From the NCBI GenBank assembly GCA_030603495.1, contig JAUVXR010000005.1, positions 58,732 to 122,731 of the forward strand: 64,000 nt of DNA, read 5' to 3'. How positions within the stretch are numbered: position 1 is the stretch's first letter; each line of letters starts with the position of its first letter. This stretch comes from a bacterium (GTDB lineage: Bacteria; Armatimonadota; Zipacnadia; Zipacnadales; Zipacnadaceae). The position numbers and the translations under genes are program-made. Positions 1 through 64,000 of the stretch are shown here, piece by piece. The notes beneath the pieces were generated by a model. The model saw nothing but the letters and a program-made list of their open reading frames with translations. It made no database searches and was not told where the DNA came from.

Positions 1-2
1 CA

Positions 3-830
3 GCCGGCTCGGAAGTGATAAACCTCACTTTGGGCAAGCCGGCCGTGACGGGCATAAGTCTGAAAGCCTACGAGGAGACCGGCGGCTGGCGTGACTATGA
101 CTTCGACCCGGGCGGCAGCGGCGAGAACATCTTTGTCTTGACCAGGAAATACCTGGGAACACATTCCGATCCGCCCTGGGTCTGGGAGGGCGGCTCCCTC
201 TGGGCTCCCCTACAGGACACCTACTGGCCCTGGTTGCTGGATACTTACATAGACCCCACGGCAGGAATGATTAACCAGTTGTCGTTCGTAATGCCAATCA
301 AGACCGATATCGAGGCTGCCAATGGCAATGGCGAGGCGGAGGAATACCTGCTTAAGAGATTCAAGCTCCTGGAGTATGACGGAGGTGGACAGGTAACGGG
401 TACCATTCACGCCAAGATAAACGCGGTGATGTACGCGGAGCAGGGTTGCTTCTTCGTTATCCCCTGTCGCTATTTCCGCATCTCCTCGGATGCTTGGTGG
501 GAGTCAGAGAAGTACCTGCGCTACAACTACGACATCGAGATTCGGGGGGCGATTACTGAGAACTTCCACCCGGGGCCAGCAGCGGTGCGCGAGTGGCAGG
601 AGAAATGGGCATACCCAGAAGGCAGTGTCGGCACCGATTGGAATAGCATCCGCTACATCTACGATGAGACGCTGCGGGCCGCGCGGCTCCAGGCACCGAC
701 AGTGCTAGGCGGCATAGACAACAATATCCGCTCCTCAGACGCCATCTACGGCAGCAGGCCAGCCCGGCTCGTCAAGCTGCCGCTACTGCCGGCCACACCA
801 GATTTGCTCTACTACGGTGAAGCGCCCTAG
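3..830 (+). CDS. Unknown protein, C-terminal part (5' end outside window)
   Basis: The reading frame is open to the left edge, so the gene very probably begins before the window. The first possible start inside is a GTG at 15, with no ribosome binding site visible. The 270 or so visible residues are rich in Tyr, Trp and Gly (for example GGWRDYDFDPGG and AEQGCFFVIPCRYF) and have no membrane segment. I recognise no catalytic motif or family. The alternating polar/aromatic composition suggests a beta-rich secreted or pilus-associated protein, but that is only an impression. A strong hairpin terminator follows 40 bases after the stop, so this is the last gene of its transcript. Confidence 0.7.
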   Translation, partial: AGSEVINLTLGKPAVTGISLKAYEETGGWRDYDFDPGGSGENIFVLTRKYLGTHSDPPWVWEGGSLWAPLQDTYWPWLLDTYIDPTAGMINQLSFVMPIKTDIEAANGNGEAEEYLLKRFKLLEYDGGGQVTGTIHAKINAVMYAEQGCFFVIPCRYFRISSDAWWESEKYLRYNYDIEIRGAITENFHPGPAAVREWQEKWAYPEGSVGTDWNSIRYIYDETLRAARLQAPTVLGGIDNNIRSSDAIYGSRPARLVKLPLLPATPDLLYYGEAP

Positions 831-871
831 TATCGTCCGGTTTCCGCACAGCAGCGCCGTAGTAGCGGCAC

Positions 872-913
872 GGGTGGCACCACTGATTCCTACGGTGCCA
901 CCCATATCTTTTT
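872..913 (+). terminator. Rho-independent terminator
   Basis: A perfect 10-bp stem (GGGTGGCACC at 872-881 with GGTGCCACCC at 894-903) and a 12-base loop is followed by atatc and a run of five T at 909-913. It lies just after the unknown gene ending at 830 and before the sat promoter, so it separates two transcripts. Confidence 0.85.
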
Positions 914-979
914 GCGCGCACTTACGTCGGAACAGCACACGTCTGGCTCAGTTATTGCAGTACCCGCACGGGGATGTGT

Positions 980-1008
980 TTGACAGTCTGGCCCCCGCCC
1001 GGTACACT
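980..1008 (+). promoter_or_regulatory. Sigma-70-type promoter of sat
   Basis: TTGACA at 980-985 and TACACT at 1003-1008 are 17 bases apart, an almost consensus vegetative promoter. It lies downstream of the terminator at 872-913 and 36 bases before the sat ATG, so it most likely drives sat and perhaps the next gene. Confidence 0.75.
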
Positions 1009-1043
1009 CCTGGCATGTATATCTGTACTCGGGAGAGAGCCAA

Positions 1044-2192
1044 ATGAACCAGCCGCACGGCGGAAACGTGGTTGACCGGACTCTTGACCCCGAAGCCCGC
1101 CAGGAGGCGGTTGCGGAGGCTGAAACGCTGCCCCGCCTCGTCATAGACAGCAGCCGGGCAGCGGATATCCGCAACATTGCCTGCGGCGTCTACAGTCCGT
1201 GCACTGGCTTCCTGGGCGAGGATGACCTGGAGGCGGTCGTGACCACCTCGCGCCTGAGCACCCGTATTCCCTGGACGATTCCTATTATCTGCGACGTATC
1301 CGAGGCCGGCCTTTACGAAGTCGGTGCTACCGTGGCCCTCTACACGGAAGACCGGCCCCAGCCGCTAGCGCTGCTGCACCTGGAAGAGATCTACGAATGG
1401 GATAAGGCCCGCACTGTGCAGGCAGTCTTCGGCACCGTTGACGGCGGCCACCCGGGAGTAGCGCGGATGATGGCCCGGGGCGACTACCTGCTGGCCGGAC
1501 CAATTGATCTGATTGACGACGACCGGGGCCCTTTTGCCGCCATCAACCTGCGCCCGGCCCAGACCCGAAAAATATTCGCCGAGCGAGGCTGGCAAACAAT
1601 CGCCGCATTCCAGACGCGCAACGTCCCTCACGCGGGGCACGAGCACATCCAGAAGAGCGTCCTGCGGATGGTTGGCGGGTTGCTGATACAGCCAGTGATC
1701 GGCCACAAGAAGCCGGGCGACTTTACCGACGAGGCCATCGTGGCGGCATACCAGACACTTGTCGAGAACTACTTTCCTCCGGGCCGGGTGCTCTTGAGCG
1801 TACTGCCGACCGACATGCACTACGCCGGGCCCAACGAGGCGATTCACCACGCCATTATGCGCAAGAACTTCGGCTGCACGCACATGATTGTCGGGCGCGA
1901 CCATGCCGGCGTGGGCAGCTACTATAGACCGGAAGAGGCCATCGCGCGGTTCGCCGATTTTCCCGACCTGGGGATCGCACCGCTACCCATGCGGGAGGAA
2001 TTGTGGTTCTGCCGACGATGCCGGGGCATCGTCTCCGCACGCACCTGCTCTCACCCACCCGACGACCGCATCGAGTTTAGTGGCACGACCATTCGCCAGA
2101 TGATCCAGGAGGGCACTGCCCCACCCGCGGAAATAATGCGCCCGGAAGTGTACGACGCTGTGCAGAGCGTATCGCACATCTTCGTCTCATAG
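1044..2192 (+). CDS. sat: Sulfate adenylyltransferase (ATP sulfurylase)
   Basis: Makes adenosine 5'-phosphosulfate and pyrophosphate from ATP and sulfate, the first step of sulfate assimilation (or the reverse reaction in sulfur oxidisers). The 382-residue protein has the family's nucleotide-binding motifs: QTRNVPHAGHEH (the QxRN-x-PxHxxH site), GHKKPGDF and GRDHAGVGSYY. Its length matches the homo-oligomeric prokaryotic enzyme without an APS-kinase domain. Near the C-terminus, CRRCRGIVSARTC is the Cys pattern seen in many bacterial and archaeal members. The ATG follows a GGAGAGAG sequence. No cysC, APS reductase or sulfate transporter gene is adjacent, so it stands apart from its pathway here. 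Confidence 0.95.
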   Translation: MNQPHGGNVVDRTLDPEARQEAVAEAETLPRLVIDSSRAADIRNIACGVYSPCTGFLGEDDLEAVVTTSRLSTRIPWTIPIICDVSEAGLYEVGATVALYTEDRPQPLALLHLEEIYEWDKARTVQAVFGTVDGGHPGVARMMARGDYLLAGPIDLIDDDRGPFAAINLRPAQTRKIFAERGWQTIAAFQTRNVPHAGHEHIQKSVLRMVGGLLIQPVIGHKKPGDFTDEAIVAAYQTLVENYFPPGRVLLSVLPTDMHYAGPNEAIHHAIMRKNFGCTHMIVGRDHAGVGSYYRPEEAIARFADFPDLGIAPLPMREELWFCRRCRGIVSARTCSHPPDDRIEFSGTTIRQMIQEGTAPPAEIMRPEVYDAVQSVSHIFVS

Positions 2193-2235
2193 CTGAATCC
2201 AAGCAAGGAGGCTCGAGGCAGCGTCCCACGAGCTG

Positions 2236-3624
2236 ATGGCAGGCAAGCGCAAGGTATTCATAATCGGCTGGGACTCAGCGCCCGCCGACCAGATATTAGG
2301 CCCGTGGCTCCCCGAGCTACCTAACCTCAGCCGACTGGTCGAACAGGGCACCTGGGGGCCCCTGCGCAGCACCGATCCGCCCATAACCGTGCCAGCCTGG
2401 ACCAGCATGTTCACCTCACTTAACCCTGGCCAGCTTGGCTTCTCCGGCTTTCGCAATCGCACGGTGGGCACTTACGATGGCCAGTGGATAGCCACCGGGG
2501 CAGCGGTGACCACGCCACGGCTGTGGGACATCCTGGGCGAACACGGCTGGCAGGTCTGTGTAGTGGGCGTCCCCCAGACCTATCCGGTCAGTCCGGTCAA
2601 CGGCGCACTCATCTCATCGTTCCTAGCGCCAGACACCAGCAGCGACTATGTCTACCCGCCGGAGCTGAAGTGCGAGATAGAAGACGTGGCCGATGGCTAT
2701 ATGCTCGATGTGGACGACTTCCGTACCGAGGATAAAGAAGAGCTACTGGCGCAGATCTATGCGATGACCGACAAGCGCTACGCGGTGGCGCGCCACCTGC
2801 TGACCAGCCGGCCATGGGATCTGTTTGCTATGGTCGAGATGGGGCCTGACCGCATCCAGCACGGCTTCTGGCGCTTCATGGACCCCCACCACCCCAGGTA
2901 CGAGCCCGGCAATCCCTACGAGAAGGTCATTGTGGACTACTACCATCATCTCGACGAGCAGCTAGGCTCCCTACTGGAGTTAGCCCCCGATGATGCCCTC
3001 GTGCTGGTGGTCTCCGACCACGGCGCCAAGAGCATGGCTGGCACCTTCAACATCAACGACTGGCTTGTCCAAGCGGGCTATCTGAAGCTGAAGGAACCAG
3101 TCACGGAGCCGACGAAATTCGACGCCTCGCTGGTGGATTGGCCGACCACAGTAGCCTGGGCTTGGGGTGGCTACCATGCGCGGATCTTCATCAACGTCGC
3201 AGGCCGCGAGCCGAATGGCATAGTTGCCGCCGCTGACTACGAACAGGTGCGCGGAGATCTCCAGGCGGCTCTGGAGAGCATAACCGATGACCAGGGGCGA
3301 GAAATGGATACCGTGGTGCTACGGCCGGAGAAGATATATGACGGCCCGCACGTTACCGAGGCGCCCGACCTACTGGTCTATTTCGATGACCTGAGCTGGC
3401 GGGCTGGCCAGAACATTGGCAACGCCGGGCTGTACAGCAGTGAAACCGAGCTGGGGCCAGACGATGCCGTCCACGACTACCACGGTATCTTCGTTATGTA
3501 TGACCCGCTGAACCCAGATGCTGGTTACCGCGGCGGCCTGCATCTCGGGGACGTAGCACCGACAGTGCTAGCCCGCGTGGGGCTACCTCCCCCTGCTCAC
3601 ATGGAGGGCAATGCTATTAGCTAA
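2236..3624 (+). CDS. Alkaline-phosphatase-superfamily phosphodiesterase
   Basis: A 462-residue member of the type I phosphodiesterase/nucleotide pyrophosphatase branch of the alkaline phosphatase superfamily. Metal-site features are visible in order: the N-terminal IIGWDSA (Asp ligand), PPITVPAWTSMFTSLNPGQ around the Thr nucleophile, GPDRIQHGFW (Asp and His ligands), VVSDHGAKSM (Asp-His pair) and GLHLGDVAPTVL near the C-terminus. There is no signal peptide, so it is probably cytoplasmic. The natural substrate cannot be told from sequence; relatives act on phosphodiesters or phosphonates. It follows sat by 43 bases and may be co-transcribed. An AAGGAGG at about 2204 is too far from the ATG to be its ribosome site, so the exact start is slightly uncertain. 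Confidence 0.85.
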   Translation: MAGKRKVFIIGWDSAPADQILGPWLPELPNLSRLVEQGTWGPLRSTDPPITVPAWTSMFTSLNPGQLGFSGFRNRTVGTYDGQWIATGAAVTTPRLWDILGEHGWQVCVVGVPQTYPVSPVNGALISSFLAPDTSSDYVYPPELKCEIEDVADGYMLDVDDFRTEDKEELLAQIYAMTDKRYAVARHLLTSRPWDLFAMVEMGPDRIQHGFWRFMDPHHPRYEPGNPYEKVIVDYYHHLDEQLGSLLELAPDDALVLVVSDHGAKSMAGTFNINDWLVQAGYLKLKEPVTEPTKFDASLVDWPTTVAWAWGGYHARIFINVAGREPNGIVAAADYEQVRGDLQAALESITDDQGREMDTVVLRPEKIYDGPHVTEAPDLLVYFDDLSWRAGQNIGNAGLYSSETELGPDDAVHDYHGIFVMYDPLNPDAGYRGGLHLGDVAPTVLARVGLPPPAHMEGNAIS

Positions 3625-3953
3625 CCCTCCTCTCCCCTTTCCCAATCCCAATCCTTGCCAATATCACCTTACGGCACCACTATCACGCGTGCGCGAATAT
3701 CGGTGCCATATGCGTATGCGGTCAACGCCTGGGCTGAGCCCGGGCGGCAGTACTGCTCCCAGAGATAATGCCAGTAAAGCTCCGCCCCGTCTCCTCATTT
3801 CGCCTACTGCTCTTCGCAGCACAGCAGTCAGTTCCGAGACGGCCACCTAAGAGATGCCACGTATTCGCCTCGTGTTCCTCCACGGTGGCTTTTTCTGTAA
3901 CTGCGGAACCAAGCGGTGCTGGTCAGGCATATATATAGAAAGGACAGAGCAAT

Positions 3954-4000
3954 GGGCCCTGCGACCATCCATACACTTGGCAGTGTCAGCCGCAGGGCCC
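3954..4000. repeat. Inverted repeat in a 556-base gene-free stretch
   Basis: The stretch 3625-4180 has no convincing gene. It contains perfect 10-base arms GGGCCCTGCG (3954-3963) and CGCAGGGCCC (3991-4000) with a 27-base loop, preceded by an AT-rich tract (catatatatagaaagg at about 3929). A second, imperfect GC-rich palindrome lies at about 3727-3745. Neither has a T-run, so they do not look like ordinary terminators. They could be structured RNA or dispersed repeats. Confidence 0.45.
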
Positions 4001-4204
4001 TCGTAGAGAGTTGGCAGACCCTCTACACTGCCATTATACCGGGAGCATGCGGCTGGTACAAGTACAAACGAAGTTGACCACTGGCCGACGCCACAGCGGC
4101 GCCAATACCAGCGGCACACCACCCGAGGCCAATTTTCTATCTGACAGTTAGCCAGATGCTGGCACTGCCCACACGAATCTTTGCGAAAGCGTGGTGCAGA
4201 CAGA

Positions 4205-4813
4205 ATGTCAGGAAGTCCCCACTCGACGAAATCAGACAACGAGTCCAGCCTCATTCGTAATCACCAACACCGAGACGACAGATACTACCAGCCACTAACC
4301 GAACGCGAACTTGAGCAGATGGCCGACCAACTGCTGCGAGAGAGTATCGAGGCTCTGGGGCGCGGCGAATACCCGTTTTACAGCCCCTCGTGGCTGCGGC
4401 AGCTCGCCGCGCAGGACGCCGAGCTGCCCAGTGACGACAACGCCTACCCCTCCGACCCTGACTACACAGCCCCGGCCTGTATGCGCCTTCTCGCCCAGAC
4501 GCCGATGAAGAGGCAGTGGCGCAGCGCCATTCGGCTCTCAATCAAGGGGATGAAGACAGGGGAAATCGCCGCGCGCCTCAACGTCAGTCCCAAGCAGGCT
4601 AGTGGCTGGATCAAGGCCGGCCTGGCGCGTCTCGCCGCGAAAGCTGTGGACCTGGACGAGATGCTCAACGAACGCGAAGCGATCAGCACCGCCTGGTACG
4701 AGGACACTCACCGCTACTGCGCTCACCGTGAGCGCCACTGCAAGCCCGGACAGGAGGCCTGCCGCCCAAGTGGCCTGTGCACTCGGCGCTGGTACTTGAT
4801 GTACGAAGAGTAG
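4205..4813 (+). CDS. HTH protein with Cys-rich C-terminal tail
   Basis: A protein of about 202 residues. In its middle, IRLSIKGMKTGEIAARLNVS followed by PKQASGWIKAGLARLAA is a helix-turn-helix of the sigma-70 region 4/LuxR type, so DNA binding is likely. The C-terminus carries regularly spaced cysteines and histidines (CAHRERHC, CKPGQEAC, CRPSGLC) that could bind zinc. The N-terminal half is acidic and polar, with TERELEQMADQLLRES forming a probable helix. I do not recognise the full architecture. It could be a small regulator or a degenerate sigma-like factor. The start is uncertain: ATG 4205 is chosen, but the frame stays open to 4181 and there is no good ribosome site. Confidence 0.6.
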   Translation: MSGSPHSTKSDNESSLIRNHQHRDDRYYQPLTERELEQMADQLLRESIEALGRGEYPFYSPSWLRQLAAQDAELPSDDNAYPSDPDYTAPACMRLLAQTPMKRQWRSAIRLSIKGMKTGEIAARLNVSPKQASGWIKAGLARLAAKAVDLDEMLNEREAISTAWYEDTHRYCAHRERHCKPGQEACRPSGLCTRRWYLMYEE

Positions 4814-4904
4814 CTCCAGGCAGGGAAGTAACCGCCGACGCCGAACCTACGGACAACGATGCCGCCCGCCAAGGGCAACTATCAGAGCACTCTGGAGGCG
4901 AGTG

Positions 4905-5624
4905 ATGAGTGTTGGCATAGTAATATTGTTTGTCACCATGCTCGTGATGATAATCGCAGTGAGAATCGGCGGGATCGCCCTCGAGCTGACCGGGCTAGAA
5001 CCCGAGGTGGCCCGCTTCCAGGCGCTTTCAGCGTTCACGGGCACCGGCTTCACTACCCGGGAAGCCGAGGAGGTGGTGCACCACCCCCAGCGGCGGCGCA
5101 TCGTCTCAGCTCTAATACTGACGGGTAGCGCGGGTATCATCACCCTGATCGCCGGGCTGGTGGAAACCTTCCAGAGCACTACTCGCGCTGAAGACATCAA
5201 GTGGTGGGCCAATCTAGCTCAGTTCGCCGGTGCTGCTGTGGCTTTGTACTTATTCTACCGTGTGTTTGTGTGGCCCCGACTGGCCGTACGTATTGACCAG
5301 ACTATCCGCAGCCAACTCAAACCGCGCATCATCATGACACCTGCCGAGATTGAAGAACTGCTCCACTCAGCGGAAGGCTGGGGTATTGCCCGCGTCGAGG
5401 TGCCCGAGGCCTGTCGGTTTGCCGGGAAAACATTGGCGGCGACGCGCCCACGAGATCAGGGGATCTTAGTCGTCGCCATCGAACGAGACGGCAAGCTGAT
5501 TCCCTCACCCAAAGGCGACGAATCAATATACGTCGGGGACCGGCTGATAGTCTACGGGAAGATAGCGGAGATGCCGGAGCTATTGCGCGGTCAGGACGGC
5601 CCTTCAGATTCGGCCAACTCCTGA
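4905..5624 (+). CDS. Membrane protein with cytoplasmic TrkA-C (RCK-C) domain
   Basis: About 239 residues. One membrane segment starts almost at the N-terminus (VGIVILFVTMLVMIIAV), and one or two more lie between residues 70 and 125. The C-terminal 75 residues (GWGIARVEVPEACRFAGKTL through DRLIVYGKI) form a TrkA C-terminal/RCK-C domain, which in potassium channels and antiporters senses a ligand and gates transport. The loop GTGFTTREAEEVVHHPQRR is typical of a small family of such proteins without a full transporter domain. ATG 4905 is chosen because GGAGGCG ends about five bases upstream. The gene converges on the PH-domain gene and overlaps its 3' end by 34 bases. Confidence 0.75.
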   Translation: MSVGIVILFVTMLVMIIAVRIGGIALELTGLEPEVARFQALSAFTGTGFTTREAEEVVHHPQRRRIVSALILTGSAGIITLIAGLVETFQSTTRAEDIKWWANLAQFAGAAVALYLFYRVFVWPRLAVRIDQTIRSQLKPRIIMTPAEIEELLHSAEGWGIARVEVPEACRFAGKTLAATRPRDQGILVVAIERDGKLIPSPKGDESIYVGDRLIVYGKIAEMPELLRGQDGPSDSANS

Positions 5625-6103
5625 CCAGGACACGGGTCGAATTCCTGGCGGCTGGCGATCCAAAAGAGGCTTTCAATAAAGTCGTCGCTGGGCGTAAAGG
5701 TCATCCGAGACTGAGGAGGCAGATGGGGGTTGATCATCACAGGCCGGCCCTGCCCACCGAGTGCACGAAAGCCCGAGTAGATCAGCTCGTCGTCGCGCGA
5801 CGTCTGGCAGATCATGTGGATCTGGTCTACCGGGACCCAGCGTCGGTTGAGCAGTCCGCTGGCGATCAACAGATGCGTGTCAGTCAGCACATACCGGATT
5901 GGTATCCGCCAACCCAGGAAGTAGAAGACCACAGCCCCGGCCAGCAGCAGCGACAGCGTCCCCTGCCCGATCGTACCCGGCACCACCCCAGCCACCATGA
6001 CAATACCGACCACCAGCGGCACGCTGCCGGCAATGGTCACAGTCATCATTGCAGTGCGGTCGGGAACACTTTCTCGCGCTACGATATAATGCTCCAGCAG
6101 CAC
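5591..6103 (-). CDS. PH-domain (bPH2-like) membrane protein
   Basis: 170 residues. Two hydrophobic segments (about 20-65) are followed by a soluble domain with PIRYVLTDTHLLIASGLLNR and WVPVDQIHMI, the hallmark of bacterial pleckstrin-homology-like (YdbS/YdbT type) membrane proteins. Such proteins sit in the cytoplasmic membrane; their ligands are unknown. The start is a GTG at 6103, and a later ATG pair at about residue 19 is possible. The 3' end overlaps the convergent TrkA-C gene by 34 bases. The 200-base gap upstream is shared with the divergent epimerase gene and probably holds both promoters. Confidence 0.75.
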   Translation of the reverse strand: MLLEHYIVARESVPDRTAMMTVTIAGSVPLVVGIVMVAGVVPGTIGQGTLSLLLAGAVVFYFLGWRIPIRYVLTDTHLLIASGLLNRRWVPVDQIHMICQTSRDDELIYSGFRALGGQGRPVMINPHLPPQSRMTFTPSDDFIESLFWIASRQEFDPCPGQELAESEGPS

Positions 6104-6304
6104 CGGCCTAACACCTGCTTTCCGACGCCCGAGAACTCACTGCCAGCCGCCTCAGACGCAGCCCAATTCGGGAGGGATTCGCGCGCAACTGGCGAAACTA
6201 CTGGCGACTAGTCTGACTGGCAGACTCAAGGTGACTATGACACCTGCCCAGTCGCTACGCTTCGTCCCCATTATACCCTGGGCCTGCCGGGAGGTAACTT
6301 GAGC

Positions 6305-7129
6305 ATGAAGTTCTGTATATGTAACGAGATCTTCCAGGACTATCCGTTGGCCGAGCAGTTTGAAGCTGCCGCCAACATAGGTTTCGACGCCATTGAGATT
6401 GCTCCCTTCACCATTGCCAACTCAGTCCGTGACATTGACGGAGAAACTCGCCGCCGGATCCGGCAACTTTCAGAAGACAGCGGTGTGCAGGTTGCCGGCA
6501 TCCACTGGCTGCTGGCGCACACCGAAGGCTACCACGTGACCGATCCCGACCCGGAGGTCCGCCGGCGGACTATTGAGTATATGCAGGACCTGGTGCGGTT
6601 CGGGGTGGAGATCGGCGGTCAGATGGAGGTGGTGGGTTCCCCGCAGCAGCGCACGGTCAAACCCGGCGTGACCTCTGAGCAGGCCTGGGAATGGTTCAAG
6701 GAAGCAATGACCGCCTGCGCGCAGGTCCCGGGCGCCGAACAGTTCACCATCTGCATCGAGCCACTGGCACCTGTGACCAACAACAACTTCATCATTCAAC
6801 CGGAAGAGGCTCGTCGTATGGTTCGGGAGATCAACCTGCCCAACGTCAAGGTCATCCTCGATACCTACAGCATGTCGCGCATCGGCGTTGACTTGCCTAC
6901 TGAGATTCGTGATACCGGCGACCTGCTGGGGCACTACCACTGCAACGACTACAACAGGCGCGCGCCTGGGTGGGGCGATACCGATTTCGTACCGATAATG
7001 CGCGCGCTGCTCGATATCAACTTTTCGGGCTACTGCTCCATTGAGGTCTTCGACTTCGACCCTGATCCCTATGAACACGCCCAGCGCGGGTTGGCGACGC
7101 TCAAAGAAGCCCTAGCCAAAGTCGAATAG
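6305..7129 (+). CDS. Sugar-phosphate isomerase/epimerase-like TIM-barrel protein
   Basis: 274 residues with the AP-endonuclease-2/xylose-isomerase-like TIM barrel fold. Visible features are GFDAIEIAPF (strand 2), QVAGIHWLLAH, FTICIEPLAP with the metal-ligand Glu, KVILDTYSMSR, LLGHYHCNDYNRR with the His ligand, and SGYCSIEVFDFDPD with the second Glu. This set matches ketose 3-epimerases and related sugar epimerases that bind a divalent metal. The real substrate is unknown. ATG 6305 is preferred to the TTG at 6299 because GGGAGGT at 6289-6295 then lies nine bases upstream, whereas it would be only three bases from the TTG. Confidence 0.85.
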   Translation: MKFCICNEIFQDYPLAEQFEAAANIGFDAIEIAPFTIANSVRDIDGETRRRIRQLSEDSGVQVAGIHWLLAHTEGYHVTDPDPEVRRRTIEYMQDLVRFGVEIGGQMEVVGSPQQRTVKPGVTSEQAWEWFKEAMTACAQVPGAEQFTICIEPLAPVTNNNFIIQPEEARRMVREINLPNVKVILDTYSMSRIGVDLPTEIRDTGDLLGHYHCNDYNRRAPGWGDTDFVPIMRALLDINFSGYCSIEVFDFDPDPYEHAQRGLATLKEALAKVE

Positions 7130-7272
7130 ACCTAGCAGCGAGGGCCGACCAGCGGTGCGCAGCGGACTTGGCTAGGCGGGTAGTCAGCTGTGTAGATTTC
7201 ATGGTCGGACTGTCGCCACCTGTCGTGGGAGAAGGGCTTGCAGCGCCAGTGGCTCTGCGTTGGGGGATCCGC

Positions 7273-8325
7273 ATGCTTAGCTGCATCTACAACCCAATAT
7301 TCCAGGAGCACGGGGAGCCGTGGCATCCCGAGAAAGGGCAGCGGCTGGCGGCGGTGGTCTCGCGCCTCCAGAGGTCGGGCTTGTGGGACGAGCTTACCCA
7401 CCTCGAATTCGGGTCGGCTACGGTCGAGAAAGTCGGTTGGGTGCACGATTACGACTATATCGAGCACCTGAAGTACCTCTCCGAGCATGGCGGCGGATCC
7501 CTTGATCCAGATACCTGCGCCACCGAGAAGACCTACGAAGCAGCCATGTTGGCCACCGGCGGATGCATTACCGCCACCGAAGCGGTTATCCGGGCCGAGA
7601 TCCAGTCGGCCATCTGCCTGGTGCGCCCGCCGGGGCACCATGCGCTGCCCAATCGGGGGATGGGCTTCTGCTTCTTCAACAACGTAGCGATCGCGGCGGA
7701 GGCCGCACTACGCATGGGGTTGAGTCGGGCCGCCATCCTCGACTTTGATGCCCACCACGGCAACGGCACCCAGGACTGCTTCTACCACCGCGGCGATGTG
7801 CTATACTTCTCGATTCATCAGTCGCCGTTCTACCCGGGCACAGGCACGGTAGATGAGGTTGGTGTTGGCGCCGGCGCGGGCACGACAATCAACATGCCGC
7901 TGCCTGAGGGAGCGCGCGATCAACACTATCTGCACGCCTGGCGGGAGGTTGCCATGCCCGCCGTGCGCAGTTTCCAACCCGATATTCTCTTTATATCAGC
8001 GGGCTACGACGCACATTGGCGCGATCCGCTGGTCCAGATGCAACTGACCGCCGACGGCTTCTACGGTATTATGCACGAGACCGTTTCGGCAGTTGCTGAG
8101 TTGTGCGCGGGGCGACTGGTGGTGATCTTAGAGGGTGGGTACGACCTGAAGGCCTTGGCGTTGTCAGTCGAGAATACGATTCTGGCAATGCTGGGCGAAG
8201 AGATACGACAGGCTGACGATAGTCCCCCGGCACTGCACCCCGAGCAGCATAAGCGAATCAACCAGTATCTGGAACACGCGATAAGGGTGCACCAGGACAG
8301 GTTACAGTTGGCCACCGACGAATAA
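7273..8325 (+). CDS. Histone-deacetylase-family (AcuC/APAH-type) zinc amidohydrolase
   Basis: 350 residues with all the arginase/HDAC-fold zinc and catalytic motifs: RPPGHHALPN (tandem His), GFCFFNNVAIAA, LDFDAHHGNGTQ (Asp and His zinc ligands), ISAGYDAHWRDPL (second Asp ligand) and LEGGYDLKAL (Gly-Gly-Tyr). Bacterial members deacetylate acetylpolyamines or acetylated proteins such as acetyl-CoA synthetase. Sequence alone does not say which substrate applies here. ATG 7273 follows TGGGGGATCC and begins exactly where the family's conserved region begins; the open frame upstream lacks family similarity. mutS2 follows after 14 bases, so the two are probably co-transcribed. Confidence 0.9.
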   Translation: MLSCIYNPIFQEHGEPWHPEKGQRLAAVVSRLQRSGLWDELTHLEFGSATVEKVGWVHDYDYIEHLKYLSEHGGGSLDPDTCATEKTYEAAMLATGGCITATEAVIRAEIQSAICLVRPPGHHALPNRGMGFCFFNNVAIAAEAALRMGLSRAAILDFDAHHGNGTQDCFYHRGDVLYFSIHQSPFYPGTGTVDEVGVGAGAGTTINMPLPEGARDQHYLHAWREVAMPAVRSFQPDILFISAGYDAHWRDPLVQMQLTADGFYGIMHETVSAVAELCAGRLVVILEGGYDLKALALSVENTILAMLGEEIRQADDSPPALHPEQHKRINQYLEHAIRVHQDRLQLATDE

Positions 8326-8339
8326 CGGAGGACAGCAGG

Positions 8340-10748
8340 ATGGACCCTCGCAGTCTGCGTGTGCTTGAGTATGCCCGGATCGTCGAGCAGCTCGCTGACC
8401 TGGCCGCTACCAGCCTGGGGCGGCAGCGCTGCCAGCAGCTTCGGCCCAGTAGCGATCCGAGCTGGATCAGCCAGCAGCTTACCGAAACCAGTGAGGCCCG
8501 GCGGCTGCTCGATGCCGTTCCGCCCTCCTTCGGCGGCATAACTGACGTCCGCGCCCTGCTGCAGAAGTCCCAGCTCGGCTCGCTGCTCGAGCCCAGCGAA
8601 CTGCTGGCGATCCGCGAGTTAGCGCAAGCCTGCCAGCGGCAGCTCCACTACTTCCGCCAGAGCGAAGCGCAGGCGCCAAACCTCGCCGAACTCGGCCTGC
8701 GGCTGCAGGAGTACCCCCACCTTGACGAGGAGATCTCCCGTTGCCTCAGCGACGATGCCAATATCAAGACGGATGCCTCTCATCATCTTGCCACACTCCA
8801 CAGCCGCGCTCAGAGATTGTATCAGCGGATTCAGGAGCGTATGAACAGCCTCGTCGAGCAGTATCGCCACCGGGGTGTACTGCAAGACCCGCTGGTCGTC
8901 CAACGGGCGAGCCGCTGGTGCCTGCCGGTGCAGAGCCAGTTTCAGTCGCGGGTCAAGGGCATTGTCCACGACCGCTCGGATAGCGGCGCGACGGTCTTCA
9001 TTGAGCCGCTGGATGTGGTGGACCTGGGCAACGAGCTGCGCGAGACCGAGCTGGCCATCGAAGAGGAGGAGCGCCGCATTCTACAGGAGCTGACCGCTCT
9101 GGTCGCTACACGAGCCGACGACCTAACCCAGGACCTCCAGCGCATATCCGTGCTTGACTTCATCTTCGCCAAGGGCCGCCTGTCGCTGGCCCAGAATGCC
9201 GTGGAGCCGCAGATCACTAACGAACGGGGCTACCTCAACCTCAACGGCGCGTGCCACCCGCTGCTGCACGGCGAAGTGGTACCGATAGATTTCTGGATCG
9301 GCGAGGACTTCACGACGCTGGTCATCACCGGCCCAAATACCGGCGGCAAGACCGTGTCGCTCAAGACCGTCGGGCTGCTGGCGCTGATGGCTCAGTCGGG
9401 CCTGCATATCCCCGCCGAACCGGGAACCGTAATCTCCGTCTTTGATGCCGTTTATGCTGACATCGGCGACGAGCAAAGCATCGAGCAATCGCTGTCCAGC
9501 TTCAGCTCGCATATGACCCAGATCATAAAGATCGTCAGCCGCGTATCCGCCACTCAGCGTCAGGGCAGGCCGGTCAACGCGCTCGTGCTGCTCGACGAAA
9601 TCGGCGCTGGTACCGATCCCTCCGAGGGCGCGGCGCTGGCGATGTCGCTGCTCGAGTGGCTCCACCACGCCGGCTCCCGGACGATAGCAACTACCCACTA
9701 CAACGAGCTGAAGGCCTTCGCCTACTCGCGCGAGGGCATGGCGAACGCCTCCGTACAGTTCAACGTGCACACGCTGGCCCCAACCTATCATCTCCAAATC
9801 GGGGCAGCCGGCTCCAGCAACGCCTTCGAGATCGCCCAACGGCTGGGACTGGCCGCCGAACTGACCACGCGGGGGCGGCAGTTGTTGAGCGGCGAGAGCC
9901 GCGACTTCGTCCTAGCCCTGGAGCACGTCGAGCGGACCCAGCGGGAGCTGCACGCCGAAAGAACACAGGCCCGCCAGACTCAGCAGGAGTTGGAGCGGCT
10001 CCGCCAGCGCTATGAACGGGATGCGGCCGACCTGGAGCAGCAGCGCCAGGAGGCCATCGCCGCGGGCTTTGACGATGCCCAGAAGATCGTCGCCGAGACC
10101 CGGGCGCGCGCTGATGAGATCATCCGCCAACTCCAGGAACAAGCCGAGCACACCGCCGAGAGTGAAGAGCTGCGCGGCCAACTCAAAGTAGCGGAGGCGG
10201 AACTGGCGGCGGCGCAGGAGCAGTTCGACCGCGAGCAACAGCGGGCTGCTGAGCAGGAGGAAGCCGCCCGGATTCAGTTGCCGCCGGTTGAGGAAGTGAG
10301 CCGGGGCGACCGGGTTTACGTGCCGGCGTTTGACCGCGAGGGCGTGGTGCGCGAAGTACTCGACGAGGAGACCGCGCTCGTCCAGATCGGCAGCATCAGC
10401 ATCGAGGTCAATATCACCGACCTGCGCCAGCCACCCGAAGAGCCTGAGTTAGCCTCTTCCCCACCGGCTCCAGTACAGCGCGTGCAGGTCCGCAAGCAGC
10501 TCGGCGTATCCGACGAGATCGAGGTGCGGGGGATGACCGTAGGCGAGGCGCTCGCTGCACTGGATAAGTACCTCGATGATGCCGCGCTGGCAGGACTGGA
10601 GCACGTGCGGATAATCCACGGCAAGGGCACCGGTACACTGCGCCGGGCCGTTCACGTCTACCTGCACCAGCATCCGGCGGTGCGCGATTTCCAGACCGCC
10701 GAGCGGGCCGGCGGCGAAGGCGCAACCGAAGTTGACCTGCTAAGCTAG
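8340..10748 (+). CDS. mutS2: MutS2 family ATPase/endonuclease
   Basis: 802 residues, the usual MutS2 length. The N-terminal core and clamp lack the mismatch-recognition domain. The ATPase has Walker A GPNTGGKT at about 331, Walker B ALVLLDEIGAGTDP and the ATTHYNELKA motif. A long Glu/Gln-rich coiled coil spans about 520-640. The C-terminal Smr nuclease domain (about 720-800) includes EIEVRGMTVGEAL and HVRIIHGKGTGTLR. MutS2 suppresses recombination and, in Bacillus, also rescues collided ribosomes. A GGAGGACAGCAGG leader gives a good ribosome site. It follows the HDAC-family gene closely. Confidence 0.95.
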   Translation: MDPRSLRVLEYARIVEQLADLAATSLGRQRCQQLRPSSDPSWISQQLTETSEARRLLDAVPPSFGGITDVRALLQKSQLGSLLEPSELLAIRELAQACQRQLHYFRQSEAQAPNLAELGLRLQEYPHLDEEISRCLSDDANIKTDASHHLATLHSRAQRLYQRIQERMNSLVEQYRHRGVLQDPLVVQRASRWCLPVQSQFQSRVKGIVHDRSDSGATVFIEPLDVVDLGNELRETELAIEEEERRILQELTALVATRADDLTQDLQRISVLDFIFAKGRLSLAQNAVEPQITNERGYLNLNGACHPLLHGEVVPIDFWIGEDFTTLVITGPNTGGKTVSLKTVGLLALMAQSGLHIPAEPGTVISVFDAVYADIGDEQSIEQSLSSFSSHMTQIIKIVSRVSATQRQGRPVNALVLLDEIGAGTDPSEGAALAMSLLEWLHHAGSRTIATTHYNELKAFAYSREGMANASVQFNVHTLAPTYHLQIGAAGSSNAFEIAQRLGLAAELTTRGRQLLSGESRDFVLALEHVERTQRELHAERTQARQTQQELERLRQRYERDAADLEQQRQEAIAAGFDDAQKIVAETRARADEIIRQLQEQAEHTAESEELRGQLKVAEAELAAAQEQFDREQQRAAEQEEAARIQLPPVEEVSRGDRVYVPAFDREGVVREVLDEETALVQIGSISIEVNITDLRQPPEEPELASSPPAPVQRVQVRKQLGVSDEIEVRGMTVGEALAALDKYLDDAALAGLEHVRIIHGKGTGTLRRAVHVYLHQHPAVRDFQTAERAGGEGATEVDLLS

Positions 10749-10837
10749 TACCTGCTGGCGTTGATTGGCATTATCTGGTGGCGGAGCATTTGGCGGTTCC
10801 TGCGTATCCGGCGGGCCGGCCTCGCTGCGCTCGACAC

Positions 10838-10920
10838 GGCCCCTCCAACGGCGTAACACAATGCTACAATAAGGTTTTCGGAGGGGCCTGTCGCCGGAAG
10901 CTTCGCAACGCGAAGCTTCC
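10838..10920. repeat. Two inverted repeats upstream of the DUF3160 gene
   Basis: The gene-free interval 10749-11041 carries two structures. GGCCCCTCC (10838-10846) pairs with GGAGGGGCC (10880-10888). Just after it is a perfect 11-bp stem, GGAAGCTTCGC (10896-10906) and GCGAAGCTTCC (10910-10920), with an AAC triloop. Neither is followed by a T-run. The second has the compact stem and triloop of REP-like elements. A TACAAT at 10865-10870 could be a -10 box, but no matching -35 is visible. Confidence 0.6.
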
Positions 10921-11041
10921 AAGGCTGGCCCTAAAGGGGTAAGTGTATGCCCCGACCAATCCACGATGGTGGAACAAACAGTCTTCCGCCCGCGTCTAAT
11001 AAGCCGTCCGACGACACTTGTATAGACAGGGGGAGTTACTA

Positions 11042-13294
11042 ATGTATCCACCACACAGCTTTTCACCGATTTGGGCATTGGGCGTCTGTGCCGCAATCAT
11101 TGCGGTGGCACTGTTGGGCTGTAGCAGCGACAAGAATAACGGTGCCCAGGCCAACCAGCAACCCGGCCAGGCGGCCGCACAAGACCAAGGCCCGAAGTCC
11201 GGCCTTGCCCAGTATTATGAACCGTCCGAGGTGGAGTTCACTGCGAATGCGCCCGGATACTCTCTGCCGCTGGACCTCGATGCCGTGGCAAACGAAGACG
11301 CGATGCGCAGGCTGTCCGCCGAGGCCAAGCAGCTTCTCAACCAAAACGGCTTCGTGGTGACACCGGCAGGCCCGAAAGAAGACATGGCCGACGTCTACGA
11401 CGACATCAGACGTAGTCATATGCCGGTCTACGTCACCGCCGACAGCCTCCTGCACGTCTACCACATCCAATTCGACGAGAGCCTCAAGGATATCGAGGAG
11501 CGGGAGTTTTATGCTGATTTGGTTACTCTCAGCGTTCAACTTGCGGGGCACAGTATTGACCAGTATGGCCAGCTCACCGGCGACTTAAAGGAGGCCGCCC
11601 GGCGCAACTGGGCCTTTTTCACTGTTGCATGGGCGCTGCTCCAGGGCGAGATATGGCAGGGAGCAATGAGCGTGGCTTTGCCTGGCACTGAACTCTACGC
11701 GGAGGTACCCCTCATCGAGGCCCACGAGGGCTTTGCGGTCAGCCCCATATTCAAGTACAAGGAAGACTACTCGCAGTATGTGCCACGCGGGCATTACACG
11801 CGCAGCGAGGAGCTGAAGCGGTACTTCAAGGCGATGATGTGGTACGGGCGGATGGCCTTCCTGCTCAAGGGCACCGACCTCGACCCGAATGCGCTGGTCT
11901 CGGAGGAGGACGCCCGCATCCAGACGCTGCAGGCCTGCCTCATTGCCCAGCGGCTCTACGGCCCCGACCAGGAGCCGGACCTGGCGGCAATCTGGAACCG
12001 TATCTACCAGGTTACCGCCTTCTACGTCGGGTTGGCCGATGACCTGACGCCGCCCGAATACGCAGAGGTGATTGAAAAGGTCTACGGCACCGCCTTCGCC
12101 TGGCAGGAGCTGGCTGATGAGGCCAAGCTGCTCGAACTCAAGGGCCACCTGGCTGCCCTGCGCTCGCCCCAGATCTACGGCGGCACCGGCAGTATCCAGC
12201 TAACGCCGCCGCTGTCCCGAGATGAGCTGGCCAAGAATCTCGACAAGACCAAGGGGATGCGGCTGATGGGCCAGCGCTTCATCCCCGACTCGTATATGTT
12301 CCAGCAGCTCGTCTTCCCCGCCACGCGTATGTTTACGGGGCAGGGCCAGCCGTTTACGCTGGTGCAAAGCGCCGGCGGGCCGATCCGCGGCTTTCCCCGG
12401 GGGCTGGATGTGATGTCCGTCCTGGGCAGCCAACGGGCCGCCGACATACTGGAGGCCGCAGGTGATACTGACTACGAGCGTTATGATGAAAAGCTGGATG
12501 AACTGAAGGAGATGTTTGCCGCCTTCACACCGGCGCAGTGGAACCGGAACCTGTACTGGAGCTGGCTGTATGCGCTCCAGGCGCTTATCGAGGAGCGGGG
12601 CGAAGGCTATCCCAGCTTCATGCGCACCGAGGCCTGGCAGGACCGCCAGCTCAACGCCGCACTAGCCTCGTGGGCGGAACTGCGCCACGATACCATCCTC
12701 TACGCCAAGCAGAGCTACGCGATGGAGATGACGGGAATGCCAACGCGCCCGCAAGAGCCGCCGCCGGGCTACGTCGAGCCGGTGCCCGAGTTCTACGCCC
12801 GGCTGCTGGCGCTCACCGAGATGACTCAGCGCGGCCTCAGCGACATGGAGGTGCTCGACCAACAGGCCACACTGCGCCTCCAGGCCCTGGCGAACATCCT
12901 GCGGCAACTGCTAGACATCTCGGCCAAGGAACTCGCTAACCAGCCGCTGACCGAGGAGGAATACAACTTCATCAAGCACTTCGGCAGGTCCCTGAGTCGG
13001 GTTACTGCCGGCGTGGAGGAGACCGGCGCGAAGACCACGATGATCGCCGATGTGCACACTGACGGCAACACTCGGCAGGCGCTGGAAGAAGGGGTCGGCT
13101 ACATTCAGCACATCACGGTCGCCTATCAACTCCCCGACGGCCGAATCGCGGTAGGCAGAGGGCCAGTCTTCAGCTACTACGAGTTCAAGCAGCCGCTGGC
13201 CGACCGCCTCACCGACGAAGCCTGGCGGCAGATGCTCGAGTACGGCCAAACCCCCGACCCGCCGGAGTGGACGAGCAGCTTCAAGACGTGGTAA
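11042..13294 (+). CDS. DUF3160-family lipoprotein
   Basis: 750 residues. A hydrophobic signal ends in the lipobox VALLGCSS, so the mature protein should be lipid-anchored outside the cytoplasmic membrane. The rest matches the DUF3160 family as I remember it: the YEPSEVEFTANAPGYSLPLD opening, SHMPVYVTADSLLHVYH, long helical stretches, and a C-terminal segment with DVHTDGNTRQALEEGVGY and VGRGPVFSYYEF. The function of this family is unknown. ATG 11042 is chosen because GGGGGAG lies five bases upstream and the signal peptide begins there. The 3' end overlaps the convergent tgt gene by 14 bases. Confidence 0.85.
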   Translation: MYPPHSFSPIWALGVCAAIIAVALLGCSSDKNNGAQANQQPGQAAAQDQGPKSGLAQYYEPSEVEFTANAPGYSLPLDLDAVANEDAMRRLSAEAKQLLNQNGFVVTPAGPKEDMADVYDDIRRSHMPVYVTADSLLHVYHIQFDESLKDIEEREFYADLVTLSVQLAGHSIDQYGQLTGDLKEAARRNWAFFTVAWALLQGEIWQGAMSVALPGTELYAEVPLIEAHEGFAVSPIFKYKEDYSQYVPRGHYTRSEELKRYFKAMMWYGRMAFLLKGTDLDPNALVSEEDARIQTLQACLIAQRLYGPDQEPDLAAIWNRIYQVTAFYVGLADDLTPPEYAEVIEKVYGTAFAWQELADEAKLLELKGHLAALRSPQIYGGTGSIQLTPPLSRDELAKNLDKTKGMRLMGQRFIPDSYMFQQLVFPATRMFTGQGQPFTLVQSAGGPIRGFPRGLDVMSVLGSQRAADILEAAGDTDYERYDEKLDELKEMFAAFTPAQWNRNLYWSWLYALQALIEERGEGYPSFMRTEAWQDRQLNAALASWAELRHDTILYAKQSYAMEMTGMPTRPQEPPPGYVEPVPEFYARLLALTEMTQRGLSDMEVLDQQATLRLQALANILRQLLDISAKELANQPLTEEEYNFIKHFGRSLSRVTAGVEETGAKTTMIADVHTDGNTRQALEEGVGYIQHITVAYQLPDGRIAVGRGPVFSYYEFKQPLADRLTDEAWRQMLEYGQTPDPPEWTSSFKTW

Positions 13295-14384
13295 TGGATA
13301 CCACGCGTGTACGGAGTTGATCCAAGTCTCCAGTGGGGATCATTTCCCGAATCTGCTTCATAAGCTGGGCAAAGAAGCGCAGGTTGTGCAGGGTTAGCAG
13401 CCGCCAGGCAGCGGCCTCCTCCAAGCGGAACAGATGATGCAGATAAGCACGGCTGTATCGCGTGCAGGCTGGGCAGTCACATTGCTCCGACAGGGGGCGG
13501 AAATCGTCGCGGTAACGCGCATTGTTGATTCTGATCGTGCCCTCCCAAGTATAGAGCAAGCCGTGGCGGGCGTTGCGCGTGGGTATGACGCAGTCGAACA
13601 GATCAATTCCGTGCGCTACCGCCTCGATCATCTGCATGGGTATGCCCACTCCGAGCAGGTGCTTGGGCACGGCCTCGGGCAGCTCGGGAAGCACCGCCGC
13701 GACAGCCGCGAACATCTCCTGCTCGGTCTCCCCCACCGAAACACCGCCGATCGCATACCCGGGGAAGCCAATCTCCGCCGTGGCCCGCGCACTCTGCGTA
13801 CGCAGGTCGGGATAGACACTCCCCTGGACGATGCCAAACAACGCCTGCGCCGAATTGTTGTGTGCGGCCTTGCTGCGCTCCGCCCAACGCAGCGTGCGCG
13901 CCATTGAACGGGCGGCATCTTCGTGGGAGCAGGGGTACGAGGTACACTCGTCGAAGGCCATTATTATGTCGGCCCCGAGCTGGTTCTGCACCTGGACGGA
14001 GGCTTCGGGGGTGAGGCGTATCTCGTGGCCATCCAGCGGCGAGGGCAGAATGACGCCCTCGTCGGTGATATTCTTCGCATCGGCGAGCGAAAAGACCTGG
14101 AAGCCGCCGCTGTCGGTGGCAATCACGCCGGGCCAGTTCATAAACTCGTGCAGCCCCCCGGCCCGTTGGATTGTCTCCGCGCCCGGCCGGACCAGCAGGT
14201 GAAAGGCATTAGACATCACTGACTGCACGCCAACGACGGCGACATCTTCCAGCGAGCAGGCCTTGACCACACCCCGGCTGGCGCAGGGCATAAATGCGGG
14301 TGTTTCCAGCACGCCGTGAGCAGTCACCAACCGGCCCGCGCGGGCCGACGAATTTTGGTCACGGGCCACTACTTCAAAATCCAT
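13281..14384 (-). CDS. tgt: Queuine/preQ1 tRNA-ribosyltransferase
   Basis: 367 residues. Exchanges guanine 34 of tRNAs with GUN anticodons for preQ1 in the queuosine pathway. Visible motifs are ATDSGGFQVFSL (catalytic Asp), AFDECTSYP, YAIGGVSVGE, LFDCVIPTRNARHG (nucleophile Asp region) and the zinc site CDCPACTRYSRAYLHHLF. Length and order are typical of the bacterial enzyme. It lies 22 bases downstream of queA, whose product acts next in the pathway, so the two form an operon. No preQ1 synthesis genes (queC, D, E, F) are in this window. It converges on the DUF3160 gene with a 14-base overlap. Confidence 0.96.
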   Translation of the reverse strand: MDFEVVARDQNSSARAGRLVTAHGVLETPAFMPCASRGVVKACSLEDVAVVGVQSVMSNAFHLLVRPGAETIQRAGGLHEFMNWPGVIATDSGGFQVFSLADAKNITDEGVILPSPLDGHEIRLTPEASVQVQNQLGADIIMAFDECTSYPCSHEDAARSMARTLRWAERSKAAHNNSAQALFGIVQGSVYPDLRTQSARATAEIGFPGYAIGGVSVGETEQEMFAAVAAVLPELPEAVPKHLLGVGIPMQMIEAVAHGIDLFDCVIPTRNARHGLLYTWEGTIRINNARYRDDFRPLSEQCDCPACTRYSRAYLHHLFRLEEAAAWRLLTLHNLRFFAQLMKQIREMIPTGDLDQLRTRVVSITTS

Positions 14385-14406
14385 GGAATTCCCCTACTGC
14401 CCGGAC

Positions 14407-15471
14407 TCACACGATTAGCATGCAGTCTCCGTAGCTGTAGAACCGGTATTTGTGTTCCACGGCTTCCTGGTAGGCCTCGAGGACATGCTCGCGGCCGGCA
14501 AAGGCGCTGACCAGCATCAGCAGCGTCGAGCGCGGCAGGTGAAAATTGGTCAGCAGCACGTCTACGGCTCGAAACCGGTAGCCCGGATAGATGAACAGGT
14601 CGCTCGTGCCCTCGCCGCCGGATACTCGCCCCGACTCGTCGGCGACTGTTTCCAGGGTACGCACGACGGTCGTACCCACCGCTACTACCCGGCCACCGGT
14701 GTCTCGGCAGTTGTTGATGATGTGGGCAGCCTCGGAGCTGATCTCATAGCTTTCCCCGTCCATCCGGTGGTCTTCGACCATCTCGACCTGCACCGGGCGA
14801 AAGGTGCCCAGACCCACGTGCAAGGTTATCCGGGCAATCGCGACGCCCTGGTCGGCGAACCGCTCCAGCATACCCTCGTCGAAATGCAGACCCGCTGTCG
14901 GAGCGGCGACCGCTCCGGGGAGCCGGGCATAAACCGTCTGGTAGCGTCGGCGGTCCCGTTGTTCCTGAGCCACTTGTGCTGGTGGAGACTCCCCCGACGG
15001 TTTCTGATCGCGGTGGATGTAGGGAGGCAGCGGCGTGTGCCCGACCCGGTCCAGCATCGCCATGAGGTCGCCGTCGCACTCCAGGCGCACCACGCGTACC
15101 CCTGCGGGCCGCTCTTGTAAGATCGTGGCGCTGATTTGGCCGCCGAAGTCGATCACCTCCCCCACACGCAGGCGGCGGGCCGGCCGAGCCAGCGCCTCCC
15201 AGTGGCCGTCGCTGACTGGCCGCAGGAGTAACAGCTCGGCTTCGCCGCCGGTGGCACGGTGGCCGAGCAGGCGGGCAGGGATCACCCGAGTATCATTTAT
15301 CACCACGCAGTCGCCGGGCGTCAGGTACTGCGGGAGATCAGTAAATCCGCGATGTGCCCTGCCGCCGCTACGCCGATCCAGCACCAGCATCCGGGAGGCG
15401 GCTCGCTCTGCCAGGGGCTGCTGGGCAATAAGTTCGGATGGCAAATCGTAAGCAAACAGGCTGACGCGCAC
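14407..15471 (-). CDS. queA: S-adenosylmethionine:tRNA ribosyltransferase-isomerase
   Basis: 354 residues. Transfers and isomerises the ribosyl group of AdoMet onto preQ1 in tRNA to make epoxyqueuosine. Family motifs include YDLPSELIAQQPL at the N-terminus, CVVINDTRVIPARLLG, APTAGLHFDEGML, ITLHVGLGTFRPV, VGTTVVRTLET, IYPGYRFRAVDVLLTNFHLP and the C-terminal YRFYSYGDCMLI. It is the first gene of the queA-tgt pair and is divergent from ftsK. Confidence 0.97.
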   Translation of the reverse strand: MRVSLFAYDLPSELIAQQPLAERAASRMLVLDRRSGGRAHRGFTDLPQYLTPGDCVVINDTRVIPARLLGHRATGGEAELLLLRPVSDGHWEALARPARRLRVGEVIDFGGQISATILQERPAGVRVVRLECDGDLMAMLDRVGHTPLPPYIHRDQKPSGESPPAQVAQEQRDRRRYQTVYARLPGAVAAPTAGLHFDEGMLERFADQGVAIARITLHVGLGTFRPVQVEMVEDHRMDGESYEISSEAAHIINNCRDTGGRVVAVGTTVVRTLETVADESGRVSGGEGTSDLFIYPGYRFRAVDVLLTNFHLPRSTLLMLVSAFAGREHVLEAYQEAVEHKYRFYSYGDCMLIV

Positions 15472-15567
15472 TTCCAGACTCCTTCAAGGTCAGTGTACCG
15501 CCCGCCTCTCCCACTTGTCAACAACCCGCCGACTGTCCGCCCCGCCCTTTCGTAGCATGGCCATTTG

Positions 15568-15576
15568 TGTTATAAT
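15568..15576 (+). promoter_or_regulatory. Extended -10 promoter element upstream of ftsK
   Basis: TGTTATAAT at 15568-15576 is a consensus TATAAT preceded by the TGn extension. The matching -35 position (TTTCGT) is poor, which is normal for extended -10 promoters. It lies 81 bases before the ftsK start in the queA/ftsK divergent gap. Confidence 0.5.
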
Positions 15577-15656
15577 AGCCTCATCAGCCAGCGGGCTAGC
15601 GGATAATCACCCGCCTGACGACGCAGACTACTTCGAAGACTCGGAGGGTGACAGGG

Positions 15657-17981
15657 ATGGCACGCCATCAGCATGATGACCGGCTGAGGCGCGATATCAT
15701 CGGCATTGCTCTCGCCGCGCTGGGCGCCTTGATACTGGTCAGCCTCTTCTACGGGTACCAGGACACCGGCTTCCTCCCACGCACGGTCTCGCACGCCCTG
15801 CTTGTGGCCTTTGGCCTCGGTGCATATCTTGCACCACTTCTCCTCTTTGTATTAGGCGTACTGTTTATGCTGGAGCGCCGGGACCTGGGCGATATCCGCA
15901 CCGTTGTCGGTCTGGGCCTACTGTTTCTCATAATAATCGTGCTCTTCCAGCTCGCGATCCCCCTGGAGATGTTCTTCGCCCCAGAGGCCATCCGCGCAGG
16001 CGGCGGCTACGTCGGTGCAGTGGCTGGCTGGGTGCTCATCAAAGTGGTCGGCCTGTGGGGCAGCTATATCGTGATGACTGCGCTGCTCGTGATTGCCGCG
16101 CTATTGATAACACGCGTGCCGGTGGGAGAGCTAATCAGGAATACCGCCGGGGCAGTGACCAACGGTGGTGCTTACGCTCGCCGAACGGTAAAACGCAAGA
16201 TTCCCAAACGGGACCGAGAGCTGCGCGCTCGTGCCGAAAAGACGGTGCGTCACCGCCGGCCTCGGCGCGACGGGTCGGCTACGTCCCGGGTGGACCTTGA
16301 TGACAATGACGAACCGGCCCCGCGGCCCCGCCCGCAGCCGCCCGCTACCAAGGCACAGGACGCCGAGCCCGATGCTCACTCCTCCTCGGCCGGCAACAGC
16401 AACAATCCAGCATCCGCCGGGACCAAAGCTCGTGAGGAAAAGCCGCAGCTCAGGCTAATCAGTGGCCCCAGCGGCTTTATGGCGCCGCCGCTGGCCCTGC
16501 TGCGCAAAGAGGGCATAGAGAAGCAGACCAGTGAGATGCGCAAGGAGACTGCCGAGCGCATCATCAAGCTCGAGGATACTCTCGAGAGCTTCGGGATTAA
16601 CGCTAAGGTCACCCACTACGAACGGGGGCCGGTACTCACACGCTACGAAGTCGAGCCGGAGAAGGGCATTCGCGTTAACCAGATCACCCGACTGGCCGAT
16701 GATCTGGCGATGAGTCTGGCGGCAGTGGATGTGCGGGTCGAAGCGCCAATCCCCGGCAAGTCGGCGATTGGTATTGAAGTGCCCAACGAGCATCGTTCGC
16801 TGGTCAGCCTACGTGGTGTAATGGAGTCAGATGCCTTCCAGAAGCACCAAGGGATACTGCCTATTGCCCTGGGCCGTGATATCGCCGGACAGCCCATAGT
16901 GACCGATCTGGTACCGATGCCGCATCTGCTCATCGCCGGCGCCACCGGTTCAGGTAAGAGCATCTGTCTGCACTCGGTGATTCTGAGCCTGATCATGAGG
17001 CATCCGCCACACGAGCTCAAGCTCATTGTCATCGATCCCAAACGGGTGGAACTGGCCATATACGACGGTATCCCTCATCTGATGGCGCCGGTCGTCTACA
17101 GCATCAGGCAAGCGGCGGACGTACTGCACAAGGCCATCAAGGAGATGGAGAAGCGCTACGACAAGTTTGCCCTCAAGGGCGCTAGCAACATAGCCGAATA
17201 CAACGAGCTATCCCGGATGCCCAAGCAGCATGCTGCCGATGAGTTCGAGTCCATGCCTCGCGTAGTCATCATCATTGATGAGTTGGCCGACCTGATGATA
17301 CAGGCCCGCGCGGAGTTTGAGTACTCGATCTGCCGCATAGCCCAGCTCGCTCGGGCCACCGGCATTCACTTGGTGGTCGCCACGCAGCGCCCAGCGGTCA
17401 CTGTTATCACCGGCAACATCAAGGCCAATATGCCATCGCGCATCGCCTTGGCGGTGGCTTCGATCCCCGATTCGCGGACTATCCTGGACAGCCAGGGGGC
17501 GGAGCGGCTAATCGGTACTGGGGACATGCTCTATGCTCCAATTGATGCGCTCAAGCCCCGGCGTATCCAGGGCTCGTTCGTCCGGCGCGAAGACATCGCT
17601 AAGGTGGTCAGCCACCTCTGCAAGCAGGGCGAGCCGGAGTTTGAGATAATCCCGCAGCTGGCCTCTGACGAAGACGACTTCGCCGCGGAAATTGAAGCCA
17701 GTGACGAGCTGTTTAATGCCGCTGCCGAGTATGTAATCAGCGAGCAGCAGGCCTCGGTCTCCATGCTCCAGCGCCGCTTCAAAATCGGCTACGCCCGCGC
17801 CGGCCGGCTCATTGATACGATGGAGCAGAGAGGCATCGTCGGGCCCCACGAAGGCTCCAAGCCCCGCGAGGTACTGGGGAGCCGGGCCATGCTCGAAGAC
17901 ATTCCCGGAAGGTCGCGGAACCAGGGGGATACGGACGACGCCTCGGAAGACTTCACCGACAGCGGAGTCGGGTACGACTAA
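15657..17981 (+). CDS. ftsK: DNA translocase FtsK/SpoIIIE
   Basis: 774 residues. Four hydrophobic segments in the first 170 residues anchor the protein at the septum. A charged Pro/Ala/Asp linker follows (about 180-270). The motor has Walker A GATGSGKS, Walker B RVVIIIDELADLM and the ATQRPAV motif. The C-terminal winged-helix gamma domain (QASVSMLQRRFKIGYARA) reads polar DNA sequences. It pumps chromosome ends through the division septum and activates Xer recombination; a Xer recombinase is encoded at 28315. ATG 15657 is chosen because GGAGGG at 15643-15648 then lies eight bases upstream, whereas it overlaps the alternative GTG at 15648. Confidence 0.95.
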   Translation: MARHQHDDRLRRDIIGIALAALGALILVSLFYGYQDTGFLPRTVSHALLVAFGLGAYLAPLLLFVLGVLFMLERRDLGDIRTVVGLGLLFLIIIVLFQLAIPLEMFFAPEAIRAGGGYVGAVAGWVLIKVVGLWGSYIVMTALLVIAALLITRVPVGELIRNTAGAVTNGGAYARRTVKRKIPKRDRELRARAEKTVRHRRPRRDGSATSRVDLDDNDEPAPRPRPQPPATKAQDAEPDAHSSSAGNSNNPASAGTKAREEKPQLRLISGPSGFMAPPLALLRKEGIEKQTSEMRKETAERIIKLEDTLESFGINAKVTHYERGPVLTRYEVEPEKGIRVNQITRLADDLAMSLAAVDVRVEAPIPGKSAIGIEVPNEHRSLVSLRGVMESDAFQKHQGILPIALGRDIAGQPIVTDLVPMPHLLIAGATGSGKSICLHSVILSLIMRHPPHELKLIVIDPKRVELAIYDGIPHLMAPVVYSIRQAADVLHKAIKEMEKRYDKFALKGASNIAEYNELSRMPKQHAADEFESMPRVVIIIDELADLMIQARAEFEYSICRIAQLARATGIHLVVATQRPAVTVITGNIKANMPSRIALAVASIPDSRTILDSQGAERLIGTGDMLYAPIDALKPRRIQGSFVRREDIAKVVSHLCKQGEPEFEIIPQLASDEDDFAAEIEASDELFNAAAEYVISEQQASVSMLQRRFKIGYARAGRLIDTMEQRGIVGPHEGSKPREVLGSRAMLEDIPGRSRNQGDTDDASEDFTDSGVGYD

Positions 17982-18015
17982 GGCCTATTGCGATCGAGGA
18001 GGAGAGCCTGCGCTT

Positions 18016-18996
18016 GTGTCCAATCGCATAGAAACAGCCTCGGCTGTACGCAAAAAGGCAGGTAAGCCCGCGCGGCGACCGACAAATACGCTCAATGACT
18101 TGACTGGTAGCGAGTGGATCAAGCGGACCAAGTCCTGGTTTGTCTGTGACTCGCGGCGCTATCACCGCAACCGCCCGACCGAGCTGCACCCCGCCCGCTT
18201 CCCTGAAGAGATGGTCGCCGACTTCATCACCTTCTTCACCAAGGCCGGGCAGTGGGTGCTCGACCCATTCTGCGGCAGCGGGGCGGCGCTGGTAGCCTGT
18301 GTGGAGGAGGGCCGCCGGGCTGTAGGCATAGAGCTTGAGCCGCACTACGCCGAAGTGGCCCGCCAGCGGCTGGCCGAGCCGGAGGCCGGTAGCCATGCCC
18401 AGGTCATCACCGGTGACGCCTGTCGCCTGACGGAGCCAGAGCTGTGGCAGGACTGCAGCGCATGCTGTGGTGAGTCTACCGAACCACCGGCCCAGGCCGG
18501 TACGACAGGCGTCTCGCCTGTCGGTCGCGATTGCGCTGCGGCCCCAGAGGATAAGCTGCCCGAGTTCGATTTCATCATCACCTCGCCGCCCTACTGGAAT
18601 ATGCTGCGCACCAGCCGGGGCGGGGTCAACTCCACGCACAAGCAGCGCGCCCAGGCGGGCCTGGATACTCACTACTCCGAGAACGAACACGACCTGGGCA
18701 ATATCAAGGACTATGAGGAGTTCATCGAGGCGCTGGGCAGCGTATTCGGCCAGTGCCGCGAGCTGCTCAAGCCGGACAAGTACATGGTCGTGGTGGTGCA
18801 GAATCTGCGCGTGCCCGACGGGTACGTGGTGCCGCTGGCGTGGGACCTGGCCCGGCGCATCAGCCGCTCGTTCAGCTTCCAGGGCGAGCGCATCTGGTGC
18901 CAGGACTCCAAGCAGCTCGGCATCTGGGGCTACCCCAAGGTCTTCGTCCCCAACTACCACCACCACTACTGCCTGATATTTCGCAATGACAAGTAA
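18016..18996 (+). CDS. Solitary DNA methyltransferase (N4-cytosine/N6-adenine type)
   Basis: 326 residues. Motif I (AdoMet binding) is VLDPFCGSGAAL at about 73, and the catalytic motif IV is IITSPPYWN at about 179, typical of amino-methyltransferases acting on adenine N6 or cytosine N4. The target sequence cannot be predicted. GTG 18016 is chosen because GAGGAGGAGAG ends about ten bases upstream; the frame stays open back into ftsK, but that part looks non-coding. No restriction gene is adjacent, so it is an orphan methyltransferase. Between motifs I and IV an Ala/Gly/Pro-rich loop (about residues 148-165) is encoded by a palindromic repeat inserted in frame. Confidence 0.85.
   Translation: MSNRIETASAVRKKAGKPARRPTNTLNDLTGSEWIKRTKSWFVCDSRRYHRNRPTELHPARFPEEMVADFITFFTKAGQWVLDPFCGSGAALVACVEEGRRAVGIELEPHYAEVARQRLAEPEAGSHAQVITGDACRLTEPELWQDCSACCGESTEPPAQAGTTGVSPVGRDCAAAPEDKLPEFDFIITSPPYWNMLRTSRGGVNSTHKQRAQAGLDTHYSENEHDLGNIKDYEEFIEALGSVFGQCRELLKPDKYMVVVVQNLRVPDGYVVPLAWDLARRISRSFSFQGERIWCQDSKQLGIWGYPKVFVPNYHHHYCLIFRNDK
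18503..18523. repeat. 21-bp palindromic element inside the methyltransferase gene
   Basis: Perfect 9-base arms CGACAGGCG (18503-18511) and CGCCTGTCG (18515-18523) surround a TCT triloop. An almost identical palindrome with the loop in the other orientation (AGA) is at 41958-41978. Here it lies in coding sequence and is read as Thr-Thr-Gly-Val-Ser-Pro-Val without breaking the frame. Confidence 0.8.
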
Positions 18997-19033
18997 CAGA
19001 AGGGGTTGAGAAAACTCTACAGGGGGTGGTGCA

Positions 19034-19207
19034 ATGTGGAAAGTGGCGGCTATAATTGTGTTATGTATAGTCGGGCTATGCTTTGCGCTGTGGAGCCTCT
19101 ATCTTCCCCGTTCAAGAGACCTGAAGCCCTGGGGGATGGTAGCTCTGATTTTCGCCGACTTACTTTTTTGGATTATGCTTCTGATATTGTGGAGTTATTG
19201 GCCTTGA
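19034..19207 (+). CDS. Small two-helix membrane protein (57 aa)
   Basis: ATG 19034 follows AGGGGGTGG (19021-19029) at ideal spacing and opens a 57-codon frame ending with TGA at 19205-19207. The product has two strongly hydrophobic helices (VAAIIVLCIVGLCFALWSLY, and MVALIFADLLFWIMLLILW) separated by a short charged loop (PRSRDLKP), the pattern of a real small membrane protein. No family is recognised. It sits between the methyltransferase and rimO on the same strand and may be co-transcribed with them. Confidence 0.7.
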   Translation: MWKVAAIIVLCIVGLCFALWSLYLPRSRDLKPWGMVALIFADLLFWIMLLILWSYWP

Positions 19208-19286
19208 ATGATTGAGAAGCCACGTCTTGCCCTCATTTCGCTGCGCTGTCTCAACAATCTGGACAAGAGAGGTAGAACTGTACTGT

Positions 19287-20618
19287 ATGAAGCCGCCGGT
19301 TGCACTTGTTTCGCTGGGTTGCTCGAAGAATCTGGTTGACTCGGAGGTAATGCTCGGTTTTCTAGATGAGGCTGGTTACCCGATTGTCGAGGAGACGGCA
19401 GATGCGCAGGTCGCGATAGTCAATACCTGCGCGTTTATCGAGCCAGCGGTGGACGAAGCGATCGAGGCGCTCCTGGATGTCTCCGAGTTGAAGAAAGAAG
19501 GGAAGCTACAAGCGCTGATCTGCGCGGGCTGTCTGCCCCAGCGCTACTCCGACGATTTGCTGCAGCAACTGCCCGAGGTGGATGTGTTTCTGCCGCCTGG
19601 AGCAGTGGATCAGGTGGTGGCGGCGGTGCAACTGGCGCTCAGCGGTCAACGGGAGATCATCAAAGCTCCGCTGGCGTACCTCTACGACGCAGAAACGCCG
19701 CGCTGGCGCTCTTCCCCACAGTGGTCGGCCTACTTGAAGATCGCCGAGGGCTGCGACAATCGCTGCGCCTTCTGCACCGTACCGTCGCTACGCGGGCGCT
19801 ACCGCAGCCGGGCAATGAGCGACATTCGCACTGAGTTCGGCGCGTTGATCGCGGATGGCGTGCGGGAAGTAATCCTGGTCGCGCAGGATACGACCAACTA
19901 CGGCGCTGACATGGACCCGCCCACGTCGCTGGCAACGCTCCTGGAAAACTTGAGCGCGAGCGAGTACGACGGCTGGATTCGCGTGATGTATATGTATCCG
20001 AGCCGCGTGACCGAACAGCTTGTTGAGACGATCGCGCAGTCCGAGGTGGTCGTGCCGTACTTTGACATACCCTTTCAACACGCCTCGGCGGAGGTGCTCA
20101 AACGGATAGGCCGGTCGGGCGATGGGCAACTTTACCTGGACAAACTTGCACAAACCCGGCAGATGATCCCCGACGCCGCCTTCCGCACCAGCCTCATCGT
20201 AGGTTTGCCCGGCGAGACGGAGGAGGATTTCGAACTGCTGCTTGATTTCGTGCGCGCAGCGCGCTTCGACCGACTCGGCGTCTTTCCATACTGGCCGGAA
20301 CTGGAGACACGCGCAGCGCAGATGCCCGACCAGGTCCCGCCCGCAGTTGCCCGTGAACGTCAGGAGGCACTGGTAGCACTCCAGGAGCAGATATCGCTGG
20401 AGAACAACGACCGCTTTGTCGGGAAGAGGCTGCGGGTGCTGGTCGAGCGACAAGCCGAAGACGGCGTCTGGATCGGCCGCTCCTACCGCGATGCGCCGGA
20501 GATAGATGGTGAGGTTATCTTGCGCGTCACGCGCGAAGGTCCCAAGCCCGCACCCGGCGAATTTGTCTACGCCACGGTCGTGAAGGCCCAGGTGCACGAT
20601 CTCGAGGTAGAGGTATGA
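19287..20618 (+). CDS. rimO: Ribosomal protein S12 methylthiotransferase
   Basis: 443 residues. A radical-SAM methylthiotransferase that modifies Asp-89 of ribosomal protein S12. The N-terminal UPF0004 domain has VSLGCSKNLVDSEVMLG and INTCAFI plus AGCLPQRY, whose three Cys bind the auxiliary cluster. The radical-SAM Cys triad is EGCDNRCAFCTVPSLRGRYRS. Mid-domain motifs are ILVAQDTTNYG, VPYFDIPFQHAS and SLIVGLPGETEEDF. The last 60 or so residues form a TRAM domain. VSLGCSKN and the DTTNYG motif point to RimO and not MiaB. ATG 19287 is chosen because the family begins there. Its stop overlaps the next gene by ATGA. Confidence 0.93.
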   Translation: MKPPVALVSLGCSKNLVDSEVMLGFLDEAGYPIVEETADAQVAIVNTCAFIEPAVDEAIEALLDVSELKKEGKLQALICAGCLPQRYSDDLLQQLPEVDVFLPPGAVDQVVAAVQLALSGQREIIKAPLAYLYDAETPRWRSSPQWSAYLKIAEGCDNRCAFCTVPSLRGRYRSRAMSDIRTEFGALIADGVREVILVAQDTTNYGADMDPPTSLATLLENLSASEYDGWIRVMYMYPSRVTEQLVETIAQSEVVVPYFDIPFQHASAEVLKRIGRSGDGQLYLDKLAQTRQMIPDAAFRTSLIVGLPGETEEDFELLLDFVRAARFDRLGVFPYWPELETRAAQMPDQVPPAVARERQEALVALQEQISLENNDRFVGKRLRVLVERQAEDGVWIGRSYRDAPEIDGEVILRVTREGPKPAPGEFVYATVVKAQVHDLEVEV

Positions 20619-20926
20619 ATGCCGTCTGGATATTGCTATGTATTCTGCTGATCGCTGCACTAGTGCTACTTGTACCGTTCCTTGCCGTCCTTGGGCGAGG
20701 GCTATTGGAACTCCTGTTTGTTTTTGTGCCGGGGGCGCTGGGAGTTCTTCTTGTTCTTCTGCTGGCGATAGTATTTCTGGTTCCCGGAATCATCCTGCTG
20801 CGAGTTTCGCGCCGAATAGGGACAGGCGTCAAGCGGATACTGATTCTGACAGTTGGCTGGCTGTTGGTTTGTGGCGGTACGGTGGGCAGTGCGTGGATCG
20901 TCGCCGCGCTGTTTAGTGCAGACTGA
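20615..20926 (+). CDS. Small hydrophobic membrane protein
   Basis: 103 residues, almost entirely hydrophobic, with three to four predicted membrane helices (two near the N-terminus, one ending at IILLRVSRR, and the last WLLVCGGTVGSAWIVAALF). The only clear basic loop is RVSRRIGTGVKR. The ATG overlaps the rimO stop (ATGA at 20615), so translation is probably coupled to rimO. No family or function recognised. Confidence 0.65.
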   Translation: MNAVWILLCILLIAALVLLVPFLAVLGRGLLELLFVFVPGALGVLLVLLLAIVFLVPGIILLRVSRRIGTGVKRILILTVGWLLVCGGTVGSAWIVAALFSAD

Positions 20927-21010
20927 AACGAACGCGGCTTCCGTCAGGCATCTTGCGCAACACGCACTGATTGTGGATGTTTGAAAACAGCTCCTGGAGG
21001 GGCTTGTAAT

Positions 21011-22507
21011 ATGACAGAAGATGTTCGCGTAAGATTTGCGCCGGCGCCGACCGGTTATATGCATATCGGTAACCTGCATACCGCGCTGTTTAACTGGCTG
21101 TTCGCGCGCAAGATGGGCGGGGCAATGATCCTGCGCATTGAGGATACCGATGAGCTGCGCTCGACCTCCGATGCTCTGGAGGTCATATATCAGGGATTGA
21201 AGTGGATTGGGCTGGATTGGGACGAAGGACCGGATGTGGGCGGCGAATACGGCCCCTACGTGCAGTCTGAGCGGCTCGACATCTACCACGAATACCTGGA
21301 CCAGTTGATCGGGGGCGAGCGAGCGTACGAGTGCTTCTGCACACCGGAGGAGCTCGAGGAGCGCCGCCAGGTGATGCGCGCTCGGGGGATTCCGCCCAAA
21401 TACGACGGCCGCTGCGCTGCACTGTCCGACGATGAGCGGGAAGAGCTGCGGGCAGCGGGGCGCAAGAGCTGTATCCGCTTCCGCGTCGAGGAGGGCGGGA
21501 CGACGCTTATCCGCGATATCATCCAGGGCGAGGTTACCTACGACAACGCGCTGATTGGCGACCCGGTTATCGTTAAGACCTCGGGATTCCCGACGTATCA
21601 TTTCGCGTGTGTGGTGGATGACCATCTGATGAGAATCACGCACGTCATCCGGGCGGTCGAGCACCTGCCCAATACGCAGATACACATGCAGCTCCAGGCA
21701 GCGCTGGGGTTCGAGCCACCTGCCTATGCGCATCTGCCGCTGATCCTGGGGGAGGACCGCACCAAGCTCAGCAAGCGCCACGGGGCAGTGGCGGTCACCG
21801 ACTACGAGCAGCAGGGCTTTCTGCCCGAGGCGATGTTTAACTTCCTGGTGCTGCTGGGCTGGTCGCCGGGCGATGAGCGCGAAGTAATGAGCCGCGAGGA
21901 GATACTGTCGAGCTTCAGCCTGGAAGCCTGCGACAGCTCCCCGTCGGTCTTTGACGTCCAGAAGGCGGAGTGGATGAACGGCGAATATATGAAGCTGATG
22001 GCCCCGGAAGTCATCGCCGAACGGCTGCTGCCGCTGCTCCAGGAGGCCCGGCTGATGGAGGATAGTCCTTCGGCCGAGCGCTGGGAATGGCTCGTCCAGG
22101 TAGTGGATCTGATGAGAGAGCGGACCCGACTGCTGACTACCTTCGTGAGCTGGGGCCAGTACTTCTTTACTGACGACTATGAATATGAGAATCGGGCCCG
22201 CAAAAAGTGGCTGAGCCGCGAAGAGATTCCGGAGAGACTAGAGCTGCTGGCCGACCGCCTGCAACTTTTGGCGACCTGGGACCATCAAAGTATAGAAACA
22301 GCAGTCCGTGGGCTAGCGGAGGAATCAGGGGTATCGGCGGCGAAGGTTATTCATCCGTGCCGTGCGGCAATAACGGGGACAACCATCGGCCCGAGTCTGT
22401 TTCACCTGATGGAATTGCTCGACCAGGAGGACGCAATAGGTCGCCTGCGCGGCACTGCCGAGCTGGCGCGGGCAGGCAAACTGGCAGCGGAGCCGGAGGA
22501 TGAGTAA
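21011..22507 (+). CDS. gltX: Glutamyl-tRNA synthetase
   Basis: 498 residues, class I aminoacyl-tRNA synthetase. The HIGH motif is in RFAPAPTGYMHIGNLHTAL and the KMSKS motif is DRTKLSKRHGAVAV. LRIEDTDELRS and the helical C-terminal anticodon domain (about 320-498) are typical of bacterial GluRS. Whether it also charges tRNA-Gln cannot be read from sequence; no gatCAB or glnS is seen here. ATG 21011 is chosen because CTGGAGGGG (20994-21002) is correctly spaced. The protein ends Glu-Asp-Glu. Confidence 0.96.
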   Translation: MTEDVRVRFAPAPTGYMHIGNLHTALFNWLFARKMGGAMILRIEDTDELRSTSDALEVIYQGLKWIGLDWDEGPDVGGEYGPYVQSERLDIYHEYLDQLIGGERAYECFCTPEELEERRQVMRARGIPPKYDGRCAALSDDEREELRAAGRKSCIRFRVEEGGTTLIRDIIQGEVTYDNALIGDPVIVKTSGFPTYHFACVVDDHLMRITHVIRAVEHLPNTQIHMQLQAALGFEPPAYAHLPLILGEDRTKLSKRHGAVAVTDYEQQGFLPEAMFNFLVLLGWSPGDEREVMSREEILSSFSLEACDSSPSVFDVQKAEWMNGEYMKLMAPEVIAERLLPLLQEARLMEDSPSAERWEWLVQVVDLMRERTRLLTTFVSWGQYFFTDDYEYENRARKKWLSREEIPERLELLADRLQLLATWDHQSIETAVRGLAEESGVSAAKVIHPCRAAITGTTIGPSLFHLMELLDQEDAIGRLRGTAELARAGKLAAEPEDE

Positions 22508-22594
22508 TGCGGGGCAAAGGCCGGGCCTAGTCAGGCAAATTGACGCACAGCAGTGCCCAGTCGTACCGAAGCCAACTCCAGGAGGATAATACAG

Positions 22595-23632
22595 ATGCCA
22601 AGAGCACGAACAGTCACTCTGATCGCCGCAACGCTCACCATTGTCTTCGGCGTACTTGGACCCCTGGCTGCCCAGGAGACCGACACCATCTACATCGCCA
22701 ACAGCGTAGTAGCCAGAATCCGGACGGCGGGAACGTACAGCACCATCTACGCGCGCTCGGGGGCCATTGACCAGGCCATTGCCGAGGTTATCTCTACCCA
22801 GGATACCCAGCATCCGCAGGTAAGAGTAGCCATGAAGGACGGAAGGTGGTCGGTGTACTGCGGGGACGTCAGGATCATTTCCGTCTACCCGGAGGAGGCT
22901 CAGGCCAACAATATACCAGCAAAGACACTGGCCCAAATGTGGGCGAAGAGTATCAAGACTCAACTTCCGCTGGCCACACCGAAATCAAGGATGGGCCCCG
23001 GCGATGTCCTGCCACCGGTGCCCACATACCAGCTGCCGGCCGCGCCGACGGTACAACCCGCAGAGGCTCCTAAGAGCACAATATCGCGTAGCGCAGCACT
23101 GCTGTTGACTATTGACGGCTTCAACGTCGTGCGCAGCATGTCAGAGGAAGACTACCTGGACAAGCGCGAAAACATTGCCCGCCAACTCCTGAAAAACCTC
23201 CAGCCTTTTATGGGTCTGGAAGATTTCGGGAAGCCACAGCCGACTGTCTCCGCGACAGTAACCACGGGTCGGGAGACGGTCGGGCCGCCGATGCCGCCCG
23301 CCGTGGAGAAACCCGAAACCAGGCCTGACGCCGAGGGAGTCAGCGACGAGGGGAGCGCCGCGGTGACGCCCGCGGATACCACGGGAATTCCGCCCGGTCG
23401 CGAGGACGATCCAGCGTATGCCAGGGTACCGCAGAAGGAGCGCATCAAGGCCAAGTTTGCCCAGGTACAGGAGCCGTACCTAAGTCTGGCGGCTGCTGAT
23501 CCTGGGGCTGCCGAGCCGATCAGTAAGTTGCTAAAGACGGCACGAGCGGCTCACGCTGCCGAGAAGTTCAACGAATGTGAAAGTCTGCTGGACCACGTCC
23601 TGGGATTGCTCGGAGTATCAACCGGCCGGTAG
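22595..23632 (+). CDS. Secreted protein of unknown function
   Basis: 345 residues. A Sec signal peptide (MPRARTVTLIAATLTIVFG, cut after LAAQ) is followed by a domain of about 120 residues (VRVAMKDGRWSVYCGDVRII, then AKTLAQMWAKSIKTQLP). This resembles the periplasmic domain found in front of some mechanosensitive-channel-like proteins, but I am not certain. A second helical segment (DGFNVVRSMSEEDYLDKREN), a Pro/Thr-rich linker and a C-terminal helical hairpin with ARAAHAAEKFNECESLLD complete it. ATG 22595 follows CAGGAGG at good spacing. No catalytic residues can be assigned. Confidence 0.7.
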   Translation: MPRARTVTLIAATLTIVFGVLGPLAAQETDTIYIANSVVARIRTAGTYSTIYARSGAIDQAIAEVISTQDTQHPQVRVAMKDGRWSVYCGDVRIISVYPEEAQANNIPAKTLAQMWAKSIKTQLPLATPKSRMGPGDVLPPVPTYQLPAAPTVQPAEAPKSTISRSAALLLTIDGFNVVRSMSEEDYLDKRENIARQLLKNLQPFMGLEDFGKPQPTVSATVTTGRETVGPPMPPAVEKPETRPDAEGVSDEGSAAVTPADTTGIPPGREDDPAYARVPQKERIKAKFAQVQEPYLSLAAADPGAAEPISKLLKTARAAHAAEKFNECESLLDHVLGLLGVSTGR

Positions 23633-23911
23633 TACGCCCCGGCAATAGCAATCATCACCGGCTGCCCAGCCGAGGCTCGCACCATTAGCTCGAAAAAGCG
23701 CTCCAAGGCGCGGCCTTTGGTGGCCTACATGCGTTCTACTGGTGCCCTCTTCACTACCTGCCACTCCCCCCCCCCCGCAGAACCCAGTAGCTTTGCCGAG
23801 ACATGTTCGGCACCATTATTGCCGCCTTGTACTCCGACCAGATCCAAGAGGAAATACACAGCACATTGTAAATCATTACACAGACGCATAGGGATAGCAC
23901 GGGGCGTACTG
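23633..23911. other. Gene-free interval
   Basis: About 280 bases between two secreted-protein genes. It holds a run of ten C at about 23767 and TA-rich sequence near 23860-23890 that may contain a promoter, but I see no clear -35/-10 pair, terminator or coding frame. Confidence 0.5.
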
Positions 23912-25393
23912 ATGAGGCTCCTCCACATCTGCGCCGCAATTGCCTGCGCCGCCTTATTGGGCGATACCTGGCACACACCGGCCGCCGCCGGGGTAGCGGA
24001 GCTGCTGTTCGATAGCCGGCCGGAGTCACTGGTCAAGGGCGGAGCTAGTGTGCCCGGGCCGATCCAGGCCCAGGCCGAGGTGCGCTATCCCGCCAGTTTG
24101 CCGGAGGCCGGACGAGGTCTGTTGCGGGCGACGACGGTCAGCGACCACCTACTCGAATGGCGGCGCTACGGTCGCCGCATCGGTGGCAGCAAGGGCTCAG
24201 CCAGGACGCGGGAGCTAATTCTTCCGCTGGATTACTGCCGCGATCAGCCCCGCTGGTACCTGGGCCTGGAGAACAGCGATTTCGACAGCTTCACCGACTA
24301 CGACCGCATCCGCCCGGGTAAGCAGGACGCCTTTATCATGGACGCACAGAGCAATCTGCGTAATGTGGGGCTGACGTACCAGCCGTCTTCCTCGCTTCGC
24401 CTGGCCATCGGACAACGCAAGCAGCTCTACGACTTCACCGGCACGGCGTGGCGTTGGCGCAAGCAGCCCCAGCCGCCCTCACCGATGAAGGAGTTTCCCT
24501 ATGCGCTGGGCCTGGATACGCGCAGCCGGATATTCGCGCTCGAGCATCGGCGCGGCGACCGGCTATGGGGCCTACAGTACACCGACATTGACTTCGACAG
24601 CGCCCTCAGCGTCAACTCAAAAGGCACCGACTACTGGATTATCAGCCCGGGGGCCGGCGCCAGCTGGGAAATCTACTACCGTCAGGGTAACCCCGACGAG
24701 TGCCTGTTCATGAGTGGCCGGCGGACCAAGTTGCGCGCCGCCGGACCAACTTTGACCGGACGAATGCTGCGGGGCGAACACACCTTCGACTTCGCAGGCA
24801 CTCGCATCCAGGCGGGCCGCCGATGCTTCAGCGACAGTTTCGAGAGCCAGGTAATCTTCGAATATGCCAGCAATCGTATGAGCCTGGACGGTTTCATTGA
24901 CAGTGACGTGTTGCCTTTTCCACTGGGTGAGCGCCAGGGCCTGGAAGCCTGGGGTAAGATGCACACCGTAGGCCTGCGCTACGGCGGCGGGGACCAAGTC
25001 TCCACGCGGCTGCGGCTGCTGTGGGGGCTGAGCCTGCTGCGCAGCCACGCCGAACTGCACTACGTCTTCAAGCAGCGCAGTGATCCCTTCGGGCCGATGG
25101 AGTACCCCCACGTGGGCTTCCTGAATTTCGATGCCATTAGCGGCAACATCGCGCTGGGCCTGCGCTACAGCGATGCCGAGACCTGGCGCATCACCGGCGT
25201 GGCCAGTCTCCAGTTTGGAGCAGCTGACTCCCAGACCGAGAGCTGGGAGGGCAGCCGCCAGCTGCCGCCACGGGTAGTCTCCGCCCCCTCGCCGAGCACA
25301 CGCTCCCCTGAGCCGGCCGCGCAGCCGAGCAGCTCCAGTGCTAAACTCCAGCCCAGCTACATCCTCGGACTGAGCATCGAACGGCGGTTCTGA
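23912..25393 (+). CDS. Secreted, probably outer-membrane beta-barrel protein
   Basis: 493 residues. The N-terminus is a signal peptide (MRLLHICAAIACAALLGDTW, cleaved near AAAG). The rest has many short alternating strands with aromatic residues (RWYLGLENSDFDSFTDYDR, YALGLDTRSRIFALEHRRG, TVGLRYGGGDQVSTRLRLLW, HVGFLNFDAISGNIALGLRY). It ends in LGLSIERRF, a terminal Phe preceded by alternating residues as in proteins folded by the outer-membrane assembly machinery. That supports a barrel location; the cargo or function is unknown. The start is the ATG where the signal peptide begins; its ribosome site is weak. Confidence 0.65.
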   Translation: MRLLHICAAIACAALLGDTWHTPAAAGVAELLFDSRPESLVKGGASVPGPIQAQAEVRYPASLPEAGRGLLRATTVSDHLLEWRRYGRRIGGSKGSARTRELILPLDYCRDQPRWYLGLENSDFDSFTDYDRIRPGKQDAFIMDAQSNLRNVGLTYQPSSSLRLAIGQRKQLYDFTGTAWRWRKQPQPPSPMKEFPYALGLDTRSRIFALEHRRGDRLWGLQYTDIDFDSALSVNSKGTDYWIISPGAGASWEIYYRQGNPDECLFMSGRRTKLRAAGPTLTGRMLRGEHTFDFAGTRIQAGRRCFSDSFESQVIFEYASNRMSLDGFIDSDVLPFPLGERQGLEAWGKMHTVGLRYGGGDQVSTRLRLLWGLSLLRSHAELHYVFKQRSDPFGPMEYPHVGFLNFDAISGNIALGLRYSDAETWRITGVASLQFGAADSQTESWEGSRQLPPRVVSAPSPSTRSPEPAAQPSSSSAKLQPSYILGLSIERRF

Positions 25394-25410
25394 ACCGCTT
25401 CAGCGCCAGG

Positions 25411-25438
25411 TTGAATTGTGCGCCAGCAGTGGTATAAC
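25411..25438 (+). promoter_or_regulatory. Promoter of the SDR gene
   Basis: TTGAAT (25411-25416) and TATAAC (25433-25438), 16 bases apart, lie 65 bases before the SDR start and just after the stop of the preceding gene. Confidence 0.5.
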
Positions 25439-25502
25439 ACTCTCCGATTGGCCAGACAAGGGCCGCTAGAGTACGCGAACTACGACTGGGAGGTCACCCC
25501 GC

Positions 25503-26276
25503 ATGAGACCAGTTGCGCTAATAACAGGTGCATCAAGCGGCATCGGCCGGGGAATCGCGGTAGGGCTGGCACAGGCGAGGCATGATATCGTCATCAATTT
25601 TGTCCCTCCGACCGAGCCCGCCGAGGAGACACGCTCCGAGGTAGAAGCCGCCGGGGCAACGGCCCTGCTGGTAGAAGCAGATGTTGCCTCACCTGAAGAC
25701 CGAGAACGGCTCCTGCAAAGCACGCTGGACCGTTTTGGCCGACTTGATTTTCTGGTAAGCAACGCGGGCATATTCGTCAAGACCCGAGGAGATATGCTGG
25801 CCGCCGATGATGAAGCGGATTTCGATCGGGTGATGGGCGTCAACGTCAGGGGCCTCTATTTCCTGGCTTTGGCCGCCGCCAACGCTATGATTGATCTGCG
25901 TAAGCGCGGAGTTGTCCCTACGCCCCGGATCGTCTTCGTGAGCTCGATTTCCGCATGGTCGGTCAGCCCCGGCCGGGCGCCATATTGCATATCCAAGGCC
26001 GCCCTGCATATGATCGCCCAGTGCTTCGCGGTGCGCCTGGCTTCGGAGGGAATCCCCGTATTCGAGATCGCCCCCGGTATCATTGACACCCCCATGGTCG
26101 CACCGGTACGGGACAAATACGTCCAGCGTATTGCCGACGGCCTGGTGCCGCAGGGCCGGTTGGGAACGCCGGAGGATGTTACCAAGGCCGTCGTAGCCAT
26201 CAGTCGGGGCGAACTGGACTTCTCAACCGGCCAGGTCATTTATGTGGACGGTGGATTGAGTATGCCTCAGTTATGA
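25503..26276 (+). CDS. Short-chain dehydrogenase/reductase (FabG-like)
   Basis: 257 residues, the classical SDR length. The nucleotide site is ITGASSGIGRGIAVGLA, with LVSNAG as the NNAG-type motif. The catalytic Ser is in VFVSSIS and the Tyr-Lys pair is APYCISKAAL. The C-terminus (TGQVIYVDGGLSM) is typical of 3-oxoacyl-ACP reductase-like members. The substrate is not predictable; relatives act on sugars, steroids or acyl groups. A good ribosome site, GGGAGGTC, precedes the ATG. No fatty-acid genes are near, so a dedicated FabG role is unlikely. Confidence 0.88.
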   Translation: MRPVALITGASSGIGRGIAVGLAQARHDIVINFVPPTEPAEETRSEVEAAGATALLVEADVASPEDRERLLQSTLDRFGRLDFLVSNAGIFVKTRGDMLAADDEADFDRVMGVNVRGLYFLALAAANAMIDLRKRGVVPTPRIVFVSSISAWSVSPGRAPYCISKAALHMIAQCFAVRLASEGIPVFEIAPGIIDTPMVAPVRDKYVQRIADGLVPQGRLGTPEDVTKAVVAISRGELDFSTGQVIYVDGGLSMPQL

Positions 26277-26285
26277 GCAGAACCT

Positions 26286-26543
26286 ATGATGGCGGGGGCA
26301 CAGACGCTGGCCCTCAACGGTGGCTATGAGTCGTGTGGGACGATCCACAAGGTCCCTGATGAGTACGTCACCCGGGAGCCGCGGGGTGATAGTGTGTTTA
26401 CGGCCATCAACGGCATTGACGAGACCATCCAGCAGTGCCAGCGCGCGGGCAAGCTCTATAGCGATGTCGGGGTGCCGCAGGCGCATCCCACCGATTGGTT
26501 TAACCTGAGCGACTACCACCACTTTGCAACGGACCTGAGCTGA
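26286..26543 (+). pseudogene. Short orphan frame, possibly the 3' remnant of an enzyme gene
   Basis: An 85-codon frame with protein-like composition (LNGGYESCGTIHKVPDEYVT, then GDSVFTAINGIDETIQQCQR, ending DYHHFATDLS). It begins nine bases after the SDR stop with no ribosome site. The sequence reads like the end of a larger globular protein, not a complete one, so a remnant is more likely than an intact gene. I cannot name the family. If intact, it would be translated by re-initiation after the SDR. Confidence 0.4.
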
Positions 26544-26561
26544 ACAGCCAGGGGCAAGCAT

Positions 26562-26891
26562 TTAGCCGATATTGGCCAGGTTGACGGCGACCGCCAGGTG
26601 TGACATCAGGACGACACTCGAGACCAGCGCCGCGAGGCCCTCAATGACCAGTAGAGCCAAGCGCATGCGCATCCCCACGGATACGGCCATTAGACCGACG
26701 AGTATGCCGATGATCGGGGGTACGAGCACGAGCCAAACGCCTTGCGGAATGACGTGGGACTGATCCCCAGCCCATCCTTCGAAGTACTGCACACTGAACG
26801 ATAGCCAGCCGTAGCTCAGCGCCCAACTGAGCCCCGCCCAAGCGGCGACTACATGTCCCACTACTCCCATTTTGCGCCTGTCGAGCTTCAT
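26562..26891 (-). CDS. Small membrane protein, formerly paired with a regulator
   Basis: 109 residues with three or four membrane helices (VVGHVVAAWAGLSWALSYGW, VWLVLVPPIIGILVGLMAVS, LALLVIEGLAALVSSVVLM). The N-terminus MKLDRRKMG is positive, which places it in the cytoplasm. The ATG at 26891 follows GGAAGTGAG. Upstream on the same strand is the truncated start of a winged-helix regulator (26972-27070). Regulator plus small membrane protein is a common bacterial pair, so this is probably the surviving partner. Function unknown. Confidence 0.6.
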   Translation of the reverse strand: MKLDRRKMGVVGHVVAAWAGLSWALSYGWLSFSVQYFEGWAGDQSHVIPQGVWLVLVPPIIGILVGLMAVSVGMRMRLALLVIEGLAALVSSVVLMSHLAVAVNLANIG

Positions 26892-26971
26892 ACCACTTGC
26901 GCTCACTTCCGGGCATTCTGAGGGACTCAGGAGATTCGTTAGAGAATACATGCAGCGTGAGATTCTGTCAA

Positions 26972-27070
26972 TCACTCCGTGAGCCGAAGCAAGGCGTTGC
27001 CCACACCGGACAACAGCATCAGGATACGCAGACGGGTGGGCTGATGTACAGTCGGATCGAGGTCGTTCAT
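26972..27070 (-). pseudogene. Truncated winged-helix transcriptional regulator
   Basis: AAGGAGG lies just upstream of an ATG at 27070, which opens a frame reading MNDLDPTVHQPTRLRILMLL before a TGA at codon 33. That opening is characteristic of small winged-helix regulators (the MarR/HTH_34 type, which start with a conserved His-x-Pro-x-Arg-Leu-x-Ile-Leu segment). The recognition helix and everything after it are missing, so only the first helix remains. This is a deletion or frameshift remnant. Confidence 0.6.
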
Positions 27071-27185
27071 CACCTCCTTCTTTCCGCTTGCTCCGTCCTG
27101 GTAGCCATTGTCCTTGGACACCCCAACGTCTAGCGGCTGTAGGCACGCGCCGGGGGCCCGTCATCCATTGTGGCGCAAGAGCAAA

Positions 27186-27215
27186 ACAGCCGCCGCACAA
27201 ATGCGCGGCGGCTGT
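27186..27215 (-). terminator. Rho-independent terminator of the gene at 27274-28308
   Basis: Perfect 11-bp arms (27186-27196 and 27205-27215; ACAGCCGCCGC and GCGGCGGCTGT) with an 8-base loop. On the minus strand the stem is followed by TTTGCTCTTG, a T-rich tail, so it terminates transcription of the leftward gene ending at 27274. Confidence 0.75.
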
Positions 27216-27273
27216 CAGAAATGCACGGTCGTGCTCGGTTTGATACACTATGCCACGGTGGGCAGAAGTAGCT

Positions 27274-28308
27274 TCAAAGGGCGGGCCAAACCACGAAATG
27301 CAGCTTCATCCCCATCTGCATCCCCAGCGATTTGCCGGCTTCCTCGCCCACTTGCGCCGGCAGCGGCACGCCAGTGCTGACGTCTAGGGTAACATTGCCG
27401 CGCGCGCTGTGCATCTGGCCGGCATCGAGGTCGAGGTAGATCTGGCCGTCAACAGTCTCGGTCAAGGCCATGTTCATATCTCCTGCCGCTTCGCTGATCG
27501 GTCGCCGGGTCGGACCCGCAGGCATGGGGACAGCCAGATTAGCACCTTCCAGGACGCCCTCGAAGCCTATCCGGGCAATGCGATGACCGCCGATTTCGCC
27601 CAGGCGTTCCAAAGTGTACTTGATGGCGAATTCGGGGAGCGGGTCGGCGCCCACCCCGGGTAGGGGTAGCGGCATCTGCATATCCCAACTATCACCTACT
27701 GCGACCGGGTCTTCCGGAAGCCAGCCCGGAATCTCCTTCAGTAGCTTCTCGAAGTCGGCCATGTTAGCGAACATCGGCATCTGCGGCATGGCGCCACCGC
27801 CGGTCATCAGGTCCGGCAGCCCCGAAATGGCGACGAGCTTGCCCCGAGGTGATATCGTCCAACTCAGGTTTTCGAACGAGGGCAGCATCTGCTGCATCGG
27901 CCCTGCGGGCATCGGTATGCTCTGGCCGTCCACCTTCATAGTTCCCTTGGTAAGGTCCATAGTCATATGGAACGACCTACCCATGGCCTGCATCTGCATT
28001 GCCAGCGGCCCCATCTCCAAACCGAGCGTGCCATTGCCCCGTTCATCCACTGCGGTCACCGGCAAACTGAAGCTGGCATTCGCCTCCAACTGCATCTGCA
28101 ACTGCCCCGGCATTTCGCCCTGCTTTGGCGCAGGGGGCAGACCGGCGATGTTCATACCCCCCGTACCTACCATCCAGAAGTCGTAAGCCAGTTCTTGCTG
28201 GGGCACGAACTTGTAACGCAGTAGCACTCCCTCCGCATTCACCGCCATCGCGCTCAACAGTACTGCCACCAGCACCATCGCATTCACAGGCAGTCTCGTC
28301 TTAGCCAC
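27274..28308 (-). CDS. Secreted protein of unknown function, Met-rich
   Basis: 344 residues. A signal peptide (MAKTRLPVNAMVLVAVLLSA, cut after VNA) precedes a beta-rich domain that begins LLRYKFVPQQELAYDFWM. It resembles a family of exported proteins (DUF6263-like) that average membrane-associated beta-barrel folds; I am unsure of the assignment. Met and Pro are abundant (LGLEMGPLAMQMQAMGRS, IPMPAGPMQQM). No catalytic motif is visible. The gene lies six bases downstream of xer on the same strand, so it is probably the last gene of the yajC-DUF4446-xer transcript, which the terminator at 27186-27215 ends. Confidence 0.65.
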   Translation of the reverse strand: MAKTRLPVNAMVLVAVLLSAMAVNAEGVLLRYKFVPQQELAYDFWMVGTGGMNIAGLPPAPKQGEMPGQLQMQLEANASFSLPVTAVDERGNGTLGLEMGPLAMQMQAMGRSFHMTMDLTKGTMKVDGQSIPMPAGPMQQMLPSFENLSWTISPRGKLVAISGLPDLMTGGGAMPQMPMFANMADFEKLLKEIPGWLPEDPVAVGDSWDMQMPLPLPGVGADPLPEFAIKYTLERLGEIGGHRIARIGFEGVLEGANLAVPMPAGPTRRPISEAAGDMNMALTETVDGQIYLDLDAGQMHSARGNVTLDVSTGVPLPAQVGEEAGKSLGMQMGMKLHFVVWPAL

Positions 28309-28314
28309 TGTCAG

Positions 28315-29256
28315 TCACCTTCTTTTCTCAAATGCGGTTGTCACGTCTTGCGCTCGCGGGTGGGTCTGGTCGTAGGTCTCGCGCAGGTCTGCGGTGGACA
28401 GATGAGTGTAGATCTCGGTAGTGCTCAGGGAGCTATGCCCCAGCATCTCCTGGATGGCGCGCAGGTCGGCGCCGCCGGCGAGCAAGTGTGTGGCGAAAGA
28501 GTGGCGGAGTACGTGCGGGGAGATTTCTTCAGGAAGGCCAGCCTGGCGGGCGTATTCCTTGAAAAGACCCCAGAATCGGACGCGGGTCATCGGCCGCCCG
28601 CGCGCGCTCAGAAATAGGGCATCTTCGCGGATGTCTTTGACGAATTCCTGGCGAGCCACTGCCAGGTAGGTCTGCACTAGGCTAATGACCGTCGGCGCGA
28701 CAGGGATCAGCCGCTGCTTGCCACCTTTGCCGGTGACCCGCAGGATGCCCTCCTTGAAGTTCAGGTCATGAATGCGTAGGTTGACCAATTCAGTGACACG
28801 CAGGCCGCTGGAGTACATTAGCCAGAGCATCGCTGCGTCCCGCAGTCCAAATGACGTGGATTGATCCGGCGCATTCAGTAGCGCCCGACATTCCTCGACT
28901 ACCAACACGCTGGGCAAATGCTCAGGCAACGTGGGGGAAGCTACGTTGGCGGTCGGATCGACATCAGTAAGGCCCTCGCGGACCAGGAACCGGTGCATCT
29001 GACGCAGACTGGATAGCTTGCGTGCTACCGTCGCCGATGACTGATTCTGCTGACGCCGCAGCCGTGCCAGGAAGTCAGTTACGTCCTCGCGCTGCGTCTG
29101 CCTGAAGTCATCGTAGCCTCGGCCGTGTAGGAAATGTGCGTACTGCTCCAGGTCGCGCTGGTAGGCGCTCACGGTATTGTCGGCCAGTCCCCGCTCAACC
29201 ACCAGGTGCTCGACGAGCAGGTCAATCTGGTGATCGAAGCCGGCAGGCAGACTCAT
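28315..29256 (-). CDS. xerD: Tyrosine recombinase XerC/XerD
   Basis: 313 residues. The N-terminal SAM-like DNA-binding domain (about 1-110) has VSAYQRDLEQYAHFL. The catalytic domain carries the R-K-H-R-H-Y set: Arg in SGLRVTELVNLR, Lys in VTGKGGKQRLIPV, HxxR in SPHVLRHSFATHLL, His in EMLGHSSLSTT and the Tyr nucleophile in TTEIYTHLS. It resolves chromosome dimers at dif together with the other Xer subunit and FtsK (ftsK is at 15657). XerD and XerC cannot be separated with certainty. The start ATG overlaps the DUF4446 gene stop by four bases. Confidence 0.9.
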   Translation of the reverse strand: MSLPAGFDHQIDLLVEHLVVERGLADNTVSAYQRDLEQYAHFLHGRGYDDFRQTQREDVTDFLARLRRQQNQSSATVARKLSSLRQMHRFLVREGLTDVDPTANVASPTLPEHLPSVLVVEECRALLNAPDQSTSFGLRDAAMLWLMYSSGLRVTELVNLRIHDLNFKEGILRVTGKGGKQRLIPVAPTVISLVQTYLAVARQEFVKDIREDALFLSARGRPMTRVRFWGLFKEYARQAGLPEEISPHVLRHSFATHLLAGGADLRAIQEMLGHSSLSTTEIYTHLSTADLRETYDQTHPRAQDVTTAFEKRR

Positions 29257-29750
29257 TGCTCAGCCTCCACCAGGCCTTGGGCACGGGCGAGGGCCAGTTC
29301 CTCCTCGGGGAGCAACTCATGCGCGGTCTTGCCCTCGCCCACTGCACGTACGAACACGCGGCAGCCCTCGAGGCCATACAGCGAGGTGATAATGACCCCG
29401 TTGTCCGAGGTATCCAGCAACGCCAGAGCAAAGCTCAAGCTCCCGCGCACCTCCTCGTCGCGGTCGAATCGGGCGAGGCCGACCTTCTGAACGCTATGTA
29501 CGTAGCCCCTTCCCAACTCCTCAGTCTGCTGCTCGAGGTCGGTCAGTCGGCGCGCGGTGTTCTCCAGGTGAGCGATGACCTCACCGAGGGCATCGGGCAC
29601 CGGCTTGCCTGCCATCGCCGCAGCAAGGCGGCGCGTATCCGGCGTGATCTCCGCCTGCCGCTGGCTCAGTCGCCAGGCAATAAACAGCCCTACAAGCGCC
29701 AGAAACAATGACGCTAAGCCGATACCGAGTGCCAGGTATACTGCATTCAT
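29253..29750 (-). CDS. DUF4446-family membrane-anchored protein
   Basis: 165 residues. One N-terminal membrane helix (VYLALGIGLASLFLALVGLF) is followed by a coiled-coil stretch (about 40-80) and a conserved C-terminal domain (VGLARFDRDEEVRGSLSFAL, then ALLDTSDNGVIITSLYG). That combination is characteristic of DUF4446, a family of unknown function common in Firmicutes and Armatimonadota. It overlaps xer by ATGA, so translation is probably coupled. Confidence 0.85.
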   Translation of the reverse strand: MNAVYLALGIGLASLFLALVGLFIAWRLSQRQAEITPDTRRLAAAMAGKPVPDALGEVIAHLENTARRLTDLEQQTEELGRGYVHSVQKVGLARFDRDEEVRGSLSFALALLDTSDNGVIITSLYGLEGCRVFVRAVGEGKTAHELLPEEELALARAQGLVEAEQ

Positions 29751-29780
29751 AACGTTGGGCCTCGCTAGACCGTGCCGGCG

Positions 29781-30056
29781 TTAGTCCAGAACCCTACGTG
29801 CGGCCCGCCGGTCAAATGTTATCACACAACCGGCAGCCACCTCGATATCTATCTCGCTCCCGCGCACAGTTACGATCTTGCCGTAGATGCCCCCGGCCGT
29901 GACGATCTTGTCCCCCTCGGACAGGTTAGCGATAGTCTCTTGGTGCCGCCGCTGCTGCCCTCGTACCGGGCGAATGACGATAAACCAGAACATCACCAGC
30001 AACGTAACCGCAAAGACGAGCATCGGCCACAGGGATTGCCAGTCAATTTCAGACAT
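29781..30056 (-). CDS. yajC: Preprotein translocase accessory subunit YajC
   Basis: 91 residues. A single N-terminal membrane helix (WPMLVFAVTLLVMFWFIVIR) leads to the cytoplasmic part containing RPVRGQQRRHQE and LSEGDKIVTAGGIYGKI, the YajC signature. It is an accessory of SecDF at the Sec translocon. secD and secF are not in this window. It is the first gene of the leftward run with the DUF4446 gene and xer. Confidence 0.92.
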   Translation of the reverse strand: MSEIDWQSLWPMLVFAVTLLVMFWFIVIRPVRGQQRRHQETIANLSEGDKIVTAGGIYGKIVTVRGSEIDIEVAAGCVITFDRRAARRVLD

Positions 30057-30198
30057 AAGCTTACCTCTTCAGAGCTAGACTAATACCGTCGTATGTTCAA
30101 ACTGTATACTAATAGATTCGTCCTATCCAGCCGTTACACCTCGCCACCCGAGGAGGTCAGTTCTGCGCAGCGGCGAACTAACACTCAGTGATTTGGCT

Positions 30199-31320
30199 AT
30201 GCCTGCTACCTTCGTCCGCATCAACTTGCCCGCCATCTCTCATAACGTCCGCCAGGTGCTCAGCCAGTTGGACGACGCCCTACTCATGGCAGTGGTCAAG
30301 GGCAACGCCTACGGCCACGGGCTCGTGCATGCAGCCCAGCAGTGCGTGGCGGCCGGTGCTCACTGGCTGGGCGTCAGCTACGTTGACGAAGGCGTGCGCC
30401 TGCGCGAGGATAGCGTGGCCTCCCCCACACTCGCCTTCGTGCCCCCCACCCAAGAGCAGTGCGCGGTAGCAGTGCAGCGCCAGATCACCGTCACAGTCAC
30501 CACAGAAGAGCACCTGGCCTGGCTGCGCACAGCTTCTGAACAAATGGGTGAGACGGCACTCGCCCAGATATTCGTGGATGCCGATTTGGGGCGGCCCAGC
30601 GCCGGTGATGACCTGATGCGGCTGATAGAGATTGCTGCCGGATTCCCCCAGCTCCAGATCACCGGCGTATACACCCACTTCGATGGTGTCCGGGCTGCAC
30701 CTGTGCGCACTATGCTCGACGTTGTCCAGCCCCACGCCGAACTCCAGGCCTTTGCAGCTACCATAAAGAAGCTGGCTCGTCAGTACCTGGGCCGCGACAT
30801 CCTGTTCCACGCCGCCGCCAGCGCGACGTTCCTGACCCAGCCGGAAGCCCGCCTGGACATGGTGCGCGTCGGCACGCTGCTCTACGGACAGTACCCGGCG
30901 GGTGTGCCGGACAAGAGCCGCTCGCTTGAGCTTAACGCTGACACCTTCCAACTGTGCAGCACGATAATCGCCATTGACGAACTGCCCTCCGGCGCAGCAG
31001 TAGGGTACGGGCGTGAGTTCATCTGCCGGCGGCCAACCCGGGTGGCCACACTGCCGATAGGCTATGCCCACGGGCTCTCGCTGCTGCCCAAATCACTGGC
31101 CCGCCGTCGCTACGCCTGGTGGCGGCAGCTCCTGGGCCAGCAGGACCGAGCGGCCGTGCTAGTTGCTGGCCAGCGGGCGCCCCTAATCGGGCGAATTGGC
31201 ATGGATCAATGCGCCGTTGACGTCACCGACGTCCCCCAAGCACAGGTGGGGACGCTCGTAACCGTTCCCGCCCGCCGTACCGCAATCAGCCCCGACGTGC
31301 CCCGCATCTACGTCGAGTAA
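30199..31320 (+). CDS. alr: Alanine racemase
   Basis: 373 residues. A PLP enzyme interconverting L- and D-alanine for peptidoglycan. The PLP Lys is in AVVKGNAYGHGLVHAA, and the second catalytic base Tyr is in AVGYGREFICR. TGVYTHFDGV and MVRVGTLLYGQYP are typical. LIGRIGMDQCAVDVTDV is the conserved C-terminal domain motif. The 373 residues match the family. The start is uncertain: ATG 30199 and TTG 30193 lack a ribosome site, whereas AGGAGG at 30151-30156 is spaced for a non-standard in-frame CTG at 30163, which would add 12 residues. Confidence 0.93.
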   Translation: MPATFVRINLPAISHNVRQVLSQLDDALLMAVVKGNAYGHGLVHAAQQCVAAGAHWLGVSYVDEGVRLREDSVASPTLAFVPPTQEQCAVAVQRQITVTVTTEEHLAWLRTASEQMGETALAQIFVDADLGRPSAGDDLMRLIEIAAGFPQLQITGVYTHFDGVRAAPVRTMLDVVQPHAELQAFAATIKKLARQYLGRDILFHAAASATFLTQPEARLDMVRVGTLLYGQYPAGVPDKSRSLELNADTFQLCSTIIAIDELPSGAAVGYGREFICRRPTRVATLPIGYAHGLSLLPKSLARRRYAWWRQLLGQQDRAAVLVAGQRAPLIGRIGMDQCAVDVTDVPQAQVGTLVTVPARRTAISPDVPRIYVE

Positions 31321-31331
31321 TCCCGAGGCGT

Positions 31332-33002
31332 TCACTCCAGCCGCCGAAAGATCATGTAATATGGTTCGCGCGACAGCCGTTTTGGCGTCTCGTAGACCAA
31401 TTCCCACCCGGGCATTGCCTGCTTCAGCCAGAGGGCACTGGTACGCTCATCGCACTGGATATAATCGCGGAAGATATGTGCCCGGCGGCCGAACCAGGTT
31501 GTGTTGAGAACCAGGTAATCAACCCCAAGCCGTATGGACGCCACCTGGAACTCTACGAAATTGTCGTAGTTGGGGATAAAGGTCTCGGTGCGATTCAGCC
31601 CCGGCCCAAAGACGATATGCTGCTCGGTAATCCGGCCCCGCTGCCACTGTTCGGCCAGCCGCTCGGCCGCGGGCTGCGGATATGGTTGGAAGGGGCTGCG
31701 CGGCAGGCTGCGCCAGGCATAGAGCTGACCAAGGCTGAAGATTAACGCCAGACAGACCACCGGGACGGCCAACGGGATATTAGGCCACAGCCAGGCCAGC
31801 TTGCGGTCGCGCAGGTATATGACCGTCTCGCCGACGTACAGAAACAGGATCGGCAAGAGGGGAAACCACAAGCGGTGCGAGGGGCCGATAACGTTGTACC
31901 AACCGATCAGAGCCCAGAAGACGACTAACAATGTCACGACTAGGGCTCTTAGCTGCCGGCGATGTTCGCGGTACACTCCAGCCAGCGCCAGTATGAGCAA
32001 CGGCGCGCCAGCTACCGCTCGAACCCAGCCACCCAGATTGGGCACCCGCACAGCGAACAACTGCGTAAGCCAGTACCCTGCGAACCTCAGACCGCGCAGC
32101 TCGCGCTCGACAACATCGCGGGCCGAATGACTCGCCAGGTAGCGCGCGAGCGTCGGGCGGTCGCTGGCATCATAGAGCATCCGGCAGCCGCCGCCCCTGA
32201 CATCCCAGCCCTCGGACCACATCACGTGCCGGGTGTTCATATTGTACTGCGGGTCGCCAAAATGGACGAAGTTGCGGAACATCAGCGGCGAACCGACCAC
32301 AACGAAGGTGGCCGCCATCACCACGACCGCGCCTAGCTTCTGTTGCCGGCTCAGTCTACTGACCGCGGCCGTCACGACAAAGCCTACCACCAGCAGCAGC
32401 CCCGTTCCCTTCGTCAGCCACGCCAGCCCCCCGACGGTGCCGGCGGCAATCCACCAGGGATAACCACGGTGCAGATGAAAGATGCAAAAGAAGAACAGCA
32501 AGAACCACAGCGCAGCCAGCGGCTCGGCCATGGCCTCTCCGCCGAATCGCATCAGGACGTCGAGCAGCCCCAGGAGAATCACCCCGACCAGCGCGGCGCG
32601 CTCCCCGATCACCACACGACCCACCGAGAACGCCACAAGCAGCAACACGGCGCCAATGCCGACATTGAGCAGCCGCGCACGAATGATGAAGCCACGATCC
32701 GGCCCGGCCAAAAGCGATATCAGATAGACATAGAGGGGCTGCCGGTTCGTCTCAGGGTGCTGGACCATCCCCTGCTCGACGTGGAACTGCTCCGGCCCCA
32801 GCGAGGTAAAGCCCTTGCCATCGTGGATGCGGCGAGCGATGTGCAGATAGTGGGCCGCGTCGCTGTTACCCCAAGGCTCCCAGCGCGCGCTGAGGTTGAG
32901 GGTCAGGGCGACGTAGTTGACCACCACCAGAGTCAATACGGTTATAACCAACCAGGCCGGGAGGAGCCGACTTGAGCTACTTGATGGTGAAGCCGCGGCC
33001 AT
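31332..33002 (-). CDS. GT-C (ArnT-like) polytopic glycosyltransferase
   Basis: About 556 residues with roughly ten membrane helices. The N-terminal loop SDAAHYLHIARRIHDGKGFT contains the acidic residue expected for GT-C enzymes that transfer sugars from polyprenyl phosphate (PMT/ArnT family). The C-terminal 100 or so residues form an extracytoplasmic domain. The acceptor cannot be inferred. The start ATG 33002 is 50 bases after the pnp stop on the same strand, so the two may be co-transcribed. It converges on alr with an 11-base gap. Confidence 0.75.
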   Translation of the reverse strand: MAAASPSSSSSRLLPAWLVITVLTLVVVNYVALTLNLSARWEPWGNSDAAHYLHIARRIHDGKGFTSLGPEQFHVEQGMVQHPETNRQPLYVYLISLLAGPDRGFIIRARLLNVGIGAVLLLVAFSVGRVVIGERAALVGVILLGLLDVLMRFGGEAMAEPLAALWFLLFFFCIFHLHRGYPWWIAAGTVGGLAWLTKGTGLLLVVGFVVTAAVSRLSRQQKLGAVVVMAATFVVVGSPLMFRNFVHFGDPQYNMNTRHVMWSEGWDVRGGGCRMLYDASDRPTLARYLASHSARDVVERELRGLRFAGYWLTQLFAVRVPNLGGWVRAVAGAPLLILALAGVYREHRRQLRALVVTLLVVFWALIGWYNVIGPSHRLWFPLLPILFLYVGETVIYLRDRKLAWLWPNIPLAVPVVCLALIFSLGQLYAWRSLPRSPFQPYPQPAAERLAEQWQRGRITEQHIVFGPGLNRTETFIPNYDNFVEFQVASIRLGVDYLVLNTTWFGRRAHIFRDYIQCDERTSALWLKQAMPGWELVYETPKRLSREPYYMIFRRLE

Positions 33003-33052
33003 TCTCGGGCTCCCCTTGTTCTGCCTCCCCAGCCTCGATCCGCACACTTGGC

Positions 33053-35251
33053 CTATCTCTTCGGCCGGCTGTAGCCACGCCCCCGTCCCCCCGAGCGGTC
33101 GCGGTCGTCATTGCTGGACCGGCTACTGCTGCCCCGCCGATTGTCCCCGCGCTGGCCTTCGGGAGCCCCTTCTGGCGCCTCGAGCAGGGCCTTGCGACTT
33201 AGGCGGACCTTGCCCTCCGGGTCAATGGCGATAACCTTCACCTTGACTTCATCGCCCATCTTGACCACATCCTCGGTCTTGCGGATGTGCTCGTGAGCCA
33301 ACTCCGAGATATGCACCAGGCCATCCCGGCCTGGCGCCAACTCGACGAAGGCACCAAAGTCGGTGATGGAGACAACTTTGCCGGTGATGACCTCGTCGAC
33401 CTCGATTTCGCGGGTCATTTCATTGATTTGCTCGCGCGCCTGCTCTGCCTTGTCGCTGTCCTCGCCAAAGATAAGTACCGTGCCATCATCCTCGATGTCG
33501 ATCTTGACCTCGTAGTCGCTCTCCATCGCGCGGATGTTCTTGCCGCCGGGGCCGATGATCATGCCGATCTGATCGGGCTTGATCTTGACCGCGAACATCC
33601 GGGGCGCGTACTGAGAGAGTTCAGCGCGGGGATAGGCTATCGCCTCGCCCATAGCATCCAATATATGCAGACGGGCCTCTCGGGCTTGCTGCAGACCTTC
33701 GGTGAGAATCTGCGAGGGCAGTCCGGGTACCTTCATATCCAGTTGCAGAGCGTTCACTCCGGCCCGGGTGCCGGCGACCTTGAGGTCCATCGAGCCCGCA
33801 TGATCTTCGAGTCCCTGAATGTCGGTGAGCACCGCGTAGTTGTCCTCGGACTCGTATACCAGCCCGACAGCGATGCCTGCCACCGGTGCGGCTATTTGAA
33901 TGCCGGCGTCCATCAGTGCCAACGTCGAGCCACATACCGCAGCCATTGACGACGACCCGTTGCTCTCCAATACCTCGGAGACCAAGCGAATGGTGTACGG
34001 ACATTCGTCGTCTGGCGGCATCACATTCTCCAAAGCCCGGTGGGCCAGTGCGCCGTGACCGATTTCACGCCGGGCAGGGCCCCGCAGCGGCCGCACCTCT
34101 CCTACCGAGAATGGGGGGAAATTATAGTGGTGCATGAACCGGTGGTACTCTTCTTCCTCCAGACTACGCACCAACTGCTGATCACGCACGGCGCCCAGCG
34201 TAGTGAGCGTCAGTACCTGTGTCTCCCCGCGCGTGAACAGGCCCGAGCCGTGCGCACGGGGCGATATGCCCACTTCACAACTAATGGGCCGAACTTCAGC
34301 AAAGCCGCGACCGTCCAGACGCCGCTTCTTGCTGAGCACAGTCTGCTTCAACAGGCGTTTGGTGATCTCGTCAACTGCCGCCCTGATGTCCTGCTCAGGA
34401 TTCTCGTGTTTTTCCGCGACTCGCTCAGCGATCTCGTTCTTCACAGCTGCTAGCTGATCCTGGCGCTCCTGCTTGTTCGGTATCTGGAAGGCAGCAAACA
34501 GTCCATCACCGTAATTATCAGCGACGAACTCAACAATCTCCGAGCGCGGCTCCCACAGGGGATAGTCGACCTTCGGCTTACCGGCCTGCTCCCGCAGCTC
34601 CTCGATAGCCGCAACCACCGGCTGACAGGCCTCTTCGGCCAGTTTGAAGGCTGCCACCAGGGTATCTTCAGGCACTTCCCGGCCCTGCACCTCTGCCATC
34701 ACGATGCCGTTGGCGGTAGCGGCCATCAGCAGCCTGAGATCGCCTTCCTCGAGCTGCTCAAATGAGGGGTTGACGATGAACTCTCCGTCCTGCATTCCTA
34801 TCTGCACAACCCCGAACGGGCCAGCGAACGGCACGCTGGATAGATGCATCGCCGCGGACGCACCGATCATTGCCACGACATCCACGGAACTCTCGTTGTC
34901 CGCCGACAAGGGAGTCGCCATAACCTGAACGTCATTACGCAGGCCGCTGGGCAGCAACGGACGAATGGGCCGGTCCATACGCCGGCAACTGAGAATCGCT
35001 CCCTCGCCAGGACGCCCCTCCCTCTTGAAGAAACCGCCGGGAATCTGCCCCACGGCGTACATCTTCTCCTCGAAATCAGCACGCAGGGGTAGAAACGGCA
35101 GGTCCATCGGCTTGGGGGATACGGTCGCGGCGACCAAAATCATAGTGTCGCCGTAGGTCACAACTACGGCAGCGTCCGCCTGGCGGGCCATCCGCCCGGT
35201 TTCGATACGAAGCGGACGTCCCGCACAGTCACAGCTTACTTCATGTACCAT
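33053..35251 (-). CDS. pnp: Polyribonucleotide nucleotidyltransferase (PNPase)
   Basis: 732 residues. Phosphorolytic 3'-5' exoribonuclease of the RNA degradosome. The two RNase-PH cores are intact: [20 protein letters not shown] and [14 protein letters not shown], with [20 protein letters not shown] in the second. A KH domain ([17 protein letters not shown]) and an S1 domain ([18 protein letters not shown]) follow, with a short Arg/Ser-rich C-terminal tail. The gene has the usual neighbour order rpsO-pnp. The leader between them is 254 bases and contains a short perfect hairpin near 35438-35454, a candidate site for PNPase autoregulation. Confidence 0.97.
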
Positions 35252-35505
35252 TTACGTCCTCCTTCGGTCAGAGCCGGAGGAGAACCAAGGAACCGTCGAG
35301 GAGACAGGGAAAACAGAACTCAATCGCGGTGTGCGAGCGCACAGGTCGCCGATGCTCTACTTTCACTGTGTCCCCTACATGCCCCCAGGCACTCCCGACT
35401 CCAACCTCTTTCAGTTATATGTACGGCTATGTAACAGCGTCTGCAATGCAGACGTCTTACAATCCAATTAGTTCACACTGGCGCCGCCTGACAGGTCAGG
35501 CTGGC

Positions 35506-35784
35506 TCAGCGGCGGAGCCCAAGCTCTCCCAAAAGCACCCGGTAGCGCTCGATCTCGGTGTTTTGCAGGTAATTAAGCAATCTGCGCCGCTGGCCGACCA
35601 TCTTGAGCAGCCCACGGCGGGAGTGGTGGTCCTTGCGGTGCTCCTGCAAGTGCGTGGTCAGATGTTCGATGCGCGCCGTCAGCAGCGCTATCTGCACCTC
35701 GGGGGAGCCGGTATCGGACTCATGACGCTTAAATTTGCCAATAACATCTTGCTTGTCAATCGCATCTGTCGCCAATGTGCCCAC
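35506..35784 (-). CDS. rpsO: 30S ribosomal protein S15
   Basis: 92 residues. The S15 signature is present: [20 protein letters not shown] followed by [20 protein letters not shown]. It binds 16S rRNA early in assembly of the 30S platform. It lies upstream of pnp and is preceded by a near-consensus promoter. Confidence 0.96.
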
Positions 35785-35910
35785 CTCATTTCCTTACGGT
35801 GCCGCCCGGTGGGGACGAGCGGTAGCCGCCGCCACACTTATTGTGCCCTGGACCGAGATTGCCGTCGGAAGATCGGGAATCCCAGTACGGGGTGGTGTGA
35901 CGATGTCATA

Positions 35911-35939
35911 AGTGTACCATATATCGGCGTGTATGTAAA
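35911..35939 (-). promoter_or_regulatory. Promoter of rpsO-pnp
   Basis: On the minus strand, TTTACA (35939-35934) and TACACT (35916-35911) are exactly 17 bases apart, about 130 bases upstream of rpsO. The leader between contains no gene. Confidence 0.65.
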
Positions 35940-35975
35940 GCGTCAGCGCCAGGGCCGAGCCTCTGGGAAACATTT

Positions 35976-36004
35976 TTGACAGCGCGGCTGCTCCGGGGTA
36001 TAAT
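35976..36004 (+). promoter_or_regulatory. Full-consensus promoter of the 36151 gene
   Basis: TTGACA (35976-35981), 17 bases, TATAAT (35999-36004): a perfect sigma-70 consensus, divergent from the rpsO promoter. It would give a leader of about 140 bases before the gene at 36151. Confidence 0.7.
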
Positions 36005-36150
36005 CGAACATGATATACCCACAGGAGAGGCTTTCAACAACAAAGGTGGCAGCGCAAGTCGCCCCTTGTCCCGATGGGATACTGAAACGACGCTCTCACA
36101 GTGGCGCTTCTCACCTAACAAATAGCAGTTTGGGGGAGGGAACCGAAAGC

Positions 36151-36642
36151 ATGGACAAATCCACAGTCATTTCCTGGATCGCGATACTGGTCTCATTTGG
36201 GTCCCTATATTTAGCGTACCGCTCCTATCGCTTCAGCATTGAGACCCGAAATGACCCCTTGTGCTTCACAATTCAGCATGACAGAGTGCTCTCGTGCAAG
36301 TCACTAATTCGAGAAATGGCCGACATAGCCACTTTGGTCCACAAAACAAAGCATGATTCCCCGGAGTTTCGGGATCGCTTATTAGAAGAGGCTGAAGAGC
36401 TTCGCAGGTGTTGGGCAGAGGAGATGCTTCTGCTTGACGGCTTTGGCGACGTCACCCAGATCATCGGCAAGTTCTGGCTGCGGGTCATCGCCCTTCGGGA
36501 CTCGTCCTACCCTTTGAAGGACGACCAATTCACCCACAAAACTCGAGCCATCTATGAGCAGTGGCAAGTCACCTGGGATGCGCTTCGCAGCGCATTCGGT
36601 CTTGAATCTGGTGCTGTGCCCGCGCCACTTGTTCAGCAATGA
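36151..36642 (+). CDS. Membrane-anchored protein of unknown function
   Basis: 163 residues. A membrane helix near the N-terminus (VISWIAILVSFGSLYLAYRS) is followed by a soluble, mostly helical region with many acidic and basic residues (LLEEAEELRRCWAEEMLLL). ATG 36151 follows GGGGGAGGG (36132-36140). It is transcribed from a full-consensus promoter. Base composition is visibly lower in GC than in the neighbours. No family recognised. The following ankyrin gene has the same leader sequence (TTGGGGGAGGG), which suggests the two are linked. Confidence 0.6.
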   Translation: MDKSTVISWIAILVSFGSLYLAYRSYRFSIETRNDPLCFTIQHDRVLSCKSLIREMADIATLVHKTKHDSPEFRDRLLEEAEELRRCWAEEMLLLDGFGDVTQIIGKFWLRVIALRDSSYPLKDDQFTHKTRAIYEQWQVTWDALRSAFGLESGAVPAPLVQQ

Positions 36643-36744
36643 TCCACAGAACCGCCGGGCTTGTGGTAGCCTTGGCCCACGGTACGGCGATCTGCGGCGA
36701 GAGACGCCTGGAAAGCCACAGCATCTGATTGGGGGAGGGAGACA

Positions 36745-38139
36745 ATGAGCGAACAGGACTGGCAGAAGCCCGAGGGTCCGCACGAAAACGCATCGGCCAC
36801 CGGCGGACAGCCGCCCGCCGAACACCCACGCAAGGCTTCGTGGCTCAAGGGCATATTCGAGGGTATCAAAGCAGCCGGTTGCGGCCTCCTGATGCTCGTG
36901 GGCTGTGCGGCCTGGCTCCTGGCCATGCCAATAGCTTTCTGGCTCGTCTTTCGCTACACAGACCTGGCCGCCCCGAGAACTCTGGGTGAGTGGGTAGTCA
37001 TACTCCTGGTGGTGGGGGTAGGGCTGATGGTGGCCGAGATCGCGTTGAGCCTTATAGTAATGGCTGTCGTGTACCCGATAGTATTCCTCATGACGCTGGT
37101 CCGGCAACTATTCGGCACGGACCGCAATACAGGAGCTATCACAATGAGCACCAAGCGGTGGTTGACGCTGTTAGCAGTTGTAGGAGTAGCATTGGCGATT
37201 CTCTTGGCGTGGGGATATAGAAAGTCTCAAGCGCTCGATATCTACGGCTCCCCGCTGCACGTGGCCGCCGCTTGGGGTGATACTCCGAGGATTCGACAGC
37301 TAATAGACAATGGGGCTGATCCCAACTCCACCAATGATAACGGTCTCACGCCACTCCACCTTGCAGCTAATTGCGGTCAGGCAGAGGCGGTGAACCTACT
37401 CCTGGCTAATGGGGCCGACGTTGACGCGGCCGACCGGATATTCGAGATGACGCCGCTTCACCTGGCCGCAGTCGAAGGCAGCCCCGCTGTGGTGAGGCTT
37501 TTGGTAGCCGGGGGAGCCAACGTCAATGCTGAGCATAATTACGGCGCCACACCACTACACCTTGCGGCGGTCAACGGTCACGCGGAAGTAACGGAGGTCT
37601 TGCTGGCTAATGGAGCAGACGTTAACACTACAGACGACAGTGGCTGTACGCCACTCGACGATGCGCTTAAAGAGCGGCATACTGTGACGGCTGAGCTTCT
37701 CCGCAAACATGGCGGTGTTGCGCGCGCGCCGACTGGCACGGAGGCCCCTCTCGTTGTGGAACCAGACCCCATTTTGGGCTCCTGGGAAGCTTACGCGAGA
37801 AGCAAGTCGGTGGGCGGTCCCAAGGTGGGTCTCAACGAAGGCGAGTGGGCCAACAAGCAAGGTGTCTCTATCCGCTGGACTGCGACTTTCTTTTCGGACG
37901 GAAGGTGCGAATCGTACATACACTTTGATCAACCTGACCCAACGCGGGAATATGGTGCCCCCGGCACATTCACTTGGGAGAAGCATGGTGCCAGTTACGT
38001 CCTGTTAGGGCAGAACGGAGAACTCGGCGTGACCGTTCGCCTCCACGACGGCGGAGACCTCTACGCGGAGGGCTTGTTAAAACATGAGTATCTGTGGTTC
38101 CGGTTGACGGCACACGATGTAGACGAGGGCAAGGAGTAG
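36745..38139 (+). CDS. Membrane-anchored ankyrin-repeat protein
   Basis: 464 residues. A polar N-terminus is followed by three membrane helices (about 45-160). Four ankyrin repeats come next, recognisable by the GxTPLHLAAxxG pattern (YGSPLHVAAAWGDTP, GLTPLHLAANCGQAE, EMTPLHLAAVEGSP, GATPLHLAAVNGHAE), with a fifth partial one (GCTPLDDALKERHT). The C-terminal 120 residues (ILGSWEAYARS, then ATFFSDGRCESYIHF) look like a small beta-sandwich/lipocalin-like domain. Ankyrin repeats bind partners; none is identified. GGGGGAGGGAGACA gives a good ribosome site. Confidence 0.7.
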   Translation: MSEQDWQKPEGPHENASATGGQPPAEHPRKASWLKGIFEGIKAAGCGLLMLVGCAAWLLAMPIAFWLVFRYTDLAAPRTLGEWVVILLVVGVGLMVAEIALSLIVMAVVYPIVFLMTLVRQLFGTDRNTGAITMSTKRWLTLLAVVGVALAILLAWGYRKSQALDIYGSPLHVAAAWGDTPRIRQLIDNGADPNSTNDNGLTPLHLAANCGQAEAVNLLLANGADVDAADRIFEMTPLHLAAVEGSPAVVRLLVAGGANVNAEHNYGATPLHLAAVNGHAEVTEVLLANGADVNTTDDSGCTPLDDALKERHTVTAELLRKHGGVARAPTGTEAPLVVEPDPILGSWEAYARSKSVGGPKVGLNEGEWANKQGVSIRWTATFFSDGRCESYIHFDQPDPTREYGAPGTFTWEKHGASYVLLGQNGELGVTVRLHDGGDLYAEGLLKHEYLWFRLTAHDVDEGKE

Positions 38140-38203
38140 CCCATGCCGGAACTTGAGCGTCTCACTGTGAGGGTGGCGGCGGCGCGATACGCGGCGCTCC
38201 GGT

Positions 38204-38301
38204 TCAGAGTTGGGCCAGCCACTCCGCATTGCCCAGCAGGCCCACCAGGTCGTTGAGGAAGGGCGCGGCCTGCGTAGCATCGAGCGCGCGGTGGTCAGGG
38301 T
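38204..38301 (-). pseudogene. 3' fragment of a duplicated E2 acyltransferase gene
   Basis: On the minus strand 38296-38204 reads DHRALDATQAAPFLND followed by LVGLLGNAEWLAQL and a stop. This matches the last 30 residues of the intact E2 protein encoded at 39172-39879 at 26 of 30 positions. No start or upstream part is present, so it is a partial duplicate truncated at about 38301. Confidence 0.75.
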
Positions 38302-38318
38302 ATTGGAGGTGACATCCC

Positions 38319-39092
38319 CTAGATTGGCAGCTTGCAGATGTCGTCCTCGGTGAACCGGACCGTCCGTTCGTCAACTACCTTCGCCCCGGGACGCAAGTAC
38401 CCCTGTATGCTGCATCCTTCCTGCATTCGGGCTTCGAAAGTATACGGTCCCGGGAAGAAATACGGCTCGATCTCGGAGACCTTCGCGCACGCCTCCCGTG
38501 CCTTCTCGCGTATCAATGCGCAGGCGGCCTCGTGAGAGAGGCTCATCGCCGCCTCGCGGCCCAGCGCCCACTTCACTACCGCCCCCACGATATTCGGAAC
38601 CAGCTCGCGGGCCTCTTCAAAGGTCACATCATCGCCGGTCACCAGCACCGTGGGCACGCCTATCGTCCCCGCCATCAGCGCCCGGCAGCCGAATTCGCCC
38701 AGCTCGATACCGTTTATCTTGTAGTACTCCACGGTCTGGCTCGAATAGGTATGGCAGAGATTCCCCCGGTCGCCCATCTTGGCATGCTGGCCGACGTACA
38801 TCAGCGCGTCGTAGCTTTCGTCAATACCGAAGCGTGGGGACAGCCCCCGCCCGGCAATTAGTTTGGCCTGCGGATGGAACAGCATCTCGTCAATGCCACC
38901 CCCGCCGTGTGCATCCCACACAACAACCTCTGCATCCGGAGCAAGATCTAAGATGCCGTCCACGCAAGCATTGACTTCGCCCGTCAGGAAGTACTCCGAG
39001 CGTTGCTTCTCTTCGGGGGTATAGTCGCGGACCTGGGCCCAGGTGCTAAGCATAGCTGCGCCCTCTATATCGGTCATTATGTAGATCTTCAT
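38319..39092 (-). CDS. M55 family D-aminopeptidase (DppA-like)
   Basis: 257 residues. DppA-type zinc peptidases remove D-amino acids from small peptides such as those released from the cell wall. Visible zinc-ligand motifs are MTDIEGAA (Asp and Glu), VVWDAHGGG (His), GQHAKMG (His), and a downstream Glu in VTGDDVTFEEA. The protein has no signal peptide. It lies between an E2 fragment and the intact E2 gene, but nothing indicates that they share a pathway. No dipeptide transporter (dppBCDE) is adjacent. Confidence 0.88.
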   Translation of the reverse strand: MKIYIMTDIEGAAMLSTWAQVRDYTPEEKQRSEYFLTGEVNACVDGILDLAPDAEVVVWDAHGGGGIDEMLFHPQAKLIAGRGLSPRFGIDESYDALMYVGQHAKMGDRGNLCHTYSSQTVEYYKINGIELGEFGCRALMAGTIGVPTVLVTGDDVTFEEARELVPNIVGAVVKWALGREAAMSLSHEAACALIREKAREACAKVSEIEPYFFPGPYTFEARMQEGCSIQGYLRPGAKVVDERTVRFTEDDICKLPI

Positions 39093-39126
39093 AAGAAGAA
39101 TCCTCCCGGATTACTCATCAACGAGA

Positions 39127-39151
39127 GTCGGGGCAAGGGTGCCCCTCCCAC
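39127..39151. repeat. 25-bp REP element, remote copy
   Basis: A 25-base sequence whose core folds as GGGGCA-AGGG-TGCCCC, flanked by GTC and TCCCAC. It matches the copy at 49392-49416 exactly and the inverted copy at 48851-48875 except for one base. Those two flank a REP-associated transposase. This copy sits between the DppA and E2 genes. Confidence 0.8.
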
Positions 39152-39171
39152 GGGGGCGATAGCGGCACATA

Positions 39172-39879
39172 TCACAACTGTGCCAGCCACCCGGCGTCGC
39201 CCAGTAGCTCCACTATGTCATTGAGGAACGGTGCTGCCTGCGTGGCATCCAGCGCGCGGTGGTCTACCGTCAGGGTCAGGTAGGCGCTGGCACGCGCGAC
39301 GATTTCGTCGTCACCCACTATCGGCCGCTTTTTCATTGCGCCGATGGCCAGGATAGCCGTCTGCGGCGGGCTTATAATCGCGTTGAACATATCCACTACC
39401 GTCGGCCCGATATTGCTGAGCGTAAAGCCTGCTCCCATCTGCAGCGACGCCCGCAGCCGCCCGCTCCGAGCCAGCTCGATCAGCTCGCGGGTATTGTCAG
39501 CGATCTCATTGAGGCTCTTTTTGTCCGCGTCGAAGACCGTCGGCAGCAGCACACCATCGTCGGTAGCGCAGGCAAAGCCGAGGTTAATCGGCTTGAGCAG
39601 CTTGATCTGATTATCCTCGCACCAGGCATTCATTGCCGGATAGCCGCCGATGACGGAGGCGACGATCTTGATGAAGTAGTCGTTATAGGTCGGCACTACG
39701 CCGCCTGCCTCTTTGCGCTTATTGCGAGCGGCTACCAGCGCTTCGCTATCAGCCAGCACCTGCAGCCAGAACTGGGGGATATCGCGGAAGCTGGTGCCCG
39801 TGCGCTCGCCGATAGCCTGGCGGATGGGGGTTAGTTCTTCCACGTCAAACTCTGGTTCATGCGGTCGTCGTGAAGGCAT
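39172..39879 (-). CDS. 2-oxoacid dehydrogenase E2-type acyltransferase, catalytic core only
   Basis: 235 residues forming only the acyltransferase core of the E2 subunit. The start ELTPIRQAIGERTG and FTLSNIGPTVVDMFNAII are typical, and the active-site motif is VDHRALDATQAA, with His and Asp conserved (DHRxxD). Lipoyl and peripheral-subunit-binding domains are absent, and no E1 or E3 gene is near. It therefore probably acts as a stand-alone acyltransferase of unknown specificity and not in a pyruvate dehydrogenase complex. A truncated duplicate of its C-terminus lies at 38204-38301. Confidence 0.8.
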   Translation of the reverse strand: MPSRRPHEPEFDVEELTPIRQAIGERTGTSFRDIPQFWLQVLADSEALVAARNKRKEAGGVVPTYNDYFIKIVASVIGGYPAMNAWCEDNQIKLLKPINLGFACATDDGVLLPTVFDADKKSLNEIADNTRELIELARSGRLRASLQMGAGFTLSNIGPTVVDMFNAIISPPQTAILAIGAMKKRPIVGDDEIVARASAYLTLTVDHRALDATQAAPFLNDIVELLGDAGWLAQL

Positions 39880-39995
39880 CTGCTCGCTCCTCTCTACTCA
39901 TGAAACAATCGTGTATTCTCCCGTATATAGTCGCCACCATCGGATACGCGTACTTCGCTCCGGACGCCACTTATCAAAGTTGTTGCCGGAGAGAC

Positions 39996-40034
39996 GCGGA
40001 GAACCGACTTTTTCCCAAAAAGCGGGTTCTCCGC
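39996..40034. repeat. 39-bp palindrome downstream of aspS
   Basis: Arms of 18 bases (39996-40013 and 40017-40034) pair at 16 of 18 positions around a CCC loop: GCGGAGAACC then T-run, A-run and GGTTCTCCGC. A similar palindrome at 41878-41915 lies on the other side of aspS. It may also act as a bidirectional terminator because of the central T/A run. Confidence 0.75.
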
Positions 40035-40054
40035 ATACGCCGTTCAAAAACCAC

Positions 40055-41845
40055 CTATTCCGCCGGTGGCAGGTCTGTCTTGATGTGCAGGTCGCGAAGC
40101 GCCTCCGGGGGGGCGGCTGAGGGGGCGCCGCTCATCAGGTCCTGCGCCCGCTGGGTCTTGGGGAAGGCGATGACGTCACGAATGGAGCTTTCTCCGCACA
40201 TCAGCATCACCAGCCGGTCAAAGCCCGGCGCGATGCCGCCGTGCGGCGGCGTACCGTACTCGAACGCCCGTAGCAGAAAGCCGAAGCGCTGTTCGGCCTC
40301 ATCTGGACTGATGCCCAGCACGTCAAAGACCTTCTGCTGGATGTCGCGGCGGTGAATTCGGATGCTCCCACTGGCCACCTCCACTCCGTTAATAACCGCA
40401 TCATAGGACTGCGCGCGAACCTTGCCAGGAGCATCGCTCAGCAGGTCAATATCCTCAGGATGGGGCATACAGAAGGGATGATGCTCGGCATCCCAGCGTG
40501 CTTCCTCTTCGTTCCAGGTCACCAGCGGGAATTCGGTGATGAACAGCGGGTTGAAGACCGAGTTATCCAGAAGCCCCTCGCGCCGAGCCATCTCCCGGCG
40601 CAGCCAGTCCAGGCTTTCGGCGACGATCTCCGGCTTGTCGGCGACCATCAAGAGCAAGTCACCGGGCTCGGCCCCGAACCTCTCAACCATCTGCTGGAGC
40701 TGCCCTTCGCTGAAGAACTTGGCTACGGGCGAGTCTATTCCGTCGCCGGTCACGCGCATCCAGACCAGCCCTTGCGCCTTGTGGTCCTTGGCGAAATCGG
40801 TGAGCTGGTCGAGCTGCGCGCGGGGGTACTCCCCGCAGCCCTGCGCGTTGATCCCCTTGACCTCTCCCCCACTCGCGACGGTCTTGCTGAAGACCTTGAA
40901 CTCCACTTCGCCAGCCAGATCCGAGATATCCACGAACTCCATACCGAAGCGCGTATCAGGCTTGTCGGTGCCGTAGCGGGCGATGGCCTCGGTGTAAGTC
41001 ATGCGCGGGAAAGGCAGGGATAGCTCGGCGCCGATGCACTCGTGGAATATCTGTGCGAACAGCCGCTCGGTCAGGTCGAAGATGTCATCCTGCGCCACGA
41101 ATGACATCTCTATGTCAATCTGGGTGTGCTCAGGCTGGCGGTCGGCGCGCAGGTCCTCGTCGCGCAGGCAGCGGGCGAGCTGGTAGTACTTCTCGACACC
41201 CGAGACCATCAGAAGCTGCTTGAGAATCTGCGGCGACTGGGGCAGCGCGTAGAAGTTACCCGGGCTGACGCGGCTGGGCACCAGGTAGTCGCGGGCGCCC
41301 TCCGGCGTAGCCTTGAAGAGAATCGGCGTCTCCACCTCCCAGAAGCCCTCGGCATTGAGAAACGCCCGCGCCGCCTGAGCGGCCTCGTGGCGAATCCGCA
41401 GATTGTGCTGCATCCGCGGGCTGCGCAGGTCAATGTAGCGGTACTTCAGCCGCACCAGCTCTTCGGTGTCGGTCTCATCTACGAACGAAAAGGGCGGCGT
41501 CTTCGCGGGGTTGAGTACTTCAGCAGCCGCGGCGACGACGTCCACGTTGCCCGTGGGCATTTGCGGATTCTCAGTACCCTCCGGCCGGCGCCGGACCTTC
41601 CCCCGTACCGCAATGACATACTCCGGGCGGACGTCCGCAGCCAGCTCATGAGCTTCGGCAGAGGCCTCCGGGTCAAAGACCACCTGCACTATCCCGGCGC
41701 GGTCGCGCAGGTCCACGAATATCAGCCCACCATGGTCGCGGCGGCGGTTGACCCAGCCGTTCAGGGCCACCTCGTCGCCGATATGCTCCTCGCGTAACTC
41801 CCCGCAGTGGGCAGTGCGTTTCATAAAACTGCTGGTCTCCGACAT
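40055..41845 (-). CDS. aspS: Aspartyl-tRNA synthetase
   Basis: 596 residues, class IIb synthetase of the bacterial type. It has an N-terminal OB fold (EVALNGWVNRRRDHGGLIFV, DLRDRAGIVQVVF), motif 2 (RCLRDEDLRADRQPEHTQID), an inserted GAD domain (about 290-420), and motif 3 (GIAPGFDRLVMLM). Whether it also charges tRNA-Asn (non-discriminating) cannot be told here; no asnS or gatCAB is in the window. The gene is flanked on both sides by related palindromes. Confidence 0.96.
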   Translation of the reverse strand: MSETSSFMKRTAHCGELREEHIGDEVALNGWVNRRRDHGGLIFVDLRDRAGIVQVVFDPEASAEAHELAADVRPEYVIAVRGKVRRRPEGTENPQMPTGNVDVVAAAAEVLNPAKTPPFSFVDETDTEELVRLKYRYIDLRSPRMQHNLRIRHEAAQAARAFLNAEGFWEVETPILFKATPEGARDYLVPSRVSPGNFYALPQSPQILKQLLMVSGVEKYYQLARCLRDEDLRADRQPEHTQIDIEMSFVAQDDIFDLTERLFAQIFHECIGAELSLPFPRMTYTEAIARYGTDKPDTRFGMEFVDISDLAGEVEFKVFSKTVASGGEVKGINAQGCGEYPRAQLDQLTDFAKDHKAQGLVWMRVTGDGIDSPVAKFFSEGQLQQMVERFGAEPGDLLLMVADKPEIVAESLDWLRREMARREGLLDNSVFNPLFITEFPLVTWNEEEARWDAEHHPFCMPHPEDIDLLSDAPGKVRAQSYDAVINGVEVASGSIRIHRRDIQQKVFDVLGISPDEAEQRFGFLLRAFEYGTPPHGGIAPGFDRLVMLMCGESSIRDVIAFPKTQRAQDLMSGAPSAAPPEALRDLHIKTDLPPAE

Positions 41846-41877
41846 TCAGTCAAATCCTCTCTGTGATAACGGCTGAT

Positions 41878-41915
41878 GCGAGGAACCCGCTTTTTGAAAA
41901 AAGCCGCTTCCTCGC
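41878..41915. repeat. 38-bp palindrome upstream of aspS
   Basis: Arms of 18 bases (41878-41895 and 41898-41915) pair at 16 of 18 positions. The sequence reads GCGAGGAACCCGC then T-run, A-run and GCTTCCTCGC. It is a relative of the palindrome at 39996-40034, with the same stem layout and central T/A run. It lies between the aspS start and the hisS 3' end. Confidence 0.75.
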
Positions 41916-41957
41916 GCACCTCCGGCAAAAACTTCTATAACGCGGGATGGGCAGAGT

Positions 41958-41978
41958 GGACAGGCGAGACGCCTGTCC
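41958..41978. repeat. 21-bp palindromic element at the hisS 3' end
   Basis: GGACAGGCG (41958-41966), loop AGA, CGCCTGTCC (41970-41978): perfect 9-base arms. It matches the palindrome inside the methyltransferase gene at 18503-18523 apart from the outermost base pair and the orientation of the loop. It overlaps the last base of the hisS C-terminal-domain stop codon. Confidence 0.8.
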
Positions 41979-42280
41979 TACTGAACCAATCGGGATATTA
42001 GTTGAGACCGCGGAATCATCTCCTGCTCGCCGCTGTCCATGTCGCGTAGGGTGACAGTTTGCTGCTTCAGCTCATCATCGCCGATGATCACGGCATAACG
42101 GTAGCCTTCGTTGTTGGCAGTCCGCATCTGCGCTTTCATGCTGCGCCGACGGTAGTCTATCTCGGCGACCTCGCCCGCCGCCCGAAGATCCGTTGTTACG
42201 CCTAACCCTGTTTCCCAGGCCTCGTCTCCAAGCGTAATGACGTAGTAACCTTCACGAATAGCACCGTCCTCAGGTTGCAT
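41978..42280 (-). CDS. hisS: HisRS anticodon-binding domain as a separate frame
   Basis: 100 codons starting with ATG at 42280 (MQPEDGAIREGYYVITLGDE). The sequence is clearly the C-terminal anticodon-binding domain of histidyl-tRNA synthetase, with SMKAQMRTANNEGYRYAVII and the closing TVTLRDMDSGEQ. It lies in the +1 frame relative to the catalytic part and overlaps its end by 11 bases. AGGAGG with a six-base spacer precedes the ATG, as if the domain is translated as a separate polypeptide. Either the gene is truly split, or one base is in error or mutated. Confidence 0.8.
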   Translation of the reverse strand: MQPEDGAIREGYYVITLGDEAWETGLGVTTDLRAAGEVAEIDYRRRSMKAQMRTANNEGYRYAVIIGDDELKQQTVTLRDMDSGEQEMIPRSQLISRLVQ

Positions 42281-43238
42281 TGGCTGCCTCCTGGGCGATG
42301 AGCACCCGTTCCAGCCCGATACCGACGCCGACCGCCGGCGTAGGCGGTCCGCCGCATTGCTCGATAAGCTCGTCGTAGCGGCCACCACCGCCGATTGAGT
42401 CCTTGGCACCGAGGCCGGGCGCAACAAACTCAAACGCGGTCTTCGTATAATAGTCAAGTCCGCGCACGATAGTTGGGTCCAGAGTGTAGGGAACATCCAG
42501 GACATCTAGCGTCTCCTGAAGCTGAGCGAAGTGCTCCGCGCAGTCCGGGCAGAGCATATCCCGCAGGACCGGGGCATTCTGCATTATTGCCTGGCACGTT
42601 TCATTCTTGCAGTCCAGCATCCGCAGCGGATTGGTCTCAAAGCGCCGCTGGCATTCGCGGCAAAGCTGCCCTAATTGCGGCGCAACCTGGCTCTTCAGCG
42701 CTTCGACGTACCCCGGCCGACACGCCGGACAGCCCACAGAATTGAGCAGCAGTGTCACCTCTTTGATACCCAGCTTACTGAAAAAGCGTAGCGAGAGCTG
42801 GATGATCTCGGCGTCCACCGCTGGCTCCAGAGAGCCGATCGCCTCGGCACCGCACTGGTGGTGTTGGCGGTAACGGCCGGCCTGGGGCCGATCATAGCGG
42901 AATACCGGGGCGATGTAGTACAGCTTGGTGATTCGCTTGGGGTCCTGACCCTGGAGGTTGTTCTCGAGGTAGGCGCGGATTACCGGCGCAGTCCCCTCCG
43001 CCCGCAGGGTCAGGCTCCGGCCGCCCCGGTCGGTGAAGGTATACATCTCCTTGCCGACGATATCAGTCTCCTCGCCGACTGCTCGCACGAATAGCTCGGT
43101 ATCCTCGAACATCGGCGTGCGGATCTCGTCGTACCGGTACAGTCGGCACAACTCACGGAAGGTCGCCTCCGCCTGCTGCCAGCGGCCCACTTCACTGGGC
43201 AGAATGTCATTGACGCCGCGTGGCCGACGGTAAAGCAT
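42270..43238 (-). CDS. hisS: Histidyl-tRNA synthetase, catalytic part
   Basis: 322 residues ending at a TGA (42272-42270). The start is taken as MLYRRPRGVNDILPSE because GAGGTG precedes it. It holds the complete class II core: motif 2 in APVFRYDRPQAGRYRQHHQCG, LDPTIVRGLDYYTKTAFEFV (HisA), GGGRYDELIEQCGG (HisB) and motif 3 in VGVGIGLERVLI. A Cys-rich insertion (CPACRPGYVEALK, CRECQRR, CPDC) is present. The anticodon-binding domain is missing from this frame and follows in the overlapping frame at 41978-42280. Confidence 0.93.
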   Translation of the reverse strand: MLYRRPRGVNDILPSEVGRWQQAEATFRELCRLYRYDEIRTPMFEDTELFVRAVGEETDIVGKEMYTFTDRGGRSLTLRAEGTAPVIRAYLENNLQGQDPKRITKLYYIAPVFRYDRPQAGRYRQHHQCGAEAIGSLEPAVDAEIIQLSLRFFSKLGIKEVTLLLNSVGCPACRPGYVEALKSQVAPQLGQLCRECQRRFETNPLRMLDCKNETCQAIMQNAPVLRDMLCPDCAEHFAQLQETLDVLDVPYTLDPTIVRGLDYYTKTAFEFVAPGLGAKDSIGGGGRYDELIEQCGGPPTPAVGVGIGLERVLIAQEAANAT

Positions 43239-43315
43239 CGCTTCAACACACCTCTTATAGCAAGCAGCCCGCGACCTACACGCGGGCAGCATTCGGCCAG
43301 GGCTACCCGTACCGG

Positions 43316-43927
43316 CTACTTCTTATCGTTTTCGTCGTCAAACTCCACCAACTCGCCGCACAGCGCGGCCTCGACAAGCTCGCCGTAGTACGGGTGGCGC
43401 GATACCACGAACACCTGGAATATGGCCGCAAGCGCCAGCAGCTGCAGGCCGCTGACCAGCGGCAGCTTGGCAACGCCCGCCCCCACTGCCAGGACACCCA
43501 TCACCAGCCCCGTACCGGTCAGCATTACCACCGAGCGCTTTACCGCCCTGATGGCCAGGTCGGCGCGCTCCGCCAGTTGCGCGCACTTCTTCGCCAACTT
43601 CACTGGCCTGGATTTTAGGTCATCGCCGCCCACAGCCCGCAATATCCGCTGTCCCACTCGTTCGGCGTCGGTCCACCGCCCATCCAGCGAGAAGCCGACA
43701 AAGAATAGCAGCGCCGATACCGCCAGAACCGCCTGCGACCGGCGTTCCGTCACCAGCCTCTCCTGCTGCTTGACAGTACCGGCGTCGGCATTGGCCTCCG
43801 GACTGGCCACGACCAACATCAGCACGAACATAATACCCAACGGGAACAGGCCCCAGACCACCCAAATATAGCTCAGGCGGCGCCGCAGGGCCAACCATTT
43901 TTCTTCCTGAATTGCACTAAGCTTCAT
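43316..43927 (-). CDS. Unknown membrane protein
   Basis: 203 residues with about four membrane segments (YIWVVWGLFPLGIMFVLMLV, VLAVSALLFFVGFS, VVMLTGTGLVMGVLAVGAGV, LQLLALAAIFQVFVVS). An amphipathic, Lys/Arg-rich segment lies between the second and third. The C-terminus is acidic (VEFDDENDKK). No family recognised. A promoter with TTGACA and TATACT, 18 bases apart, lies upstream. Confidence 0.6.
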   Translation of the reverse strand: MKLSAIQEEKWLALRRRLSYIWVVWGLFPLGIMFVLMLVVASPEANADAGTVKQQERLVTERRSQAVLAVSALLFFVGFSLDGRWTDAERVGQRILRAVGGDDLKSRPVKLAKKCAQLAERADLAIRAVKRSVVMLTGTGLVMGVLAVGAGVAKLPLVSGLQLLALAAIFQVFVVSRHPYYGELVEAALCGELVEFDDENDKK

Positions 43928-43982
43928 ATACAGTCAGCTTCTTCGTCAGGCGCCTCCGTGCCACCGTGTTCAGACGCGAGAT

Positions 43983-44012
43983 AGTATAGCACCAGGCAAA
44001 CCGGGGTGTCAA
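43983..44012 (-). promoter_or_regulatory. Promoter of the 43316-43927 gene
   Basis: On the minus strand TTGACA (44012-44007) and TATACT (43988-43983) are 18 bases apart, about 55 bases before the start of the unknown membrane-protein gene. Confidence 0.6.
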
Positions 44013-44034
44013 TGCTGGCCGCGCCGCTGCGCGG

Positions 44035-44063
44035 TTGACAGTGCCCGGTCGCTGTGGCATAGT
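44035..44063 (+). promoter_or_regulatory. Promoter upstream of a decayed gene
   Basis: TTGACA (44035-44040), 17 bases, CATAGT (44058-44063). It is divergent from the promoter at 43983-44012 and faces the pseudogene at 44106. Confidence 0.5.
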
Positions 44064-44105
44064 ACGTGGCAACATGACTAAAATGACCAAACCTGGTTGG
44101 GTGAG

Positions 44106-44631
44106 GTGAGTCCCTTGGACACTTTGCCGATCTTTGCGAAACTGAACCTGCTCTGTCGCTTGCTTCTGGTGCCTGTTGTCTCAGGGCCAGCCCAGCAAGT
44201 TACTGGAGCCCGCCACCCCGGTTCTCTGGGATTTTGAGAATGCAGATGCGCTGGGCGGCGGGAACACCACCGGAGTACAAGCGACTATCTCTTCGGATTG
44301 GGCCTCTCACGGCAAACGCTCGGTTCGGCATGTCCTTGACACCTTTCTTCACAACACGAAGCAGGTCACGGGTAGTGTCTACGTCGTCACTCCCGGCAGC
44401 CACAAGCGAAATGTCACGTACGCTCTCCAGGGCAATCGGGTCTTGTTGCCACAGGCCACGCACTACGCTATGCGCAATGTCTGGCCCGCTGCTTTGCATC
44501 AACTCGGTTTGTATCCCTTTATTGCCGGTGACTTCATGAAGCTAGCTCTGGCATCTGTCCTGTTGCCTTCGACCTGGAGGCTGATTCGTGGACTTCCCGA
44601 CGGGCAGAGCAGGCGCGGAGGTCGCCTTTGA
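44106..44631 (+). pseudogene. Decayed gene for a secreted protein
   Basis: GTG 44106 opens a frame that reads as a signal peptide (FAKLNLLCRLLLVPVVSG) but stops soon after. The +1 frame from about 44176 continues with SKLLEPATPVLWDFENAD and TISSDWASHGKRSVRHVL. This is the familiar opening of large secreted carbohydrate-active or beta-sandwich proteins (WDFE..., then a SxxHASHGxxS motif). The rest is not protein-like. A frameshift plus loss of the remainder makes a non-functional remnant. An active-looking promoter precedes it. Confidence 0.55.
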
Positions 44632-44734
44632 TAGTATGTTCAGTGGATTAGCCGCCATTCACAAAGCGGTCAAGTGAGCGACACCCACGGGTTTGCTTGC
44701 GTTTCTTTCCGTAAATCTGTAGACAGCCTAGGTA

Positions 44735-45703
44735 GTGCCGAACGAAGAACAGAAAGAGTGGTCGAAGCCAATGATCAAGCTGGGGCAGCGTGTCAGTGTA
44801 TGGTTCAAAGCCAGCCGACCGGAGTTTTTCACTGCCTCCATAGTGCCCGTAGCTGTGGGGGGCGCAGTGGCGTACAATGAGAGTGGACACATGTTGTGGG
44901 GCTATTTGCTGCTTACCCTACTGGCACTGGTGTTGCTGCACGCCACTGCGAATCTGGCCAATGACTACTATGACCATCTCAGCGGCAACGACGAGATAAA
45001 CGTTGAGTACGTGCGTCCCTTTACTGGTGGTAGCCGAGCGATCCAGCAGGGCATAGTGTCTGCCAAACATGTTCTGGCCGCCTCGCTTATATGTCTGCTG
45101 GTCGGCGCCCTGCTGGGCCTGTATCTCACGTGGATGCGGGGCTGGCCGATACTGGTGTTGGGGGTAGTAGGAGGGTTGTCTGGCTTCTTTTATACTGGAT
45201 GGCCGCTGCAACTTGGCTACCGCGGCATCGGCGAGTTGTTTATCGGCTTGGATTTCGGGATATTGCCCGTGTTAGGAGCCTACTATGTGCAGGTGCAGCA
45301 CTTTTCATGGCCTGCGCTGGCAGCTTCTTTCCCGGTGGCTTTTCTGATCATGGCGGTGTTGTGGATAAATCAGTTTCAAGACTATACCGCCGACAAGGCG
45401 GTCAACAAGCTGCACTGGGTGGTGCGATTGGGTCGGCGCCGGGCCAGCTACGTCTATGCCGGGATGCTAGCAGCGACCTACCTGGCCCTCTTGCTAGGCC
45501 TAGTAACCGGACTGCTGCCAGCGCTGGCGGCAGTGGCGCTACTAACGGTCCCTTTGGCTATCTTCGCTGTAAGGACGGCTCTGCTGCACTACGATGACCT
45601 TTCGCGACTGACTCCGGCAAACGCGGCCACCATACCATTGCACCTGCTTACAGGATTGCTGTTGACCCTCGGCGTTATAGCAGATAGGTTTTTCACAATG
45701 TAG
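44735..45703 (+). CDS. menA: UbiA-family prenyltransferase, MenA-like
   Basis: 322 residues (or 310 from ATG 44771). Nine membrane helices and both aspartate motifs of the UbiA family are present: NLANDYYDHLSGND (NDxxxD type) and NQFQDYTADKAVNK (DxxxD). RPFTGGSRAIQQG and the overall layout resemble 1,4-dihydroxy-2-naphthoate octaprenyltransferase of menaquinone synthesis. No other men gene is adjacent, so the assignment to MenA instead of another prenyl acceptor is inferred. Start choice is open: GTG 44735 or ATG 44771, neither with a good ribosome site. Confidence 0.8.
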   Translation: MPNEEQKEWSKPMIKLGQRVSVWFKASRPEFFTASIVPVAVGGAVAYNESGHMLWGYLLLTLLALVLLHATANLANDYYDHLSGNDEINVEYVRPFTGGSRAIQQGIVSAKHVLAASLICLLVGALLGLYLTWMRGWPILVLGVVGGLSGFFYTGWPLQLGYRGIGELFIGLDFGILPVLGAYYVQVQHFSWPALAASFPVAFLIMAVLWINQFQDYTADKAVNKLHWVVRLGRRRASYVYAGMLAATYLALLLGLVTGLLPALAAVALLTVPLAIFAVRTALLHYDDLSRLTPANAATIPLHLLTGLLLTLGVIADRFFTM

Positions 45704-45708
45704 GTTGA

Positions 45709-45813
45709 GAGCTACGCGGCAAGCACCACGAGATCTATCTCAGCGACCCGCGCCGCACCCAGCCCGAGAAGCTCAAGACCGTCATCCGCCAGCCGGTGGC
45801 CTATCCACCGTAG
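45709..45813 (+). pseudogene. C-terminal remnant of a GyrI-like domain protein
   Basis: The frame just after menA reads LRGKHHEIYLSDPRR followed by TQPEKLKTVIRQPVAYPP and a stop. That matches the C-terminal motif of GyrI-like/SOUL small-molecule-binding proteins (HEIYLxDPRR..PEKLKTxIRxPV). There is no start codon or upstream domain, so it is only the tail of a lost gene. Confidence 0.65.
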
Positions 45814-45850
45814 CAGCAAATCGCCGCCCTGCAACCGGAGAAGATTGGCT

Positions 45851-46768
45851 ATGGAAGCTACTGAACTGAACGTGGTAACCGGCGCATTCAGCTTTTCGGG
45901 GAGATTTATCACCGAGCGGCTGCTGGCGCAGGGCAAAGCGGTCCGCACGCTCACCGGGCATCCGGAGCGTGAGCATCCGTTCGGCAGCCAGGTGGGTATC
46001 GCGCCCCTGGATTTCGACAACCATTACGCGCTGGTGGAAAGTCTGCGCGGCGCTACGACGCTTTACAACACATACTGGATTCGTTTCCCGCGCGGGCAGA
46101 TCACCTTCGATACCGCTGTAGAGAACACGAAGAAACTCCTCCTAGCTGCTGCCGAAGCCGAAGTGCACCGGGTTGTGCATATCAGCATCACCAACCCCTC
46201 GGCACAGTCGCCGCTTCCCTATTTTCGGGGTAAAGCACTGACCGAGCAAGCCATCATCAACTCCGGCCTGTCATACGCCATCCTGCGGCCGGCGCTGATT
46301 TTCGGGCCGGGTGACGTTCTGATTAACAACATCGCCTGGCTCCTGCGGCGTTTTCCGGTTTTTGTGATCCTGGGCGCAGGTGACTACCGCGTGCAGCCTG
46401 TTCTTGTGGGAGACCTTGCCGAAATCGCCGTCGCTGCTGGCCAGCGCGAGGACAACTTCACTGTGGACGTCGTTGGGCCCGAGACGTTCACCTTCAACGA
46501 ACTCGTCCATCTCATTGCCGACTGCGTGGGCAGTTATGCTGGGACCATCCATCTGCCGCCCGGCGTAGTGCTCTTCCTGGCCCGGCTAATCGGCTATATG
46601 ACTGGGGATGTGGTACTGACTCGCAACGAGGTCGCGGGCTTGACGGCGAATCTACTTGTCTCGGATAGCGAACCGAACGGGGTCGTCCCGCTAAGCCAAT
46701 GGTTGCGCGACAACGCCGCCAGCGTGGGGATCAAGTATGCATCGGAGCTAACCCGACACTATCGGTAA
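45851..46768 (+). CDS. NAD(P)-binding epimerase-like (NmrA/NDUFA9-type) protein
   Basis: 305 residues. The N-terminal Rossmann motif is VVTGAFSFSGRFITERLL. A YFRGKALTEQAIINSGLSYA segment replaces the classical YxxxK site. RPALIFGPGD and YRVQPVLVGDLAEIAV are typical of atypical SDRs that sense or use NADPH. Such proteins act as epimerases, reductases or complex I assembly factors; the role here is unknown. ATG 45851 is chosen over the TTG 45845. It lies 38 bases after the GyrI remnant. Confidence 0.78.
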   Translation: MEATELNVVTGAFSFSGRFITERLLAQGKAVRTLTGHPEREHPFGSQVGIAPLDFDNHYALVESLRGATTLYNTYWIRFPRGQITFDTAVENTKKLLLAAAEAEVHRVVHISITNPSAQSPLPYFRGKALTEQAIINSGLSYAILRPALIFGPGDVLINNIAWLLRRFPVFVILGAGDYRVQPVLVGDLAEIAVAAGQREDNFTVDVVGPETFTFNELVHLIADCVGSYAGTIHLPPGVVLFLARLIGYMTGDVVLTRNEVAGLTANLLVSDSEPNGVVPLSQWLRDNAASVGIKYASELTRHYR

Positions 46769-46887
46769 GAGGTCACTCAGTAGTGGTATAGTTCGGAGAC
46801 TGCGGCGGAGCATAGCAGCGCGTGAGCATATTGAGGTGACAGCAGCAAGGGAGCGTGCCGCATAGACGGCGACAAACATATCCAGGA

Positions 46888-47829
46888 CTATTGGTCGCCG
46901 AAAATATCCTCTCCTTCCGGTATGGGGCCGAATTCGTCTTCGGGATCAGGTTCCTCGGACTTTGTCTCAGTATCGCCAGCAAACTCCACCTTTTGCCTAA
47001 CCAAGAACACTATTAGGGTGCCGGTCAAATGAATAACGAATTCGGCGAACGGTGTCGGCACCTCGATTACGTCCGGACCTTGACCGTGAGCCACTCCGGG
47101 TTGGCTACGGCCAGAAGTAACAGCATGCAGAATCTTCTCAAAGGCTTTTAGAAAGCCCTCATAATACTCGGGGACCAGCCTTTCATCTATCGTCCAGCGA
47201 ATCAGTTCACCAGGCTTACCTGTCTCCTTGCCGAGCAGACACTTCATTGTGCTTTCGAAAGCATTGTTCGCCATGATCACTGCATTGCGCCCATCACCGG
47301 CGCTCAGGGCAGCGCGCGCTTCCGCGAACTCATGCAATGGGCCCTCGAACCCGGCTCTATCTAGTAGCCTGTGAGCTCGCGCATCAATCTCTTCGGCGAG
47401 GAATGCCGAGTCAATCTTGAAGAAGCACCCCCCGGCGATCCGCCACTCACTATCGTGGCTTCCAATATACTCATCCAGTTCGCGCTCGCACTTGTGTGCT
47501 TCATCGTCTGGCAGAACCATGAGGAAGGCTTCGACCAAATCCATCACCATTGCTCTTGGCCCGCGAGCAAACACTTCGCGAAAGTCCGCCTCCACCCAGC
47601 CCTGTTTATTCTCCGAGTACGCAACAAGCTGGTTGGCACCCGTTTCCCGAAGACAGAGTTCTTGTGCCTTGGGGGAGTGCTTATAACTTGACCAATTATC
47701 GTGGGGATCTTCCAATGGATCATACTGTTCGCACGTTCGCAGCATGCTATTACGCAGCCTCTGGGGAAGTTTAAGCTCCAGACTTTTGTCCGCCAAGGCC
47801 TTCTTGTACCGAATGGAAAACAGCGCCAT
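46888..47829 (-). CDS. HEPN-type protein, STM4504/CBY_0614-like (abortive-infection candidate)
   Basis: 313 residues. The opening LFSIRYKKALADKSLELKLP and RLRNSMLRTCEQYD is that of an N-terminal domain shared with AbiJ-like/STM4504 proteins. The second half (ALSAGDGRNAVIMANNAFES, MKCLLGKETGKPGELIRWTI) is a HEPN-type helical bundle. It contains GRSQPGVAHGQG, an Arg-x6-His motif of the kind used by HEPN ribonucleases. Such proteins are often toxins or phage-defence effectors that cleave RNA. This is by analogy; no partner gene is adjacent. GC content is lower than in the neighbours and pseudogenes surround it, suggesting acquisition. Confidence 0.65.
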   Translation of the reverse strand: MALFSIRYKKALADKSLELKLPQRLRNSMLRTCEQYDPLEDPHDNWSSYKHSPKAQELCLRETGANQLVAYSENKQGWVEADFREVFARGPRAMVMDLVEAFLMVLPDDEAHKCERELDEYIGSHDSEWRIAGGCFFKIDSAFLAEEIDARAHRLLDRAGFEGPLHEFAEARAALSAGDGRNAVIMANNAFESTMKCLLGKETGKPGELIRWTIDERLVPEYYEGFLKAFEKILHAVTSGRSQPGVAHGQGPDVIEVPTPFAEFVIHLTGTLIVFLVRQKVEFAGDTETKSEEPDPEDEFGPIPEGEDIFGDQ

Positions 47830-47931
47830 TGTGTCACCCCACAGTCCGCATACAAACGGAACTCATCTACGCGAATTCATATCTTCCTCGCCAGATACCT
47901 GTTCCCCTTTGTCAACTCCTGCAGATTTGTC

Positions 47932-47960
47932 TTCACTCCACACGCTCTCCAATGTATAAT
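47932..47960 (+). promoter_or_regulatory. Promoter upstream of the 48046 gene
   Basis: TATAAT at 47955-47960 with TTCACT 17 bases upstream (47932-47937). The -10 is a perfect consensus; the -35 is partial. It lies in the 216-base gap upstream of the small membrane protein gene. Confidence 0.45.
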
Positions 47961-48045
47961 GAACTTGAACCCGCATGCAAGATGCGTAGCCAACACAATG
48001 ATGTCCACTCTGGCTCATAGACCACATGTGAAAGGAAAGAGACCA

Positions 48046-48288
48046 ATGACTAAGACATGGTGGATGCTGCTGGTGCCGGGGATACTGGCGCTGGTGGCTG
48101 TCGCCGTCGTGGTAATGCTCTTTGTGGTGAAGCTGCTGTGGGCCTGGACGATTCCTGACCTCTTCCCGGGAGCGGTTGAGCAGGGCCTGATAGCGGCAGA
48201 GATATCGTGGTGGACTGCGTTCAAAGTGGCCATCTTTGCGGCGGTTTTGGCGGGATTGTCAGGGGCCCGACATCGCAGGCAGGAGTAG
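48046..48288 (+). CDS. Small membrane protein (80 aa)
   Basis: Starts MTKTWWMLLVPGILALVAVA with two membrane helices (residues 6-35 and 56-72), separated by an amphipathic loop, and a basic C-terminus GARHRRQE. AAAGGAAAGAG precedes the ATG. No family recognised. Confidence 0.6.
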   Translation: MTKTWWMLLVPGILALVAVAVVVMLFVVKLLWAWTIPDLFPGAVEQGLIAAEISWWTAFKVAIFAAVLAGLSGARHRRQE

Positions 48289-48350
48289 CTTCGCAGTATC
48301 GCTGCACGCTGTCACGACCGCCTCACCAGCGCGTGACGGCCCAGAACTTC

Positions 48351-48380
48351 TTGACCTGTGGCATTGTTGGATGATAGACT
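48351..48380 (+). promoter_or_regulatory. Promoter of the 48402 gene
   Basis: TTGACC (48351-48356) and TAGACT (48375-48380), 18 bases apart, sit just before the start of the small secreted protein. The transcript would have a very short leader. Confidence 0.4.
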
Positions 48381-48401
48381 ATCAACGAAAGGGTGAACAC
48401 G

Positions 48402-48764
48402 ATGCCAAAGACCGTGACAATCCTGGTAACGACTCTGTTGATCCTGGCACTGTGCAGCGTCGCCTTCGCGGCAGAACAATGCCAGGAGAAGAAGGAATGC
48501 GACCGGTGCGCGAGAGGCCTGCACGGCTACCACCACGGTTTCTTTCACACCTATTGGGCGGGCCAGTGTCCCGGCCAAGAGCAGCCGCCGCAACTCCGCA
48601 CCTACAACCGCAACAGCCGCTACCCCGGCATGTACCGGTTCGGGAAGAGCAACCGCTACTGGGAGCACGGCCCGGGCTGGCGCGGACACGACACCTACCG
48701 CTACTACCGCTTCGGTGACCGCGATAGCGTGCCGATGTTCCAGCCCAAACTCAGCAGCGACTAG
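48402..48764 (+). CDS. Small exported Tyr/Arg/His-rich protein
   Basis: 120 residues. A Sec signal peptide (MPKTVTILVTTLLILALCSV, cut after AFA) precedes a mature part rich in Tyr, Arg, His and Gly (RGLHGYHHGFFHTY, YNRNSRYPGMYRFGKSNRYW, GHDTYRYYRFGDRD). Four cysteines follow the cleavage site (EQCQEKKECDRCA and QCPG). It could bind metal or be disulfide-bonded, but no family is recognised. ATG 48402 is preferred to the GTG 48393 because GAAAGGG is then well spaced. Confidence 0.65.
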   Translation: MPKTVTILVTTLLILALCSVAFAAEQCQEKKECDRCARGLHGYHHGFFHTYWAGQCPGQEQPPQLRTYNRNSRYPGMYRFGKSNRYWEHGPGWRGHDTYRYYRFGDRDSVPMFQPKLSSD

Positions 48765-48850
48765 CGCCGCGCCTGCTGTAGTAGAAGTACTGTGTTGTGC
48801 ACCACACCTTGAGTAGAGGTGTATACCGCGAGCACCATGACACTATTGCT

Positions 48851-48875
48851 GTGGGAGGGGCACCCCTGCCCCGAC
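48851..48875. repeat. 25-bp REP element, left flank of the transposase
   Basis: The reverse complement of the copy at 49392-49416 with one mismatch in 25. It begins 37 bases beyond the 3' end of the transposase gene. Together they bracket the transposase gene as inverted repeats. Confidence 0.85.
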
Positions 48876-48887
48876 CCACCTCAGCCT

Positions 48888-49373
48888 CTACCAGGAGTCC
48901 ATCGAATCGCGGTAGTTCTCACTGGCTGACGAATAGGACCACTGCTCCGCACGGTCCACTAAATTTGCCTCGAGCGGATTCTGCTCCACATACTGAATGG
49001 CAGCGTGCAGAGCTTCTCGGCCACGAATGCCCTGCTCGTGATAGCCTACCTGCCACATTGCCCCGGTCGTACCCAGGCGAGAGTTTACTCGCTGGGCACT
49101 GAAGCCTTTTACCGTGTGCATTATCTGCGCTAACGTCCGGCCCGAGCAAGGCGTAACAATCAAGTGCAGATGGTCGGGCATCAGCACGAAAGCGTGCAGA
49201 GCCATGCTGCCCTGGTCACGAATCCACAGAAGATTCTGGCAGATTATGTCGGGCACCTCGCGGGGAATCGTAAGGACGCGAGCGATAGCAGCTCTGGTAG
49301 TCACCAAGTAGGTATAGCCGCCGCCCGTGGTACGGCCCTTGCGAAGTGCTGAGTATCCGCGGCCTGGTCTCAT
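48888..49373 (-). mobile_element. REP-associated tyrosine transposase (Y1/RAYT)
   Basis: 161 residues of the Y1-transposase family (TnpA-REP). The metal-binding HUH motif is HAFVLMPDHLHLIV. The catalytic tyrosine lies in the conserved IQYVEQNPLEANLV segment (YxxxNP). The protein is full length and uninterrupted, so it may be functional. Such enzymes recognise and mobilise the palindromic REP elements around them. Here inverted REP copies flank the gene on both sides and a third copy lies at 39127-39151. Confidence 0.85.
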
Positions 49374-49391
49374 AGCATTGTACCCACATGG

Positions 49392-49416
49392 GTCGGGGCA
49401 AGGGTGCCCCTCCCAC
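49392..49416. repeat. 25-bp REP element, right flank of the transposase
   Basis: GTCGGGGCAAGGGTGCCCC followed by TCCCAC, identical to the copy at 39127-39151. It lies 19 bases upstream of the transposase start and is inverted relative to the copy at 48851-48875. Confidence 0.85.
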
Positions 49417-49460
49417 AGTGTTTCGTGCCCTGACCCGCAATGCGCAACACTACCGGACGC

Positions 49461-51836
49461 CTAGCTGCCCAGCACCTCCGCCAGGCTGCCGGCCCACGTG
49501 TCGCGGATTTGATCCAGCGGCAGGTTGATAAGCAGCTCCTCGGCGACGGTCACGTCGAACTGCGCGTCGCCGCTGACCTCACCCAGTGCCATCAGCTCCA
49601 GGCCGTAGCCCGCGAAGATCTCCTGCACCTGCTGCTCGTGCCCGGCGTGGACCTCCATCACGAAGCCCGTGGACTCGCTGAATAACCATTTATCGGCACG
49701 CAGGCCTCGGAGCTTTTCCTCATCGAGCTGTATATGCACACCGAACTGCCCAGTGCCGTGGCCACCCAGCGCCATCTCGGCCAGCGCTACCGCCACTCCG
49801 CCGTCCGAGATATCCTGGCAGGCGGCGATATGGCCGGCCTCGTTGGCATCAACTACTGCCCAGATCATCCCCTGCTCTTGCTGCCAGTCAATCTGGGGGA
49901 CGTTGCGCCCCAGGCCTAAGTCCAGTACCTGGTAGTAGGCTGACCCGCCCAGCTCATCCTGGCGCGGCCCCACCAGCAAGAGTTTATTGCCGGCCTGCTT
50001 AAGCTGTATCGTCACCGCCTGCGAGTAGTCTTCCAGCACGCCGACACAGGCGATGATCGGCGACGGGGCCACTGCCCGGCCGGTGGCCGACTCATTGTAG
50101 AAGCTGACGTTACCCGAGATGATTGGCGTGGGGCTATCCGGATAGTCCTTCAGATGAATATTCTTGGCGGCATCGGCTAGACCCCGGACGCCCTCGCGGA
50201 ACTCCCAGAAGGCCTGAGGTTTCTCAGGGTTACCGAAGTTGAGGCAGTCGGTCAATGCCGCCGGCTTGGCCCCGACCGCCGCGACATTGCGCATCGCCTC
50301 GGCCACGGCGGTAGCGCCACCCCAATAGGGGTCAATAAGCCCGTAGAACGGATTACCATCAGCGGATAGCGCCACGCCCTTGGGACAGCCCTCAAGCGGC
50401 GCGCAGACACCAGCGCCGGCCTCACCAGGGCGGATGACGGCGTTGCCCTGAACCTCCGAGTCATAGCACCGGTAGATGTAGGCCCGCGAGCAGACGTTCT
50501 GATGGCCGATGACCTTGAGCAAGGTCTCCTTCATATCCGCAGGCATCTCGAACTCGGGCTCAGTGCCCTCGAACTGGCGCGGCTGGGAGTCCCGCTCGTA
50601 CGAAATCCCCGAGGTCACCGCCTCCACAGGAGCCTCGCAGACGATCTTTCCCTGCTGGACGAGCCGGTAGATACCGTCATTGGTGAAGCGTCCGATAACC
50701 CGCGCCTGAGCACCCTCGTAGATATTGGGCAGGTCCCAGTCCTCGTTGTAGATGCGCAGGACTTCCTCGCTGAAATGCGCGGGCACCGCCCAGACATAGC
50801 GCTCCTGGGTCTCCGCGCAGCAGATGACCTCAGGCAGCAGGTTCTCCAGGCCGACGTGCACCTTATCGAGATCAATGTCCACGCCGTAGCCCCCCTCGGC
50901 GGTGATCTCGGAGGTCGCGCACGCCAGGCCGCCGCCACCGATGTCCTTGAACCCGATGGCCAGGCCCAGCTCCTTGGCGCGCTGCTTGACCTGCGCGTTG
51001 GCCTTCTTCATCGCCAGCACATTCTTGAGGAAGGGGTCGGGCACCTGCACCGCACCGCGGTCATCCTCCTCTTCTTCCTCGTCGAGGATCTTGGAGGCGA
51101 AGGCCGAGCCACCAAAGCCGGAATCGTCGGTAGGCTTGCCCACGAGAATGAGGTCGTAGGGCTCAGTAGCAGCCTCGGGGGGCGCAGCGGAGTGGATGAT
51201 ATCCTCCTCGGCCACCAGGCCCAGCGCAATCACGTTGACCAGGCAATTGTCGTCAAAGTCCTCCGCGAAGTAGACATCTCCGCCGAGGTTGGGCACACCC
51301 AGCGCGTTGCCGTACTGCCAGATGCCGTCCACTACCCCCCGCACGATCCACTTGGTCCGCTCGGCATTCTCGCCACTCGGATCGCCGAAGCGGAGCGGGT
51401 CAGCGGTGGCGATGACATCCGCGCCCATGCAGTCCACATCGCGCACAATCCCGCCAATGCCGGTGGCTGCGCCCTCGTTGGGCAGCACCTGGCTGGGGTG
51501 GTTGTGGCTCTCGTGGGCAATCACCACTCCGTAGCGCTTGCCCTCATGCTCGGCGAAGAACACAATGCCGGCATCTTCCTCCGGCCCCTGGATGACGTTG
51601 GGGGCGTCGGTGGGCAGAAACTCCTTGAGCGTTGCCAGGCTCGACTTGTACGAGCAGTGCTCGCTCCACTCCACGTTGAAGATATGTAGCTCGCACAGCG
51701 TGGGATCGCGGCCGATCAGATCTACGATGCGCCGCGCCTCGTAGGGCGTGAGGACCACGCCGTGCTGCTTAAGCTCTGCCTGGAGCTGCTCGTCGTCCAT
51801 CTGGGAGACGAGTATCTGTCGTTCATCAAGTTGCAT
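49461..51836 (-). CDS. purL: Phosphoribosylformylglycinamidine synthase, PurL subunit
   Basis: 791 residues, the small-type PurL that works with PurS and PurQ in step four of purine synthesis. The N-terminal motif FNVEWSEHCSYKSS, the ATP/Mg site in ESHNHPSQVLPNEGAATGIG, GDVYFAEDFDDNC, and IGFKDIGGGGLACATSEITA are characteristic, as is CQDISDGGVAVALAEMALGG in the second half. It ends in the expected C-terminal domain with WAGSLAEVLGS. purS and purQ are not adjacent. The gene is divergent from the GT2 gene across a 190-base gap in which I see no clear promoter. Confidence 0.96.
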   Translation of the reverse strand: MQLDERQILVSQMDDEQLQAELKQHGVVLTPYEARRIVDLIGRDPTLCELHIFNVEWSEHCSYKSSLATLKEFLPTDAPNVIQGPEEDAGIVFFAEHEGKRYGVVIAHESHNHPSQVLPNEGAATGIGGIVRDVDCMGADVIATADPLRFGDPSGENAERTKWIVRGVVDGIWQYGNALGVPNLGGDVYFAEDFDDNCLVNVIALGLVAEEDIIHSAAPPEAATEPYDLILVGKPTDDSGFGGSAFASKILDEEEEEDDRGAVQVPDPFLKNVLAMKKANAQVKQRAKELGLAIGFKDIGGGGLACATSEITAEGGYGVDIDLDKVHVGLENLLPEVICCAETQERYVWAVPAHFSEEVLRIYNEDWDLPNIYEGAQARVIGRFTNDGIYRLVQQGKIVCEAPVEAVTSGISYERDSQPRQFEGTEPEFEMPADMKETLLKVIGHQNVCSRAYIYRCYDSEVQGNAVIRPGEAGAGVCAPLEGCPKGVALSADGNPFYGLIDPYWGGATAVAEAMRNVAAVGAKPAALTDCLNFGNPEKPQAFWEFREGVRGLADAAKNIHLKDYPDSPTPIISGNVSFYNESATGRAVAPSPIIACVGVLEDYSQAVTIQLKQAGNKLLLVGPRQDELGGSAYYQVLDLGLGRNVPQIDWQQEQGMIWAVVDANEAGHIAACQDISDGGVAVALAEMALGGHGTGQFGVHIQLDEEKLRGLRADKWLFSESTGFVMEVHAGHEQQVQEIFAGYGLELMALGEVSGDAQFDVTVAEELLINLPLDQIRDTWAGSLAEVLGS

Positions 51837-52026
51837 TAGTATTCACTCCTGATAGTCTTGGGCCTGTCGTCTGGCAATTCGCCACAGACCAGGTTTCCTC
51901 CTCCCCCTTGCAGGCCGCATAGCTGGTGGGGGCAGGAATTCGCGCGGTAGGCAGCGAATAACTATTCGGGCTGATCTAGCACAAGCAAGACCCGGCTGGC
52001 GTACTGCGTCAGCTCAGGAGGCTGGC

Positions 52027-52974
52027 ATGAAGCTGATCGTGCAGATTCCGTGCTTTAACGAAGCGGCGATCTTGCCGGCCACCCTGGCCGATATCCCCCG
52101 CGAAATCGCGGGCATCGGGCAGGTCGAGGTGCTGGTCATTGATGACGGGAGCACCGACGGCACTGCCGAAGTGGCTCGGGAAGCCGACGTCGATCATATC
52201 ATCAGGTTCCCCGCCAACAGGGGACTGGCCGCCGCGTTCAGTGCCGGCTTGGACGAAAGCGTGCGCCGTGGGGCGGACATTATTGTTCACACTGACGCGG
52301 ACAACCAATACAGGGGCGAATGTATCCCCAATCTCATTGAGCCGGTTCTGCAGGGCCAGGCCGACGTCGTGGTGGGTACGCGCCCTATCGAAGCTATCGA
52401 AGATTTCTCCTGGACCAAGAAGAAACTGCAGCGGCTGGGCAGTTGGGTGGTGCGCAAGGTCTCGGGAACCGACGTCGCCGATGTTACCAGCGGCTTCCGC
52501 GCCTATAGCCGGGAAGCCGCGCTGCGGCTTAATGTGGTCTCCGACTTCACCTATACCCTCGAGACGCTAATCCAGGCCGGCCGCACCCGCCTCACAGTGG
52601 CGCAGGTGCCCATCCAAACGAATCCCAAAACGCGCGAATCTCGGCTGTTCAGCAGCACCCCGGCGTATGTCTGGCAGTCGCTGAAGACCCTCTTTCGCAT
52701 CTACGCGCTGTATCAGCCGCTGCGCTTCTTTAGCATCATTGCCCTGCTGCTTTTCTTGCCCGGCCTGGCGCTGGGCCTTAGATTTCTTTACTACTACCTC
52801 AGCGGCAACGGCACCGGCCACGTCCAATCGCTGATCCTGGCTGCGGTACTGATGCTGCTGGGCTTCCAGATCGGCATCTTTGGAGTGGTAGCGGACCTCA
52901 TCGGCGCAAATCGCAAGCTGACACAGGATATGCTCTTTTGGGTAAAACGGCGAGACGAAAACGCGAAATGGTAA
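52027..52974 (+). CDS. Family 2 glycosyltransferase (DPM1/GtrB-like)
   Basis: 315 residues. GT-A fold: IVQIPCFNEAAILPATL, VEVLVIDDGSTDGTAEV, and the metal-binding TDADNQYRGE (DxD type). TSGFRAYSREAALRLN and VPIQTNPKTRESRLF complete the pattern. Two C-terminal membrane helices (FFSIIALLLFLPGLALGLRF, SLILAAVLMLLGFQIG) are typical of enzymes that load a sugar onto polyprenyl phosphate. The sugar is unknown. GCTCAGGAGGCTGGC gives the ribosome site. Confidence 0.88.
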   Translation: MKLIVQIPCFNEAAILPATLADIPREIAGIGQVEVLVIDDGSTDGTAEVAREADVDHIIRFPANRGLAAAFSAGLDESVRRGADIIVHTDADNQYRGECIPNLIEPVLQGQADVVVGTRPIEAIEDFSWTKKKLQRLGSWVVRKVSGTDVADVTSGFRAYSREAALRLNVVSDFTYTLETLIQAGRTRLTVAQVPIQTNPKTRESRLFSSTPAYVWQSLKTLFRIYALYQPLRFFSIIALLLFLPGLALGLRFLYYYLSGNGTGHVQSLILAAVLMLLGFQIGIFGVVADLIGANRKLTQDMLFWVKRRDENAKW

Positions 52975-53012
52975 GAGGCCCGCGAGAGCTGGACCAAGGA
53001 CAAACCACGGCG

Positions 53013-53621
53013 ATGAATCGCAAACTGGTCACGGGGAATGTGTATGACAAATATCACTCGCGCAATCCAATTGCGCAGAAACTGATGAACGGTTTCATGC
53101 AATGTCTTAGCGGCTATGTGAGCTCTCTTACATCGGTACAGTCCATATTAGAGGTCGGTTGCGGGGAGGGTTACCTCGCGGGCGCTATCCGGGAACTTAG
53201 GCCTGATATCGATCTGTGCGCAATAGATATTGATGGGCGCCTCGTCGCTGAAGCACGAGACATGTTCCCGACGGTGACCTTTCTGGTCGCCGACATTTGC
53301 ACTTTGCCTTGGGAGAATAATAGCTTCGACCTGGTAATCGCGGCGGAGGTATTAGAGCACTTGGCGCAACCCGCCGCAGCCCTGAGAGAAATCAGTCGGG
53401 TTACCAGGCAGTATCTACTTGCCAGCGTGCCGAACGAACCGCTCTGGCGCATCCTTAATTGCCTAGGCTGCCGCTACGTCCGCTCATTGGGCAACACACC
53501 TGGACATGTCCAACACTGGAACACGACCAGCTTCAAGGAGTTCGTCCAGACGCAGTTTGCAGTGTTAGACGTAAGCACACCAATTCCTTGGAGCATGGTC
53601 CTGGCAGAGAAACACGTGTAG
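53013..53621 (+). CDS. Class I SAM-dependent methyltransferase
   Basis: 202 residues from ATG 53013 (longer starts at 52938 and 52968 would run into the upstream gene). Motif I is ILEVGCGEGYLAGAI. CAIDIDGRLVAEARDMFP and FDLVIAAEVLEHLAQP are motifs II and IV of the UbiE/Methyltransf_11 type. It follows the GT2 gene and precedes a convergent GT-C gene, so it may modify a cell-surface sugar or lipid, but the substrate is not identifiable. Confidence 0.8.
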   Translation: MNRKLVTGNVYDKYHSRNPIAQKLMNGFMQCLSGYVSSLTSVQSILEVGCGEGYLAGAIRELRPDIDLCAIDIDGRLVAEARDMFPTVTFLVADICTLPWENNSFDLVIAAEVLEHLAQPAAALREISRVTRQYLLASVPNEPLWRILNCLGCRYVRSLGNTPGHVQHWNTTSFKEFVQTQFAVLDVSTPIPWSMVLAEKHV

Positions 53622-53681
53622 GTGAACAGGCCACTGCCCTGTTGTCAAAGATTGGACGCAGAAGGTAGCTATCCCTGATTA

Positions 53682-55319
53682 TCAATCTTCCGCAGGTAGC
53701 ACATCAAACACCACCACTTCGCCAGGTCGGATCTCGGGTGGGACGGTTACGGTAGCAAGAAGCTGCATGCCCGGCTGCTGGTCGAGAGCCTGGGCTAACG
53801 CACTATCTCCCCACACTAAGAAGGTGCCGGCGCCGGCATCACGCAGCTCCCTGGCTATCTGGGCAGGTGAATCGCTGGCGGGTCGGCCCAGGTATTTCAT
53901 CCGCAGCCGGTAGCTTACGTACAGGCCATAGAACCACTCACTGGCCGCCAGCGGCGGGCGCAACGGTAGTGAGGAGAGCTTCTTCGCTACGTAGGCGTTG
54001 CCCCAATCAGGCGGATGGATAAAGTGCCAGCGGATGCCCGCAACAGGATTGATCAGGAATACTACCGTGAGCAGCGCAATCGCCAGGTAAGCTCTGTTCA
54101 AGCCCTGTCGTGCGCCCCGCGCAGTAATGCGCTGCCGCTCAGCACCCAAGACAAGCACTTGCAGCAGCAGGAAAGCCGTCCCCACCAGCACCGGCTCCAG
54201 CGGCATGAAGTAGCGGGGGATAGCATGAAGTAATATGTAGCCGGAGGCGTAGGCGATTGTTGTCCAGATCGCCCACCGCACAGGCCTTGCCCAGTTGCGG
54301 CCGGTGCTGCGGGCTATTGCTAGCAGCAAGGCGCAAAACAGCACGCCGCTCATAATACCCCAATGCGCAACATGCCCGACGAACCTCCGGAATGCTGTCA
54401 GGTTCTTGTCGATCTTCCGCAGGTAGTGCTTAAACGAGGCGAGATCCGCAAAGGAGCTCCAATAAGAGTACGAAAAAGTCTGGTTAAGAGGATCTTCCAA
54501 CGTATTGAGCCGCTTTCCTTGTGGTTGGGCCAAACCGCGCAGAGCGGGGGGGTCAAGGCGATGGACCGGGCCAGCATAAGACCAGGCTCCGGCTGAGGCA
54601 GTGCTAATCGTGGGGTATCCGTACTTGACCGATATCGCCGTCGCCCAGGGCAGGACGAAGACCGCAGCACCGGCCAGGCCTAAGGCGATAGTCCGCACGG
54701 CACGCCCGCCTGCCCCGGGCCCGGCTCGCCGACTGTACACCACCGCCAGTACCGAGAAATGCAGAACAAAGAAGGGAAAGGCATAAGCCTTGGCCAGGTA
54801 GGCTAGCCCGGCGACCAACCCACACTTGAAGGCAGCACCGCGCCGCTCGACGAGACTGGTATCCAGGCTCTGCCAGAAGTACACACTGAGGATCGCCGCT
54901 ACCAGCAGGTCGGGAGTCAGCAGAATCACGCTGCGGTCCAGGGCCATTGCTGCCACTGCCAGGGTAGCCGCCCAGCGCAGCGGCCGGGATAGCCCCAACC
55001 GACCGAATAACGACCAGGCCACGAAAGTCAGCCCCAGCCCACTGAGCAGCAGGATGCCTCGGGCAGCCACGAACGGCGAAATGCCTACGCGCAGCGGCAG
55101 GGAGATCAGCCAGGGCAGTAAGGGGCTCCAGTGGCCCCCGAGCGCGGCACCCCACTCGCCTTTGGCCCAGTGCTCAGCCAGGAGCAGGTACAAGACACCA
55201 TCGGTGTTGAGCTGATTTACACACCGAGCTGCCAGGGGAATGCCGACGGCAAGGTACAGAGCTGCCAGTACCACCAGCCAGCGCCGGTCAGCCTGTCGGC
55301 TTGTCCTCTGGAGTGGCAT
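53682..55319 (-). CDS. GT-C (ArnT-like) polytopic glycosyltransferase
   Basis: 545 residues with about ten membrane helices and a C-terminal soluble domain. The first loop NQLNTDGVLYLLLAEHWAKG contains the acidic residue typical of polyprenyl-phosphate-sugar transferases (PMT/ArnT). Start at ATG 55319 because the N-terminus MPLQRTSRQADRRWL is basic and precedes the first helix. It converges on the methyltransferase gene and lies six bases downstream of the thioredoxin-fold gene on the same strand. It may glycosylate lipids or proteins together with the GT2 enzyme at 52027. Confidence 0.75.
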   Translation of the reverse strand: MPLQRTSRQADRRWLVVLAALYLAVGIPLAARCVNQLNTDGVLYLLLAEHWAKGEWGAALGGHWSPLLPWLISLPLRVGISPFVAARGILLLSGLGLTFVAWSLFGRLGLSRPLRWAATLAVAAMALDRSVILLTPDLLVAAILSVYFWQSLDTSLVERRGAAFKCGLVAGLAYLAKAYAFPFFVLHFSVLAVVYSRRAGPGAGGRAVRTIALGLAGAAVFVLPWATAISVKYGYPTISTASAGAWSYAGPVHRLDPPALRGLAQPQGKRLNTLEDPLNQTFSYSYWSSFADLASFKHYLRKIDKNLTAFRRFVGHVAHWGIMSGVLFCALLLAIARSTGRNWARPVRWAIWTTIAYASGYILLHAIPRYFMPLEPVLVGTAFLLLQVLVLGAERQRITARGARQGLNRAYLAIALLTVVFLINPVAGIRWHFIHPPDWGNAYVAKKLSSLPLRPPLAASEWFYGLYVSYRLRMKYLGRPASDSPAQIARELRDAGAGTFLVWGDSALAQALDQQPGMQLLATVTVPPEIRPGEVVVFDVLPAED

Positions 55320-55324
55320 TCGAT

Positions 55325-56182
55325 TCACTCTTGGTGCTCCAGACTTTCCGCAAGCCACTGGTCAAGCTCGTCTGGGGAGACCGGGGTTGTGGGGTAGCGG
55401 CGGGCCAGCTCCTTTTCGCCCCGGAACAGGACCAGGCAGGGAATCTCGGTCACGTCGAAGGCGATGGTGAGCGGGATGTTCTGGGCGGTATCCACCGCGG
55501 CGAACTTCACCTGGCCGATGTAGTCGTGTGCCCGGTCTTCGAGCATCAGCTTGAGCAGCAGGGCATCGTCAGACTGTTCGGCCCAGAAACACACCAGCAC
55601 CGGCACCTCGGCGTCAAGCACCTCAGGCTTGAAGTTCGCCAGTGAGAGTTCGACCACAGGGCCGCTCTGCTCTGCCTCACCAGTATCTGCGGCGGGAGGT
55701 TGTTCACCCAACTGAGGCTGCGGCGCTGCCCCCCCGGCGGCCAACTCCTCGGCAGTGACTGCGAACGGCTCGGGCAAGCCCGCCAGCGTGCCCAGCAAAT
55801 CAACCTTCCATTGCCCCTCCTCTTTGACCAGCTTTACCTCCAGCGACCGGAGCTGGAGCAGCGCAGCAACAGTAGCAGTGTCCCCGTCAACTACTGATTC
55901 GTGAGGAACCAGGCGGGGGACAATCAAGTACGTGGCCAACGGCTCGATCACCTGGTCGCCCCATCTGCTTAACGCCTCCCGGGACTTGGTGCCGACAACT
56001 TCATTGAGCGGGGCTGAGTCTATTTGACTTTCCTTGAGGGCAGCAGCCAGGGCATAACTAAACTCGCTGACGACCTGCTCGGGCGTTCTGGCTTGCTCTT
56101 TTTCTTGTGCTCGCACCTTGCCCGTCATCACAACCAGGCCAACTACCAGTGCAGCAGCTAACCATCTTGTGGCGATCTTCAT
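55325..56182 (-). CDS. Exported thioredoxin-fold protein without a CxxC site
   Basis: 285 residues. A signal peptide (MKIATRWLAAALVVGLVVMT) is followed by a helical domain of about 140 residues, then a Pro/Gly/Gln-rich linker and a C-terminal thioredoxin fold (LANFKPEVLDAEVPVLVCFW, VKFAAVDTAQNIPLTIAFDV, TEIPCLVLFRGEKELARR with the cis-Pro). At the active site the sequence is FWAEQSDDA where WCxxC is expected, so no redox-active pair exists. It is probably a binding or chaperone-like protein. ATG 56182 marks the signal peptide. Confidence 0.75.
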   Translation of the reverse strand: MKIATRWLAAALVVGLVVMTGKVRAQEKEQARTPEQVVSEFSYALAAALKESQIDSAPLNEVVGTKSREALSRWGDQVIEPLATYLIVPRLVPHESVVDGDTATVAALLQLRSLEVKLVKEEGQWKVDLLGTLAGLPEPFAVTAEELAAGGAAPQPQLGEQPPAADTGEAEQSGPVVELSLANFKPEVLDAEVPVLVCFWAEQSDDALLLKLMLEDRAHDYIGQVKFAAVDTAQNIPLTIAFDVTEIPCLVLFRGEKELARRYPTTPVSPDELDQWLAESLEHQE

Positions 56183-56231
56183 TGCGAATCCTCTCCTCAA
56201 AACCTCTCTGCCAGCGTGTTGCTGGCTCGGA

Positions 56232-56876
56232 TCATGGTATCCAAAACTTTCCGTCATCAACCTGATTGGCGTGCAGGGGCTTGGCGTGGCCGTCGAGGAA
56301 TCCGAAGCTGGCCCAGTCGTCGTGGCGGAAGGCCACCCGGCTGAGCCGGTGGGCGACGTACGAGCTGCCCATCGCGCCGACGCTGGACTTCATATCGAAG
56401 AACAGAATCAGTTCGCTTACCCGTTCCAGGCTGGACATCGAGCGAGCCAGGTGCGCGTGTCCGTAGCCAGTCAGGTAGGTCAGGCCGTAGTTGATGCCGT
56501 AGCTGTGGGGCAGGTCGGTGCTGTTGCGGGCGCTCTGGGGGGCACCGTCTACCGGGCAGATGATAATCTGTTCGCTGGCCAGGTAAGGCTGGAGCAGCAC
56601 GCACCAGGTAACCCCCAGCGTGCCCTGGGAGTTATCCCAGTTTCGGGCCGGTACCAGTCGCCGCCCGAAGTCGGTGCAGTACATCTGCGAGGCTGCGAGG
56701 AGCTGCTTGACCTGGGAGATGCAGGCGGCCTTGTAGCCACTGCTCTTGGCCCTGGCAAATACGGGAAACAATATCGCCACCAGGATAGCTATGATGGCGA
56801 TTACGACCAGCAATTCGATCAGGGTGAAGCCGCTGTGAAGTTGTCGCAAACGCCCGGAGCCAGCCACAGTAGTCAC
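56232..56876 (-). CDS. Type II/IV prepilin-like protein with H-x9-DG C-terminus
   Basis: 214 residues. After a short leader, GFTLIELLVVIAIIAIL is the prepilin peptidase site and N-terminal helix. FPVFARAKSSGYKAACISQV continues as in Armatimonadota pseudopilins. Near the C-terminus, His and DGHAKPL are separated as H-x9-DG, the hallmark of the DUF1559/H-X9-DG family. Function: a pseudopilin of a type II secretion or related filament system; no assembly genes (gspD/E/F, pilB) are near. It is the best taxonomic marker in the window. Confidence 0.88.
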   Translation of the reverse strand: MTTVAGSGRLRQLHSGFTLIELLVVIAIIAILVAILFPVFARAKSSGYKAACISQVKQLLAASQMYCTDFGRRLVPARNWDNSQGTLGVTWCVLLQPYLASEQIIICPVDGAPQSARNSTDLPHSYGINYGLTYLTGYGHAHLARSMSSLERVSELILFFDMKSSVGAMGSSYVAHRLSRVAFRHDDWASFGFLDGHAKPLHANQVDDGKFWIP

Positions 56877-57029
56877 TATTTCGCCCCCGGGCCTGTCAAT
56901 TCCTTGTCGCTCTGCCTTGGGCGGTCCCTAGTCGCGACAAGATCCGCCTTCGCCAAGGCTACGGTGGACGCGATGTCGCTCCTACCGAATGAGTGGACTG
57001 AGCGGCGAGGTGCGGCGGTTCCTTAGTGG

Positions 57030-57677
57030 CTAGCGGCCAACGGTGATACGGCCCTGGCCAGTGTAGTTAAGCTGGTCCTTGGAGTCTACAAAGCTGGTGA
57101 TGATCGTGGCCAGCCCCGTGCTGCCGCGGCGGACGATGTTATCTTCGCCGAAGATCTTGAAGTAGCCCGAGCCGCCCTTGGCCAGAAACAGAGGCATTAC
57201 CACCTGGTACTCCTTGCCATCCTCCAATGCCTGGGTATTAGTGGCCAGCGAGGTAATACGCTGGTTGCGTGGCGCCTTGGGGTCATACTTGATCTTCAGC
57301 CCCGAGACTTGCAGGAAAGCACTATTGGGCAGGGGCAGACGGCTGAGGCTGCGTTCCAAGGCCTCCCGAATCTGTGCTCCGGTCAGTTTGGAGACTGCCC
57401 AGGTCTCATCAGGCGTTTGCAGCAAGCTCGTAATCTGCTGCTCGGTCGGCTTGTTAGCCGGAATGGTGCCCGACTTGAAGGAGACCGCCGCGACCAGCGC
57501 GATGGTAGTGTTCGACGCAGTGCAGAGCGCATCCGCAGTCAGGTCGCCGAAACTGGTCTCACGCTTGTCAGCGTTGACCGTGGACAACTCGTCAGCCGCC
57601 CCCGCAGTCACGTATTGTAGTACAACTGCGCCTCCGGCCAGCAGGACAACTGCCGCGATCATTCCTATTTTTCTCAT
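57030..57677 (-). CDS. Exported 5'-nucleotidase C-terminal-domain protein
   Basis: 215 residues. A signal peptide ([20 protein letters not shown], then YVTAGAA) is followed by a domain beginning [16 protein letters not shown], the start of the 5'-nucleotidase C-terminal substrate-binding domain. [20 protein letters not shown] and [16 protein letters not shown] continue it. The metallophosphatase domain that normally precedes it is absent, so it cannot be a complete nucleotidase; a nucleoside-binding role is possible. Its ATG overlaps the prfB stop (ATGA, 57674-57677), so its translation is probably coupled to release factor 2. Confidence 0.75.
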
Positions 57678-58793
57678 GCCAGCTCACCACCTTGCCCGGC
57701 CACGGTCTGGAGATACACACGGATGAACGGGTCAATCTCGCCATCTAGTACTGCCTCGACATTGGCCACTTCCACATTGGTGCGATGGTCCTTGACCATC
57801 GTATACGGCTGCATTACGTAGGACCTGATCTGACTGGCAAACGCGATATCTTGCTTATGCTCACGCAGGTTATCAATCTCCTGGGCGCGCTCGGCCCGCT
57901 CATGCTCGGCCAGCCGTGCCTGCAATACCTGCATTGCGAAGCGCCGGTTAGCGTGCTGTGAGCGCTCCGCCTGCGACTGGGCCGTAATCCCCGTGGGCAA
58001 GTGCGTAATGCGCACTGCTGAGTCGGTCTTGTTGACGTGCTGGCCACCAGCCCCGCCGGACCGAAAGGTCTCGACACGCAAGTCCTCCGGATTGATGCTG
58101 ACCTCCACATCTTCTGCAACTTCCGGTATCACGTCCACAGAAGCGAAGCTGGTATGGCGACGCTTCGAGCTGTCAAAGGGCGAGAGGCGTACTAGACGGT
58201 GAACGCCGCCTTCCGCCCTAAGATACCCGAAGGCCCGCAGGCCCACTACCCGGCCCGTGACGTTGCGGAAGCCCGCGGCATCGCCCTCAACGAACGAGAC
58301 CACCTGGAACTCATAGCCATGCCGCTCCGCCCACCTGCGGTACATCCGCAGCAGCATCTCCGCCCAGTCGCATGCCTCCGTCCCACCAGCCCCGGCAGTA
58401 ATGGTCAGGATAGCGTTGGCGCTATCGTACTTGCCACTGAGCGTCGCGGCCAGCTCCAGCTCCTGGAGCTGCGCTCGCGCCGACTCGATCCCTGCAATAA
58501 TCTCCGCGATGACGCTCTCGTCGTCTTCCTCTTGAGCCAACTCCAGTAGCACCTCGAGGTCGCCGAGCTTCCCGCTCAGCTCATCCCAGGGATCAACGGT
58601 TGCGCGCAGCGCACTGAGCTTCTGCATCAGCTCCTGGGCACTGGACGCATCATTCCAGAAGTCCGGCTCCTGAGTGCGGTTTTCAAGCTCCGCTATCTGC
58701 CCACGGCGGCCAGCCAGGTCAAAGACGATCCCCGACCTGCTGGAGGGTATCGTGCAGCTCCTTCAACTGACCGTCAGTATCCTGCATCAACAT
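57674..58793 (-). CDS. prfB: Peptide chain release factor 2 (programmed +1 frameshift)
   Basis: 372 residues after frameshifting. Recognises UGA and UAA and releases the nascent chain. The GGQ motif is in [20 protein letters not shown], and [20 protein letters not shown] follows. Translation starts at ATG 58793 ([17 protein letters not shown]). It reads 24 codons to CTT at 58724-58722, where an in-frame TGA (58721-58719) forces a +1 shift to GAC, giving [17 protein letters not shown] sequence a few bases before the CTT is the internal Shine-Dalgarno stimulator. The longest uninterrupted frame begins at 58627 and would lack the N-terminal helix. Confidence 0.92.
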
Positions 58794-58920
58794 AATGGTC
58801 CAGTTCTCCTGCCTACCTTGACATTGTGTTAGACAAACGCCCTCGCCAATAGTTCTGTGCAAAGAATTCGGGCCTAATGCTCAGGCTGGCCTCCCAGCGC
58901 TTCGTTTGGGGCTCGACGGG

Positions 58921-59868
58921 CTATTCCCCCTCGTGGCGCAACTGGTAGAGCAACACGGCGGCATAGTTGATCCAGCGCTCTTCTTCCGGAGAGACTGGGG
59001 TGCGAATATTGGCAATGTCTTCCAGAATGTGCATCGCCTGGCCCTCGTCGCCATCTACGTACTTGGCCACCGCCATGAAATACTTCACTTCGACCTGGCG
59101 CTTTGAATCCGGATAGGTATTCAGATAGCTCGCCAGGTCCCGATAGCCCTGCGAGGGTTGATCAGGGAGAGCCATTATTGTCAGGTCCAGCTCAGCATCC
59201 GCCCGGGCCCCGGCCCGATTCTCGGGATCCAGCTCAATGGCAAGGTTTAGGCTCTTTTTCGCGTCTCCGTAGAGTTGTAGCTCCAGACATATGTGCCCCA
59301 GACGGGCATAGGCCCCGGCCTGCTTAAGCTCCTCCTCGGGTGCGTTCTGGGCGGCGATGAGAAGCTTGACCGTATCGAGGACATCAACGAACTTGGCCGC
59401 CGGAATATAATCGTGAATCTCAAACGCCTTGCGGCCGCCCGCGTTGAAGAAGAGGTGAACCGGCAGCAGGTACAACGTGGCGCTTTCCAGATCATGATCC
59501 GCGTCGGGCAGTAGGCTCGCCTGGTACTGCCGGATGAAACCATGATTCGCCGGGTGGTTGACATCCAGAGCACACAGCACATAGTTACGCAGCATCTGCT
59601 TGACCTGTGGGTTGATCAGGGTCAGGCGATTCATCTTCTCGCACGAATCGTGTTCTTTTGTCTCCTGCCAGTCCTCCGCTGGCAGAGAACGCCGTTGCCA
59701 AATATAGACATACACTGGCTTGCCGCTCTCTTGCGCCGCGGCCAGGGCTGCCTCCCAGCTTTCGTGCCAGACGTTAGGCTCAGCTGCAAGTGCCGATACA
59801 ATCATTACGCAGCAGCTAACAGCAGCGAGTATAACCGGTAGACTCCACATGCCCCACCGGCGACGCAT
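58921..59868 (-). CDS. Exported thioredoxin-fold plus TPR protein
   Basis: 315 residues from ATG 59868 (MRRRWGMWSLPVILAAVSCC). After the signal peptide, a thioredoxin-like fold (WHESWEAALAAAQESGKPVY, then LLPVHLFFNAGGRKAFEI) lacks the CxxC motif (YIWQRRSLPAEDW instead). TPR-like helical hairpins follow (ARLGHICLELQLYGDAKKSL, NLAIELDPENRAGARADAEL, VAKYVDGDEGQAMHILEDI). It is probably a periplasmic scaffold or folding factor. A second thioredoxin-fold protein without CxxC is encoded at 55325-56182. Confidence 0.72.
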   Translation of the reverse strand: MRRRWGMWSLPVILAAVSCCVMIVSALAAEPNVWHESWEAALAAAQESGKPVYVYIWQRRSLPAEDWQETKEHDSCEKMNRLTLINPQVKQMLRNYVLCALDVNHPANHGFIRQYQASLLPDADHDLESATLYLLPVHLFFNAGGRKAFEIHDYIPAAKFVDVLDTVKLLIAAQNAPEEELKQAGAYARLGHICLELQLYGDAKKSLNLAIELDPENRAGARADAELDLTIMALPDQPSQGYRDLASYLNTYPDSKRQVEVKYFMAVAKYVDGDEGQAMHILEDIANIRTPVSPEEERWINYAAVLLYQLRHEGE

Positions 59869-59911
59869 TCGCTCCGACACCCGATATACAGAACACACTA
59901 GTCTGCATCTC

Positions 59912-60388
59912 CTATCTGTCAGCCAAACGCATGAAGTAGTATATTTTACGCCCTACCTCCCCATAACCCAGCCGGGGATATAACGCCTGCCCGCGCTCGT
60001 TGCACGTCAGGGTCTCAATCTGACTATAAATCATACCCTCTGCCCCAAAATAGTCAAGGGCAGCATCGAGCAGCGCCTTGCCCACGCCCTTGCCCTGGTG
60101 GCCTGTCGCCACGGCGAGATTATGAACATGGCCGGTCAGCATTTGTCGGTCCAACTCGGTAGTGACGTAGCCCACCGGCTCGCCGGCGACCTCCGCCACC
60201 AGCGTTCCCTCCGGGCTGGCCTCTATCTCCGCGGCGACCTCTTCAGTCTTGCACTGCTGCCAGGGCACCTCGTTACGGACCTCGAATTTGCGCTCAATCA
60301 AGGCGGGCATAGCGACCGCCCCAAACACCTCAGCAGTGATCTGTAGCAGCAGGCGTCGGTCTGATGGCTGGTACTTGCGGACTATCAC
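59912..60388 (-). CDS. GNAT-family acetyltransferase
   Basis: 158 residues. The acetyl-CoA loop is VATGHQGKGVGKALLDAALD (QxxGxG/A type), followed by TCNERGQALYPRLGYGEV, both typical of the RimI/GNAT fold. Substrate unknown. It lies 13 bases upstream of the thioredoxin-TPR gene and 13 downstream of the PHP gene on the same strand. Confidence 0.85.
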   Translation of the reverse strand: MIVRKYQPSDRRLLLQITAEVFGAVAMPALIERKFEVRNEVPWQQCKTEEVAAEIEASPEGTLVAEVAGEPVGYVTTELDRQMLTGHVHNLAVATGHQGKGVGKALLDAALDYFGAEGMIYSQIETLTCNERGQALYPRLGYGEVGRKIYYFMRLADR

Positions 60389-60400
60389 GTAATAGCTCCT

Positions 60401-62011
60401 CTACCAGATATGTCGTGCCGTCAGCGAGTATACCTTCGCTGGATAGTCGTATCTGAGCTGGAAGTACGAGTATTCCACTGCCAGTTGGCTGATCTCGGGC
60501 CACTCCAATAGCGGCGAACTACGGTCGCCGATCCGCGCGATGCCCTCGGCTAGTCGGTCCAGCCCCATCCACCCCTGAAGCTCCCGGTCCCAGCTCGTAC
60601 GGATTATCACGTTATCGGCGCCAGTTAGGTGCGTCAGCCGGCGTTCGGCTTCGTCGTGCCAGACGAAATAGCCGTTCAACGCAGCTTCGAGCTGGCCGAT
60701 CGGCTTGATGGCGGCAGCGATCATCCACGGCAGATACATTCCCCCCGCGGCATACGCCCGGCCCTCGGCCAGCGCCTGACGGAGGCTCTCTTCGGTAGTA
60801 TCCTCCGACTCGATTATAGTATAAGGCAGTCCCACCGCCGCGCCGTAGGGGCTATTGCTGCCGTACAAGGCCGGCTTGCCCCCCAATGCCGGCTCATAGA
60901 GTATCTGCAGGGTACGAAACATCTCAAAGAGGCCCGCCTGGATCAGGTAACCGTCGAACGGCATCTCCCGCAGCACCTGCGGTCCGCCAGCAACCCCCGG
61001 ATGCGCCAGGAGCGCCAGGCCCCCCTGATCGTGAATCATCTCCAGAGTTTTCTTCATAGTCATCTGTTCAGGCACCCACGTGCGCACAAACAGCGCCAGG
61101 ATTCCGCCGCTGGTAGTGTCCACATACTCACCGATGATCACGCGAAAATCGGCCGGCAGCCTTCCCTCGTCGCGCAGCCGCGCCGCGGTCCGCTGCGCCC
61201 GCTGAGCGCCATCAATGCGGTTGCGGTCCGCAATGACCACGGCCTTCAGGCCCCGCTGCCCCGCCCGCAGCAGCATCTTCTCCAGACAGGTGGTTGAATC
61301 GTAGGAGGTGTTGCTCGCCACCCGCAGATCTATGGGCACTAATCCCTCGCCGGAGGTGACTTCCGTGAGGCTGTCCGGCAATAATTCCAGCACCTTCGGT
61401 GCCACTAACTCCGCCAGAAGCTCCCGGGAAAGGTACTGCTGGCGACTCAGTGCGGCCTCCAGCGTTTCCCGCTCCGCGTCTTCGTACTCCCGATGTGTCC
61501 ACCAGTAGGCTGCAGCCAGTACCACCCGCCTCAGCGCAAAATCATCATCCTCATTCATCCGCTGCACCTCTTCAGCCGCAATCCGGTAGGGGTTGGCCCA
61601 CCCCCGCTGTCTAAGCCACGGGGAGTTCACATAGTCGTCGTAGCACAATTCATCGTAGTTCCGGCCCGGATCAAATTCAGGAACAAAGCCGGGAGAGAAC
61701 TCCAGTGACACGTGCCACTGCCAGCCCAGGTCAATGGGATAACGGTACGCGATCCGGGGCGCGTACTCACCTGGGTCATACGATTCGGCCCGGTACAGGC
61801 TTCCCCGACGCTCCTTTGTCCCAGGCACGACGCTAAGTGCAGGCAACTGGGCGAAGAGCGTGTCCTGCCAGGATGAATAGCTGGGCGTGGCATCCAGATG
61901 AAGGTCGGACCGGACTGTCGCCAACGACTCACCGAGCACACCTGAATAGACGGGCCGTGCCCACAACGCAGAGGGAGAACCGGCCAGCAAAATGCCGCCC
62001 GCCATAACCAC
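60401..62011 (-). CDS. Exported protein with a degenerate PHP domain
   Basis: 536 residues. The central part follows the PHP phosphoesterase order: DLRVASNTSYDST where DLHxHT is expected, AGQRGLKAVVIADRNRI where a DHN is expected, IIGEYVDTTSGGILALFV and GGLALLAHPG. The first two metal-binding sites have lost their His residues (HxH to RVA, DHN to DRN), so it is probably non-catalytic or binds something else. The N-terminus is a signal sequence (AGGILLAGSPSALWAR). GTG 62011 lacks a positive n-region; the in-frame ATT at 62056-62054 with AAAGGTGG upstream would supply TRKS, so the true start may be there. Confidence 0.72.
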   Translation of the reverse strand: MVMAGGILLAGSPSALWARPVYSGVLGESLATVRSDLHLDATPSYSSWQDTLFAQLPALSVVPGTKERRGSLYRAESYDPGEYAPRIAYRYPIDLGWQWHVSLEFSPGFVPEFDPGRNYDELCYDDYVNSPWLRQRGWANPYRIAAEEVQRMNEDDDFALRRVVLAAAYWWTHREYEDAERETLEAALSRQQYLSRELLAELVAPKVLELLPDSLTEVTSGEGLVPIDLRVASNTSYDSTTCLEKMLLRAGQRGLKAVVIADRNRIDGAQRAQRTAARLRDEGRLPADFRVIIGEYVDTTSGGILALFVRTWVPEQMTMKKTLEMIHDQGGLALLAHPGVAGGPQVLREMPFDGYLIQAGLFEMFRTLQILYEPALGGKPALYGSNSPYGAAVGLPYTIIESEDTTEESLRQALAEGRAYAAGGMYLPWMIAAAIKPIGQLEAALNGYFVWHDEAERRLTHLTGADNVIIRTSWDRELQGWMGLDRLAEGIARIGDRSSPLLEWPEISQLAVEYSYFQLRYDYPAKVYSLTARHIW

Positions 62012-62085
62012 GGCTGACCACGACCAAGCTACTGCGCCGGACTTCCGGGTGCCAATTGCCGATCACGCCACCTTTACGCGGGGGG

Positions 62086-62655
62086 TTAGAGGGGTGATAT
62101 GTCCGGAATGATCTCGAGCTCATCTGCCAGCGAACCCATGGGGAGCTCAAGAGCGCGGCTCTCGCTATTGAAGCCCAGCTTCTCCAGTGCCTCGGCAGCC
62201 TGCTGCGTCATAATCGGCTTCGTCGCGTCGACCAGCAATCCCAAGGCCACTTCCTTGAGTAGAGGGATCGCCCGCCGGTCTCCGATTTCGCCCAGCGTCC
62301 AGGCCGCTCGAGCCCGGAACCGCTCACCCAGATGGATGTTCTCTAACACTTCGCTGACTTGGGCGACTACCGGGTTCTCCGGCTCGGTAGTCTTGAGCCG
62401 TCGCCCGTGTTTGACCAGGGCCACCGCAGCCTTGTCACACAACTCGTCATCACTGGCGATAGCTTCGCCAAGCAGCTTGATGGCGCGGCGATCTACAAGG
62501 TTGGCCAGGGTGACAATCGCCTGCTCCCGTGTGGTAACCTTGGGTGACTCGACCTTCCTGCTTAGGTCTTCGATAGGATCCATGGCGCAGCCGGCCAGTA
62601 TGCCGGCTATTATTCCGATCATGACGGTTACCGCTAGCAGCCTGCCAGTACCCAT
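62086..62655 (-). CDS. HEAT-repeat lipoprotein
   Basis: 189 residues. A lipoprotein signal ends in GIIAGILAGCAMDP (lipobox LAGC). It is followed by HEAT-like helical pairs (ATLANLVDRRAIKLLGEAIA type; RARAAWTLGEIGDRRAIPLL). HEAT proteins act as scaffolds. Start at ATG 62655, as the signal peptide begins there. It follows the next HEAT gene by 44 bases on the same strand and is likely co-transcribed. Confidence 0.72.
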   Translation of the reverse strand: MGTGRLLAVTVMIGIIAGILAGCAMDPIEDLSRKVESPKVTTREQAIVTLANLVDRRAIKLLGEAIASDDELCDKAAVALVKHGRRLKTTEPENPVVAQVSEVLENIHLGERFRARAAWTLGEIGDRRAIPLLKEVALGLLVDATKPIMTQQAAEALEKLGFNSESRALELPMGSLADELEIIPDISPL

Positions 62656-62699
62656 CGTTATCGCTATTCCTCTCCGACCATGATTCGAAATCAGAGCCA

Positions 62700-63590
62700 C
62701 TACCCGCCTGCCGCCTCTCGCACCCAGTAGTGCGGGTCGCGCGCGGCCGCCTCGAGTAGACTCTCGGCTCTGCTCGCTTGCTCTTCGGGCGGAGAAATCC
62801 TCCGCAGGGAGCTGACTGCCGCTATCCGTACATCCCCGACCTCGTCGCGCGCAGCCGCGATCAGGGCGTCAAGACCTGCGGTAAGTCCCTCCTCGTCGCA
62901 GCCGTCGCTGCTCAACGCGTCACCGAGCGCGTAGGCGATTGCCGTGCGTACTCGTATATCCGGCTCGGCGCCGCTGGTGGCCTGGCCAGCCAATTTGGCA
63001 ACAGCCTGACCAGTGCCGACGGCACCCAGTGTCCGGGCGGCTTCGACGCGTAACTGCCACGAATCGTCCACCGCGTCTTCTGCGACGACCGGCTGATACT
63101 TCAGAGCCTGGCCCAGCTTCGGTGCTGCCTCTGGAGCCGCTAACCCACCCAGTCCCCGTGCCGCACTGATGCGGACCACCAGCTCCTCGCCCTCATTCGC
63201 AACCAATTCCCCCAGCGCGGCGGCCGCCTGTCCTGCCCTCAGCCAGCCCAACGTCTGGGCCGCCGCGGCCCGCACGGTCGCATTAGGATCACTCAGCCTC
63301 CCGCTCAGGATCTCGGCAGCGCCAGGATTGCCCAACTCACCCAGCAGCACGGCGCTGCGCCAGGCAGTTTCCGGATCTTGGCTCTGGGCTAGCACAATCA
63401 GTTGAGGATACAGCCGTACGCCGCGCCTCCCAAGTTGTGTCATCGCCTCGGCGCCGTCTTTGTGATCCCCGCTCATCATAGCTTCGAGCAGTTCCGCGGT
63501 TTTACCCACCTGTTGCAAGTAAGTAAGATAATAACCGCCAGCCGCGACCACCAGGATTATCAGCATTATCACTACTGTCCGCCGGTTCAC
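62700..63590 (-). CDS. Membrane-anchored HEAT-repeat protein
   Basis: 296 residues from GTG 63590, which is preceded by AGAGGAGAAG; an ATG at 63644 would add a polar extension. One membrane helix (VVIMLIILVVAAGGYYLTYL) is followed by six or so HEAT repeats (AWRSAVLLGELGNPGAAEIL, VRAAAAQTLGWLRAGQAAAA, ISAARGLGGLAAPEAAPKLG, VEAARTLGAVGTGQAVAKLA, VRTAIAYALGDALSSDGCDE). It is probably a periplasmic scaffold. It is part of a series of HEAT genes. Confidence 0.75.
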   Translation of the reverse strand: MNRRTVVIMLIILVVAAGGYYLTYLQQVGKTAELLEAMMSGDHKDGAEAMTQLGRRGVRLYPQLIVLAQSQDPETAWRSAVLLGELGNPGAAEILSGRLSDPNATVRAAAAQTLGWLRAGQAAAALGELVANEGEELVVRISAARGLGGLAAPEAAPKLGQALKYQPVVAEDAVDDSWQLRVEAARTLGAVGTGQAVAKLAGQATSGAEPDIRVRTAIAYALGDALSSDGCDEEGLTAGLDALIAAARDEVGDVRIAAVSSLRRISPPEEQASRAESLLEAAARDPHYWVREAAGG

Positions 63591-63653
63591 GCCCGCTTCT
63601 CCTCTTTGAGCAGCCAAGACCGCTGCCCCATTGATATCCGGCACACAAGACCA

Positions 63654-64000
63654 CTATTCACGGCCCGAAATGCGCTCTTTCATCGCCAGGACCTCAGTCC
63701 TGCGCGCCGCATCGGGCAATTCATCTTCGGGGAGGTAGGCGATGAACAGGGTCACTTGCGTGTCGCCAACTGCTTGCAGAACCGCGACACACCACAGTCT
63801 CTGCTCGCGATCGTCGCTGCCATCTCTGGCCGACGAGGTCGGCTCCGCCGCTGGCTCGCCAATCGCCGCCAGAATCCCCGCGACCCAGGGCTTGAGCTGG
63901 TCGGGATAGGTCCGCAACCCCTGGAGAAGCTCGGCCACGGGCAACTCCTGCATCGTCGCCAACGCCTGGGCTACTTCCCCGCGCAGCCTCTCGTCCTGCG
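63654..64000 (-). CDS. HEAT-repeat protein, 3' part (5' end outside window)
   Basis: The frame is open through the right edge (GEVAQALATMQELPVAELLQ), so the start lies beyond the window. The visible 115 residues include HEAT-like helices (AELLQGLRTYPDQLKPWVAG, LWCVAVLQAVGDTQVTLFIA) and a C-terminal acidic segment. It is the third HEAT gene in a row on this strand. Confidence 0.6.
   Translation of the reverse strand, partial: QDERLRGEVAQALATMQELPVAELLQGLRTYPDQLKPWVAGILAAIGEPAAEPTSSARDGSDDREQRLWCVAVLQAVGDTQVTLFIAYLPEDELPDAARRTEVLAMKERISGRE

Follow-up and report, generated by a model that had tools for sequence, protein, structure and literature searches.

In every member of this genus of uncultured bacteria (probably Armatimonadota) in which we detect it, the gene for histidyl-tRNA synthetase (HisRS), hisS, is present as two overlapping reading frames, one for the catalytic core and one for the anticodon-binding domain. 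The sequence comparisons presented here indicate that this is very probably a genus-specific fission, such that HisRS would be made as two polypeptides, the second translated from an internal Shine-Dalgarno (SD) sequence and probably coupled to translation of the first. It is uncommon for an essential single-copy synthetase to undergo fission, and the steps of the process can rarely be followed. This locus displays side by side the ancestral state, preserved in sister genera, the derived state, found in five species, and what was probably the starting material, the motif CAGGAGG.

Anatomy and identity of the divided gene

In the window, by which we mean the whole stretch of 64,000 nucleotides that was analysed, hisS is broken on the minus strand, with its catalytic and anticodon-binding halves in separate frames and a stop codon between them. 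The catalytic half, hisS-N (42270-43238, minus strand, 322 aa), begins with an ATG at 43238, where it reads MLYRRPRGVNDILP..., and ends with a TGA at 42272-42270. The anticodon-binding half, hisS-C (41978-42280, minus strand, 100 aa), extends from an ATG at 42280-42278 to a TAG at 41980-41978 in the +1 frame relative to hisS-N. The 11 nt shared by the two (ATGCAACCTGA, 42270-42280, minus strand) hold both the hisS-C start codon and the hisS-N stop codon, and the internal SD of hisS-C, AGGAGG (42287-42292, minus strand), lies within the final hisS-N codons (CAG GAG G), separated from the ATG by a spacer of six bases. The original prediction had described this stop, ATG, SD spacing and overlap, all of which are found in the sequence, and was silent only on the strand, which is minus; its description of both halves as intact and in order also holds, Pfam and NCBIfam matches placing the catalytic core in hisS-N and the anticodon domain in hisS-C.

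Synteny around hisS is conserved, with a 203-aa predicted membrane protein upstream (43316-43927, minus strand) and aspS downstream (40055-41845, minus strand). Because aspS is a conserved neighbour, it marks this as the orthologous hisS locus; the membrane protein is conserved 5' of hisS across the family, at 40-77% identity. Directly 3' of the hisS-C stop, at 41958-41978, lies a near-perfect palindrome, GGACAGGCGAGACGCCTGTCC, which has a second copy at 18503-18523 where 0.01 would be expected in the window by chance, and which looks like a dispersed repeat of the REP type.

The assignment of both halves to HisRS is straightforward. The tRNA-synt_His family (PF13393) covers hisS-N over its full length (E 4e-49) and HGTP_anticodon (PF03129) matches hisS-C (E 6.6e-21). 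By itself hisS-N reaches 416 bits against the NCBIfam hisS equivalog model TIGR00442, above the curated cut-off of 286.75 bits, and hisS-C matches positions 325-405, the final ~80 positions of the same model. Class II motifs and the HisRS signature RGLDYYTKTAFEF are present in hisS-N, as is every otherwise invariant column of the core in a 24-sequence alignment. A catalytic core of curated HisRS score, with its motifs and signature, is thus found in one half and the HisRS-type C-terminal HGTP_anticodon domain in the other; what is missing, in all five genus members with hisS, is the one-chain architecture, which is usual for HisRS and not a functional requirement. When aligned to Staphylococcus aureus HisRS (1qe0), hisS-N covers residues 3-319 and hisS-C residues 332-415, which puts the cut in the linker at the domain boundary, between residues 319 and 332. 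Both halves are predicted to fold on their own: hisS-N modelled by itself has a mean pLDDT of 84 and HisRS as its best fold match, and hisS-C a mean pLDDT of 90, with HisRS anticodon domains as its best matches.

Conservation of the split and selection on its halves

The same two-piece hisS occurs in each of the five members of the genus for which a gene was detected (G000, G001, G004, G005 and G006, all multi-contig draft assemblies), while two further members, represented by 67-68% complete genomes, gave no hisS match. In each of the five, hisS-N is exactly 322 aa long, and the length of the overlap, the six-base spacer and the AGGAGG are alike. Outside the genus the gene is unbroken. The family's three other genera gave seven hisS matches, every one in a single frame, and elsewhere in the order the gene is likewise uninterrupted, contig-end fragments excepted. 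Each of the 80 nearest named relatives (GTDB genomes), through which other phyla were sampled, has one open hisS frame of at least 397 aa. Across the phylum, hisS was found in 241 of 255 genomes, and no other linker split was seen among the matches listed or by genome-level scores. Genomes with two matches or low scores were opened individually, and those with two matches proved to hold contig-end fragments, second copies, HisRS-like paralogues or cross-hits to other synthetases. What emerges is a pair of intact, complementary halves fixed in one clade and surrounded by unbroken outgroups. The conserved single-frame hisS that the original prediction had named as evidence against itself is therefore seen outside the genus only, the members of the genus being all split.

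Two other departures from the usual gene were noted in the survey. One draft genome has an unrelated break in hisS at model positions 185-194 (L167, G214:C147:2241-3025), which is probably an error or decay and is distinct from the linker split. Two genomes encode, beside an intact hisS, a second HisRS-like protein of ~550 aa (L172, G258:C10:109250-110518; L171, G259:C418:1541-2812) that matches hisS positions 2-177 and 222-355 and gives no anticodon-domain match.

Within the genus, pairwise DNA identity is 80-88% for hisS-N and 75-83% for hisS-C. With dS at about 0.50-1.20, dN/dS is 0.05-0.11 for hisS-N and 0.10-0.33 for hisS-C, from which both halves are judged to be under purifying selection. 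The ratio of amino-acid divergence in hisS-C to that in hisS-N is 1.69, compared with 1.58 +/- 0.23 in intact relatives, a control of six genomes only; we reject relaxed selection on hisS-C because, by this control, the ratio equals that of intact genes. The split is thus older than the diversification of the genus, and selection continues to act on the anticodon domain. The original prediction of a genuine fission is in this way upheld by the shared split, the unbroken outgroups and the constraint on both halves.

Three simpler accounts of the locus deserve consideration. A single base is enough to break hisS and the assembly is a draft, and the original prediction itself had warned that a single-base error or mutation would look the same. 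However, the comparison with close relatives that it proposed shows hisS split at the same place in five members of the genus whose DNA is 75-88% identical, and a break common to five such diverged genomes is a split that evolution has maintained, not an error of sequencing. The longest homopolymer at the junction is only 3-4 bases, and this is an essential gene for which the genome holds no replacement: a further check suggested in the original prediction, for another hisS, found none in the 2.67-Mb, 93.5% complete genome, where the remaining matches are weak and belong to related proteins of ThrRS/ProRS size. We accordingly give practically no credence to sequencing or assembly error, or to a recent pseudogene. 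The lack of another hisS also speaks against the conversion of hisS-N into a regulatory subunit like HisZ, the HisRS relative without an anticodon domain that serves ATP phosphoribosyltransferase in histidine biosynthesis. The modelled fold of hisS-N does resemble HisZ, and hisS-N scores 168 bits against the hisZ model, but that score lies below the hisZ cut-off of 272 and compares with 416 bits as hisS. Furthermore, the hisG open reading frames of the genus are 302-328 aa long (328 aa in the same genome as the window), the size of the long form, which by the size rule needs no HisZ. With the score under its cut-off and a hisG of long-form length, we reject HisZ identity, and such a role is extremely improbable. 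It is also conceivable that hisS-N alone is a working HisRS and that hisS-C, although translated, is dispensable or otherwise employed: hisS-N passes the hisS model without hisS-C, and an engineered Escherichia coli HisRS fragment lacking the anticodon domain is reported to be active (Augustine and Francklyn 1997, cited in PMC7373986). Against this, hisS-C is retained in all five genomes at a dS of about 0.5-1.2, under purifying selection that, relative to hisS-N, is no weaker than in intact genes, and we regard a dispensable or redeployed hisS-C as very unlikely.

Proposed initiation of the second cistron

If, as we prefer, hisS has undergone a genuine fission, its junction should be read as a start site for hisS-C. 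The pattern AGGAGG-N6-ATGCAA-NN-TGA is present at the junction in all five genus members and absent elsewhere among the 181 loci compared, which is more than chance would produce. Its AGGAGG, ATG, TGA and 6-nt spacer length are invariant, and the letters of the spacer and the codon before the TGA vary, the latter being ACC, AAC or ACT by species. In G004 a stop codon interrupts the hisS-C frame 45 nt upstream of the ATG, and no other start codon lies between the two, so that this ATG is the sole usual start there. A start with an SD-like core of at least 4 bases can be assigned to 42 of the 53 long open reading frames in the window, an upper bound given that starts were chosen for the best SD, and the full AGGAGG is found in three only. 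The predicted mRNA fold around the junction is nothing special (z -0.58). We reject phase variation and transcriptional slippage as unlikely, there being no homopolymer above 4 bases.

A different interpretation of the same sequence is a programmed +1 frameshift near the TGA, stimulated by the AGGAGG, that would yield a full-length single-chain HisRS as in prfB, where frameshifting likewise uses an SD stimulator. The +1 relation of the frames, the G that follows the TGA, the SD-like sequence upstream and the retention of the break across species all fit such a mechanism. However, signals of the prfB type comprise a codon prone to slippage at the stop and, ~3 nt away, an SD, and neither is found here. 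ACC, AAC and ACT before the TGA would re-pair poorly in the +1 frame; no CTT/CCC/TTT-type site or other slippery codon, and no homopolymer of more than 4 bases, is conserved at the junction among the five genus members; and the AGGAGG lies 11 nt from the pre-stop codon. Conversely, a strong SD, good start spacing and an invariant ATG are needed for initiation and not for frameshifting. Because the elements of initiation are invariant and those of the prfB type missing, the junction sequence favours separate initiation of hisS-C, in line with the earlier judgement that recoding was the less likely explanation, and we consider a programmed frameshift improbable.

Separate initiation at a start that overlaps the preceding stop, with an invariant AGGAGG inside the upstream gene, is the arrangement of a translationally coupled pair, and coupling of hisS-N and hisS-C is likely on this basis. 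A range of -8 to +10 nt has been treated as predictive of termination-reinitiation (PMC10666635). The 11-nt overlap falls just beyond it, so initiation of hisS-C may be SD-driven and not strictly coupled. Internal SDs in overlapping pairs usually, though not always, increase reinitiation (PMC6728339), and subunits of a common complex are over-represented among closely spaced gene pairs (PMC10666635). The hisS halves resemble such termination-reinitiation pairs in their internal SD, their stop/start overlap and their status as would-be subunits of a complex, but overlap by 11 nt where 4 or 1 nt is typical. In a survey of 1106 genomes, conserved frame transitions with a co-located stop and start were attributed to translational coupling or possible fission (PMC3711429).

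The motif CAGGAGG already occupies the corresponding codons in some intact relatives (G007 and G014). It may thus be that the SD of hisS-C is older than the fission and was originally coding sequence of the unbroken gene. Separately, G013 (L036, G013:C293:10404-10418) and G014 (L034, G014:C74:3799-3813), of the sister genus g4, carry in-frame copies of the dispersed palindromic repeat AGGCTTCCAAGCCTG within the HisRS linker, about where hisS splits in the genus of the window. The repeat has 28 copies in G014 and none in G000, and its in-frame linker copies show that the HisRS linker changes freely.

A probable two-polypeptide HisRS and other split synthetases

We propose that, in the ancestor of the genus, hisS was split at the linker that joins the catalytic core to the anticodon-binding domain, and that one mRNA now gives rise to two separate polypeptides, of 322 and ~100 aa. 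Translation of hisS-C would begin at its own ATG by way of the AGGAGG embedded in the final hisS-N codons, most likely by termination-reinitiation or by SD-driven initiation beside the terminating ribosome. The halves would then associate through the interface that the linker normally holds together, and the resulting HisRS, of probable composition (NC)2, would charge tRNA-His. That they bind and act together we infer from their conservation and from the precedents of other split synthetases. On balance we think it likely that the genus has a natural two-polypeptide HisRS: an internal start would supply the anticodon-binding domain as a free subunit, and this would assemble with the catalytic one, possibly as an obligate heterotetramer. 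Such an enzyme offers a natural system in which to ask whether the core and anticodon domain of a class II synthetase can work in trans, a question that bears on the evolution of synthetase modularity. The split hisS is also a clean clade marker, and one that gene callers may label as truncated or frameshifted.

Known bacterial HisRS (TIGR00442; E. coli 1kmm, S. aureus 1qe0) has the same catalytic motifs, anticodon domain and domain order in one chain, whereas in this genus the linker is interrupted and each half has its own cistron. Split synthetases are already known as a kind; the open-access papers searched yielded no naturally split HisRS. The LeuRS of Aquifex aeolicus, encoded by two genes, and the AlaRS of Nanoarchaeota have been cited as split (PMC4975002), and are likewise aminoacyl-tRNA synthetases that occur naturally in two polypeptides; they are different synthetases, and the hisS halves lie next to each other with an 11-nt overlap. 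In the Altiarchaeales, pheT (PheRS-beta) is split and has served as a clade marker (PMC4975002), again a lineage-wide fission that falls at a domain boundary and spares the conserved residues, but an archaeal one, with halves on different contigs, in a synthetase that already has multiple subunits. Finally, an engineered split PheT supports growth of Mycoplasma pneumoniae (PMC12494982): cells can live with a synthetase subunit that is severed at a linker and produced in two parts, although that split, in PheRS, is engineered and uses a separate promoter, in contrast to the divided hisS described here.
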